A stretch of 64,000 bases of DNA from Syncephalis fuscata (Eukaryota > Zoopagomycota > Zoopagomycetes > Zoopagales > Piptocephalidaceae): the NCBI GenBank assembly GCA_025786725.1, contig JAHLTZ010000047.1, positions 80,260-144,259 on the forward strand, given 5' to 3'. Within the stretch, counting starts at the first letter, position 1. Each line of letters starts with the position of its first letter. The position numbers were made by a program, and so were the translations under genes. The notes under the pieces are model-generated. The model saw only the letters and a list, made by a program, of their open reading frames with translations. It ran no database searches and was not told where the DNA came from. Positions 1 through 64,000 of this stretch are shown here, piece by piece.

Positions 1-438
1 GTGATTGTATTTCAGTGCGTACATTTCTATAGTATTCCTTCGCATTATTCTCAGCGTTCGTGGGCTTTGCGTCTGCTCTTAACTTATTCAGTAATTCGGC
101 TTCTCCTTTTCTAAGCCGAGTCAACCGCCGTCCCTTCCTCTATTCTTTCCTTTTCTTTCTCATTCACTTGTTCCTTCACTTGTTCATCTTTTAATTGAAC
201 AAACCTTTCTACCGACGTGCTTAGCAGCAGCACTGACGTACGATTGTTGATTTACAAAGGACGCTGCTCTTGTGTCAAGTCTATGCAGACTTCTGAATTG
301 GCTTGTCTGTTTCAGTGGTGCTAAAAACTCTTTTTTCTTTTTCCTTTAAGCGATTGCAGCACGCTTCATAGCTTTGTCTTACTATAATCCAGTGATAACA
401 TTGGTGCCACTCTCTGCTGTCGTTTGTTGCAGCCTTCA
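1..438. other. 5' flank of the cyclin gene, no gene seen
   Basis: Pyrimidine-rich, AT-rich sequence with no convincing coding potential. A TTGCAG just before the ATG at 439 could be an intron acceptor, so a 5' UTR intron is possible. It is read as promoter and 5' UTR of the downstream cyclin. Confidence 0.4.
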
Positions 439-1605
439 ATGCTAGCCTGGTTTCTCGGCCAAGTCTCTCCTGTGTTCGGCGCAGCCGTCACAGATAATAA
501 TAATATTAATAATAGCAACAACAACAACAATAACAACAGTATTCCAGAGTTGACTGACGAAAGTCAAGTACAACTACCGGCACAGCATTCCTATTCCTTG
601 TCTCAATCACTTGCGTCAATACACGCTATATTAGGGACTCGGACTCAAATACAAAACAACACGCACGTTAACGAGATGTCGACCGAAACTGTTGCAACTA
701 ACATCGACACTAAACTATCCATGCCATCATTGAAGGAGATGGACGCGGTGGAGCATCAGCCTATAATTGAATTGCCAGCTGATTTTGGTGAAGCTAATCC
801 AAGTGATGTGGCACGCATCATTGGTAAGTAGCGTGTGTAGGACAAATGGCTATAATAGTAAATAGCGAGTACGGTAGACAGTTAAAATGGTTATATGCTA
901 TCTAAAGAGTATAATGCATTATACTAATGCTTTTTATGTTTATTTACAATCTATAGCCCATGTTATCGACCAACTAATGGTATATAACGACCGAATTCCA
1001 CTGGACCCTCAGCATCTTACTCGTTTCCACTCACGTGCAACGCCGGCATTAGCATTACCGACTATTTGGCTCGTATTGTTCGCTATACCTCGTTGGAGAC
1101 CGCATGTCTGCTCTGCATCCTTGTTTATATTGACCGTGTTTGTGCATCTCATCCAACATTTACTTTGGCGTCATTGACCGCCCATCGATTTATTAGTGCG
1201 GCAGTGACCGTTTCAGCCAAAGCCTTATGTGATATCTATTGCACCAATGCCCATTATGCCAAAGTGGGCGGTGTAAGCTGTGCTGAGTTAAACGCACTTG
1301 AATTGGCACTTTTACGTATGATTGACTGGCGACTCTACTGTCGACGAGAGGAACTTCAACGCTATTATGAAAATCTCGTACGTCAACATCCAGGCTACCG
1401 ATTGGCTGAGAAAACAACGCCACTAATACCCCTAACGAACTTTTCCAATTACAATCCAGCCATTGGCGAATTAGGAGTCAATATAGCTATGAAAACAGAA
1501 AATGTAATCGATGTTGAACACTCCCCAGCCACTGCTGCTACCGATACAGACACCGATACGACAGTGTCGTCTGTATCAAGTCCTGCGACCGATGTTGTTA
1601 ACTAG
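439..1605 (+). CDS. Pho80-type (PCL-like) cyclin
   Basis: Predicted cyclin partner of a Pho85/CDK5-type kinase. Exon 1 is 439-823, the intron 824-956 starts GTAAGT and holds a TACTAAT branch point, and exon 2 is 957-1605. The N-terminal half is low complexity with an Asn run. The cyclin box is in exon 2: the Pho80-family segments RFHSRATP, ISITDYLARIVRYTSLE and LLCILVYIDRV are visible, followed by the SAKALCD and LNALELALLRMIDWRL helices. The reading frame changes between RFHSRATP and ISITDYL near 1043-1047; one missing base would restore the family pattern. This is more likely a sequence error than a pseudogene, because the flanking sequence is well conserved. The ATG at 439 was chosen because only a TTG lies upstream in frame. 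Confidence 0.82.
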
Positions 1606-2025
1606 CAACTAATTAATTAGCTAACAAACAAACAAATTAATGAACGACAAAACACACCACATTGATATACATACATACATACATATATACATACATACCT
1701 ATCTAACTACCCACTCACCTAAATATATAGCTACCCACCTAACTAACTAACTTACTATCTACGGACAACCTACACGACAACCGTTCGTTGCTACCATTGA
1801 CAACACTCGGGATTTACGATTATTTTTAACGGTTCAAGATTGCGACTATGATAGCCATGCTGCATTTATAGCTATCCACGCTGCTCGCTGTACTAATTTA
1901 CGAAGATTCATTTTTGGTTTTATAATAACGATCGTTTATATTGGCATATTTTAACATAGCATTAAATACTTTTGTTTATTCTGTAAATTGATACTATCAT
2001 TTTATTCATTATTCATTATGTCTAA
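1606..2025. other. Convergent 3' regions with a short ATAC tandem
   Basis: AT-rich spacer between two convergent genes. It holds a CATA/CATAC tandem around 1663-1700 and several AATAAA-like elements. No gene is seen. Confidence 0.5.
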
Positions 2026-5000
2026 TTATACTAATTTAAGGAGATGCGGTGTAATAGTCTCACCGACTGCACAACTGGATGCCAATGTGGCAATGGCAGC
2101 ATGTTGAGCAATATTAACAAGTCGATCCATGTTATCGGAAGAGCCGTGAACGGTCAATCCAGCCACAAGTGCACCACAAAACTATCACCGGCACCTGTAA
2201 CATTAACAATACTGTCGGGCTTAAGAGCCGGATAATATTTAAGTGTTGGAGCAGATTCATGAGAAGACAACGTGTTGCTGGCACATAGTACACCATGATT
2301 GCCTAACTTGACCATTACCGTGGGTATTCTCCTACTTAGTCTTAATGCGTTAAGAGCGGTGGTATGCCATAGTTCCGGAATGGATTCAAGTACTAAAAAC
2401 GAAATAGTATCAAATAATAGTAAATAAACTGATGATGATTACTTACATAAAGTATGATATTTATCAATACTAATTGGTTTTGTAAACCAGTCTTTATTGT
2501 TAAGCACCTGTGTCAATGCGTCTAATTCATAGTGATTGGGTGTTATGTAATGAATACCGCCTGACTCGAGAATAGCGGGATCTTGTAAGATGCGAAGTGA
2601 TTTTGGAATCGATGTCGGTTCAAACAAAGCTATATTATTGTATTAGTATATGGATAGATGGTAAAGCCTATTATATCTTATACTTACTAGGTATACCGGT
2701 AAGCGCACATATATCGGAAATTGCCCGTATACAGGAAACAGGTAAATTGCCGTCAAAACATATAAATGCCGGCTTCACTTCCTGTATCGCTCGGACAATA
2801 TGGCTTGGTTGTAATTGGTTGAAAATATCCATATTGGCCACTGCAACATATAACTGTCCATCAGCCTCGTGAATAGCATTGTAAACAGCCGTGTGGGTTG
2901 TTGGATCATCGCTAGAAAGTCTTTGTATTTGGCTACAGGACTATATTAAATAGAGTAATCAATGACGGCCATTATTATTACTATTATTATTACTATTACT
3001 ATATGGCTGCTATTTCATTTACCAAATTAATACGTGTTAGTTCTTCGTTAATCCATTCACCGTCTGCATCATTACTTGTAATAGATACTAATACAGTATC
3101 GATACCGCATTTGTGAGCAACTCGAGCTATATTACATCCCACACCGCCTAATGTACGCTGTAATTGGCCCGGATACGAGGATCTATTTAATGGATGATGG
3201 CCTACATCTGATGCTACCGTACACGTAATATCAACGGCACAACCGCCCACCACCATCTAAATAGATAGATAGATAGATAGATAGTGGTCAATGAATAGTA
3301 ACTGACTCCAATAGTTATATAACCAACCAGTCTTTTAGCACTATGATTATTTATGGAACTACTGCTACCACTACTATTGTTACTACTTGAATATGATTCA
3401 GTAGGCTGATTATGGGTAACAAAAGTCTTTTGATCATTAATAAATAGAAATAACACAAAAACAATATAATATAAGTAAGTCTTCATTATCAATTGGCCAT
3501 AAGTATTAAACCTTTGGATGTGCTTGGTTCTGGCTATTTTGACGCAATAAAGCAAATTCCCGCGCTATTTGACTACCAATAACTGCATTATTTTTTATCA
3601 AAGCAATGTCTAACATTACAAATTAGTTTACATGGTTTTTATCAGCATTTCAGTGACCTACTGGCTTCCAATGATTTGCCTAAAGTCCGTTGGTTAACAC
3701 GGTCGAGTAGGAATGGTGTTATATCTTTTCCGATAATATTTTGTTCACTAAGTAGCTATTATTAATCATAGAACGGTGGTTATGTTATATTATTATAGTT
3801 ACACTGATTCGGCCAATGCTTGCTTGATAGCCTTTTGAATTTCTTGACCATCAGCGGCGTATTGCTCAGGAATTGGTACGGCAATTACTTGGCCTCCTTC
3901 TAATTGAAGTCGATGCGCCACATCTTTGATGCCATTGTTTATATTTGTAGTGCATTAAAATAAACCAAAACTTACCCAGCAATGATGCACATTCCTTGAC
4001 AGTGTCTAGCCGCATTGGTGACTAGATAGCGAGATAGTTATTATAACTAGTATATAGGATATTTGGCTCATTAATTAAATGTTACCTTAAATCCACTATG
4101 AGGTGTGAAAAATGCAGGGAATTCATCAGAACCATAGGTGGCCACCGTAACGCCTTGCGTTTCCTATTATTTGTATTATTTAGCCAATGAGTCGTTATAT
4201 GTTAGTGTTATACCAAATATTCTAATGTCTTTTCCAGGTCAAGAATCGATTTGGCTCCACCACATACGACGGCTACAGGTGTACGACCTAGTTCCGTTAA
4301 ATCCGCGCTAATATCCATTGCTGTATTTCAACATTATTAGTAGCTGTTCTATCCCGCTGACCATACTTACTTTGCTCGGCACCGTAGTGAACACCACCAA
4401 TGCCTCCCGTAACAAATACAGGAATGCCCGCTCGATGTGCAATCACCATGGTGGACGCTATAGTAGTAGCTGCAGGAACACCCTTTAATTGTATATTTAA
4501 TGCTATAGACGCTTTAATGTGTTACAATGAGTTTGTAAACTACCTTTGCTACTACGTAGGCAATATCTCGACGAGAAGTCTTAGTTGCCTTGTTACCAAT
4601 CTTGGCCAGTGTATTTAATTCATCATTGGTAAGTCCTATTAGTTATTAGTAAGTATGGTTTACACCAATTCAATAAACAGTATACGTACCAACACGTATT
4701 TTGCCATCAAGGATAGCAATGGTAGCTGGTACACAGCCATGTTCACGCACAATTGACTCGACAGCTTGGGCAGTGGTTAAATTTTGTGGATAAGGCATGC
4801 CTGTGGACAGCTATAGAGTAGATTATCATGAATGGATGTGGTACACGTACCATGACTTATAATTGTCGATTCAAGAGCCACGACCGGCTTTCCTGCCTTC
4901 AATGCAGCAGTTACTTCGGCTGACGGCTGCAAAATTGTTTGCATTGCGTCACGCGCTAATAACCGTCGCTGCGCTATGTGAGAAGAACACAGCAGTGCGC

Positions 5001-5064
5001 GAGGTGCCAGAGAAGTTCGGGCGACGCCATAAGCCATTGACGAAAATACGCGTTGGTAATTCAT
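2026..5064 (-). CDS. Pseudouridine-5'-phosphate glycosidase / PfkB-family kinase fusion
   Basis: Bifunctional pseudouridine catabolism enzyme. A PsuG (indigoidine-synthase-A-like) domain cleaves pseudouridine 5'-phosphate to uracil and ribose 5-phosphate, and a PfkB-family domain is expected to phosphorylate pseudouridine. The first exon (5064 to about 4851) begins with an Arg/Ala-rich, presequence-like N-terminus (Arg at 5, 16, 22 and 33), so a mitochondrial location is plausible, and then reads [12 protein letters not shown], typical of PsuG. Small exons down to about 3830 continue PsuG (AIVREHG-like and [12 protein letters not shown] segments). A Ser/Asn-rich linker lies around 3320-3420. 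The PfkB part runs from about 3256 with [31 protein letters not shown] and the ATP-site GAGD motif in [14 protein letters not shown]. It stops at TAA 2026-2028. At least eight introns of about 50-90 nt interrupt it. Confidence 0.85.
3261..3288. repeat. ATAG microsatellite in an intron
   Basis: Perfect ATAG tandem inside the intron just before the PfkB domain exon of the fusion gene. Confidence 0.8.
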
Positions 5065-6039
5065 TGTGGGAAATTGCTGGCGTATGTAAATTATGTATAA
5101 CGCTTAAAGAAAAAGAACACTACGCCCTTATTTTTATTTTTACCACTCAGTGTAACAAGCATGTTGGTTAAAACCTGAATGGATTGGATAGGCTAAATAT
5201 AACTTTATGTACTACGTAAAAACACCATTAATTGTGGCGTGTTAAGCGTGTTAAAGAAATGAATTACGTATTAAAAGCTACTGTACTTTGACTCCCACAT
5301 CTGTCCCAAAGCACAATTTGTTCCAATCAGAGTTATGCCATTATTATACGCAACATAGTTATATTACTTTCTATTAAAATATTATTAATAGACTGATTTA
5401 AATAAACAATGTAGCATACTATTTGATTACTTTGAAACATTTGAGGTTGATTATTATTGTTATTGGCTATGTGTAGAAAGATTGATTGAATATTAATAAA
5501 AGCCATTGATCGCGATTCCATATCGTTCCTCATTACTTCTGTTGCCTGTTTGTCATACTGCACATCAAATTGTTATGTATCTATTTCTTTTCTATCTTGT
5601 TTCTGTTTACTTGAACCACATTGTATATTATAATAATTATATTTAATAATCGCAATTATTTTATTATTTTTATACTTGTAGACCATTTCAACAAAAATAT
5701 CTAACAATTCAGTGTAATAATGACGATGTATTTTACGGAAATCAATTTAAAACAGGTATCACAATATTATTGATTGGCTTGTATGGTTTTACTTTTATTC
5801 ATAATTTAAGTTTGTACTGCTTTCATCTGAATGCTATACTATTATATCATTAGCTAATTTAATATTGAAGGAAATGATGCTATAATAATATAGATTGTCC
5901 ATAAACATTACAATGTATGGTCAAAGTAGTTCATGTTACATTAGCAAATGTACAAAGCGTATTGTAATAAAATATTTGATTATTATTATTATTTATGATA
6001 TGCACGAAATAAATGCTATAAGTATTGTTAGTCTAATTT
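5065..6039. other. AT-rich intergenic stretch, nothing recognised
   Basis: About 1 kb of AT-rich sequence upstream of the fusion gene and downstream of the kinase-like gene. Only short random open frames occur. No RNA gene or repeat was recognised. Confidence 0.5.
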
Positions 6040-7399
6040 TTATTGAATATTGGCTGCAAGCCGTTTAAATGTGCTCCATGGTCGTTTTACTATTTTCTTT
6101 ATCTTTTCAGCTGTAGAAGACGTTAACATTTGAATTGGAATTAAGCAGCCGGAGCTATTACTGCTATTTAACGCCACCATAAACTTGAGAAGTTTAAGTA
6201 GTTTTTTTGCTGCAACTGTATCAGATTGCGTTGGAAGTATTGGTAATTTAAATTGATACTGTTGATAATTGTTGATAAACCTTGCTTTCAATTGCTCTAG
6301 CCTTTCCAGTTCATTTGGGGTTATTTGCGGTGATATGTTTGCTGTTATTTGGAATATCTCCAATAAAGTTTTAAATTGATTTATATTACTGCCATGAAAA
6401 TAACGCGGAAAGACTCCAGTAATAGATCTAAATATCTTTTTTGACAGACTTGTATTATCATCATTGCATAGATTATAAGCTGGTGTTTTATCCAAATTTT
6501 GTGGTGGCACCAATTTTTTAGTGACTAAAACATTATTTTGGACCAATTGTCCAGAAACATCATAGTCGATGATTGTCACTTTTACGTCTTTTGAATTCGG
6601 TATTTGCCAAACCATGATGTCTACTCAAAATAGTTAGATAACCATACAAACACACGTATCAACGTACTTTTCCCCTCCAAGTCGTTATGAATTAAGTTGG
6701 CATAGCGTAAATACATAGTACCTAGTTATTGTTAGTAAATATATAAAATTTATAACATTACTACATACCTTGAGCCACTTGATAAAACACTTGTGGAAGA
6801 AATGTAGCCTTTTCTGCCCATGATTTTGCATCGATGAAGTTATCCAACTCAATACCATAAGCAAACGAGTATATATAACAAACATCATTCTTAGAACTAC
6901 CAGATGGTTCTGGTATTTTAAAGCTATGCAATGGTTGTTGGATATAATCCTTGCCTTTTGCTATACTGTTTTTGATTAGATCTTTTACTGCTTTTAAAAT
7001 CTATTTTCTGTGTCAGTCAATTTTTAATAACAAGCCAAATTCTTACATTAAATGCTACATCCTCTTCGTACGCTATGTCATTCCTTATACATTTTAGAAA
7101 TCTACGCTGATTATTCCATACGACATCGCCAACGCTTACTTCATGTGATCCACCAATCCATTTGATTGAGGCAAATCCATGACCTTTAAGTGTATCGTCA
7201 TTTTTAAAATAAATATACCCAGGACTTTCAAAACCAAGCTTAGCTATTATGGATATTAATTTTACTAAAAACCACAGATTTAACACAAATATGCACACTT
7301 ACCACCAATCCTTGCACCAATAGCATTTGCCAGTGATACACTGCAAAGCGCTATTAAAGCACAAGTTGATATAACGTTGCACAAAGTAAAACTAGTCAT
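6040..7399 (-). CDS. Predicted secreted divergent protein-kinase-like protein, copy A
   Basis: Five exons encode about 380 residues. Exon 1 (7399-7303) encodes a signal peptide with a hydrophobic core and a SLANA end (about residue 26). The rest looks like a diverged eukaryotic protein kinase fold. A candidate beta-3 lysine lies in GFASIKW (K60). A catalytic-loop signature, LIHNDLEGKNIMVW, sits at about 185-200, with H-N-D in place of H-R-D and the Asn in place. IIDYDVSG takes the place of the metal-binding DFG. No APE motif or ordinary activation segment is recognised. The last exon (about 6620-6040) is mostly helical and Lys-rich. With an N-terminal secretion signal it could act outside the cell or in the secretory pathway, but substrate and activity are unknown. 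An inverted paralogue lies at 16969-18245, and upstream homology (7400 to about 7655) shows that the promoter was duplicated too. Confidence 0.7.
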
Positions 7400-8029
7400 G
7401 TCAAAACAGCTATTCTATAAGGTAAAGATTAAAAAAATTGTGATTGTGCGTTTGCGGAAAATAGGGAATAACTATTATATGAGAAACGCCATAATACGAT
7501 GCTTATTTATATATATATGTGTAACTGAGATTTAAAACAATTGAAAATTTTACAAGTATTGCTAAAAATAAATATTGAACTATAGAAATGGAATTCTTTT
7601 GCTGTCTTTGAGTATGTTAATACCATTTACAAAAATTGTAAAACGTGGGCTGATCAAAAGAGATGAAACGTCAATACTTATTATAGCATACTACTTGGAT
7701 GATCTATACCATATAGAATTGGCGTATTTTTACAAAACAACTTAACATCTACTATCAAATGAACACATAGAGACACTTTACTAAACAGTACAAGCTATTG
7801 AACCAATTAAACAAACAATGACATCCTGCGTTAATGATTGGTGCTCAACCATCCCCAAAAAAGATTTACAACTTTACCATGAGAGCTTATCATACTTGAA
7901 TCACATCATCGCTATCCGATAAACACGCCTTTTCTCGCTCTTATCGTGTCATATAGGTTAACGGGCCGTAGATATATCGCTACTAAAGTTTTCTTTTGTA
8001 TTTATTCATTATAACAATTAGTTGCCACG
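7400..8029. promoter_or_regulatory. Divergent intergenic region between kinase-like copy A and the phosphorylase kinase subunit
   Basis: The part next to copy A (7400 to about 7655) is homologous to 16713-16968 upstream of copy B, including the shared tract around 7626-7655. It is therefore likely the duplicated promoter. The remainder would hold the promoter of the gene starting at 8030. No defined site was recognised. Confidence 0.45.
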
Positions 8030-11000
8030 ATGCAAGCGAGTTTCTTCTCGTCGACGTTTAGCGACAATCTAAGCGGCTCGTCGTCCACACGCAGTCCCGA
8101 CTTTGTTAAACGTCGGCTTGACCATTACTATCGCGCCATCAATGCGATTGTTCTTTCACGCCAGAATGCCTGCAGCGGCTTGTTACCGGCCTCGGTAGCT
8201 GTTACAACGCACGGCGATTATCGCGATGCCTGGGTACGTGACAATGTCTACTCGATCCTTTGTGTATTCGGTCTGGCTCTGGCCTATCGTCGATTGGACG
8301 ACGATGACGGACGTGCCTACGAGCTCGAGCATTCGTGCGTTAAACTAATGCGCGGTCTACTTACAAGTATGATGCGACAAGCAAGCAAAGTGGAGCAATT
8401 TAAGCAAACACAAGCACTGGAACACTCGCTCCACGCCAAATACAGTACGACAACGGGCGAGCCAGTTGTAGGCGACTTTGAATGGGGTCATCTTCAGTTG
8501 GATGCGACTAGTATATTTTTATTAATGCTTGCGCAAATGACGGCAGCTGGCATGCAAATCATCTATACGAGTGATGAAGTTGACTTTGTTCAAAATCTTG
8601 TGTTCTATATTGAACGTGCTTATCGGTAAGTAAATGGACAAATATTATTTATTTTGTATCTGTAAGTGATGTTAATTATTGTATCTAGCACGCCAGATTA
8701 CGGTATTTGGGAACGTGGTAATAAAATCAATCATGGACAGCCTGAATTAAATTCGTCATCCATTGGCATGGTTGTGGCGGCTTTACAAGCAATTAATGGT
8801 ATTAATCTTTTTGGTCCTCGAGGTGGTCCATCAACGGTGAGGTATTAATATAAACTAAATGTTTATTTTACTTATTAAATGAATAGGTCATTTACGCACT
8901 ACCCGATGAAATTACCCGCAACACCACCGTATTGCACTCTGCACTTCCACGCGAATCAAACTCCAAAGAAATTGACGCTGCTCTTCTTTCGATTATCAGC
9001 TATCCTGCTTTTGCCGTCTCTGATAAAGCATTGGTGGAGCGCACACGAAATGATATTATTAAAAAATTGGGCGGTAAATATGGCTGTAAACGCTTTTTAC
9101 GCGATGGCCATCAAACGACCGTTGAAGGTAAATAGAGGGTATATTGGTTTATAGTACTGTGCAGTTAACCATTTATTGCCACCTTAATAGACACTTCCCG
9201 TCTGCATTATGAACCACACGAGCTTGAAGTGTTTAAAGACATTGAATCAGAATGGCCTTTGTTTTTTACTTATCTTATATTGGATGGTATATTTACAGGA
9301 AATGATGTTCAAGCAGAAGAGTTTGCAGAGGCGCTAGAGCCGCTAATCATTTCATCAGGCCAATTAAACCAGTTGGGATTGAAGCTGGAAGGTATTAACG
9401 TTGATACACAGCGTGTTCCTAGCGATGCCACCGGTTCTACGCCGCCTATTACACCACGAGCACCGCGTGATGATATTCCATTGATTCCTGAACTGTATTT
9501 TGTGGCTAGAGATCGGGTTGATGCCGAAAAGGCCAATCCTCATTCACAGCCACGTATGCCAAATGATAACGTGCCATTGGTATGGGCCAATTCCTTATAT
9601 TTCCTTAGCCAATTGCTACGTGAAAATCTACTATCGCCAGCGGAGGTTGATCCATTGGGACGTCGTTTACTTCCCAAGTTCAATAAAGCATCAAATACAG
9701 TGGTGCAAATTGTGCTATTGTCGGAGGATGTGCAGCTACAGTCGAAGCTAGCTGTCTATGGCCTCGAGACGCAGACCGTTGATGAAGTACAGCCAGTTAC
9801 TATTGGATCACACAAGGCACTGCTTGAAGTCTATAGCACCTTGGGCATGAATCGTAAGCTAGGCTTATCTGGTCGACCTCGACGGTACGTGCAATAATTG
9901 CCTTTACGGCTAAATATTAATATAAAACATATATACTAATTATAATGGGTAATCACATTTGTAAATAGACCGGTTGGTTGTCTAAGTACATCTAGACTTT
10001 ATCGCGTACAAGGCCAATTATACGCATTTACACCGCATTTCCTTGATCGAGAAACCTTCTATATGACAAGCGACAACGAGTACTTAATGGCACTATTTGA
10101 ACAAGAACTAGCGTTTATCCGCGACAATTGGACTTGTTCTGGCCGTCCAACACTAGTTGTTATGTTAACACATGCCATGATGGACAGTATTACAGGTGGC
10201 CGGCCGTCGACTCATTCGGCAAATTCAAACCAGACCGCCATGAATCTATCACGTCCATCTATTAGGTATCGTGGCCGCAATATACTTAACTTTATGATGA
10301 ATCTACGAGCCGGGCAATGTAATGGTGTTCGAGTCCGTTTGGGTCGACTATCGGAAATGGTCCGTACCAGCTATATTGAAAGCCTCGACTTTCTAGTCAA
10401 CAAGAATGATGTTGATTGGTATGGTATTCTACGAGGCAGTGGCCGATTTGGACACTCTCCACGAGATATTCTATCAGCATCGGCTCGTAAATCTCGACAA
10501 CATCGCCGTTCATCAACACGTAGCCGATCTCGATCTCGATTGGCATCACCGGTACTGAAACCGGAAAAGTATCTTAAAGACGAAACGAAATCCATTGGCA
10601 TAGTGGGGACAATAGTGGCATCGCCACCACCATCTGCTACATTACCTTCACTCTCGCTGGATATGTCGCTTTTATCCAACCATCATACACCAATCGATAA
10701 AGAAGGAAAGGAGATAGAAAGTAAGGCGAGCATAAATACTAGTAGTAGTAACGCTGCTATACCAGAACCATTGTCATTGGAACGAACGGGTACCGATCTA
10801 TCTGAAGCATTATCTGATGATACAGTATTGGATATTGATACACTATCTCTTACCTTGGGCGACCCAAGCAGTGTACCACAAGCCATTGAATATCTAGTCA
10901 AATCAGCCAACTATACGATCAGATTGGTAAGAACTAATCGCTTAATTACTTAATATTTACAGTTATAATACCAATGCTAATTAAATATTAATTAGATTTA

Positions 11001-12983
11001 TTACACTATTTACACTCATGTGTGGGATCAGCCTATCAGATAGATGCGTTATCTTGTACAGTGGAACAATTGCTAGAGGAAGTGTATCGTAAGGCACTTG
11101 GCTTAAGAATGTGGCATGTTGTTCGTCAATCAGCTGGTTTATTACGTAAAGTTGTCAATTCACTGTCTATTAATTTGACCGATCTACTTATTCGTCAAAA
11201 GCAAGTAACATTTTCATCTGGCGATGAAGAAGTATTTATTCGGTCTCCATTACCACCAAATGCATTAACAGAATTGCTGTATAAACATTGGTAAGTCATT
11301 AATAAACCATTTATCTTAATAACTCATTACTATTACACTATTAGCCAAGATGATGCTCGTGAAGGGCCATTGGTACAGGAACTACTTACTTATATGGGCA
11401 GTTTCATTCGAGGTAGCCCACAGATGTTTGATGGTATTATGCGCTTGCGTACCCATTATATTATTGTCGCGTTACGAGAGGACATATCTCGTACTAAAGG
11501 ATGTGATGAAGAGACAGCTGTAGAATTGTTAATGCAGGTAAGTAATAGTAATATTTACAGTAATATCGATAGTAACTAATAATGTTTATCATATTTATTG
11601 CAATAATAGATGAGTCCTAATGATCTACAACGGCTATTGGCCACTGTATTGAGTGGACCTAGCTTATGTAGTCCATTCAAAGAGCCAAGCGACAGTCCAA
11701 AAATGGATGATGAAAAAGAAAGCAAAAAACAAAGCAATAGTAACCACAAGAACATTGAACATCTACAGACACAACGACTTGTACGCGATCTATCACGTAG
11801 TTCTTCAAGCGTAGTTGCAGTATCTGTTCAATCTGCCGGATTTGATGCCGGTGATTTTACTCATATTACCGTCAATAATGTGGAATATAGCATGAATCTA
11901 CGTGGATTGAATGTTGTTGTTATTGATCGTCTTGGTGAGGTGACCGAGGTGGCCAGCTTTGATACACATCTTTCAAGTGAAGAATCAGATGCATTCTCCA
12001 AGTTGGTCGATCAATTGGAGAATGGATCAGTTATAGTGGTGGCCATTAAGGATGAAAGCTCATGGCACTTGTCATTGTCGGCCATACAAGCTTGTCGTTC
12101 ACTTGGCAGTAAATCGATAGATCAGGTTCAGTTCCGTGACTCTTGGTGCTTCATTGGTACTAAAGGTAAGCCTGATATTGCATGTCAATTATCTAGCCAA
12201 TTAATTATACTTGTATTAGGCAATACGTCATTGGCTGTTGAGTCATATCGACCAGCCAAAGATGGCCCAACTGAACTGCTGACCAAGCGTATTGACTTTT
12301 CTCGGCCACCAGTTGATCAGTCGGCTACTAGCAGCTGCAATAGCCTCTCTTCTCTTGCACAGCTATCTCAGCACTATCCAAGCCCATCTGGCGGTAGATG
12401 GCTTCATCGACGCAAGAATGACGGTTCATTGAATCGAGTGCCTGAAGGCTTTTATCCACGCGTGTGGCGTATTCTTAGCCAGTCAGCTGGCTTGCTTATA
12501 CGTGAAGAACGTCTTCCAAGAGATCCAATTGTATCGGAAATGACGCCAGAGGAATTCAATTTTGCTATTGAAGTTGAATCGTTCCTTGACAATCTGATTG
12601 ATCCGGCCGAGCGACAAATTGCCGTCGAGTGCTTAATGGTTATATTCGACATGAGCAGTGAGACTGAAGAGACAGACATGAAAACACCATGCGATCCGGG
12701 TCATTCACCCCTATTAGACTTGTCGCGTGATATTGATTTGGTGAAGATTATTGACCATGCAGTTGCTCAGTATCGCGAACAGCATTTATCAACTCTCCCG
12801 GCAGAGACCGCCGAGACCGAACAAAAGATGGCCGAACAAAAGGAGCAGCCAAGTGAAGATAAAATAGGAGAAGAGCAGCTTCGTTTACTTTCGTATCAAT
12901 ACTTTTTCGATTTACCATTTGATCAACAAAATGGCACGGCTACTTTTCTACGTGAAAGTGCACGACAATTGCTTCTATCCTAG
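8030..12983 (+). CDS. Phosphorylase b kinase regulatory subunit (alpha/beta type)
   Basis: About 1,450-1,500 residues in eight or so exons. In animals this family forms the regulatory scaffold of phosphorylase kinase, which activates glycogen phosphorylase in response to calcium and phosphorylation. The N-terminal region is the GH15-like six-hairpin domain: [12 protein letters not shown], then [24 protein letters not shown], closely match the family (residues about 45-90), followed by [18 protein letters not shown] and YGIWERGNK. The middle exons (9190-9890 and 9968-10930) carry the family repeats and a Ser/Arg-rich insertion (about 10490-10550). The large last exon (11610-12983) holds the C-terminal calmodulin-binding-type region, including [14 protein letters not shown]. 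The ATG at 8030 follows GCCACG and gives an N-terminus matching the family. Introns are short and start GTAAGT, GTGAGG or GTACGT. No frameshift was found. Confidence 0.88.
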
Positions 12984-13491
12984 CTCATGGCTATAAAAGC
13001 CAAAGCTTTACGTTGAGCAGTTTGGTAAATAAAATAAACAATAGCAAAATGCTTTAATATTACTAATCATTAGTTGACAATCTATTCAGCTATCCATTAA
13101 ATATAACATTTAGCTTGAGTGACTTAGTAAAAGAAATGTATTTATTGACAATAAAACTGCCTAGACTAATCGATAGCATCGATAGTAATACATTTAGTAC
13201 TATGGCGATGCTATAGCCCAAAAGTATAGACTTGGTGGAATGATTATCAAAAGGCGGCTTAGTGTCAGTAAAACATAAATTGAACGCTGGATTTAATCTG
13301 TAGTTGCTAGCTTGATACTTGCGTTTATTTTCCTACTTTAAATAAATTGGATAATGCAGTCAATATTAGAAACTTATGGACGACAATTGATAAGTTATTC
13401 GAATAACAGTACTTACCTTCTGTTATAATTATTTATTAGTTCCAATATTAATAAATGAACTTTATTAACACTGCCATACTCTTACTTATTA
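12984..13491. other. 3' flank of the phosphorylase kinase gene and tail of the micro-exon locus
   Basis: Starts with the 3' end of the plus-strand gene (AATAAA elements near 13028). On the minus strand it contains a further micro-exon-like AAG (13419-13417), between a CAG acceptor and a GTAAGT donor, and a possible terminal exon starting at 13332 after TAG. These continue the regular spacing of the locus upstream and may be 3' UTR or an alternative C-terminus. Confidence 0.45.
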
Positions 13492-15735
13492 TCATCCATC
13501 AAAGCCTATAGAGATAAGTCAATTGAAGATCATGAAGATAATTAGTAATAATAGTAGTTTGGAGTAGCTATTTAGCACTTACTGACTAGTTATGTTAACA
13601 ATTAGGCAGGTAAATAAATATAATTAATTTTGTATATTAATCATTTAAAGTAAACTTACTAGCTAATGATATTATTTTGACAGATATATACATAAAAATA
13701 TCACAATTAGTGTCTTTCTAATGCGTATTCAAATTTATTACTTACTAGCTGTTGTTATTGATTTAAAAATAGTATTCATCAAAATATTAGATAGCTGCAT
13801 ATTACTCTGATTGCCTTTAATTTCCACTTACAATCTAATGATAGATCGTGTAAATACAGTGTACAGTAATACCGTTAATATGTGTTTGTTTCTTTAGTTA
13901 TGAATTCAAACATACCTTTTACCGATTTCAATAAACATGCCATACAATCAATAAATGATTTAAATTAGCAAAATATTATAATGCATAATAAACATGTCGA
14001 ATAGTATAACGTGGCCAACTATACATTCTAGTCACCAACTTACCATTTGCTAACAGGTTAAAAAGTCAATTTTAGTAAACAATATAATGCAAAGGATTTT
14101 AAACGCAATCTGTGTCTGCACTTACTTATCACTAAAGTCATAATTTATACAATAAAATATTAGCTATCGCAAATAGTCTAAATACAATCTAATTCGACCC
14201 ACCGCCTATTAACATTAGTTAAAAACTATTACGTTAGCAATATGATACAATGCATATTTTCAAGTAGTACAGAAATTGCACAAGGTATAATCTTACATCC
14301 AACTGTGGTATTAATAAACCAGATTAAATATAATAAAGTATTAATTATTATCAATTAGCTGAACATATGCTTTAGCTTACGAAATTCTATTAGCATTATT
14401 TTGTTAAATGCAGCATCAAATCGAAATATATTAGTAATCTAGGATTTATAGTGATCTATAAACTTACTCATATCTATTGAAATTGGATTCAGAATACATT
14501 ATTAATGTTTTATTATGCTAATGATAATAGAAAATTACCGTCAACTATTTTAATAAACAAATGATTTAGATAATATAATGGTTAGTTTATATTCTAAATT
14601 AAAAATATTATGATTACTTACGAACTTCTATTAGTTTTAATAATGCAGCATAGTTTGTTAAACCTATTGGAAACTTAAGTTTTATTCAACTTACTATCTA
14701 TAAATACGGTTAATCAATCAAATTAAAATTGAGTTAATACGCTAATGACAATTTACAACTAAAACTCCAAACCTTAAGCTTACTTTTTTCTAATAATTGG
14801 TATTTATCAGTTATGTATAATAGCAGTAAGCGGCAGTCTCTTTTTAATTGCTTAAATCATAACCTACCAGACGCTATTTTTACCATATAGCAAACATTGA
14901 TAGTCACAGCAATCGGTAGTTAGTAGTTGAATACTTATAAATTATTGTAATTTACCCGGCACTATGCGTGTTTTTAGTACAATTAAAGCGCCATGTAATT
15001 AGTTATTATCCAATTAACAAAGTTGTAACTTACAAGATTCTATCATCATTTAGGCATTGATATTGGTATGTAAAACAATGTTAGTTATGGTATAAACACT
15101 GATACCATAAATTACCGGAAACTATCAATGATAATAATTTATAAATACGCAGTTAGAATCTTCAGATAATTGTTACATATTACAACTTACTTAATGCTAT
15201 TAATATCAATTTGGAAAATATAGAGCATCAATATAAAGCTAGTTTATGAATTAATCATTTAGATTCTAACTTACCAGAACCTATTTCAGCAATTTGATGA
15301 ATATTTAATATAAAATTTAACATTAACTTACGTAGAGCTATCGATAGAAATTGAGAATGTTAGATAATAGCTAAATATAAACATTTATAATGTAACATAC
15401 ATGAACCTAATAAACAAGTTAGCGAACTAAACAACAATAAAGCATAAATAAATGTTAAACGTCCGATTACAACTTACATTTTGCTGTATAGACGTGTATC
15501 AATTAAATATCAATAAACTAGTATATTAGATGTTATACAGCTGCTTAACACTGTGTCTTACGATCATCTATTTGTGTTATTTTATTATAAATAATAGCAA
15601 GAAGTTAATAGTTTACTAAAGATAATTTTTGTTGCAACATACCGCGGCGAACAATCAATGGTTGGCGTTAACGTCAATAACACTTGTTAGACACGCAACA
15701 ACGGTCGTGCAAAGAATCGCCGTAGTAAGTCTCAT
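13492..15735 (-). CDS. Micro-exon gene: secreted peptide built from 3- and 6-nt exons
   Basis: Exon 1 (15735-15643) starts with a clear signal peptide, MRLTTAILCTTVVACLTS then VIDVNA (24 residues), and ends at a GTATGT donor. It is followed by exons of 6 or 3 nt, each directly between an AG acceptor and a GTAAGT-like donor: 15567-15562, 15483-15478, 15406-15401, 15337-15332, 15280-15275, 15196-15191, 15121-15116, 15039-15034, 14961-14956, 14873-14868, 14789-14784, 14697-14695, 14627-14622, 14544-14539, 14473-14468, 14386-14381, 14302-14297, 14205-14203, 14131-14126, 14049-14044, 13834-13832, 13748-13746, 13662-13660 and 13585-13583. A 20-nt exon (13505-13486) contains TGA 13494-13492. Introns are 51-91 nt except one of 209. 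Joined, the micro-exons are open in one frame only (phase 2-3-1), giving about 53-55 mature residues with two Cys. That frame meets the signal-peptide frame only if one base is missing near 15664-15666. Function is unknown; a secreted effector is inferred. Confidence 0.75.
13923..13928 (-). other. Possible additional 6-nt exon with a TTG acceptor
   Basis: The one oversized intron of the micro-exon locus (14043-13835) contains, at the expected spacing, a 6-nt segment followed by GTAAAA. Its acceptor reads TTG instead of TAG. Including it keeps the frame open and splits the gap into about 115 and 88 nt. It could be a mutated, skipped exon or use a rare GT-TG intron. Confidence 0.35.
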
Positions 15736-15993
15736 GGTTGCGTTGGCTCAGTTCAGTAAAACAAAAATGTTGTGTTAAAATGGAAAGTGAAAGTATGTAC
15801 CTTTCATCTAGCGGTCTACGCACTTGTGCGCTATTTAAGTCTGTAGTCTGGCCTGTTTGACGCACAATAAACTAATTATAGATACCAAGTCTATGCATCC
15901 GTATGTGGTATTAGTCCACGTGCATACTATTTTCATCATAGCGCTTATGTGTCGAGTGTAAAACAACATTTTTTTATTGACCAAAGCGCTGTA

Positions 15994-16024
15994 ACGCCTT
16001 TGGTAGCAGCGACAACAAAGGCGT
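15994..16024. repeat. Short perfect inverted repeat (hairpin)
   Basis: ACGCCTTTG and its exact reverse complement CAAAGGCGT are separated by 13 nt, about 260 nt upstream of the micro-exon gene start. It may be a regulatory palindrome or chance. Confidence 0.4.
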
Positions 16025-16299
16025 ATGCAGTCATTTATAGCAAAAAATAGATTGATTCATGGCGTTGATACAAGCAGCATCTGCATTGCATGCCTTTGGC
16101 CTTGTGCTTTTCATGCAGATACAAAGGTCTAGAATGCTTTTGAAAGCTTGTTTGAATATAGCATTACGCTATTCCAGTACACCTGTTAGTTATTAGCTGT
16201 ACGCATACAATTACAAAATCAATTGCTTGACTAACACTATAGTATACCATAACATAATATATAATAGTGTGGGGTAGAATGGGAATGATATAAGTGGAT

Positions 16300-16440
16300 A
16301 TAGGATGTATGCATACTGGATAACAAATCTATGATGATGAGTATTTGATGATTGATGTCACTCACTACTTATTATCGTGTTTAATAAGAAGAATATCACC
16401 AAATTTAGTCATTTGATTCTTGAATTATATTAAATAGTTA
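16300..16440. repeat. Dispersed repeat, copy related to 45170-45300
   Basis: Both stretches share an AATAAATCTA/ATAACAAATCTA start, an ATGATGAGTATTT-like block, GTGTCAT/ATGTCAC and a later TTAGTCATTTG/TGTAGTCATTTGG block, in the same order. The copies are clearly diverged. Confidence 0.45.
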
Positions 16441-16968
16441 ATAAAGCCAATTTATTTAATACATAAAACTAAATACATATTTAAAGACCAGTATCTAGTA
16501 TTGATGCTAGTTATTGTAATGAATTAATAATACATACTTGCTAAGTTTGTTACGCTTGCTGTCTTTAATTTTTGGAAAATAAGAAGCTGGCACTTTTTTA
16601 TCTTGGAAGAAAGGGCGCGCTTAGCTGTTTCCTGCTCTTACTAAAAGCACTTTGAGTTTGCATGACATGGTTTACCTAAATAGTATTTTGCAAACATTGG
16701 GTTTTTATCTTTTTAATCAGTCCACGTTTTACAATTTTTGTAAATGGTATCAGCACATTCTAAGCTAATAAAAAGTTTTCCATTTCTATAATTTAATAAC
16801 TATTTTTAGCAATACCTGTAAATTTTCAAATTTATCAGCTTTTAGCTATATAAATATATAAAATAAAAATGGCGCATTCTATTCTCTCTTTGTAACAACT
16901 ATTTTTTTACTTTCACAAATACACAAATAGGTTTTATTTGCAATTTATTTTATAAATACTGGTCCAAT

Positions 16969-18245
16969 ATGACTAGCTTTACTTTGTGCAACGTTATATC
17001 AACTTGTGCTTTAATAGCGCTTTGCAGTGTATCACTGGTAAATGCTATTTACTCAAAAATTGGTGGTAAGTGTGCATATTTGTGTTAAATCTGTGGTTTT
17101 TAGTAAAATTAATATCCATAATAGCTAAGCTTGGTTTTGAAAGTCCTGGGTATATTTATTTTAAAAATGAAGATGCACTTAAAGGTCATGGATTTGCCTC
17201 AATCAAATGGATTGGTGGATCACATGAAGTAAGCGTTGGCGATGTCGTATGGAATAATCAGCGTAGATTTCTAAAATGTATAAAGGACAGCATGCTGTAC
17301 CGCGAAGATGAAGCATTTAATGTAAGAACCTGGCTTGTTATTAAAAAATTGACTCACCAAGAAATAGGTATTAAAAGAAGTAGAAGACAAAAATTTAATT
17401 CAAGACGACATGGCGAAAGGCAAGGCGTATGTTCAACAGCCGATACATAAATTTGAAGTACCAAAAGCATATAATAATCGTAAAAACGATGTTTGTTATA
17501 TCTACTCATTTGCTGAGGGTGCTGATTTGAACGACTTCATCAATACAAAATCATGGGCAGAAAAGGCTACATTTCTTCCACAAGTGTTTTATCAAGTGGC
17601 TCAAGGTATGTAGTAATGTTATAAATTTTATATTTTACCAACAGTAACTAGGTACTATGTATTTACGCTATGCCAACTTAATTCATAACGACTTGGAGGG
17701 GAAAAGTACGTTGATACATGTGTTTGTATGGTTATCTAACTATTTTGAGTAGACATCATGGTTTGGCAAATACCGAATTCAAAAGACGTAAAAGTGACAA
17801 TCATCGACTATGATGTTTCTGGACAATTGGTCCAAAATAATGTTTTAGTCACTAAAAAATTGGTGCCACCACAAAATTTGGATAAAACACCAGCTTATAA
17901 CTTATGCAATCAAGAAGATATAATTTTGTCCCGAACAATATTCAGATCTATTACTGGAGTTTCACCGTATCAATTTACGGGCAATAAAGCGAATATATAT
18001 AGAACTTGTTGGAGATTTTCCGATTAACAGCGCAAATATCACCACAAACAACATCGGATAAACTTGAAAAACTAGAACAAATGAAAGCAAATTTTATTAA
18101 GCATTATCAATATCCACAATATGGACTGCCAATACTTCCAACGCAATCTGACGCAACAGCAGCAAAAAAACTATTAGGACTTCTTGAATTTATGATGGAG
18201 CTAAACATGGGCAATAACTCTGACTGTTTAATCCAATTTAAATGA
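16969..18245 (+). pseudogene. Secreted kinase-like protein, copy B (inverted, decaying)
   Basis: Paralogue of the gene at 6040-7399 with the same exon plan: 16969-17065 (signal peptide), 17125-17321, 17368-17605, 17652-17705, and 17753 onward. It keeps GFASIKW, LIHNDLEGKNIMVW and the DYD motif. Relative to copy A it has a one-base loss near 18006 that shifts the frame before the LEIF segment, and the last part (about 18228-18350) contains stops and small indels where copy A encodes its Lys-rich C-terminus. The C-terminal third is therefore broken, while the first 280 codons are still open. The frameshift alone could be a sequence error, but the C-terminal stops look real. It may still make a truncated secreted protein. 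Confidence 0.65.
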
Positions 18246-18820
18246 TGACGCCTACCTATACAGCTGAAAGAAATAAAGCAAATAATAAAACAAACGTAGA
18301 ACACATTTAAACAATTTACAGCTAATATTTAGTAAAAAGTAAACTAGTAGTGCTTATAATATTTCTTTTGTGTATTAGATAATAATAATGATCAAATATC
18401 TTGGTACAATAAGTACTGCAAATAATACATTAAATACATATCTTTATTTTTACGAATCTATATACTGCCATGTTACACATCAACTATTCAAATTATTTAC
18501 TTTACTGTTATTACTAAATTACTATTTTATAGCGGCATTGTAACAGACACATATTATGGATAATATAGCTATGCATTAAACTCATTATTAATTTTAGTCA
18601 TACTGTAGCAGATGATAAACTCGTTTATTCAAATACTAATAATAAAATACTATATAATCATACTCAAATAGCACATATTAATAAAGCAAGTTTATATAAT
18701 GCAATAGTAAATAAGCAATATTATTTATAGATTTCATTTACTTGCAGAATTGTGATTTAATTGTATAAAACAGAAATCATTCCTAATAGTCGCTTTTCAT
18801 TGGTAGATAGATATTGCTAT
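18246..18820. other. Copy B tail and AT-rich spacer
   Basis: The first 100 nt are still alignable to the C-terminal exon of kinase-like copy A. The rest is AT-rich sequence between convergent genes with no recognised feature. Confidence 0.5.
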
Positions 18821-21636
18821 TCATTGCTGGTTAGATGAAGAAGAAGAAGGAGATATACGTACACCCGAAGGCATGGACGACATCGAGGCTGATGTGCGTC
18901 GTTGCTGTTGTGGTATAGATACAGAAGAGGACAAAGCAGAGGCCGTCATCGTTATTGTAGCCGGAGCGGCAGATGTCGGCGCATGCATACCATGGCCTGG
19001 ATGATAATAGTACGAAGGCATTGTTACTGTAGGATCTTCTCCTATATGATCTTCGTCAGTATAGCTTTTTCTGCTGTTATTCGCATTATTGCCACTATTT
19101 GTTGTGACTGCTGCTGGTGCGGTAGGCGAATAGGGCATGGGATTATAGTAGATGGCGTTACCAGTTGGTGCACCGCCACTATTAGGCGGCATGAATAGTG
19201 GCATTGCTCCCGGATAAGGTATGTATGTTGGCGGCATCGATTGCGGCGATGGATGATTGGGATCAACGCCAGTTGAATAAGGCACGGAATACTGACTCAC
19301 TACAGGTCTATTCGTTCTGATTATTAGTATCTATTGTGTAATGTATACCATGTTACTTACCGGCCATAATAGCCACCAGCTGATGAATTGCCGCCTGTAG
19401 TATTTGTAGCGCCACTGCCGGCACCGGCACCAGTACCACCAGCACCACTTGTAGCATTGACCGGTGTAACGGGCACTACTAGGCCACTGGCCGTTTGTAC
19501 AAGAATCGGTTGATGCGATACACTCACTTGCGACGAAGCACGATGATGGTGAGCATGGTGAGGATGTGTCTGCGATGGATGCTGATGATGATGTGGATGA
19601 TGTGGGTGGTGATGGTGTGGATGAATAGCTGGTGGGCCGTGTGATGTCATCATTTGATAGGGATTGCCATCGGTAATAGGAATAGTTAGACCATTGGCGG
19701 TTGTATAAAGATAAACAACTGGACTTGTTGTCGGTGCTGTCGTTGTAGCCGTTGCCGTTGTATTAGTACCGGTACTTGTAGTGCTAGCTGCACTAGTTGG
19801 TGCAGCAGTAGACGCAGCCGAGTTGACCATTGACGTCATGGTGGATTTCGTCGCAGTAACTGTCGATTGGACGGCATTGGCAGCAGCATTGGCAGCAGCA
19901 GCAGCCATACCTGCATTAGCAACCGTTTCTGCCGTAGGACCAAGTGGCTGAGCTATTGGACTATTTGCAGCTATTGTCGTTACAGTAGATGTTTGTGTGG
20001 CCATTTCTTTAACTGCAGCCTGTTCTTCTACCACGGCTACATTAGTAACAGCTTTTTCTTTTGGTTTCGGCTGTGATGGTGTCACTGCTGGGTGTGTTGA
20101 GAATTTGGCTGCACTATTATTATTGGTCGCTGCAGATGGTGTACCCGATAATGTCACATTAACAATATTTCCAAAACGTATTTGACGACCCTTAGACGAT
20201 GATGGTGGCAATGGTGCTGATGGTGTTTCTGTAACATCAACAGCAGTTTTATCTAATAGATTTAGTGTTAATTGTGTAAAATGGTTTAATTTAGTTTGAT
20301 TACCTTTACTTAGTGTTGTATCAGCCTTTTGCTTATTAAATGTAGTTGTTCCAGTTTCTACAGCAGGCCTTGGCTTGTATGTCTTTTGATCAGGCTTTAG
20401 TGTTGCCACGTAATGATCGCGACCTTCCATGCCTTCTCCTCGGAATCCACCAAATGACTAAGTATTTGATATTAGTTACTGTTTAATTACATTATTATAA
20501 TAACTTACACTATTGTCATGCAAGGACACACCTCTGCCTCTACCTCTACCTCTACCTCGGAAAGGTCGGCCTCGTCCGGTGGCACGATATAAACCAGTGC
20601 TATTTCCTCGATAACCTGTAGGTGTTACTCTTTCTCGCTGCTGTTCTGTTCGTACTAGCTCTTCGAATCCATCATGGCCCCACTGTCTTCCTGCATTGCC
20701 GCTATAGTTATTTGAGACGGCTTTGGTATGAGGTGCTGCTGTATCAGTCTCTTTTGTTGCCGATTCAGACTCATTTGACTTGATCGGTGTTGGGTTAGCT
20801 TTAACGGATTCTTTTGTTGTAGTAGGCGGCACTGCAGATACTTTATTCGACTGTTCGCGTACTGGCGGTGTATTTACCTCTTTGGTTACCGCAGTAACAG
20901 TACGTTTATTATCATCGTCATTGTTTACATTGCTGTTACGTGGTCGACTGGGATAAGATGCCATAGATCGCGGATAGCCACGTCCTCGCGGCATAGCACG
21001 ACTGTACTGCCCTCGTCCACGACTAAAGCCTCGTCCACGCGGTCGATTACGTAATCCATCAGGCATAAATCGGTCGTCGTGGCCCCAAAATGAACCAATG
21101 TGCGGTACAAAGGACGGATCATCGGCTAATCGCTGTCGATATTCATTGCGTACCTTTTGTCTTTGTTCAAAGGCATTATCCGCAGCTTTGAATCGGTTGG
21201 TTCGCAAACGACCTTCCTCTCTACATCTTGTGGCAAATACTGGCGGTGATGATGATCGTAATTTACCACCACGTCCTCTAATCGGTCTACCTCTTGTAGA
21301 GGGCGCAGTTGTACGTTTTGATTTATTTGTAGCGTTCTGTTTTTTTGTATCTACTACAGCTTCTTTACTGCTATCACCAACTACTTCGTCTTCTTCAGTA
21401 GCTGAATTACCTAACTCTTCTTCTTCTTCGTCGTCGTCGTCGTCGTCGTCTTCTTCTTCTTCTTCATTTTTATCTTCTGTCTCGTCTTCTTCGTCGTCAT
21501 TTTCCAATTCACTTTCTTCTTCTTCTTCTTCAGATAAAGTGCCTACAGTACCCTCAGAATACTCGGACAGAGAGTCTTCCGCCTCATCGGCGTCTTTCTT
21601 TCTAACATCGGGTGCACGACGTCGCAAACGATTCAT
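18821..21636 (-). CDS. Btz-domain protein (CASC3/Barentsz-like, exon junction complex)
   Basis: Predicted eIF4A3-binding component of the exon junction complex, acting in mRNA localisation, translation or decay. Three exons: 21636 to about 20508, about 20459-19360, and about 19313-18821. The ATG at 21636 (MNRLRRRAPDV) follows a TTTACAG acceptor, so a 5' UTR intron is likely. The order is: a long Glu/Asp tract (about residues 25-80), a basic stretch, the Btz/SELOR-like core DDPSFVPHIGSFWGHDDRF with RGRG/RG repeats, then QWGHDGFEELV, the second half of the W-HD-F signature. Another RGRGRGRG block follows, then a low-complexity Ala/Thr/His-rich region including a His/Pro run (19560-19625). The C-terminus is Pro/Ser-rich. 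A splicing-linked factor fits the intron-rich genome. The gene shares a short divergent promoter with the F-box gene. Confidence 0.75.
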
Positions 21637-21946
21637 AACTGTAAATAGACACGTGTTAGATGGTTTGTTAGGCTTACAGCCTTCTTCTATTAATGTCAAC
21701 AACTCACCAGAATAACAACTAATAAAACACGACTGGACTGAATAATAGTCGTTTGGAAACGAGGTAGATTCGAATACAGTGGCGTCAAGAGGAAAGTGAG
21801 AGCAGATCGTGGAAAAAAGGAGTCGACTTCAACCAAAAGTCAACCAAAACCAATGTTTTTTCATTATTTCCACCATAATAAACAACAAAATTAAACTTTC
21901 ATTTATTAAAAATATCGTGTAGTAAACTTTCTTTTTAACACCAACA
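21637..21946. promoter_or_regulatory. Short bidirectional promoter
   Basis: About 310 nt separate the starts of the divergent Btz and F-box genes. It contains the putative 5' UTR intron of the Btz gene (acceptor TTTACAG at about 21640). No defined site was recognised. Confidence 0.5.
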
Positions 21947-23551
21947 ATGGACACCATCATTACCAATACTGCACCACAACCAATGGCTGAAAGCCGGTTA
22001 ATAGCAGTATTGACTGCACTGCCATCTAGCGACTATTGGCAGTTTCTTTTATATTTGAATGGTTCGACAGTGGCACGCCTAAGTGCTTGTTGTCATTTAT
22101 TAAAAGAGAAGATACGGACCGATAGCTTATTATGGCAGTATCTTTATCATAACCAGTTTCTAAATAACGAGCTTAAAGTTAAAGAGATGGATTTTGTATA
22201 TTGGTGTACACGTTCCAGTCCTAATACACAAAACGTGCCAAATAGTAATAAATCAAGTGTAATTGATTGGTATGATGTCTATCGACGACGAATCATTACT
22301 GAGCAAAATTGGCGATATGGCCGTGGTCAGCGCACTGTTATTCCACTGCCCGAACCTGATAAATATAAGCAATGGTCGATTGGTAATAACTCTGCCACAG
22401 GCATGATATTATATGGCCATGCGTATGGAAATAATCTACAGCGTGGTCCTGCTGTGGTAGTCATCGAAGGTACACCCATCAACAATATAGCAACTAATTT
22501 AAAAACAAGTGCTATTAATGATTCAAGTAACATGACACTAAGGCCTACTTTAAAAAGATTAGAATCAAACGAATTGAAAGATAGTAATAAGAACTGTATA
22601 ACACTTATGAGTAATCAATATATCGTTACAGTCATTAGCTGTTTCTATTCTAGTACAGTTTACATGGAAATTCGTGAACGAGGCTCGCTTAATCTTAAAT
22701 CAACAATCCATCTACCTTATCGCTCAAGTATACAAATGATTAAGGGTCGATGGGCCATGTTCATCTATCGTGAAATGACATATAATGAGGCACATTCTGC
22801 CAAACTTATGGTATGGGATATAGAACGCGGTATGGCTTGTCCCGGCTCAATCGACGATCTTGGCAATACACGGTCATTTCATCAAGTGAACGAGGAGACA
22901 GCATATGTATATGTAGCAAAATGTGATTCTGCAACACCAACGACTATCCATTGGATGTACTATGTATTTTCAGCAACAGAATCTGTACGTCTCGTAAAAC
23001 AAAGCAGCTTTCAGACTAGTCAGCGGATTGTTGCATGCTTGGCAGATTTTACATTTGATTCAACTCGAGCTTTAATTAAAACACTTAATTCTACCCACCA
23101 ACACCAGTTCTTCCTACACAGCATTGCTGCAGACACACAGCAACAGCAGCAATTATCAGAACTGCTAATACCAAAAAATAATGCAGCTATTGAATTGGTA
23201 TTACGCGATATAAGTAGCGACACGAGTGAAATGCAATCTATTGTGCAGTTATCTGATGCAAGCGAGAATAATGTCGATATGGATAATTATGTTGGCTGTC
23301 AGACTTATGAAGAAATAGATAGATGGAGTTCATCTCGGTGTCTGCATCTTATCGGGCAATTATGTGTTTTTATTGAGCTTTGTACTTCAGGATTAAAACG
23401 TGCAACATTGGTCGATGTTAAGACGAATGCTTCTGTTCGATTCTATAGTCCCTATGCTACTAATAATGATTGCGCCTTTTTAATGACCTCATTTATTTGC
23501 TTGGTACCTAATCGTAATGAATTGGTCATTGTTGATTATGGCGCATTGTAA
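21947..23551 (+). CDS. F-box protein
   Basis: Intronless gene of 534 residues. Residues about 18-75 (VLTALPSSDYWQFLLYLNGS, SACCHLLKEKIRTDSLLWQYLY) resemble an F-box, the Skp1-binding module of SCF ubiquitin ligases: a Leu-rich start, then cysteine/leucine helices and a W-Y end. The rest is beta-rich with weak repeats (for example LMVWDIERGMACPG), which may form a propeller for substrate binding, but no clear WD motif is seen. A Gln run lies around residue 400. The substrate is unknown. The ATG at 21947 is the first in the frame. Confidence 0.65.
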   Translation: MDTIITNTAPQPMAESRLIAVLTALPSSDYWQFLLYLNGSTVARLSACCHLLKEKIRTDSLLWQYLYHNQFLNNELKVKEMDFVYWCTRSSPNTQNVPNSNKSSVIDWYDVYRRRIITEQNWRYGRGQRTVIPLPEPDKYKQWSIGNNSATGMILYGHAYGNNLQRGPAVVVIEGTPINNIATNLKTSAINDSSNMTLRPTLKRLESNELKDSNKNCITLMSNQYIVTVISCFYSSTVYMEIRERGSLNLKSTIHLPYRSSIQMIKGRWAMFIYREMTYNEAHSAKLMVWDIERGMACPGSIDDLGNTRSFHQVNEETAYVYVAKCDSATPTTIHWMYYVFSATESVRLVKQSSFQTSQRIVACLADFTFDSTRALIKTLNSTHQHQFFLHSIAADTQQQQQLSELLIPKNNAAIELVLRDISSDTSEMQSIVQLSDASENNVDMDNYVGCQTYEEIDRWSSSRCLHLIGQLCVFIELCTSGLKRATLVDVKTNASVRFYSPYATNNDCAFLMTSFICLVPNRNELVIVDYGAL

Positions 23552-24540
23552 TAAAATAAACATTAGTATATTTTATATTAAAATAATGATATATACAATA
23601 AATAATAAATAACAGTTATTACTGATATGCAATACTATGGATACATAAGGTACGACTGAAAAGAAAAAATGTAAGTTACGTTTAAATTAATTGACCAAAA
23701 TTAACTAAACTTGTGATTTCAAAAATTAAACACTAAAATAAGATTTAATCTAAAGTAAATTCGAAACACTCTACAGCGCTCAAACAAGCATAATAAAAGC
23801 TGCTATTTAGAAATACCAATATGCTGTGACAATCTATGTAATATACATATACGGATAACGTAAAGCTTTGTTAACCAATTACACGTAAATTGCATTTTTG
23901 GTCAACTTTTGTTACAAAAATCATTGTTCTATTTCTTATGCTAATCTGTATAACTAAACACGAAGAATTCGAATCCGGCAGTTATTTTGCTGTATTTTAA
24001 GTATATAAGTCATAAATGACTAAAAACTGTTATTTTTGCACATTTATTAGTGTATTATCACAGTTATTACACCATCATGCAATATAGTTACGGTATACTT
24101 CGTCAATAGCTATCTACATATTATACCCATACTCATGCAAAATACCATACAGTTTGTTTATTGTACGTAAAGCTATACAAAATATTAATAAAGTTTTACT
24201 AATTAAATAGTAATGATTATTTTTTTTAATTCACATTGCATTGTCTTTTACCAGCTAATTACATTATAATCGCTTTTAAGCTGTTCCTGACTATTATAAG
24301 TCGATAGTAAAGTGTTTAAATAAAATGGTAGTTGGTGTTGATATCCAATATACTTGCTGTCTTAAGACCACACACATATGGTGTATTGTTCATTATATAG
24401 TATAATTAGTCACATTGTTATAGTAATATGACATAATATCATAATAATAACAGCATATTAGGATACATGTTTGAGTATCCTACTAAATGATGTTTATTTA
24501 CCCAATCTGCTTACTTTATAGCAAGTTTAATGAACAAATC
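23552..24540. other. AT-rich spacer between convergent genes
   Basis: About 1 kb with AATAAA-like elements on both sides. No open frame, repeat or RNA gene is recognised. A TTCGAATCC near 23968 has no tRNA around it. Confidence 0.5.
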
Positions 24541-25800
24541 TTAGTTTGCTGAACTGCAAATAAATTCCAAAATTACATCATTATATTCGTCTGGATTTTC
24601 CGCATGGATAAGATGACTGCAGCCTTTAAACACCTTTAATGGTGCCTGTAAGATTCTGGCAAGATATTCGGAATTGGTTGGTAAAACAAGACGGTCTATA
24701 TCCCAGTGCAAACAAGCACCTTTAGATTGCTATCCGAATCTTGACTAGTTTCTCCTCAGTCATGTAAGGAGTATCAATAGCCTTGAACTGTGCCTGGTAG
24801 CCTTTATTTATCTTAGCATAGTTATTGGAGTTGATTGATAGCACCATCTTAATAAGTGTTATATATTAAATGTTAATATTACAATTAGCAAACAACATTG
24901 CATATTAAATACCTCTAGTAAAAACTCTCGATTAGTTTTGGTAGAATCCATTCTTGACGGAGAATCTAGCCATTTCTAAATGCAGTTAGTATTGTCTGGT
25001 CGTTTTGCATCAAATGCTGGCAACTTACAGCAGAGTATACATAATCCTGATTTTGCTTGGAACGTGCTACTGGATCTAGATGTGATACATATTCTAAGCG
25101 CCTCTTCATATCCAAGTTCTATATATTCTGAGTTAGTACAGCCTATACAAAGCAGCAAACTATTAATATTTTATAAATGTTTTAACATACCTCTGGGCCA
25201 TCAATGCCAATAAAAGTGCTTGTCAGGCACACAGACTTAAAGTACTGCGGATGCTCGTTGGCCAATACCTGTGAAATAAGTCCACCCATACTGACCCCAA
25301 TAAGATTTATGTCAGATGTCCATTCTAAGTAGTCGAGTAACTCAATGGTGTCCATTGCCATGTCACCAATACTATGTTACAATAAAGAGTCAGATGAAAT
25401 GTGCATTTCAATATACTATGTAATACTTACGTAAAAGGCTCATCAGGAACATCTAATAGTTTAAAATAAATCAATGGATTTGATTTAGTTACTTATACAG
25501 GCTACTTACCGGAGCTACCTACACCGCGATTGTCAAATATACACACTTGGAAATCGTGTTGTGCTAAAAATTGTGCTTGCGATAGCCATGCTTTACCAAT
25601 AAGTCCTAGGCCTGTCGTTTTTTATTAGCGATACTGCCTGCTGATTTACTTGTTGTAATTAATATCATTGATGTTATACCCATAATAAGAATAGCCCGTT
25701 GTGTTCCAGTACCATAGAGTTCATATGATATATTCAATGGACAGGCGCCACGATTGGCAGCCACTTGACAGACCCCTTGGGTGACGGTAGGAAGAGTCAT
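24541..25800 (-). CDS. Alpha/beta hydrolase, possibly damaged
   Basis: Predicted serine hydrolase of the alpha/beta fold, substrate unknown. The start MTLPTVTQGVCQ (ATG 25800-25798) leads to NISYELYGTGTQRAILIMG. After an intron (GTATAAC to CGACAG) come LGLIGKAWLSQAQFLAQHDF and the oxyanion-side motif FDNRGVGSS. The nucleophile elbow GVSMGGLISQ is at about 25290. The C-terminus holds the catalytic His region GCSHLIHAENPDEYNDVILEF, and TAA is at 24541-24543. The middle (about 24730-25200) is hard to read as one frame: a cap-domain segment YVSHLDPVARSKQNQDYVYSA lies in a different frame from its neighbours and an in-frame stop occurs near 24727. Either additional small introns or indels are present, so the state of the gene is uncertain. 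Confidence 0.65.
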
Positions 25801-28648
25801 AGTGATAAATAAACTTGAATAGAATATAGGAGTAAACTACGTCAGTATAATATTGGATAGTATGAAAAGTGGAAATGTTTAAATGACGTATCATATTTGA
25901 CTTGCTACCTCGTTATTTAAATATCATCATGGCAAGCTACTGGTTATAGGCCTTTGGAGATATGCGTCACCTCTATGTTTGTAGTACACGGGTAGAATTT
26001 CTCAATATAAATACACACAAATAATTTCTGTTTTTAATAAGGCATTGGTTTTTACTTGTTGTTATTGATAGTCAACTTGTTTTTTATTAGTCATTGATTA
26101 TCACAGTTCAACTATAATAAACTAAATAGTTTGTATTGTGCCAAGTAGAAATATAATAGACCTAGAAACGATAGTGTATTTATTGATATTGAATAAAAAT
26201 ATAGGTTTTATTAATTATATCCTTTTTTTAGTTGAGCAGTTATAACAGCATGGCCATAATACCACGACAATAAAACACTAAAACACTAAAACTTGATTGC
26301 TGATCAGATGATTTTAATACATACATTAGTAATATATAGTGCGTTTACTAAAATAATTGTTGCTAATATTAGTAATCAATCTAGTCACAGAGATTTAAAT
26401 TTATCGATCTTTGCTATGTCTAATTCTTACGCTTAGACAATAAAATATAGTAAACTACAGATTAGCTCATAATCAAGTCGTAATGACAATAATACGATAT
26501 TTACAGTAGTGCGCTATGAGCTGATTATTGCTATCAACTATAAAAAACATTTATTTCATATAGAATGCCATTAGTCAAGCACAATATTGTAGTATAGTAA
26601 GGCAGTATTCATGCAACAGCATTATGGATATAGTTTAATACTCGTGTTGAGTGGTTTATTTTTTTAATCATTTAATTCCAAATCAATCAAATTTTAAAGT
26701 AATTCACTAGACATAGGTGTATATGAGTTGGTGTTTTTTGATATCGTCTACTTCTTAAATTCAATTACATGGATGTAATGGGCTGTCATAATGCTATACC
26801 AGTTTATACACAATATATTTCATATTGACACTAGAAATCAAATGGAATACATAGTATTAATAAGATGTCTCATTATATTATGACATGCAAACCAACAGAA
26901 AGACAACTGCGTATAGCGGATAAGGGAGATGTACTTTAGTAAACTATTAAAAAAATAAGCAATTACGTGGTTTAATTAAGATTAATGGAAATCGGTTCTA
27001 GGTCCCGGTACATTTCTAAAGCATTTGTATTTAATTAGCTACCAATATACATGAAATGTGCATAGTTTTGTAATATCATGACTCGTAATGTTAAACTTTG
27101 TTTTAGATATTGCAGCTTATATGATTAAAAAGCGACTTGTCCTTACGTTTCTATATATACCAACAAAAGAGCAATATGATCATAAATAATACTGTTTTTA
27201 GTTGTAAGCTATATAATGTTCTTTTTTTATTAATATTGCATACCAATAAAGAATAAACAGCATAAAATACTATAATTAAGCAGATGCAAGTGCATGAGTA
27301 TCAATGATGAAGCTGTAATATGCATGACAGCAAACTAAGTCAATATCATAATAAATACAGCTAATAATAACAAATGGCGTTTATTAATTATATGTAATAA
27401 ATAGACAATATGCTGCTATCGAATATGATGAATGAATAAAGTGCAATTGAAGAAATAAGAATATGTCGTAGGAAAAGTTTTTGTCATTTAAATTAAAGCA
27501 TTGTAGATAAATAAGAGTGCAGTACTAGTACTTTGTTTTTAAATATATGTTTCACTGCAATTACAATAGCAGCAGTCGACTAAAGCACAAAAAGTAAAAG
27601 CTTATTGTGTAAAAGTACCAGTAACACAAACAACAACTTAGTATTAACTGTAGCGCTATTGTCAATCTACGAATAATAGAAACATCCATGGATATTAAAA
27701 TGACGTTGTTTGCATTCACGGACAACATATACAATTTAATAAAGGTCATAATGTTTATTTAAGAATTTATATTATTAAGCTGTCCAATTAGACAATACTC
27801 TGTCACTAATCATCACAAATGTTGATGCAATACCGTACGATCATTGCTGGCTCTATACAGGAAAGATGTCAAGATAAAAGGTCTGTGCAGCTAAATAGCA
27901 ACATTTAAAAAAGCAGTCTGTTAACAGTTGACGCATTATAGCGCATATCAAAAGCAAAATAACGAATGAAATAGGATTAACTAATATTAATAAACTAAAT
28001 GTAATCCACTTGAGAAAAGTGCAAGCATTGAATATATTGGTACTTGATATATAATTATCCTTGACATGTATTGTTTTTGGTATTCAAAATACAGACAGGT
28101 TTGTGGAAAATCGCTGTATTTAATATACAATGCTAAAAACGGTGACAATCCTGTCATGCATCCAAACAATGATTTTCTTTACATGTATATTATTAAATAA
28201 AATCTATTGGACAGACTAGAGACGATTTATGTGCTCATTCGAATACAGTAACTATTTGATAGCTTATACATTAACAAGATTGAATATGTGAATTGGAAGA
28301 AGTAATAGCGACAAGGTAATGCTGTATCTTACTGTCTAGACAATCATAGACAAGCCTATACTTACGCAGTACACAACGAATTTACGTATTTGCAACAATT
28401 TGTTTTATTCATTATATACAAACAAAAAAATAACAAAATTACACAGCATACAATTGCGGACAATTAGCATCCATAAAAAATGCATTGTCAGTTTCGGCTT
28501 CACGTGGTTCTATTTTAGTACCTTGATAATTTCACATTTTTATTAATAATTCCTGTACAGGTTTATTTTATTCACTTTTCTTGTGTTACTTCTCACGACA
28601 AAATAATTTTGACTTGCTCATTAGCCTAGCAACGCAGTAATTTTAATT
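25801..28648. other. Long AT-rich intergenic region, nothing recognised
   Basis: About 2.8 kb of very AT-rich sequence on both strands with only short random open frames. No micro-exon-like series, tRNA or repeat was seen. It could hold noncoding RNA or unrecognised small exons. Confidence 0.45.
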
Positions 28649-30407
28649 ATGAATTTGAATATTGGCAACTTAATATGGATGTCAGCAAAGCCAATTTTAA
28701 AGCTGGCCATTATTGCTGGTAAGTGTACAGTAAGTCCACGGATTGCAAGTCTCCTTGGCAATTATTTGAACTGCCGCTGACCAGGGCACATTGCTCATTT
28801 ATTGTAGGGGGCGGTATGGCGCTATCTCGGGCAGGCATTCTAACGGCCTCTGCGTCTAAGAATTTATCCAAGGTAATGAACAGATATGGTTAGTTGGTAT
28901 GTATTGGTCTAATGGCAATTGCTATTAGATTATCGTCAATTTATTAATGCCATGCCTACTTTTTGCCAATATGAGCGCATCGTTATCAAGTGATAATCTT
29001 AAACAGCTTGGGTAAGTGGCTAGGGATGTATGCCTGTTGCTATGCTAGCATCTAATGCTTTCATATGATATATATATATATGTAAATACCAATGATCATT
29101 TATAGTGTTATGCTAGCTGCAAGCGTTTTCTATGTGTTGCTTGGCCTTGGAGCCGGCACACTTATGAAGCGGTTTCTTTGCCCTCCTGCACGGTTTAAAA
29201 ACGGAATTATTGGTTAGTTAGCTAGATGTCATATTTACTCGTTGATCTGACTTAATAAATAAATAAATAAATGAATAGCTGCATCCGGCTGGAGTAATTG
29301 GGTAAATAGCGAGCATTAATGTAAGCTAGTTTAATGAATTATTAACGTGTTTAATATGTTAGGGAGATTTGCCATTGGCCATTATATTATCGGTCGGTGA
29401 TATGGCGCCATTCCAACAGGGAGATTCCATGCTAGGATTGGCGTTTGTTTCGGCACTTATTTGCGTATTTAATGTTACGCTCTTTCCGATGGGCGGACAT
29501 CGAATAGTAGAAAAAGATTTTAAACGGCCATTTTGTCATTCATCAATTGAGCGTAACAACGACGTTTCTGATTTACCTAATGAGCAGCCAATGGCCGAAG
29601 TAGCCCCGATGACTACTTGTCGAAATTCAATACCAAATGAATATAGTATTATGGAGCCAAAGTCTATGCCAAATGCTGATTTGACAATCGAGGTTGAAAA
29701 CTCGGTAGAAATGAATCATGGCATTAATCGTTCTGCAGGAACTAACACCACAAATATTGATTCTGGTAATTAATTTAAAATATGTCTTTGCTTTATTAAT
29801 TGTTTAATAATTAGGCATTACAAAGTTACGGCTATGGGCGTTTTCATATTTTTCCTTAAACTCAGTAAAACACTTTCTTATCAATCTACTATCACCAACC
29901 AATCTCGGTGTATTCTTGGGGCTTATCGTAGCATTTACTCCACCAATACGTCAGCTATTTGTGCGATCATCGGATGCCAATGCATCTGAGCCACCCCTCT
30001 ATTTCCTGCTTGATACTGCCTCATTTATCGGGGCCGGTTCTGTACCGCTAAGTATTACTAATCTTGGGGCGGCACTGGCCAAAATGAAGCTTAAATCTGT
30101 GCATCCATTATCGGCTAGTGGTCTTGCGATTTTCAAACTAATAATTACGCCGATTATTGCAATTTTTGTGCTTGATCCGCTGTTGGTACATGGCCTACAT
30201 TGGGTTGATCCAGCAAGCGATCGTGCATTGCGCTTTGTTTACATGCTTGCTGGTTGTATGCCCACGGCGACCACTTGCCTTTTACTGACTCAGCTTTATA
30301 GCCCGGATGGCCAAGCACGCGAAGTAGCAGGTGCGCTTGTTATTCAGTATGTAGCCGGTATATTAACAATGGTTGGAGCACTTTGTCTTATTATTGGGCG
30401 TATTTAG
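28649..30407 (+). CDS. Auxin-efflux-carrier-family (PIN-like) transporter
   Basis: Multi-pass membrane transporter of the AEC family; fungal members are poorly characterised transporters, probably in the ER or plasma membrane. The start MNLNIGNLIWMSAKPILKLAIIA is followed by a GTAAGT intron. Small exons then give GGGMALSRAGILTASASKNLSK and MSASLSSDNLKQLG. The family signature GIIAASGWSNWGDLPLAIIL is split across introns near 29215-29400. A central hydrophilic loop (about 29510-29770) is polar and Asn-rich. The C-terminal exon (about 29816-30407) has the second helix bundle with FIGAGSVPLSITNLGAALAK, MLAGCMPTATTCLLLTQLY and VIQYVAGILTMVGALCLI. The size and N/C bundle layout fit the family. Confidence 0.82.
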
Positions 30408-31331
30408 CATTAAACTATAGATTGTATGATTATTAATAATTAAATAAAGATAGCTTAATTTTTAAATGCTAAAATATAAATGCTACTTTCAATGCAATAA
30501 CACTCAAACTATCCATCTCGACAATAATATTGGCATTGAATTAATTTAGTTCGTTATTGTTTGTTTGGTGGTCAAATGACTAACATTTAATAACAGCCAA
30601 TCTATTAAACATGATGATGAATGGTGAATGACATTAAAGTTTAAAATACCCATTATCATAGATTTATTATCCAGTATGCATATATCCATCATTTAATTAT
30701 TTCATTTTCATTGTATTTTTATTTTATTATCTATTATTTTACGCATATTTAGTCTTGTTTTATTCAAAACTGCTATTTGTTTGGCGCTAACTCTTTTATT
30801 TATATTCTTGATTTATTCACTCACTCATCATAATATACATTATAATCAATATTTATTCGAATTATAGCATTATACTAGCTTACAGTTACATCTTAAGTAT
30901 GAACAAAGCCATACAATAGTACACAGACTATATAAAGTCATGTTTTAATGATCGTATTAAACGGTATAGCCAGTAATGGCCAATATAGAAACGATGAAAC
31001 AACAAGGTGACGTGGCAAATCATCATCCACACAATGGCACACTCAGCCTATCAACGAAGATTTAATAAACAATTAAATTGGTAAATACTCAATGCCGCCA
31101 TCATCACACCCACCGCTTTTCGTACTTTACACCTTACCGCGGTTCCCATTCTCTTTCCATCTCTTTCTTCATACTATTACTGTCATTACCATTGTTAAGA
31201 TTGGTTTGCTGCCAGTACCTACCCCCCTCTTATCTCCCTTCGTGTTTGTTTATTCCTTGAACTCGGCGCACGTGTGTATCTTTTGGTAGGGCAGCGCCAG
31301 CCTTGTTACGCGCTTTCCTCTATTTGACACG
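30408..31331. other. Intergenic region upstream of clathrin heavy chain
   Basis: AT-rich sequence, then a pyrimidine-rich stretch from about 31090 to 31320 just before the clathrin start, resembling a promoter/5' UTR pyrimidine tract. No gene is recognised. Confidence 0.5.
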
Positions 31332-34300
31332 ATGGCTGAAAAACTGCCTATTCGCTTTCAAGAGCATGTCCAGGTACGTCATCCAAACTCGCCGTTATAA
31401 GGCGCTATATACGTAATGTCATATACGCTAACTACAGATCGTATATAGCTCACAGCTTTGGGCATTAGCCCAAATAATATTGGCTTTGCCACGTTGACGA
31501 TGGAGTCGGACAAGTTTATTTGTATTCGAGAGACGGAAGGCGATCAAAATCGCATTGCCATTGTTGATATGGGCGATGCCGGTAGTCTGATGCGACGTCC
31601 GATTACTGCCGACTCGGCCATAATGAACCCGGCAACCAAAGTGATTGCATTAAAAGGTAGGAATAGTTTGCCTGTCTAGTTGACACAGCTTATTAGAGTA
31701 TTGATCAATTGACTAATAAATACATCTAATTTGTGCATTTGTGCTTTATTTATTGGTTAAACTAGCTGGTCGTCAATTGCAAATATTTAATCTGGAAATG
31801 AAATCCAAAGTAAAAGCGCATATGATGCCAGAGGACGTTACATTCTGGAAATGGATCAATAACAAGACAATTGGCCTTGTCACCGACAATGCTGTGTACC
31901 ATTGGTCGATGGACGGCGATTCGTTGCCAAAGAAACAGTTTGATCGCCATCAGAATCTGGCCGGAAGCCAGATTATTAACTATCGCTGTAATTCGGATGA
32001 AAAGTGGATGGTACTTATTGGTATTTCTGCCCAACAAAACCGTGTTGTTGGTCAAATGCAGCTTTATAGCAAAGAGCGTGGTGTGAGCCAGCCCATTGAA
32101 GGCCATGCCGCAGCATTTGGTGAACTCATACTTGAAGGTTCTTCAGTACCGTCGAAACTATTTGCTTTTGCAGTTCGCACAGCCACAGCTGCTAAATTGC
32201 ACGTTGTAGAAGTAGATCACGCAGAAGGTGCACCAACCTTCCAGAAACGTGCCGTTGACGTCTATTTTCCACCTGAAGCTGTCAATGACTTCCCCGTGGC
32301 TATGCAAGTTAGCCATAAATACGGTGTGATCTATCTTGTGACCAAATACGGCTTTATTCATCTGTATGATTTGGAAACCGGCACTTGCATCTATATGAAC
32401 CGTATCAGTGGTGATACCGTTTTTGTTACCGCCGAACTTGAAGCGACAAGCGGCCTTATTGGTGTTAATCGTAAGGGCCAAGTGTTATCGGTGAGCGTTG
32501 ACGAGGACAATATTGTGCCGTATATCATACAGACGTTGCAGAATACCGATCTTGCCCTTCGATTTGCTTCACGTAACGGACTTCCTGGTGCTGATGATTT
32601 GTATTTGACGCGATTCCAGCAGCTTTTTACTCAAGGCAACTACAGTGAAGCTGCACGTATGGCAGCCACTTCACCACGCGGCATGCTTCGTACGCAAGAT
32701 ACAATTGAGCGATTTAAGCAATTGCCTGCAACACCCGGCCAATTGTCGCCTATCTTGCAGTACTTTGGTATTTTGCTTGAAAAAGGCACATTAAATCGCT
32801 ATGAATCGCTGGAGCTAGCACGGCCTGTATTGCAACAAAACCGAAAGCAATTGCTGGAAAAATGGCTTAAAGAAGACAAGGTAATTAGTTGAATAGTCAT
32901 TGTAATGATATAGCAAATACTTACAGCTGTTTGTTCATTTTAGCTTGAATGCAGCGAGGAATTAGGTGATATTGTCAAGGCACACGATACTATGCTTGCT
33001 TTATCAGTCTATTTGCGAGCAAATGTTCCAATGAAGGTAAATATTTAATAGATAATTAATTAGTTAAATCCAACCTATACATTGTATTATTTAGGTGGTA
33101 GCTTGCTTTGCTGAAACAGGCCAATATGATAAAATACTACTTTACTCAAAGAAAGTAGGCTTTCAACCAGACTTTGTCGTTCTACTACAGCATGTAATGC
33201 GCGCTGATCCAGAAAAGGGCGCAGAATTCGCTACTAAACTCATTAACGATGAAATGGGCCAGAATTTAGACTTGGATCGTGTAAGTAATGATACAAGAGC
33301 GACAATAGCAATGGCTATTATTTTTATTTATATATTTATTAATCGGCTATTATATAATAGATTGTTGATGTATTTATGCAACAAAATCTTATCCAACAAG
33401 CAACCTCATTCTTGTTGGATGCATTAAAAAACAATCGTCCAGAGCAAGGTCCATTACAGACGCGATTATTAGAGATCAATTTGCTACATGCACCTCAGGT
33501 GGCCGATGCCATTCTAGGCAATGAAATGTTTACGCACTATGATCGTGCTGTGATTGCACAACTCTGTGAAAAGGCTGGTCTTTACCAACGGGCTCTTGAA
33601 CACTACACGGATCTGTATGATATTAAACGTACTATTGTCAATACAAACGTGCTTAATCCAGAGGTAAGTAGCAATAGACTTTTTATTCGGTAAAGAAGTA
33701 ATAAAATGCTAACAGCACATCCGTATTATGTTTTTAGTGGCTAGTTAACTTCTTTAGCCGTTTATCGGTTGATCATTCGATGGAATGTCTACGAGAGTTA
33801 CTCAAAACAAATCTGCGACAAAATCTCAATGTTTGCGTCCAAGTAGCAACCAAATACTCAGAACAGTTAGGACCAGGCAATTTGGTTCAATTGTTTGAAG
33901 AGTTCCAAACAGAAGAAGGTCTATATTATTATCTAGGCTCAGTGGTCAACTTTACCCAGGATCCAGAGGTTCACTTTAAGTATATCCAAGCAGCAGTAAA
34001 GACAAATCAAATTCGTGAAGTTGAACGTATTTGTCGTGAAAGCAATGCATACGATGCTGAACGAATTAAAAACTACCTTATGGTAAGTAAAATAAAAAAT
34101 AACGAATTAATATAGATACTTATTATTATTATTATTAGGAAGCGAACTTGGAAGATCAGCTGCCATTGATTATTGTATGTGATCGTTTTGATTATGTTCA
34201 TGATTTGGTACTTTTCTTGTACAAGAAACATATGTTCCGATTCATTGAAGTCTACGTTCAAAAGGTCAATCCGGCTCGTTCTCCCGCTGTTATTGGCGCA

Positions 34301-37133
34301 CTATTGGATGTTGATTGCGATGAGAATATGATTCGTAGTCTCTTAATGTCAATTCAAGTACCAGTTCCCGTTGATGAGTTGACACATGAAGTCGAACAAC
34401 GCAATCGACTCAAGTTAATCTTGCCGTATCTTGAAGTTCGTATTCGTGAAGGTAGCCAAGAATCAAGTGTTTATAATGCTTTGGCAAAGATCTATATCGA
34501 TAGCAACAATAATCCGGAACATTTCCTTAAAGATAATCAGGTATGGAGTATTATATTAATAACTAGTATTTGTAACTTATTCTGGCTATTACTATTATAG
34601 TTTTATGATTCACGTATTGTTGGTAAATATTGCGAAAAACGTGATCCATATTTAGCTTATGTGGCCTATGAACGTGGTCAGTGTGATATGGAACTGATTA
34701 ATGTCACAAATGAAAACTCCATGTTTAAACACCAAGCAAAATATCTTGTAAAACGACGTGAACCTGAATTATGGGCTCAAGTACTGGACACGTCGAATCC
34801 ATTCCGTCGTGCAGTCATCGATCAAGTAGTATCGGCAGCATTGCCTGATTCACAAGATCCAGAAGATGTTTCAAATACAGTCAAGGCATTTATGGCTGCA
34901 AATCTACCTCATGAACTTATTGAATTGCTGGACAAGATCATTATGGAAAACTCGGCCTTTAGCGATAATCGCAGTTTACAAAACTTGCTTATCCTTACAG
35001 CAATCAAGTCGGACAAGACGCGTGTCATGGATTATATTACACGCTTGGACAATTACGATGCACCAGACGTTGCTGGATTGGCCGTTGGCTCTGGCCTATT
35101 TGAAGAGTCGTTTGCCATTTATCGCAAGCATAACCAGCATGCCAGTGCTATTAGTGTATTGCTAGACAATCTCGAAGATCTTGATCGTGCACTTGAATAC
35201 GCTGAACGCTGCGATGAAGCTGAAGTGTGGAGTAAATTGGGTCAGGCCCAACTCAATGCCAACAAAGTTGTTGAGGCAATTGAGTCATATGTACGTGCCG
35301 ATGATCCTAGCAACTATCAACAAGTAATTCAAGCAGCTGATCGAGCTCAAATCTCTGAAGAGCTTATTCGCTATCTGTTAATGGCACCAAGAAGTTGAGG
35401 GAAGCAGCCATTGATGGAGAACTTTTATTTGCCTATGCTAAAACTAATCGACTAGCGGATACGGAAGAGTTTTTGAGTGGACATAATCTTGCTAAGGTAA
35501 ATAATATATGTATTACAATATGTGTATATTAATACTAATTAATTGGCGCTGTTTTTAGATACAAGAGGTTGGTGAGCGCTGCTTTGAAAACGGCATGTAC
35601 GAGCCGGCCAAACTACTATTTGCCAACATCTCCAACTGGTCCCGTCTCGCTTCTACCCTTGTATTTTTGGGCGAGTATCAGGCTGCGGTCGATGCTGCAC
35701 GTAAAGCAAATGGCACCAAAGTATGGCGCGAAGTCAATGCGGCCTGCATTGAAACGCGTGAATTCCGTCTTGCACAGATTTGTGGTCTACACTTGGTTGT
35801 GCACGCCGATGAATTGCACGAACTTATTCAGACGTATGAAAAGCAAGGATTTGTTGATCAGCTTATTGAGCTATTGGAAGCTGGCCTTGGCTTGGAACGT
35901 GCACATATGGGCATGTTTACTGAGCTATCCATTCTTTACGCAAAATACAAGCAAGAAAAGATTATGGAGCATTTGAAACTGTACAGCTCGCGTATCAATA
36001 TTCCAAAGGTTATTAGAGCGTGTGAGGACGCGCACCTATGGGCCGAGCTTGTTTTCCTCTACGTACACTACGATGAGTATGATAATGCTGCACTTACAAT
36101 GATGCGTCATTCAGTCGATGCTTGGGACCATGCTCGCTTCAAGGATGTTATTATCAAGGTGTCCAATCTTGATTTATACTACAAAGCGCTACGTTTCTAC
36201 CTCGAGGAACAGCCGATGCTTATCAACGATCTATTGACGGTATTAACACCACGTATTGATCATACACGTGTGGTTAAACTGTTGGAGAAGTCCGACAACA
36301 TTCCATTGCTTAAACCATACTTGGTTTCAGTTCAATCTAGCAATAATCAAGCTGTAAATTCAGCCTATAATGAGCTATTGATTGAAGAAGAAGACTATAA
36401 ATTGCTGCGCGACTCGATTGATCATTTCGACAACTTTGACAACATTGAATTGGCTCAAAGACTTGAAACGCACGAACTACTTGAGTTCCGTCGTATTGCC
36501 GCTCATCTTTTTAAGGTAGCTAAACAACACTGGTATATCGATGAATAGCAAAGCTAATTATGTAATATATAAATAGAAAAATAAGCGCTGGAAGCAATCC
36601 ATCGAGCTATCAAAGCTTGACAGTCTTTTCAAGGATGCGATTCAAACGGCTGCCGAATCAAAAGACACTGAAGTGGCCGAAGAACTTATTCGCTACTTTG
36701 TCGATACCGATAATCGTGAATGTTTTGTAGCTGCACTTTATGTTTGCTACGAACAAATGCGTCCAGATGTAGTAATGGAACTGGCGTGGCGCAACGGCCT
36801 TACCGACTTTGCCATGCCATTTATGATTCAAACAATGCGCGAATACATGTCTAAGGTATATATATTGCATGGAATATGATCGAGAATAGCGAATACTAAC
36901 ACGATAATGGCCAATAGGTGGATACACTGGAGAAGCAGAATGCTGAACGACAAGCTAAGGAAACAACGAAGGAGAAGCAGCCAGATGGTGGCCCAATGAT
37001 TCGTCCAGGTGGTGGCATGGGACCAGGCGGGCCGTTGATGATTACCTCGGGCATTACTGGCGTTGCACCGCCAAATAGCAATCACATGGGCTCACCTGGA
37101 TTTGGTGGCGCTGGTTATGGTGCGCCGTTTTAA
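31332..37133 (+). CDS. Clathrin heavy chain
   Basis: Coat protein of clathrin vesicles, about 1,690 residues in around 12 exons. [14 protein letters not shown] is the conserved N-terminus. The beta-propeller follows ([33 protein letters not shown]-like, [17 protein letters not shown]), then the linker and the seven clathrin heavy chain repeats. Recognisable segments include [58 protein letters not shown] and the trimerisation-region sequence [20 protein letters not shown]. The C-terminus is Gly/Pro/Met-rich. The frame breaks near 35386: IRYLLMA is followed by a stop, while [20 protein letters not shown] continues in the next frame. A single missing base in an otherwise intact essential gene points to a sequence error. 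Confidence 0.95.
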
Positions 37134-37901
37134 AACAACATGATTACACTTGTTGAATAAACATATTATTCAAAATAATTTACTGAAATTTGTTATAATT
37201 ACACTAATATTCAATGGCTATATTGTTTAAATAATAATTTTGGTAACTTTAAATTGGATTATAAAAATACCAACATTGTAAATTGTTTTTGTATTTTGTT
37301 TACATACCGCTTTCCTAGTCAATTTCTCACTAATCTGACTCGATAATAACAGACATGTGAAGATTATATAACATTTGATTCACAGCTAATCGACTTGTTA
37401 TCAAACCAGAAAGCAAACTCAGACTATTTATTATACAATTAGTTTACGATTTCTTGAATGTGCATATTAAGATTTTTGGTTATAAAATAGCATTGCAACA
37501 AAACACATGTTTTGTTTTAAAATCGTTGATTAATACATAATATTATAAGTTATATCCAATAAGTTTGCGATTGATTATTTAAGTAATAAAGTCAAGCATT
37601 ACTATAAAAATAAAGCATTAATTTTATACTAAAATTAGTCAAGATTCAAAAATACGATCAATTATTGACAATGGTTGATTAGATGCATGTGAACCAAGGT
37701 AGCGTGTATGTAGTAATATACAGCATTAATATTACTACATATTATGAACATGTATGATAACCATACCATTGACCCATTCAACTAGCAGAGATATGGCTCT
37801 ACACAGCTCCACAATTACAGTGCAGTGTATTAATAATTGCCAACTTTTACTCTTTAAGCATATCAATATCATCTGTCGATTTTATACTAAACATTTTATA
37901 C
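37134..37901. other. AT-rich spacer
   Basis: 3' flank of clathrin and 5' flank of the next fragment. No recognised feature. Confidence 0.5.
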
Positions 37902-38627
37902 AATGTCATTTATTAACTATACTAATCCAGAGGACACCGAGTGGGTGAAGAACGCAACGAAAGTGTGAAATATTCCTGTAAATCCACTTGACAAAATAGC
38001 AGTGTGTGCTTTTTACGCAACAGCTGCAGAAGCAGACAATATTCCCGGCTTGCGCGAGCGATTAATGGCACGCCATCTTCAAACAATATTTGATATCATG
38101 ATTCTTTGTGGTTTTATTAGCAATTTTATTATAGCCAGCAAGATGGTTGCGCCGCGTCCTCGTTCGTTTATCGCTTGGTGGTGTCTGCTTCCATCGGCGC
38201 TAGGTGCAATAACATGTTTAATATTTGCACTTAACAACTGAGATACTCCTTTAATTGTCGCAATGTGTGGCGGTCTTTTGGATTTTCAAATGTAATATCA
38301 AGTATTTGCAACAGCTTGGTACTGCTTAACAAAGCCTATCTAGTCCTCTATCGACAGAAATGGGTCATATACAGCAGTATTTCATGCTGTCTTTCCATTG
38401 TGCTTCAACTAGGTAGCGCAGATTCCGATCTTTTTTCTTTATAAACTGGTGAGTACCTGTAAGCAACCATTATATATATATATATCTGACGTAAATTAGA
38501 ACAATTGTTACCACCATATTGGTACGTCACTGTAAAAACATGGGCAAAGCCATTAATCGGTCAAATAACCCCAAAGCGAGTTACATAGAGCATTTGTCGG
38601 AAATTGCAATAGCCAAGTTTTAGAATA
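37902..38627 (+). pseudogene. Multi-pass membrane protein fragment
   Basis: Starts MSFINYTNPEDTEWVKNAT at 37902, followed by a probable short intron (about 37961-38000). The exon 38002-38241 has two hydrophobic segments (IFDIMILCGFISNFIIAS and FIAWWCLLPSALGAITCLIF). A one-base frame change near 38237 then leads to LRYSFNCRNVWRSFGF and VISSICNSLVLLNKAYLVLY with further membrane segments up to a GTGAGT at about 38451. A possible last exon ends at TAG 38625-38627. Four or so membrane helices are visible, as in seven-helix receptor-like proteins of early fungi. The family is not identified. It may be a truncated gene or a broken copy. Confidence 0.4.
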
Positions 38628-39777
38628 GTGCCATTGTATATTTTAATTGTGTAAATGTTAGTAAATTTCCTGTAAAATAAAATGAAGAAAAAGGCTATGA
38701 TGTGATTTAAGTATTGGTGGCGGTCATTGAAAATAATCATAATGATTACCAATATTCTAATTTGAAGTCGATAAACTCCAAGAAACATCAGTTTTTTCGA
38801 AATTGATCTGGTATGGTACCACTTAATCGTAGACTTTTAAGAATATGTCTGAAATTCAAAGCTGCAGTCGTCACAGTGTCATAACCTTACACCATAAAAG
38901 TTTCATGAGTTTTCTTACAATTTTGGTTTGTGCACCTACAAACAATCTAGATGTAAATAAAATATTATTTGTATTCAGTCTATAAATTATAGTAGCTTAT
39001 AAGTTTATGACACTTTACTTTTGGATGATTGTGACGCTGATACGGACGTGGGTTATCGATTATTCTAAATGTTTCTAAACTTCAAGCTTGACAAGTGGGG
39101 CAGGTTTTAGAACTGTTATACTCATTAATTAAAATCACATTAAAACCACTCTTTTAAAGTATACGCTTCAAGCCAGCACCTCAAATAGGTTTTTGAAAAT
39201 TTACATGACTTGCAGATCAGTTACCAAATACCAAAGTAGCATTACTATCAAACTTTAATTTAATCTTATTGACAAGCTTTTGGCCAGCTTGCTGTTGTCT
39301 AATGTACAAACATAGCTTTAGTTTTCTAAATAACCAGTTTTGTTTGATAGAGTCTATATTTGTTTGATAAGCGTAGTATAGTGTTAGATATTGGCTGGAA
39401 ACAGCACGAACAGCAAGCTATTCTTTAAAATTAGATAAATTAACAGATTTTGTTTGACATTGAGACAATAAATATTCTTTTCTTTGAACATCGGGATACT
39501 TTGCTTTCAGTTTCAATTCGATTCTGCGATACTTCTTGTACCCAATATCAAAATGCCTTTAATTTAAAGTATATCTGTAGGTTATTGGCTTTTGAATGGT
39601 GTTGAAGTTATAGTGTGTTTATAGGCAAAATAACTTTATAAAAACACAACTATTTAACCATTGAATTACATTAAATAGTTATCAAGTTGTATAATAATTT
39701 ATTAGCTAATTTATTTGTAAAAGCAATAATGTTAATAAAATAGTGAAATAATGTTAAAAAGTATATATCTAAGCTGT
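38628..39777. other. Spacer holding one arm of an inverted repeat
   Basis: Noncoding, AT-rich. The segment 39342-39397 is an inverted copy of 42237-42292 (see the repeat entries). Nothing else is recognised. Confidence 0.5.
39342..39397 (+). repeat. Inverted repeat arm flanking the subtilase-like gene (left)
   Basis: This 56-nt segment matches the reverse complement of 42237-42292 with only a few differences; weaker similarity extends outward. The two arms enclose the subtilase-like gene. Confidence 0.6.
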
Positions 39778-41619
39778 TTAACCTTTCACTGTTCCATAAT
39801 ACGGAATAAAAACAGCACGGTCTGATGGTGGTTTATTGAATCTTGGATTAGGATCGAGTACAATATATCCGGAATATGACCATATCTCATTCTTTTGTAT
39901 ACTCGTGGGCGTACTAATCCGTACCAGAATCTCACCTTTTTGCTTTGGTTGTAGGCTAATAGATCCTGGAAAGGAAACGGCTGCGATTAGAGATTGTTTT
40001 GATAACATATCACTAAGATACGATACTCTTGGAGTCGCTTCAGCTGGAATATGTGAAATTTTATATAAGAGTGCAGTGTCGGAAAAAGATGAAATTTTGA
40101 TCTGTACATTCGCTGTATTGGCATAAGTACCTTCTATATTAATTGAAGATGGTTCAACGTGAATGCGTTCATCATCTATTAGTTTGCTAAGATTAATCAT
40201 GCCAGCACCTTGATGTTGTACAGGAATGTAGGAATCTACATTATTCTCTTTGACTGGAATTGCGTTGTTTTGTAATATAGTTTTGACATATCCAATGTCA
40301 ATCAAACTATTTTGATTGCGTTCAACTATCAGCGCAGTTGCACCGGCAACATATGCAACAGCAGCTGATATATCACTGAAATAAGGCTTGTCTCGTTTGT
40401 CATAAATGGTAGTAGTGTAAATTTTGTGACTTGGCGCTAAAATGTCAGGATAGAAAGGTGATATGAATGGTTGCTTTTGCGGTCCAGCTGTGTCGACAGT
40501 AATGCTACTATTTTCAATGTAGCCATACTTTTCTGCAAAAACATATTTATATGCAAGCTTATTTTCATAGCCTTTTTTAATAAATAAAGCATCTTTTTCA
40601 CTAATTTGAAATAAAGGTATATTACATCTTGTTTTTGCTCTAAAATCATCGCTTATAATGACAAGTGCAGCCATTCCGATCGCTTTAGCACGCTTTCGCA
40701 TGGCCAAAGTTTTTGTTGTTTTATACCAAATAAGTGCAATGTCATCTTTTTTAAAACCATCTAAATGATTTTTTAATTTGCGTGAATACTTGCTAGGAAT
40801 AACATCCACTTCTTTGCCAAAGTTATATTTCATATTTGAACATCTAGACGTAAATTCAATACGACGTCCCGTTGTTTTTTCTTCAAACCAATGCGATAAA
40901 CGATATTCTTGTTTAAAGCCACCAACGCTTAAGACAGGAAGACCTTGATATAAAAAGTAATTTGGATTCATAAAATTATTGGCTGATGCTGCAACAATCA
41001 TAATCACGCCATGTTTTGCAGCATCTTCTATTGTTTCTCTCAGCCGATTGCCATATTCATCTACAATGGCAATTTCCGGCAATACAATGATTTTCATTTG
41101 ATCATCAGTGATTGCAGTTATTAGAGCTTGCAACACCAATAAAGTTGAAGTCGGACCTTTACAGCCAAATACACGATAGGTGCCAAGTGTCGCCTCGGGC
41201 GCAACTCCAGTAAAATAAATGGTTTTTGCAACGGCAATTCCAGCTAGACTCATACCGCGATTGTTGCAATAAGGTATATTTTCGTAGTTTTTTTCATTAT
41301 CTACATATTTATGGTAGTGCTTATGATTCTTTTTAAATACATGAGCTTCGATATTTATTCCGCTATCAATGATTCCAAGCTTTACGCCCCTTCCTTTAAA
41401 GCCCATATCGTGAAGTGTTTTAACGCCGGTGGGTACATAGTAAGGTGTTGCATAAACTGGGTTATTAGTGATTTTGGAGCCAATATAGGGGCGGTTGTAA
41501 TTAGGTTTCGTGTAAAAGTCATCTTTATATGATTTGGTACTGTTTACGGCAAAATGTTGTGTTGAACAAAATAGCAGCAGTATAGAAGCTGCTAACTGCT
41601 GTGTCCGTCTTAATATCAT
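39778..41619 (-). CDS. Secreted subtilase-like protein lacking the catalytic His
   Basis: Intronless S8-family protein. The ATG at 41619 gives a signal peptide (MILRRTQQLAASILLLFCST); an upstream in-frame ATG at 41688 would bury it. The Asp motif is present (GVKLGIIDSGINIEAHVF). At the His site, where active subtilases read HGTHVAG, this protein reads NNRGMSLAGIAVA, so the catalytic His is replaced. VAASANN marks the oxyanion Asn region. A PA-type insertion follows (about residues 250-390). At the Ser site GTSMAxP is replaced by DISAAVAYVAGATALI, keeping a Ser but losing Gly, Thr and Pro. The C-terminal beta domain is Fn3-like (VQIKISSFSDTALLYKI). Overall order fits Vpr-like or pyrolysin-like subtilases. 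It is probably secreted, and probably inactive as a classical protease unless another residue substitutes. Confidence 0.8.
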   Translation of the reverse strand: MILRRTQQLAASILLLFCSTQHFAVNSTKSYKDDFYTKPNYNRPYIGSKITNNPVYATPYYVPTGVKTLHDMGFKGRGVKLGIIDSGINIEAHVFKKNHKHYHKYVDNEKNYENIPYCNNRGMSLAGIAVAKTIYFTGVAPEATLGTYRVFGCKGPTSTLLVLQALITAITDDQMKIIVLPEIAIVDEYGNRLRETIEDAAKHGVIMIVAASANNFMNPNYFLYQGLPVLSVGGFKQEYRLSHWFEEKTTGRRIEFTSRCSNMKYNFGKEVDVIPSKYSRKLKNHLDGFKKDDIALIWYKTTKTLAMRKRAKAIGMAALVIISDDFRAKTRCNIPLFQISEKDALFIKKGYENKLAYKYVFAEKYGYIENSSITVDTAGPQKQPFISPFYPDILAPSHKIYTTTIYDKRDKPYFSDISAAVAYVAGATALIVERNQNSLIDIGYVKTILQNNAIPVKENNVDSYIPVQHQGAGMINLSKLIDDERIHVEPSSINIEGTYANTANVQIKISSFSDTALLYKISHIPAEATPRVSYLSDMLSKQSLIAAVSFPGSISLQPKQKGEILVRISTPTSIQKNEIWSYSGYIVLDPNPRFNKPPSDRAVFIPYYGTVKG

Positions 41620-42667
41620 CGTACAACTAATTTTTGTATTGAAGAAGATGTATAATTTAATTATATAAAAAGTGCCGATAAAAAGCAAATAAAAACGAGA
41701 CGTATATAAGATAGGAATATTTGAATAAGTACCTGGTAGTTACTTTTAGACTCAAATGATATGGTTCTATAAAAGAATATTGGCATGTTTTAAATACCAT
41801 TTTAGATTGTCAAACAGGAAACTTAGAACGTGTGTTTAAAATAGTACTAATTGTAGAACGATAGCTCTATATCTATATATATTACTAGTAATTTGATTTT
41901 TATTTAAATTAGTGATTTTAATAATTACCATGCAATATTATATCTTCTTGATTAACTACTACAATTGCATATAACTTCTTATGGTGCTAACTGGTCATGA
42001 TATTACACATCAGCATACATAGTTTGACAGCTGTTTTATAGGTTGAATAGCTTAAAACTAAAATATATTTGGCTATACATAAAAATGGCACGCAACAATT
42101 TTTGTGTTTGTTAAATAGATCCAAGCATAATAAAACATAATAATATAGATTAAGCAAATGGTTTCAACAATTTCAAATGCTATTATAATAAAATTAATGC
42201 ATGTTTCAATGTATAAACATAAATAACAATTTTATTCAGTCAATCTCTAACAATATACTAGGCTTATCAAACAAATACAGACTCTATCAAATAAAACAAC
42301 TAAATGTGACTATGTTTATAGAAAGACCGAGTAAATTGATCATTAACAAGTAAAGGATTATCAAAACATTATATAACAGCATTATCAATTAAACAAAATG
42401 TGTAAAAAACATTTAAACTAACAAGATGAATTTATTACTGCAAGTTTGCATATTTAAATAAAAGCATCTGGTTACAAGCTTGTTGGTAGAATCATAATAC
42501 CATTGCTTAAAAGCTAAAAACTAAAGCATTGGCCAGAACTTGATAAATAAATAGACTGAACAGCGTAGTTGTCAAATGGTGCTGCTTTCTATCGAATATA
42601 TTTAAACTGTCCTGGACTAGTGGCCTAATTGCGCTACCAATGCCAATGCCGGAAATAGCGGTTGTTC
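41620..42667. other. Intergenic region with the right inverted repeat arm
   Basis: AT-rich noncoding sequence upstream of the subtilase-like gene. It contains the inverted repeat arm 42237-42292. No gene is recognised. Confidence 0.5.
42237..42292 (-). repeat. Inverted repeat arm flanking the subtilase-like gene (right)
   Basis: Reverse complement of 39342-39397 with a few mismatches. The arms are about 2.9 kb apart and the protease-like gene lies between them. Confidence 0.6.
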
Positions 42668-42816
42668 TTACTCGCATCCACCGCAGTTAAGCTCAAGTTT
42701 CCAGCAAAGGTCACATATAGGAGTATGCTTTAGTAGAGTTGGCCTAGCATCTACCATAGATATATTGGCCACAAAACCATGGCGATGGTGCAAACAACGG
42801 CAATAGAAAGCTTCAT
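42668..42816 (-). CDS. Small secreted Cys-rich peptide (about 49 residues)
   Basis: The ATG at 42816 begins MKLSIAVVCTIAMVL, the first half of a signal peptide. In the adjacent frame the sequence continues ANISMVDA, giving a normal signal peptide end, then a mature region with CDLCWKL and CGGCE, and TAA at 42668-42670. One base appears to be missing near 42771. The mature part of about 25 residues carries four Cys as CxxC pairs. No family is recognised. It lies about 1.2 kb from the secreted subtilase-like gene on the same strand. Taken as a candidate secreted effector-like peptide; the frame break makes it uncertain. Confidence 0.45.
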
Positions 42817-44199
42817 GATGATATTGCAATCAATAGGAAAAAACGTAGAATGAACTGCGTGAGTTGTTTGAAATAAAATGGATAAAAACGATGATTAGAC
42901 AGAGAGTAGAGCATGACGATGACAGCTATTTAAAAGGGATTTCTTTCTTTAAAAAATGATGTTAATTGCCATTTTTTGATTAACTAAAATTACGGAAACG
43001 TGCAAAATTCTAAATAAATCGTATTACTATATTTGGTAACAGTGCCCTTGAATTCACTTTTAAAGCAGATCGTCATTGTTTTCGATGTAAATAGCTCTTT
43101 ATTCCATCCTCCCAGTTGTTGATACTTTAGCACACTAGACAAATGGCGTGTTTACTTTCACTACATGGGTAAAATAATATTCTTTGTTTATAGCGCCGTA
43201 AAGTCTATATTTTATTGTGCGCTATGTAGCGTTATAAAGGTGTGGTATGTTTTGGCGTTTGCTGCTTTAGTTTAATATTATCTAGCGTGGATCATGAGCG
43301 CTTTATCGTGCGTTGCTACTTTGTCTTTGGGGGCTACAGCCTTCAACTTAACCCTAATCTGACCGTTTAGTTGCAGTATTCAATGAACAGTACTCGGCCT
43401 ATCCGTAGTCCCAGGGCTATTCTAATCTAAAGGCTTTGTTGCTATCAAAAAAATTAACTTGTAGTCGTTGTCTATCGGTCGTATCGGGCAAATTACGTGC
43501 TTTGGGACCGCGGCTGCTTGTTAGTTTTGCGGATAGACAGCATGGTGTTTATGGAGCTGGCGGTACGTCAGTGGAGTACAGGACGAAGAACTTTATTGGA
43601 TATCACATTTAAACGCGTGTACTGTTGTGTTTGCTATCGGGTAAAACCGTTAGCAAACACAACAATGACTGGTGTTTCTGCGGTGCTTATTGCTCTGTTT
43701 AGCGTGCAGAGTTTTTGACCAGTCGTAAAACTATTACTGAAAGACACCTTGACAAGGTAGTTTGCGATGAGCTGCTTGATGTACGCTTCATCCCACACTA
43801 GTTACATATTTACTAAAGCGGAGGTGTGGGGCAAGCGAGATGTATTGCAATATTGCAATGCAATCCTAGTTGATGACAAATCTTCAATTAGCTATAAGAT
43901 TTGGATGGAACCAAAGGATTCATTGGCTTGGTAGTTATGACGGATGGGACATGGTCCTTGACTATAATGAATATCTACACCACTGGTAGATATTAGGAAC
44001 TCGTATTCCGCGCATTTGGTCATTTAATAGCCATAGTCACGGGGGGAAGCTTCACCACTGTCATTGACTTACCAGCAATGTGTCGTCTTATAGCTATTGA
44101 TAATTGATAAACAGGACCACATACAGTACTTTAATACATCTGTACCAGAACAAATTCACATCCTTTCTAACTGACACCGACCAAAGAGACATCTATTTA
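42817..44199. other. Intergenic, slightly GC-richer patch, nothing identified
   Basis: Around 43180-44060 the base composition is less AT-rich than the surroundings and a 73-codon open frame (43497-43718) is present, but it has no recognisable features. It may be a remnant of a repeat element. Confidence 0.4.
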
Positions 44200-45060
44200 A
44201 TAAATGACTTTTATTCTTTTAATACATTTACTATTATACTGAATATATGTTTTATAATAATGAGTAGTTTTGGTGGTAAAATGACTTTTATTCTTAATGC
44301 ATTTATTCATTTACTATCAATCTGTTCTATGATGTACTGACATGTTGGGTAGATTGACTTTTATTATTTACACTTCATTTATTAATCAATTAAACTCGGC
44401 TGTTTATAAATATTGACTGACAGGCTCACATCTCACAATCTACGTCACTACATTTCTCTTTCTCTTTCTTTACACTTGACAGCATATATCCATTGCATAT
44501 ATTTGTACACTCCATATATACCATCTAAATAATGTCAGTAGTTATTTGACTACTAGTTAGATACACACACCTTCTACACTATGTACTTGCCTTGCCTTTT
44601 GTAATTACCTTCATTGCTTTGATAATTGGTATTGGCAACTTCTTTGACACGGTAAGTGCATTCCTGGCTTGTTTTTATGTTATGTTGCATATATGCTGTG
44701 AAATCTCGTTGTATGCTTTGTCTTTACTGTGACTACCACTGCAGATCGCACTGCTGTATTGGCATTGAATAAATATTCAGCGGCTATACTAGCAGTGCTT
44801 TCAATATTGCCGCTGTTGTATATGCACGACTGCCAGCACGACGAATGTAACGACTATATGCTGCCAAAGCTACTATATACTTTGGATTGCTATAGCTTGC
44901 CACTCTAGATTGTGCTGGCAACAGCATACACAGTGGTCATACTAAAGTGCAATCTACCACTGTTTCCAAAACAATCTGCGGCGGCATTCTATAGTAAAAG
45001 CAGAGCATACAACAGATTTGGCAGCATACAGTCACCGTAATCACCATGTACAGCTGCTAT
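44200..45060 (+). repeat. Direct repeat, left copy
   Basis: Highly similar to 50638-51290. Near-identical blocks include the run from about 44207 to 44520 and the later block around 44580-44700, ending in a diverged part. Inside, an AATGAGTAGTTTTGGT...AAATGACTTTTATTCTTAATG block is partly reiterated. No coding capacity is recognised. It could be an LTR-like or other noncoding mobile element, or a segmental duplication. Confidence 0.7.
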
Positions 45061-45169
45061 ACACATACAGCAGCAATAGCAGCATATCGTACTGCTCGTA
45101 TAGTCGCTGAGCAAGTTTTCAGTGCTGGAACAACAATGCGATCTACTGTTGTTGCTACTGTTGTATATG

Positions 45170-45300
45170 CATACAGAATAATAAATCTACAATAATGAGT
45201 ATTTTGATGGCTGGTGTCATCCACCACCCAGCTCCATCTTTAATAAAACGAATGTCTAGTTCAATTATACCAATGTTATTAAATGTAGTCATTTGGCTCA
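45170..45300 (+). repeat. Dispersed repeat, copy related to 16300-16440
   Basis: Shares an ordered series of short blocks with 16300-16440 and follows directly on the left direct repeat. Confidence 0.4.
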
Positions 45301-45606
45301 CAAACCATACTGAATGTTTAACAAACTTTTTAATAACAATAGCAGAAATTAATTAGTTAATTAAATCAGTGATACTATTGTTTAAATGAATAGTGTGCTT
45401 AGTATTGAATGTAGTTGTAGTCTAGTTATGTAACATCAATAAATTCAAACCAAATAAATAATATTACTTTAATCGTAAAGCAAATACTAAGCGTAAAATT
45501 AAATAGACAATAGCAATGCTGCCATTAATATAATATCATATTGTGTCAATAAACATTCCATACACTTTGTTAAAATCATTTAGTTCAACATACATAATAT
45601 CCTTCT

Positions 45607-45846
45607 TTGCTATTACTGATGCTTCATTTATTTAACCAATGCATTCAAAAGCATGCAATAACAGCACCAATCAACACTTGGTGGGGTAAAAAACCAAATG
45701 GATACACATTTCTTTCATTTGGAAAACCGTACCAAGCGATAGCACTAACTACAATATACAATACTGCAGTTGATACTTGTGTAAATAAAGGCAATTATCG
45801 GTATTGTAGTTGCATGCAGAAACAATGGTGCATGATAAAAATATAG
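45607..45846 (+). CDS. Hypothetical small Cys-containing protein
   Basis: Open frame of 79 codons: a hydrophobic start (MLLLMLHLFNQC) that may be a weak signal peptide, then a polar mature region whose last 26 residues hold four Cys (C-x8-C-x-C-x5-C). No family is recognised. It sits in an otherwise gene-poor, repeat-bearing stretch and may be a chance frame. Confidence 0.25.
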   Translation: MLLLMLHLFNQCIQKHAITAPINTWWGKKPNGYTFLSFGKPYQAIALTTIYNTAVDTCVNKGNYRYCSCMQKQWCMIKI

Positions 45847-48192
45847 CCCAAATGTATCTGCTGACTGGCACCAATGCTTGAATGACTGTAGAAAATGTTT
45901 TAGTATTGCTTAGTAGTAATATAATATCATACATCTAGTCAGCTGCTGTTCATATATGATTCATAGCGTACATGTAGTGTGGTTGTTTGTTGTTTGGATA
46001 GTGTTATTTTAAGTGTTATACAAACTAGATAAAAAACAAGTTGAAAAGTTGTTAAAAGCTGTTAATCGAGACAGCAGCTAATAAAGAGACTATGCGTCCA
46101 CCGGGAGTACTGACAATACTACGACTTGGGCATAAGTACCATTTGCCAGATGCACATAGCTTTTATTAGCCGCCACCAAGATGACGATGCTGTTTATAAA
46201 TGTTATAATATATTATAGCAATCTAAATGCAGCAATAAACATTACAAAACTACTGGTTCACCCAATTGTAGCTGACGTTTAAAGACAAACATCTATGAAT
46301 ACTACAGTAATTACAACTAAACAGCATATTGATATATGCTGATGCACTATTAAGAAATTGCAATATAACAGCTAGTCTACGCCACGCTACAACTAATCGT
46401 AGAATACCATCTATTCCTGCGACACGCCCCGAGGTTGCCCTATTTATTTGGTCCCCAGCGGTGGATTTCAGGTCTCTAGATGATATTGCGACTAACGCTA
46501 TACTGCAATCATTTAACAGCGCCCACAAGTAAACAGTAGTTGATATATGGCACTCATCACAAATGATCCACATATCACACCAATCTAGTGTGCGATGGCA
46601 GTGTTCAGCAAGTTGACTACTGCCACACACCTCCAGCGCGCATTACAAACAAGTGGACACTAACATATAGCCACCCATCACAGGTCACCGCATCAACATG
46701 AGGGGGCGTACAGCAATACTGACTTGCTAAACACTGCTACTGCACGCTCTAGCATCCCACATGTCTCCGCACTACACTAGTATACAGTCGCCTATTACAG
46801 GCAACCATATAATTATTGAGCCAGTACAATACAATAGTCTGCAATATCATATTACACATTCAATACAGTACACAAGTAAGAACACAGTATTTCATGGCAA
46901 CCAACAGGGGGACCACACGCCACTGGATGTAGCTACTAGACTTGATGCTCTCCATCAACAAACGGTTTACAGCACATAACAACTGGAAACAGAAGAAGGC
47001 GAGATAATGAGCAAAAGTGTTCCATGCGCGTCCTTATAAACCTGGTCTAAACATCTACCAATTGGAATGGACAATATAGGCAAGAAAGCATGTGGTGCTG
47101 TCTATTGGCGTATTGCACCCGTTGAGCTATTCTAGTACACAGTGCTATCTGTAACACGTCATTCATCCCACTTGACTTGTATTGCCATATATAATTGCTA
47201 GAATGGTAAACTGCTCATTTATTAAAGATGTGTAAATAAAATAGTTTATACTATAGATACATTGCTGGTATAGCACTTTGTTAGCTAATTAAAAGCATCA
47301 GCTCATATGTTGTGGTGAAACTGATGCGTGTAATTAACGGCCAGTATAAAGAACTGGGGAAATACAGGTAAACGTGATACAATGGTAATTGTATTTATCC
47401 TCTTATCAGTATATCAATTACATTCCTGCCTGCCTCTGCTTACATCCACCTTCCATTCTATGTCAGTCATGTTCTGCGCAAACTGCCACGTCATTTGCAA
47501 CAATTAGTTCCTTTGAATTGCCTAATGCGATCTAATCAAACGTGCTATTTTATTCACGTCGTGTTACTATACTAGCAGTATCTTTAGATGTTAGCAAATG
47601 GCCCACTTTTTCAAAATGCACCCGCCATTTCGCACACAATCAAATTGGTCGATCCACACAATATTTATTACTTTTATTAGTTAAACAAAGTGGCTTTTCC
47701 TTTAAAAATATGGTATATCACATAATCTGCCGATTGAGTTTCAATATTGTCAAATGGAAATAAAATGCAATATGATTATAATATATTGCAAAAAGTATGC
47801 TAGAATTAATTGGCTGAAAAGAAGAATATACGCGTAATCTTATTGACTGCAAGGATCAATATGCAAACCAGAATGATGTAGCCATGTATGTTGGCCAAAT
47901 AGTCATACAAGTTGTCGATAAACGCGATAGTTTGCTTTACAGCTTACAAACACAGCAATATATTAGTAACTGAATATGCTACAAGTGCTACGTTAAATAT
48001 CTGCAAAATAAAACACTATTATTGTACTATTGTCTTGAATGCTCATCATATCTTAATACTGTACGTGTATTTAAACTCATGGAAAGCGTGACGAACATGT
48101 TTTACTTTACTTTTTGTTATCATTTTCTTTTAACGTTCATTTTCAATTGAAGTCTACTCGTTTTAACATCTGTATCCAATATTGCTAACACC
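45847..48192. other. Gene-poor region upstream of the kinase gene
   Basis: A less AT-rich patch at about 46340-46980 has open frames on both strands (for example 46329-46532) with no recognisable domain; it looks like decayed element sequence. The rest is AT-rich. The last 150 nt should contain the promoter of the kinase gene. Confidence 0.4.
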
Positions 48193-50480
48193 ATGAGTTC
48201 TCAAGATAACAATCAAACCTCCACTTTTGCTTCTACATCCGCTGCCCTTACTCCGGCTGCAGTTGCCGCAGAACTGCCACCAAATCTTCTATGTGATGAG
48301 GATTTGATGTATTATAATGTTCCTGACTGTTGGAACGATTTGCCGAGAGAAGAACGCGTCGGCATTGTCGCATGGGCTGAAGTCTGTGAAGCAACATCCA
48401 GCAGTATGTTAAATAGCATTATAAATATATACAGCTAAATATTATTTAGACATAGTGCTGTTAAAAACTCGACCTTATTACTTTGGAACAGATGAATCCG
48501 GTAGCTATTTAAATGTATTTATAAAGTAATAAATAACATTATACCATATTCCACAGCAGCTATCGTTTGGTAGCAGACTCCATGCCTAAATATTGCTTTA
48601 ATTTTTTAGTAGTAAGTACATTATACGCTTTTATAAACTAGCATTAACTATGAATTAACAAAGAACAATGATATCGTTACATGCATGGTAAGAAAATAAT
48701 TATTTAACATTTTATTACTAACCAGTAATTTAGAATATTAGATTGCCTAATTTAATAGGTTAGTTTATATAAATAATATTAGTTAAGTTGCTAACACTTG
48801 CTTTAGTTAATGGTACTGAATTGCGTGCTCTTGAGTCAAAAAACTTTACCGGAGATTGTATCATTAAATGCCAGAAGAGAAAGTAAGTGACAAATTATTT
48901 TTATTAACATTTCTAACCTTGCATAACAGTAACAGTTAGCATCCGTGTTATTAAAGTTTAACACCCGTCCAAGTAGAAGATAGCTTGGAATACGAAGAGG
49001 TAAGTCTATAAGCATATTTGAATATTACTGATATACCATTGTTATTAATACTATAGAAAATCAACGCGCGGTTTATGATTACCGATAAGTCTATTGGAAA
49101 GTAAGTAATTAAACTAAACAAACTAATTAACTAATCGATTATTTGCAATAGAGGTGCACTCGGCAAAGTTTATTTAGGATTTGACCGCAGCACAGGTCGG
49201 CGTGCTGCATCAAAATCTCAAAAAAAGAGCGTGGCATCGACGCCTTCAATCACGAAGTCTCCGTATTACGCAGAGTGGGCAACCACTCTAACGTAATAAA
49301 ATTGCTTGATGACAAAATCACCGCTTTGAACACGTACTTATTTCTTGAGTACGCGGCAGGCGGTGATCTCATCGATTACATCATCTCTAAATCCGCGCTT
49401 CCAGAGATGGAAGCAAAACATATCTTCAAACAACTGCTTGAAGGCATCGAGGTAAGTATTATTATAAAACATTAATCAAGCACTAAACTTTATTAGTATC
49501 TTCACAGCAAAGATGTTGTACATTACGGTAAGCACACTGATCTATTAATTAATACAATTACTAACTGTACACTGTTGTTACTGCGATCACTACTATTTAG
49601 ATATCAAGGTAAGTAGTTTATTTAATATTTAACATCATTACTGACAGGTAAGCAGCCCGACAACGTGCTGTTGTTAGATGGACAGGAATGTCCCAGAGTC
49701 GTATTTGCAGACTTTGGGATGGCACGCCCCCTCCTCTCCTCGCCCACTGTGACCGCTGCTTATGGCACAGTGTCCTATATGGCACCCGAAGTGCTATTGG
49801 GATCTGATGAGCGGGAGAAGATGTTTGCTATTATAATAGCACACCAGGGGCTGCAAGTCGGCTACCTTCGGCATTATTGGATGCCAAGGGATACGGAAAG
49901 CCCGCCGACATATGGAGCTTGGGAGCCACACTCCACACAATGTTGCTAGGTAAGTGCAAACAGAAACAACCATATTATACTAAACTATCATATACTATCA
50001 ATCAGGAAATTGGCCATATGGATCTACAAATAACCAATCTGTGTATATGAGAACTATACTACAACATTCGCCGACATTTGGTCAGGAAAAAGCCAACGGG
50101 CCAAGCAAACAAGGTAAGTTAATATATTTTATTAACAACAACTAATACATTGCAGCCGTTCAATTGATGAAGCGGTTACTAGACCTTGACAGTGGCACAC
50201 GGTATACAGCCAAGCAGGCACTAGACAGCTCTTGGTTTGATGACGGGAAAGAACAAATAGATGCAGCTATACCGTTTGACGCTACTTCTCCGAGCCAAGA
50301 AGAACCAGCGGTGTCAACAACACCAATAACACAACAGTAACACCAACTACACCGCCTGCACCTGCCGCAGCAATAATACAAGCGCCAGCAAAGAAGAAGC
50401 AGCGTCAGTCGGCGCTCAAGCTTCCGCTACGAGTGCAGCCACATCGTCAGGCCCGTCTTGGCAAAAAGTATTATAAATAA
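48193..50480 (+). CDS. Chk2/Cds1-like checkpoint kinase (FHA plus kinase domain)
   Basis: Many short exons. An N-terminal FHA-like region is spread over exons from 48450 to about 48990 (LLKTRPYYFGTDES, SYRLVADSMPKYCFNFL, NGTELRALES, FTGDCIIKCQKRK); the Arg of the usual FGR is Thr. The kinase domain begins KSIG|KGALGKVYLGFDR. AxK lies near 49208, HEVSVLRRVGNHSNVIKLL is next, and LEYAAGGDLIDYI is the hinge. The catalytic loop is assembled from an exon ending VVHY, an 8-nt exon (about 49602-49609) and an exon starting QPDNVLLLD, giving H-Y-D. DFGMARP and YGTVSYMAPEVLL follow, then ADIWSLGATLHTMLLG. The C-terminus has KKKQR, a likely nuclear signal. Frame breaks near 49208, 49812 and 50310 each look like a lost base, so errors or pseudogenisation cannot be told apart. 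Confidence 0.68.
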
Positions 50481-50637
50481 ACGGTAAGAATTTACTAACA
50501 ATCATACAAATTATAATATTGACGTGTATTTAGTTGTTCTATATCTTTTACCATTACTTGCATATATATATAAATAAACATTGTTCCATAGTCTATAATG
50601 CGATGAGAATTGATATGTTTTGTAATAATGATTTTGG

Positions 50638-51290
50638 TGTTAAATGACTTTTATTTTTTAATACATTACTATTATACTGAATATATGTTCTATAATAATG
50701 AGTAGTTTTGGTATAAATGACTTTTATTCTTAATGCATTTATTCATTTACTATCAATCTGTTCTATGATGTACTGACATGTTGGGTAGATTGACTTTTAT
50801 TATTTACACTTCATTTATTAATCAATTAAACTCGGCTGTTTATAAATATTGACTGACAGGCTCACATCTCACAATCTACGTCATCACATTTCCTTTCTCT
50901 TTCTTCACACTTAACAGCATATATCCATTGCATATACTTGTACACTCCATATATGCTAACTAGATAGTACCAGTACTTGACTGGCTACTAGTCAAGTACA
51001 AACACCTTCTACACTATGTCTTTGCCTTGCTCTTTTGTAATTACCTTCATTACTTTGATAATTGGTATTGGCAGCTTCTTTGACACGGTAAGTGCATTCC
51101 TGGCTTGTTTTTGTGTTGTTTTGAATATATACTGTGAAGTCTAGTTGTATGCTTTGCTTTGCAATCTCAATAATAGCAACATGCTCTGTTACTGCCGAGA
51201 CAATATAGGCTACGGTCAGAGCAATATACAGTGGCAATCTATATTAAAGGCAAAGTATACAATGGATTTAGCAGCATATAGTTGCCAAAG
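50638..51290 (+). repeat. Direct repeat, right copy
   Basis: Second copy of the 44200-45060 repeat, same orientation, just after the kinase gene. Similarity is strongest from about 50640 to 51140 and becomes patchy towards 51290. Confidence 0.7.
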
Positions 51291-52042
51291 TAGTCGCGTA
51301 CTGCCGTTAGAAGATAGCCGTATTGTGTATATGCGTAGTTACTTCTCCGTTGATTGTCTTTCTCTTCAATCGCCTGAACAATCTCACTCATCAGTATTTC
51401 TTTCTAAGCACCAGTATTTGTACGATACTATGCTGGAGTTTCATTTTGCACTGTTTTCTGGCCCAATACTGTGACTGGCACCAGTGTTTGTTATGGATTA
51501 TTGTAGAGCATTTGTTTTGCAATATATCCTAATAATCTCACTCAAAATATGTCATTTTTAATTTATAAATCAAATATTGCTATATTTATTCAATTAAGCA
51601 TGCTATCAACAAACATATATAAAATCATACAAATTATTGCGTATTTTAGTGTATATTCCAAAATGTCTTTTGTATACTTATTATTGAATCAATAATCATT
51701 CATTAAATTGCTTGGTAATAACACTGACAACCAGCACCACTTTGTTGTTTTGCACGATTAAAACTATCAAATAGTAAACTTTATTTTCTGCTTCAAACTA
51801 TCTGCATTTTGCTCAACTACTACTCTTGTAACTGTTATGTTGTATAGATTTAAAGATATTGTATTGCTGCTTGTGTTCATGATATTATGCTATGATTCAA
51901 ATTATAAATATTTTTAAAAGGAATGCCTGCATTTATCATCAATAGTGTTTGTTATGTATATTTTATTATTAAAGTTAATCTTTAAATCGCTTCATATATT
52001 TTTATGTTTATCCTGCTCCTTGCTTATACTATGCCGATTTGC
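51291..52042. other. Spacer between repeat and Sec7 gene
   Basis: Short open frames only (for example 51145-51474 overlapping the repeat end). AT-rich from 51540. Nothing recognised. Confidence 0.45.
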
Positions 52043-55000
52043 TTATGAAATAATGTCGTAGACTTGGCCGACGCGTTGAAGGAACCGATGCATCGTACGA
52101 CGCACTTCTTTGGCCGGTGCCTGTTCAAGTAGTTGGATTACTTGCTCATAAAGTGTTGGCAAGTTACGGCGGAACTAAACAATACAAATCATTAATAAGC
52201 ACAATATATGTATACAAGTTAGTAAAGTTCAAATAGATATATGGTACAATTAAATACAGCTCACTACGTTTCTCCTATCTTCTCTATACTAATAGCTGGT
52301 TTGATACTTGCCTTATCGTCGGACAATTCGCTAAATGCCGTTAAAATACCTACAACGACCCGGGAAAACGCATCGGTGCGAGGACCAGCCTCAACACCAA
52401 CCGTTAATAGGCTGTATCGATGCAGCGTATCCATACTAAGTCTAATCGGTATTAATGATTCAAAATGATTTGACAATACATTATATTGTAAGTATGTATA
52501 TATATATGCGTGTGTGCGTGCTACATCACCACCCCTACTAATACTTACGGGAAAAGTCGTCGTTCTGTTTCGGTCTCTTGCAATACTAAACGCTCACTTG
52601 TATCCTTGTACATGACGAGTAACATGTGAATACATCCAGTTAAACAACCAATCTCTTGTTCAAGCAATTGAGGCATCAATGCAACAAATCCTAATAACCA
52701 TAATAAATGATTAGATCCGCTATAGATTATAAGTATGTATCATTTCGCTTACCAGGGTGACTTTCCATAAATTGAATGGATTTGTTAAACTTTTGTGCTT
52801 GTCGGTAACAACGAGCGACTGCATCTACCAAACTGAATAGGTGGTCAACTTGCACGGCTGCATAGGCCGGACCGTTAAACATATCACGCACTGTTTGAAG
52901 TATCGTCAACTGCAGTGTACAGTACATACTACACCGTTGCACATCCGTCAATTCAGAGGCAGGTGGCGGTGCTGGCGGTGCTGTATTCGAATTGTTCTCT
53001 GATCGTTTGTTATTATTCTGATTACTAGAAAGTACAGCATAGGGACTTGTCGTCTTTAATAGCCTAACAATGTCATGCATACTTGACTCCACGTCTCCTC
53101 TTCTAAATGATTAACATTGCGTTCAATTAGTTCAAGTAAACAGCTACAACCAGCCTTGGCAATTGTTTCATCATCTAATAAATAGTCATAATTAGTATAT
53201 ATATATATATATACCATTACTGATCCTTAATTATTCTACCTTGAGATACACAGGCACATAACAAGTCAAATAGGCGGTCAAGTAGGGGACGTAGTATTTC
53301 AAAGTAAAAAGTAAATAGATTAATAACATTTCTTAATGCCTTAATCAGTGTTGTAGAGAACCAGACGGTCATGTCTTCAGCACTGGCAAATCTCGATCGA
53401 CGATTGGGTGATTTAATATCGTTAAGATAGGAAATACAATGCCGTCAAAGATGGATGTCCATAATGTTTGACTAAAACCGGCACCGTGTTTACGAAGAGC
53501 ATCAAATAAAATATCCAATGCACTATTATAGATTCAATTTAATTCAGTATTATGTCATTATACTAATAGTGCAAGTCTTACCGTGTTCTTACTTCCAAGT
53601 CACTACAATCCATAACTACTTCAAATAGACCAAATAGAATAGGAATCCATATACGTTGTTGTCGGTCATCGGTATGAATCTGTGATCGTGAAAAGTTGCC
53701 CGAAGCAATAAGCGAGTCGAAACTAGGTGTTTGTTGATCTGTAATACGATCCATGATTTGTCGGAACATTTCAATTGATTGTAGACTGGATTAAGATATT
53801 GATTAGTCTTATCAAATTATTTACACTGAATTATTTACCTAATCTTTTGATAACGACCATTACGACAGAATTCAATAAAACAGGAAACAAGATCAGATAA
53901 ACTACCATTCTCAACAACAGCCGCATAATGCTTTGTAAATATAATCTTGACATTATTAAATGCCATGGTTACAATTGATTCTAATTCATATTATTATTAT
54001 TATTATTATTTAGTATACTATTTCTAACAAGTAATTACCATCCATATCTTTGGCTGCTTCCACAAATGCATTTAATATTGTTTTCCAACCCGATCGAATA
54101 TTATTAGATCGCGCTGCAATCATCTGATTAAGACAACGAATAACCTATAATATATATATATTAATACATATTCTATTCTATCCTTATAATAACCACTTAC
54201 CATATCACGAATGGACGGATCTGTACTATGTGATATAATATGTACAAATGGTTTAAGAAATTCTCGTTGGAATTTGAAATTCGATAATTCTTCCTTTTCC
54301 AAAAACTTCATCGACAATTGACGCAAAGAATCAATGGCAAAAATACACGCATTCTGTTGACTATGACTTCCCACCTAAACAAATAGACCATATAATTATT
54401 ATTGTTATTGTTATTATAAATTTAGTCTATTAATGACGATACTTACTTGTATAAAGTGTTCACCAATAATTGACCAAGTATTTGACCACTCCAAACGAAT
54501 ACGATTCATATTATAGTATGAAATTTCTACTAATTTCTGTAAACTAAATATTCTTGGATGATCAGTATGTGACGATGACTGAATCTCTTCCCAAGATATT
54601 TGACTAAGCGCTGCTACAAAGTGTTTAATTGCCGTCTATTCAGTCATATGGTTATCATTAATATAATACTATTTATAATTAACTTACGCCTGATAATTGA
54701 GCACTTGTAGTAAATATCCGATCTACCATAATGACTACCTCTTGTGATGATGCCTCTAATGCTGTCTCTTCATCATACATAGGCTATAAACAATAGGGTA
54801 GATTAATACGTATTCAACTATTAACGGAAATACGACTACTCTTACCGCGGATTGATTAGATCGAGATGGACGTCGATTCATTGGTGTAGATATAGTTGCA
54901 TCACCTTTTGCCCTATGAGATAGCTCGGGCACTTTATCTTCATCAACACCACCGGTAGTAATAAGCTGTACCCGTTCCAGTCGACTAACACAATACAGTA

Positions 55001-58000
55001 CATCTTTCCACGATTCATTTAGTGAATTGCCTTCAGCCAGGGCAATTTCAAGTAAGCATTTAATGGCTTTGGCATTTTTAGGCTTCATTTCATTTAGATT
55101 ACTTAAATGAGTGAATTTAGCCAGGGTTGATATAAAGGCATCTCGTGCCAAATCCATTTCAAATGCCGCCACAATATGAACTGCTAATTGGAAACCTTCA
55201 AGACACATGCGTATAATGGTCACATCATTTGAGTCTTGTAATGGACTGCTAAGTGCGGCAAGGAATGCCATCCACGGTATTTCAAACATGGGTTTAACAT
55301 GATCGGCATGTGAAGCATTAAAGAAAGTAACACTTTCCTGTATAGTGGTCATTTTACGTTGTCGATTTCGACGCATACTACGAAATACCGCCTATATCCA
55401 TGGTATCCATTATATTAATATTTATATAAATTGTTGTATTAAATACATTACCTCGGTCTTTACCGCCAATTCTTCTGATACCATGGCATATGCTTCTCGT
55501 TTCTGTCTCTGGCTAAGATGTTCAAAGTCATATCGCTGTTCCACACCACCAGTTGCTTTACGAACAGTTGAATCGTTGGCATCGTTCATCTTAATCTCAT
55601 TATCTCTAATCTCGTCAAAGATCGCTTCCAAATAATCAATAGATATGTCGGCACCATCATTAATGCCTCGATTATTACGTATAAATTCTTCTTTGGTCAT
55701 TCGCTTTTTAATTTGTCGATTATGTTGATCGGTGTTAAGCAGTATCACCGAGTAGGCCAGTACATAGGCCGCATCTATTAAAATTACAAATATAATATAA
55801 CAGCCAATCTATTAGTAATCTATTTAATCGTAATTACCACACACACTCTCTCTCTCGCTCTCCTCTTTCTTACCGGCATTGGCAAACTCTCCTGGATTGT
55901 ACATAACATAACGTTCAGCGAATTTAAGCATAAATCGATCAATTTTCTGTGCTTCTCCAGGAAGACGAAATGATTGTAGAAATATTCTTAATGCTGATAC
56001 AAAGCTTAAATTACGGAAATCCATCATATCAACAAAAGCATGCATAATAGCAATATTCTCAGTTTCACTATATAGATATAGATATTAATATTAATATTAA
56101 TAAAAGACTTTATACTATAACTTACCCTTCACCCAAGTATTCACCAATCATTGTCTTATCAAGTCCATCGGTATTTAGTAAAAAGTGAGCAACATCTTGA
56201 GGACTATTACTTGGAATAATACCCGAATCAAGTAATGTTCGAATGCCCTAATATATATACATATATATATATACATATAGATTACTATGATGATATGAAT
56301 AATTAGGCTTCTATAAAACTTACCTTTTTAGGCTTCCATGCAAACAATCGAACGCCATCTTCAAGTCGTTGCTTTCGCTGTTTCCGATGACTAAAGTGCT
56401 CAGGATCATCATTTGTAATGGTCGAAGTAGTATCGGGTCCATTAGATGGCTGTGGAGATTCTTCGGCCACCATAATAGAATCAGTATCACCCGGTCCAGT
56501 ACGTACCGTATCGATTGAATTACGCGATGAGCGATATTCATTGATAGACCGTTGATCAATAATACTACTTTGATCGGTCGCGGTATGGTTATTGGCACCA
56601 GTACTGCCATTACTCGTTATACGTCCATCGCTACTTTTATCACTCCAATTAACGAGTGACCGTAGAATGGATACCAGTGATTCCAGTGCTTTGTATCGAA
56701 TAGATACTTCGGCAGTGGCAATGTTACCGGCTGATCCCATGGCGGCCGCGGTGGTTGCTAAATGGCCTTGTACTGATGCTGAAGTAAGTGGCATAGCAGC
56801 AGAAATAACTGCCGCAGCCGGTGCATTCTGTAGTGTAATATTACTGCTTTCATGAGCCAAAGTACGAGAAGTCGTTGTCTTGGACAACACATTAACCAGT
56901 CTATTTATACCTGATTAATATAAATATTATAGCTATACACTATTTACATACCGTTCATAGATATTACCCAATGCTTCACGGTCACAGTCATAATTAAGAT
57001 AAAGCTCAACGAGCATTTGTGGTGAATCACAAATACGTGTAAGTACACTAAGCAGAGCCAGTCGCTGCTGGAATGGTGAATTCTTCATTTCCAAGATAGG
57101 TAGAAATATTTCTGTAAAGAATACTTCAATTTCTTTCTATTTAACATAGTATCGTAGTAATAGTAATTAGTAATATATATATATATATATATATATAATG
57201 TGTTGTATTACCTTTAAAAACATTCGGAAATTGCATAATACTTGCCAAAATAATTCAAGAGCACATTCAAATACTGCCGGAATAACCGATACCAAATTAC
57301 GACTTAATGTTAGACATAGATGCTGTTTAATCGTTGTAATAAATGTAGTTGTCGTGGTGGTTGTACTAGATGGATTATTGGCATGGGTGGTAACCACGGC
57401 TACAGGGGCTAGAAATACTAGTTGATGTGCGGCCAATACATCCAATACTAAGTGTAAGGCCAGTAATTTAGATCTCATAGATAATGAGCGAAGATCGGTG
57501 GCACTATAATGGTTATTAAGGTTAATATTAATTACCACAGTATATAATAACCGGTATAATGAACTAATTACCTATCATTAGGTACTGGTTTCATAGACAG
57601 TTTACACAAGGCTCGGAATACTAAATAAGCATCTCTAATTTCTACATCAGTCGATGAAAGTGATGAAGCTACTGAATCAGTAGTCGGTTGAGTACTATGA
57701 TGCTGATTCTGATTACTAATAATAATTACATTAATGGTAAATATAAATAGAATAGGGCAACTTACGATGCTTCATTCTCTACACTTGTGGTATCATTTAA
57801 CGTAGATTCAACTATTTTTTGTTCATCTTGTTCTGTTGTTGATGTAGTAGGAGCATGCTCATCCCCTTCTTGTCCATTTAACCCTACTGAATTAGTTGTA
57901 TCTTCAGAGTCATGGCCAGTAATGTGTTTCGGTGCATTGTCCTCTTCATCGGCAGTAATAGTAGGTGTGGCCAATTCACCTTCTTCAACTGAACGACGAA

Positions 58001-59759
58001 GTTTTGGATCAAGTCGAACTCGTGTAAATATAATATTGACCATTTGCGTTAATGTGCCTTGAGCAATTGTTTGATTGGCCGAATTACTCGATAACAAAAA
58101 TATGTTATAGGTGGTACGAACAGCCCGTAAAAGTGTCGATTGATGTACAGGACGTTCTGATTGAGACACCGCTGCCAATAATGCCTATAACATTAATTAA
58201 GTAATTAATTAACTAATTAATATTATAATTAATTAATTATCAACATTTTAATAGCTACCTTAATAATTTGTAGTGTCACTTTATCATCGGTATTCTCTCC
58301 TATAAATGCATCACATACCACCATAACAATATCATCGATAATGGTAGCCTTTAATTTCTCTTCTTCTATAGGTATCGTTGTAGCTGTATCACTACCCGCT
58401 GTAGTCTCTGGTGTTTTAGTTTCTTGGTTAGTATCTGTAGTTGATTCAGTTACCACTGTTTCTTCTACCGAGACGCCCTCATCCAATGAAGGTGTATTGA
58501 CGGTCATATCGGTAACACTCGTTGTGGTTACACTATGATTACGACTACGTAATTGTTCTGTTTGACGTTGTCGTCGACGATCTTGTGCATCAGATCCAAT
58601 TAATTTGTACGATATTAACTTTTCAATACAATCAATGGAGGCAATTGTCAATGGAATATTGCCGGTTTGACATGCCAATTGTAATGGTGTAAATACCATA
58701 TAGATATTATTTCTATGGTCATTCATTATTATTAATATGTAAACATTACTAATTACTTACATCAATTGACGTGTTGAATCTTCCATAGCCAATAAATCTA
58801 TTATTACCATTACCATTATTATTAATTAACTATTAAACACTATAAACAATAACCAACTACTTACCAATAGCTTTCTGTGTTGCATCAACCAATTCTTTAC
58901 TTCTTTTCGCTTCACGACTAGCGGCAATGATCTTTAATGCTTTATCAAGAAACATTGTACTAGTAGCCACTGTAGGTGATAGTGGTACAGGTACCGATGA
59001 TGTCGATGATGTAGTCACTGTCTCTTCTTTAAAGCTAGTCACTGTTTCAGTAGCATCATTAAGGGTGTTTATCGTGGCCGATGTTGACTGTCCTTCTATT
59101 TCTTGTAATACGGTAGACTCTATAGCTATAGATAATGATGATGCTCCATTCCTTTCATCTTGATCCAATACTTCTGGTTCAATAGACTTTAAAGTAGTTA
59201 TTGATTCAGCTGCCTCATCAATAGTATCTACTTCAATGGTTTGCGTAATACTATCAACAATCTCATCTGGATCAGATGTATTATTTGGCATATCCACATA
59301 ATCAGTCTCTTCCAGTATCAACGATGCTTTAGATAACTCTTCATTATCAAGTACCACATCAGTCAAGTCTTCATAGATACTTTCCGCATCTGATAGTGTA
59401 TTGGATATCATGTTCTGTTCATGAAATGATCCAATCGTGGTGGCTATAGATGGTTCATCCACTGTTAACGCTACAGTGGCTTCTGATTCAATTTCCTCTA
59501 CTACCACCATGGTTGTTGTGGTAGTAGTAGCAGTGGTAGTAGTAGTAGTCGTGCTTGAAGTACTATGGTGTTCAGTATTGGCTACATTCTTTTCATCATC
59601 GCTACTATGGCCATCTTCGTTTAAGATAGCGTTAGTAGTAGCTGGTGGGTCGCTACATTCAACGACCTCCATCGTAGGGGTGGTCGGTCGCGATGAAGCA
59701 TCAACGTCGGATGTCGCTACCTCATCCACCGGTGGCCTATCACTTTGAGGCTGTGACAT
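52043..59759 (-). CDS. Large ARF guanine nucleotide exchange factor, BIG/Sec7 family
   Basis: Predicted GEF that activates ARF GTPases at the trans-Golgi. The ATG at 59759-59757 starts a long Ser/Thr/Glu-rich N-terminal extension with a poly-Thr tract (about residues 68-85), then the DCB region ([40 protein letters not shown], with further helices to about 57170). The Sec7 domain spans about 56330-55430: [25 protein letters not shown] with the catalytic Glu, NPGEFANA and [20 protein letters not shown] repeats follow ([33 protein letters not shown]-like) to the C-terminus [20 protein letters not shown], with TAA at 52043-52045. There are more than 15 short introns, several with TA or TTA microsatellites (about 53196-53212, 53990-54010, 57173-57197). 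No frame break was found. Confidence 0.88.
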
Positions 59760-60150
59760 ACTAATAGAACAGCAACAACCGCGTTATTTTTACAATACCG
59801 TCAATTAACTAGTAATTGAGTCTTTTCCGTATACGTCGTCTATTGGAATAGAGCGGCGGTGATATGGTTAGTAGTAGTAGTAGGAGGAGGAGGAGTGGAA
59901 TGGTGGAACAGTAAAAGGAAGCCAATAATGTGTGAATAGGAGCGGTGTATCAATAAAGAATACGATGATGATGATGATGATGATGTTGTTGGTACAATAG
60001 TTAATTAACCAATCAATAAACATTTTACTTAATTAATTAATTAACCATTGTTATTGTTATTATTAAACATATTATGGTGGTTATGGTTATGGTCTTCTTT
60101 TTCCCTGTACAAAGACGTTATTGTTTACTTGATATTACTTCTTTATCGTC
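59760..60150. promoter_or_regulatory. Divergent promoter region with trinucleotide runs
   Basis: Separates the Sec7 gene and the GPHR gene. It contains TAG/GGA runs (59873-59895), an ATG tandem (about 59965-59985) and ATTA-rich sequence. No specific site is recognised. Confidence 0.5.
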
Positions 60151-62265
60151 ATGACTCTATTGGACCGGACACTTGTAGATTTTTATGGTAACATTGGGCG
60201 CGCAAGCCTTATACTTTGCATTTGGTTGGGTATTTCTCGTGAACAAGTTATTCCACGATTATGCCGTGGCTTCTAGAAAACATACATTAGGCGTGCAAGC
60301 CGTCTTTTCATTGACATTCAGTTCAAGTTGTGGTCTATTTCAACTTATTATATTCGAGATTACTGGCTCATTAACTAAAGAGTATGTATTTAATACAGTT
60401 AGCAGTATCTATTAATTAAATAGCTTTTATAAATATCATTCTCGTTGGCTATTATGGAAGATTAATTTGGCCATTTTACTGGCTCTTGTTATTGGTGCCA
60501 TTCCATTCTATCAAATATATATTATATTAGGCAATACTGGTGAAGGTATGTATAATATATATATATTTGATGATTGATATGTATACTTTTAAGAACCATA
60601 ATACTAATAATAATAATAATAATAATAATAGGATTATGAAGCGACATCATCTTGCCTTTACCAGTGTTATATGGTGTATATTATTTACTTTATTCTGGCA
60701 ATTAGGCGATTATTTTCCAATTGAAAAAGCACTCGATGGTGATCAAAGTAAGTTATAAAAACAAAAGTGCCTAATAAATACTAATTATATTAATTATATT
60801 AATTATATAGGCTGGTTATCAATGACCCCATTGATGAGTCGTATCGGTGTATTAGGTGTTACTATTATGGCAATTCTTTCAGGATTTGGTGCTGTAAATA
60901 GTCCTTACACAACATTATTTGTATTTCTACGGTATGCATTAATAGGGTATTTATTAGTGGTGATGTATTCAATTTTGATTAGTAAGATAGATATGGCCGA
61001 TGTACAAGCAACAGAACGTAAACTCGGTCAACTTGTGGATACATTAATTGGTAAACGTAAACGGATTGTTACGGCTCAACTACGACAAAAAGGCACAGAA
61101 ACGGTAAGTGGATAACATCGTTCTATACACTAATATAATATATATAATATATAATATGTATGTAAATAATTGATCCTTATAGGCTACTGGTGCCACTGGA
61201 CTTATGCGTCGTATGTTTAATGTAGCAAGTCAATTTGGCAGTGGAGAAAGTAATTGTATAGTTTATATTGCCCATAGTAGTTATACTTATAAATAATTAC
61301 GTTGTATTAGATGTAGGCGCATTAAAGGAAGAAATAAAACACACAGAAGTATTTTCACAAAACTTATTCTTGGAATTGGAAGAACTATATACTGAAATGG
61401 TAATAGTAATGAATAGTGTATACTGATTATAATTATAACATAACATGATATAATATGAATAGGACCGTATTGCCTATGCTCATACATGGAAGGGACAATA
61501 TTATAATGTACTAGGCTATATATTCAGTGGTTATTGTATCTATAAAGTATTTATGGCAAGTATTTCCATCATATATGTATTATTTACTTATTTAATGTTA
61601 TATTATATATAGGCTACTATCAATATTGTATTTAATCGTATTGGTAAAACAGATCCCATTACTTATAGTCTTGCTCTACTCGGTCCTTATATCGATGTAG
61701 AGATTGATGTACAAGCATGGTCACAGCAATTAAGCTTTGTATTTGTAGGCATTATGATTTTATGTTCAATTCGAGGTCTACTTATCCAGTTAACCAAGGT
61801 AATTGCCGTATAGTATATTGATAACAATAGCAATACTAACTGTATTTAACATTTAGTTCTTTCGAGCTTCAGTTAGTAATGTATCACCAGAAAGTATGGT
61901 TTTATTTCTAGCTCAGCTTATGGGCATGTACTTTCTCAGTTCCGTATTACTTATGCGAATGAGTCTACCTGATGAATATCGGTAAGTGGATCATCTAGTT
62001 GATGTTACACCATTCTAATAATAATCATGCTGGCTATAGAGAGATTATATCAGGTGTGTTATCTACAATTGAATTCAACTTTTATCATCGCTGGTTTGAT
62101 GTTATCTTTCTGGTCAGCGCTATTTTCAGTGGCATTGCTTTGTTCTTTATGCATCAACATTTTACAAATGCTCAATCTGGTGCTGCCATCAACACATTTA
62201 ATGACTATAGTGAGCATACACTGCAAGGGGCGTATCATGAGACTATTGACAAGAAACGTTATTAA
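60151..62265 (+). CDS. Golgi pH regulator (GPHR/GPR89) family membrane protein
   Basis: Multi-pass anion-channel-like protein of Golgi and ER membranes. Visible family segments: ALYFAFGWVFLVNKLFHDY, VQAVFSLTFSSSCGLFQLII, FWQLGDYFPI, MSRIGVLGVTIMAILSGFGA, VNSPYTTLFVFLR, ATINIVFNRIGKTDPITYS, AQLMGMYFLSSVLLMRMSLP, and the C-terminal EFNFYHRWFDVIFLVSAIF. There are about nine exons with introns of 50-80 nt. The ATG at 60151 encodes MTLLDRTLVDF in one frame, while VTLGAQALYF continues from the ATG at 60185 in another; an extra T in the T-run at 60180-60184 would explain this. Otherwise translation starts at 60185 and the protein is a few residues shorter than its relatives. Confidence 0.85.
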
Positions 62266-62379
62266 ACAATGCTTATTATTCAATGTGGCACGCACCTACA
62301 ATACATGCATGCTATCATATAATACAAATAAAAGTATAGTAATAGTAATAGTGGTAATGAAAAGGAGTGCAAAGTGCCA

Positions 62380-64000
62380 TTAATTAAGCGTACCACGGCA
62401 TTGTGGCGATCCACATAGACATGGAATCTTATCAATTTCAATAGGAAACTTGTAATCATACGTAATTTCCTCTCCTTCTTCAATATCCTGTTTGGCATAA
62501 ATAACAATCTTCTTTTCACCGTCCACCGTAATGATACGAGCAATACAGTTGGGCTACCATCATTACAATTAGTTATTGGTAAATACATTATATAATTACT
62601 TACTGAACAGCAATGATTAATGAATCGAGCTACATTTCCCTTCTTTGTAGCATCAATGACCGTATCATCATCAATACGGAATAGATAACTACTGCCAATA
62701 CCGCTCTTTTCATACATCTTCTCTCGATGATCTGCTACCTTTTGTCGTATAACTTCTCCAATATATTCAATTACCATTTCTTTGCCTCAATACGCTCCAT
62801 GGCAAATAGACCCCAGGCATGAATAGAGGAACGAGCAAAACGAAGCTGCTTTTTACGTACACGTAATTGATTGAATTTAAAGATATCGGAATCACCTGTT
62901 GGTTGTACCATAGATTGGGCTGCTGTCGTGGTTGCAGTTATGGCTTCTGGTGTAGCTGCTGCAGTCTTTGTGGCCGATGTCGTCGTTGATACAGAAGTGA
63001 TTGACGACATTTGGGCTGATTGTGCACCTCGACGGTGTGCATCAATACCGACCATCCACTGACGATGATTGGCCCGGTTTAGACGTGAAGTAAGTCGAGC
63101 CATGGCGCCCGTAAGAGCTATACGGCGTAGATCTGGCAATTGTTGATGACGTGTTGTTTTTGCTTTACGGGCTGCTATTAGATCTAGTATACGTGTACGT
63201 GCACATGTATCGTCAATAGCTGTTGTGGCTGCTATCGATGCTGGTTCAAGTAGCTTCTCATTTAACTTATCGCGATCATCAAAAAATTCTATTACCGCTG
63301 CTTCACCCCGTTCAGCCACTAAGCGATCAGCTGCTGTGGCAAATCGTTTATCTTCAACGCGTATATCTTCTGTTGATGTGGCGACAATAGAATTGGTCGA
63401 CCGTTTGCGATTTGTCTTCGCCACTGCCCGTGCTGTAGCTGGCATAGCTTTGCTTTTGTTTCCAATTCAGCGCCAGCCTTTGACTTGGCTGAAGATGGCA
63501 ATTGATCTTCAACATCAATATCCATTTCATCTTGCGATAATTCAGCCTGGCCAGTTTATCGGAATCTTTCATATCATTTTCATCGTCATTATCACTGCTA
63601 TGATCGTTGAGTTTACCATCTTCATCTTCTGATTCACTACTGCTTGTAAATACTACATAATGTCGCCGTTCTGCATCAATCGACGATGCACGTTCACCGT
63701 CACGTACTAGTGAAGCACGTCGATGTTTAGCAATGGATGGTGAATGGCGACGTTGTTTAGTCGGCCGTCCCTCCATAAACGAATCCCATTCCTCATCTTG
63801 ATCTGATTCAATTCAGAGTCGTAATTACGTAGACCATGTCGATCGGTATCCACAGCACTTTCTCGTCGGGATCGACTTCGCTTACTACTACGATCAGGGT
63901 GACGATGATGCTGTCCATCAGGTGAAGAGGGTGTTGAAGAGAATGACGGTGAAGCAGGTCGATATCCATAATTGAACTGTCTCTGTAATGTCGCCAATTA
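62380..64000 (-). CDS. SET1-type histone H3 lysine 4 methyltransferase, C-terminal part
   Basis: The gene enters from the right edge and ends at TAA 62380-62382. The C-terminus is a SET1-class domain: [63 protein letters not shown] (the NHxC cofactor motif, split by an intron near 62555-62605), [20 protein letters not shown] and [10 protein letters not shown]. The post-SET cysteines follow in [13 protein letters not shown]. Upstream is an Ala/Thr-rich and Arg-rich linker with NRKRSTNSI, and an acidic/Ser-rich part. It methylates H3K4 as the catalytic subunit of a COMPASS-like complex. Frame changes occur near 62775, 63445, 63545 and 63812, each fitting one lost base. With such a conserved domain these are probably sequence errors. 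Confidence 0.88.

What the first reader, a model, noticed from the sequence alone, without database searches (positions are those of the whole stretch)
13492..15735. A gene built of 24 or more exons of exactly 3 or 6 nt, encoding a secreted peptide
Read on the minus strand, the region shows a signal-peptide exon followed by a regular series of acceptor-(6 or 3 nt)-donor units. Eighteen exons are 6 nt and at least six are 3 nt; acceptors are TAG or CAG, donors mostly GTAAGT with a few GTATGT, GTAATT, GTAAAT, GTAGGT and GTGGGT. Introns are 51-91 nt with one exception. The joined exons are open in the 2-3-1 phase, whereas the other two phases hit stops at the first micro-exon or at 15196-15191. 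All sizes are multiples of three, so exons could be skipped or included without frameshift, giving a combinatorial family of secreted peptides. Schistosome micro-exon genes share the symmetric-small-exon and secretion logic but have larger exons; I know of no fungal gene of this kind. Exons this small also challenge exon definition and imply intron definition.
Basis: partly seen in the sequence, partly recalled or inferred. Interest (0 to 1): 0.97.

Follow-up and report, generated by a model that had tools for sequence, protein, structure and literature searches.

The report
Fungal peptide genes, one codon per exon
A mycoparasitic fungus seems to carry on the order of a hundred genes in which almost every amino acid of a small secreted cysteine-rich peptide sits in its own three-letter exon, while sister genes spell the same kind of peptide in one unbroken piece.

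Summary
On the minus strand an exon coding a signal peptide is followed by 25 units of [C/T]AG-N3/N6-donor (18 six-nt, 7 three-nt). Its best chain scores 142.5; the best of 500 shuffles scores 39.0. The window belongs to the Syncephalis fuscata assembly. Genome-wide, GTAAGT-N40-70-AG-N3-6-GTAAGT occurs 1,839 times against 67 for the reversed pattern, implying on the order of 100 arrays. In the sister arrays decoded, most exons are 3 nt (427 of 454 units): one codon per exon, up to 42 units. Introns, median 78 nt, are copies of one family. Joined micro-exons have 0 stops against 21.9 expected; most complete arrays spell secreted six-cysteine mini-proteins whose scaffold is that of intronless sister genes sharing signal peptide and 3' flank. 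Splice sites differ about 7 times less than intron bodies (P=1.1e-4). Correction: the window copy is a diverged member. Its signal-peptide frame stops at 15657-15655, out of register with its open micro-exon phase, so as sequenced it does not encode the secreted peptide claimed. No transcript data were available; origin of the arrays and peptide function are inferred.

The parts
15643..15735 (-). Exon 1: signal peptide MRLTTAILCTTVVACLTSVIDVNAN..., donor GTATGT at 15642-15637. In the signal-peptide frame TGA lies at 15657-15655, before the donor; the codons next to the donor match the family's ...VRR|G only in the phase-1 frame, so the two halves are out of register here.
   Evidence: resemblance to the family signal peptide MKLSIAVVCTIVVALVAATTIVDA.. 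judged by eye
14044..15567 (-). First run of the array: 20 units (18 exons of 6 nt, 2 of 3 nt) from ATGATC (15567) to CAAATG (14049), introns 51-91 nt
13915..13916 (-). AG|GTATGT junction inside the 209-nt gap; would act as a 0-nt exon (recursive splice site). A like case is in sister L027, unit 2.
13583..13834 (-). Second run: four exons of 3 nt (ATT 13834, CTA 13748, CTA 13662, TCA 13585)
13486..13505 (-). Possible 20-nt exon (TAG-20 nt-GTAAGA) inside the 163-nt gap; if used it would shift the frame, so probably skipped or decayed
   Evidence: sequence, intron; read by eye
13417..13419 (-).
13325..13332 (-). Candidate last exon: acceptor TAG 13335-13333 after an 84-nt intron; in phase 1 reads G|GA AAA TAA, a stop two codons in, much as in sister genes
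   Evidence: sister genes
42668..42816 (-). Second family member in the same window: an intronless copy (MKLSIAVVCTIAMVL... / ...SMVDARPTLLKHTPICDLCWKLELNCGGCE*) whose two halves are out of register, apparently a decaying contiguous paralog

Best explanation
The locus is a diverged member of a large Syncephalis fuscata family of secreted, mostly six-cysteine mini-proteins. In an estimated hundred members the mature peptide is written one codon per exon. Exon 1 (signal peptide, ending VRR|G at phase 1) is joined to 24-42 exons in the complete six-Cys arrays, nearly all of 3 nt (some 6 nt, rarely others), and to a last exon carrying the stop. Introns are about 78 nt, GTAAGT...TAG, copies of one intron family, short enough to be recognised across the intron (intron definition). 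Splicing all units gives a peptide that is probably cut after RR by a Kex2-like protease and folded through C-x2-C-x3-C-x(n)-C-x3-C-x(n)-C (spacings vary). Because every unit (intron plus codon) is symmetric, unequal recombination between similar introns, or a lost splice site, adds or removes single residues in frame; this makes a fast-changing peptide family. Shown from sequence: anatomy, genome-wide excess, open frame, cysteine scaffold, intronless twins, constraint on splice sites, unit-sized differences between copies. Inferred: actual splicing, Kex2 cleavage, disulfides, action on other organisms. The window copy is an old member without a near copy whose exon-1 frame is out of register, so it is a recently broken copy or holds an assembly error.
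For: Genome-wide excess 860+979 against 28+39. Length count without the decoder: 387 of 404 array donors have the nearest upstream YAG exactly 3 (372) or 6 (15) nt away; of 291 other GTAAGT sites in the same DNA, 121 do. 454 distinct decoded units: 427 of 3 nt, 20 of 6, two 15, one 0, four not multiples of three; median intron 78. In 15 non-redundant arrays of the 19 decoded, stops in phases 1/2/0 are 0/1/32; reordering the micro-exons gives a mean of 21.9 phase-1 stops, minimum 9 in 2,000. In 8 arrays 48 cysteines, exactly six each; reordered mean 26.1, maximum 39, and at most 3 genes with six, in 3,000. Of 16 fetched intronless sisters 11 have exactly six Cys after the signal peptide, with the same signal peptide and 3' flank. 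In 7 of 12 arrays the last exon begins with the TAATC/T..GG of the intronless 3' flank, its TAA in the joined frame. Splice positions differ at 2 of 792, intron bodies at 114 of 5,988, P=1.1e-4. Exon columns are the most variable and splice sites near-invariant.
Against: No RNA evidence. None of the 14 S. fuscata database proteins found is a near match to a joined array; P0029 and P0030 read on into intron sequence. Exceptions among the 19 decoded arrays: L011/L012 (0 Cys) and L041 (6 units, 2 Cys) lack the scaffold; L024, L040 and L009 hold 2- or 4-nt units; L009, L015, L037 are cut by an insert and L036 runs into unrelated sequence; L020's first donor position is not GT. L021 and L033 stop at an insert after one unit and were not among the 19. 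The eight arrays of the cysteine test were chosen as complete after decoding. The match of the joined L027 peptide to intronless L032 (59% over 1-69) rests mainly on the signal peptide: the mature parts share 11 residues, six of them Cys. Window copy: only two Cys in its open phase, openness alone not significant, introns without family similarity (0.62 against a baseline of 0.62). A DNA search for a contiguous copy of L010's joined exons found nothing (the tool says an empty answer shows nothing).
Confidence: 0.85

Rival explanations
1. A minisatellite: tandem repeats of about 81 bp that happen to hold AG-NNN-GTAAGT and are not spliced exon by exon.
For: Within an array introns are about 75% identical and the period is regular.
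Against: The three letters between the sites are the most variable columns while the sites are near-invariant; in order, in the phase set by exon 1, they are stop-free and mostly spell a six-Cys scaffold found in intronless sisters. The window array has the same signals with no repeat similarity.
Confidence: 0.04
2. Combinatorial exon skipping: one gene makes many peptides by leaving out symmetric micro-exons.
For: 450 of 454 units are multiples of three, so skipping keeps the frame.
Against: The scaffold needs the cysteine-bearing units; splice sites are uniformly strong (393 of 454 GTAAGT, 434 of 454 TAG), with no visible split into weak and strong exons. No transcript data either way.
Confidence: 0.15
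3. Origin by intron invasion: an introner-like element inserted again and again, codon by codon, into intronless six-Cys genes.
For: Introns are one sequence family between genes (0.74) as within genes (0.75); a 6-nt exon of one gene (L034 AGGAAT) appears as 3+3 around an intron in another (L040); a 15-nt exon persists in L011/L012.
Against: Phase is nearly always 1, which random insertion does not predict; introns at the same position relative to the first-cysteine exon are more alike across ten genes than those at other positions, at 10 of 10 offsets with first introns left out (11 of 11 with them), so these arrays look inherited, not invaded separately. Counted from the array end there is no such excess (clear in 1 of 7 positions).
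Confidence: 0.4
4. Origin by tandem amplification of an intron-plus-codon unit, with the intronless copies made later by loss of all introns at once through cDNA.
For: Unit-sized differences between near copies: one extra GCC unit in L014 against L013, and gaps of 67-325 bases between L009 and L010 or L035; position-matched intron similarity suggests an array in the common ancestor; intronless and array copies interleave in the tree, 8 changes, bootstrap 7-9.
Against: Neighbouring introns are hardly more alike than distant ones, and neighbouring identical codons are not significantly enriched in any of 5 arrays taken singly (11 in all against 5.5 expected). The well-supported branches force only one change and 14 of 35 tree rows fill under half the columns. 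No intronless near-copy of an array gene was found.
Confidence: 0.45
5. The window copy alone is a long-dead pseudogene and its regularity is residue.
For: Out-of-register exon 1, a 20-nt candidate unit, a 0-nt junction, only two Cys.
Against: 25 units keep acceptor, donor and 3n length although intron similarity has faded to background, which takes long constraint; a long-dead array should have lost sites and 3n lengths (inference).
Confidence: 0.35

Closest known systems
Schistosome micro-exon genes (MEGs)
   Same: Many small exons in genes for secreted, variable proteins of a parasite; hard for automatic annotation. Symmetry of the exons and a leading signal-peptide exon are recalled.
   Different: MEG exons are 6-81 bp (3-81 in the abstract), mostly 15 bp, with introns of 0.1-5 kb (PMC10526429: abstract and Introduction read). 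Here most exons are 3 nt, introns about 78 nt and homologous to one another, and intronless twins exist; homology was not tested.
Aphid bicycle genes
   Same: Large divergent family of putative effectors with many unusually small internal exons, almost all of one phase; cysteine motif (recalled).
   Different: About 17 exons on average, mostly phase 2 (PMC9168663, passages read); saposin-like folds (title of PMC13041983, search listing only). Here one codon per exon and mostly a six-Cys scaffold.
Introner-like elements of fungi and other eukaryotes
   Same: Many similar introns of one sequence family.
   Different: Introners insert into many genes across a genome (start of abstract of PMC9860276 and passages, where Syncephalis does not occur in the main text; abstract of PMC4457414). 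Here they are packed at 3-nt spacing, in phase 1, in one gene family.
Ultra-small exons (Arabidopsis APC11 1-nt exon; 3-bp exon of Drosophila hth)
   Same: Exons of 1-3 nt can be spliced in (abstract of PMC4674806; start of abstract of PMC7392893, listing).
   Different: Single cases, not 24-42 in a row that make up the whole mature protein.

Membership tests
Schistosome micro-exon genes | Symmetric small internal exons behind a signal-peptide exon (feature recalled) | tested here: met
Schistosome micro-exon genes | Exons mostly about 15 bp with long introns (0.1-5 kb) | tested here: not met
   3 nt in 427 of 454 units; median intron 78 nt
Schistosome micro-exon genes | Alternative splicing of the micro-exons | not testable with these tools
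   no RNA data
Bicycle genes | Almost all internal exons start at codon position 2 | tested here: met
   units of 3n length follow an exon 1 ending at phase 1, so each begins at codon position 2; convergence, not proof of kinship
Bicycle genes | Sequence homology | not tested
   no direct comparison with bicycle proteins; a profile search of 5.8 billion proteins (candidates of 0.55 to 1.75 times the query length only) found 14 proteins, all named S. fuscata
Introner-like elements | Introns of one sequence family at many positions | tested here: met
   between-gene identity 0.74, within 0.75; shuffled baseline 0.66
Introner-like elements | Presence in many unrelated genes; target-site duplications | not tested
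   only loci picked for arrays or for this signal peptide were fetched
Six-Cys mini-protein family of S. fuscata (this work) | Signal peptide MKLS...VDA.P..VRR | tested here: inconclusive
   window exon 1 resembles it and keeps VRR|G at the donor, but in another frame
Six-Cys mini-protein family of S. fuscata (this work) | Six-cysteine scaffold | tested here: not met
   window open phase has 2 Cys: DDPKCSSLRS...FLGCVITNDSTIKGK*; met in 8 of the 10 non-redundant arrays that decode from start to stop and in 11 of 16 intronless copies
Known peptide folds | Match to Pfam or a solved structure | tested here: not met
   5 of 5 peptides without a Pfam family above cut-off (one weak hit, E 0.051, below cut-off); 0 PDB sequences matched profile A1 at E up to 1

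The most novel reading that the evidence does not exclude
A fungus writes an entire secreted protein domain one codon per exon, and uses the intron-codon unit as a mutational cassette: peptide length and loop spacing change by whole residues through intron recombination, without breaking the frame. The intronless twins are genomic imprints of the spliced messages. This would be a gene-level diversity generator unlike any known micro-exon gene.
Probability: 0.55. Interest if true: 0.97.

Novelty: new variant of a known kind. Interest (0 to 1): 0.93.

Why it matters
If spliced as predicted, one transcript needs 25-43 consecutive accurate splicing events around exons of 3 nt, leaving no room for exon definition or exonic enhancers. 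That makes a natural test of pure intron definition and of how small exons may be. Intronless and array-coded versions of one peptide family in one genome allow a direct comparison of cost and benefit of introns. It also exposes a family of secreted peptides (150 of 150 scored signal-peptide matches) of which the protein databases searched hold few (14), and a way to evolve peptides residue by residue without frameshifts.

Tried and rejected
Rejected: that the 82-codon open stretch after 13334 (...STKSILLGYSIAIVLNVLLSMLSISLG...) is the C-terminal exon; it is in another phase than the open micro-exon phase, which stops after two codons. Rejected as sole source of the arrays: simple local duplication. 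Led nowhere: DNA search for a contiguous copy of L010's joined exons (0 hits); DNA search for a near paralog of the window array (only itself) and protein search with its signal peptide (only itself; the loose first look passed one candidate in each); Pfam and PDB; single-sequence fold of P0023 (mean pLDDT 66, helical, too weak for a fold search, none run); ARAGORN on L009 (0 genes); tree for direction of change (not resolved). Decodings of L008/L009/L010 and of L020 chose wrong exon-1 donors; L009, L010 and L020 were decoded anew. One search ended in an error after L015; one search repeated the rest.

Full report
What was checked. A chain finder scores its first run 142.5 with 20 linked units and its second run 50.0; 500 approximately dinucleotide-preserving shuffles of the stretch reach 39.0 at most, and the next chain elsewhere in the window reaches 28.5.

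Where it is. The window is contig C242 of a 28.95-Mb, 299-contig assembly. A secreted subtilase in the window finds eight Syncephalis fuscata proteins at 52-65% identity, on contigs of 763,998, 819,655 and 995,840 bases among others. Contigs of exactly those lengths occur in this assembly, and P0023 lies on a 180,743-base contig as long as C236. So I take the genome to be that of S. fuscata, a Zoopagales fungus; Syncephalis are obligate mycoparasites (passages of PMC6784888).

The genome scan. The pattern GTAAGT-N40-70-AG-N3-6-GTAAGT occurs 860+979 times; read backwards it occurs 28+39 times. Nine loci with one full family array hold 11-26 such hits each; L017 holds 8, L016 1, the window 5. 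So on the order of 100 arrays are implied, an estimate that depends on how many are as weak as the last three. The signal-peptide exon finds 150 matches among 150 scored of 315 candidates; some have long contiguous open frames.

What the sister genes show. I fetched stretches in three calls and decoded 19 arrays behind the family signal peptide. Exon 1 ends ...VRR plus one base in most. Then come 6 to 42 units. Of 454 distinct units 427 are 3 nt, 20 are 6, two 15, two 4, two 2, one 0; donors are GTAAGT in 393, acceptors TAG in 434; median intron 78. The decoder favours 3 and 6, so I also counted without it: the nearest YAG upstream of GTAAGT sites that have another GTAAGT 50-100 nt upstream lies at 3 nt in 372 and 6 nt in 15 of 404; for the other 291 GTAAGT sites of the same DNA it does so in 121 (these include array donors that follow a different donor).

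They code. In 15 non-redundant arrays of the 19 (L009, L012, L014, L035 left out as near-copies; L024 and L040 truncated at their odd unit) the phase set by exon 1 has no stop, the other two 1 and 32. Reordering the micro-exons within each gene gives a mean of 21.9 phase-1 stops, never below 9 in 2,000 trials. Ten of these 15 decode from start to stop; eight of the ten have exactly six cysteines (48 in all; reordered mean 26.1, maximum 39 in 3,000), L011 none and L041 two. L020, one of the eight, lacks GT at its first donor position. Examples: L013 DAIEDCRRGRAACFKKCQSTWRDSASLEYRSCSMDCASYWRIC; L034 GSYEECKACMVVCKDRGELSKEQCQGKCYNQC.

The intronless twins. Sixteen contiguous relatives were fetched (L029-L032, L042-L053). 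They carry the same kind of signal peptide and run on without introns into peptides such as GDRCTDCIDACTATKKNAVVCLNQCTNQKKCPA. Eleven of the 16 have exactly six Cys after the signal peptide; L029 has 4, L043 7, and L051-L053 8. Nine contiguous and seven joined peptides align with five scaffold cysteines invariant and the sixth in at least 90%. In 7 of 12 arrays checked the last exon starts with the TAATC/T..GG that follows the codons of intronless genes, with its TAA in the joined frame; the other five read 1-8 codons to a stop, which chance alone could give. The joined L027 peptide (40 units) finds intronless L032 at 59% over residues 1-69, but that rests mainly on the signal peptide: the mature parts share 11 residues, six of them Cys. 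The agreement in scaffold, start and end between two independent ways of writing the peptide is, in my view, the strongest evidence that the micro-exons are spliced.

Constraint on splicing. In three near-copy pairs (L013/L014, L010/L035, L011/L012) the nine splice-site positions per intron differ at 2 of 792 sites, intron bodies at 114 of 5,988 (Fisher P=1.1e-4), exons at 9 of 288, not different from intron bodies (P=0.18). The decoder requires units to look like splice sites, which could bias this, but no unit dropped out in the three pairs apart from the one extra unit of L014. Two further comparisons with the broken copy L009 show 3 of 227 splice-site differences each and were not pooled.

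How the arrays change. L014 has one more unit (GCC) than L013 at the end, hence one more residue. L009 (26 units up to its insert) against L035 and L010 (34 each) shows gaps of 67-325 bases. Introns are one family: 0.75 within and 0.74 between genes, against a shuffled baseline of 0.66. Introns at the same distance from the first 6-nt exon, which precedes the first cysteine, are more alike across ten genes than others, at 10 of 10 offsets with first introns left out and 11 of 11 with them; counted from the array end there is no clear excess. So these arrays probably share an array-bearing ancestor. Intronless and array copies interleave in the tree (8 changes, bootstrap 7-9), but well-supported branches force only one. 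Whether introns invaded intronless genes or intronless genes are cDNA-derived copies of array genes stays open.

The window copy. Its exon 1 resembles the family signal peptide and keeps VRR|G next to the GTATGT donor, but in a different frame from the signal peptide, which stops at 15657-15655. The open phase reads DDPKCSSLRSALISESLPASEKNKVLDDMKFLGCVITNDSTIKGK*, with two cysteines; its openness alone is not significant (1,584 of 5,000). Its introns have no detectable similarity to one another (0.62 against 0.62), and no near copy was found. Twenty-five intact units with background-level introns suggest long constraint with a recent break or an assembly error.

Searches in print. Searches for micro-exon genes with fungi, microexons with fungal effectors, Syncephalis with introns and exons, S. 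fuscata, consecutive microexons or 3-nt exons, and Syncephalis with mycoparasites and Zoopagales listed no paper that by title and abstract start describes such genes; the library holds open-licence papers only. The words exon and intron do not occur in the main texts of PMC6784888 and PMC10386755. A profile search of 5.8 billion proteins found 14 proteins, all named S. fuscata. None is a near match to a joined array; P0029 and P0030 clearly read on into intron sequence.

Function. The signal peptide is judged by eye; Kex2-like cleavage after RR and disulfides are inferred from motif. A role against or towards fungal hosts or competitors is a guess from lifestyle and from the variability of the peptides.

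Noticed in passing
window 42668-42816 (-): An intronless member of the same peptide family with its two halves out of register and a family-like 3' flank, upstream of the subtilase gene.
   Followed up: partly
L009:4997-5423; also after a donor in L015, L021, L033, L037: A related insert (stretches such as GAGCTTGTG... or AAAGCTTGTG...) sits inside micro-introns of several arrays; in L009 it is flanked by the direct repeat AGTAATATTGTATATTA. Looks like a short mobile element; ARAGORN finds no tRNA in L009.
   Followed up: partly
L027 (-), ATG at 8684: A second, different signal peptide (MKISVATICTLITVFLAVGATIIEA...) followed by exons of 15, 6, 3 and 12 nt: a Cys-rich relative of lower intron density.
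   Followed up: partly
L017 (-), units 3863-5837 of the reverse strand: A 26-unit array with hydrophobic joined frames, one 2-nt unit and no open ATG frame of 25 codons within 600 nt upstream: decayed or another family.
   Followed up: no
window 39781-41739 (-): Subtilase with nine S. fuscata relatives among the listed hits.
   Followed up: no
L027 unit 2 and window 13916/13915: AG|GT junctions in place of a unit: a lost acceptor may turn a codon exon into a 0-nt exon, deleting one residue in frame.
   Followed up: partly
P0029, P0030: Two deposited S. fuscata protein models share the family signal peptide but read on into intron sequence, so these members look misannotated.
   Followed up: yes
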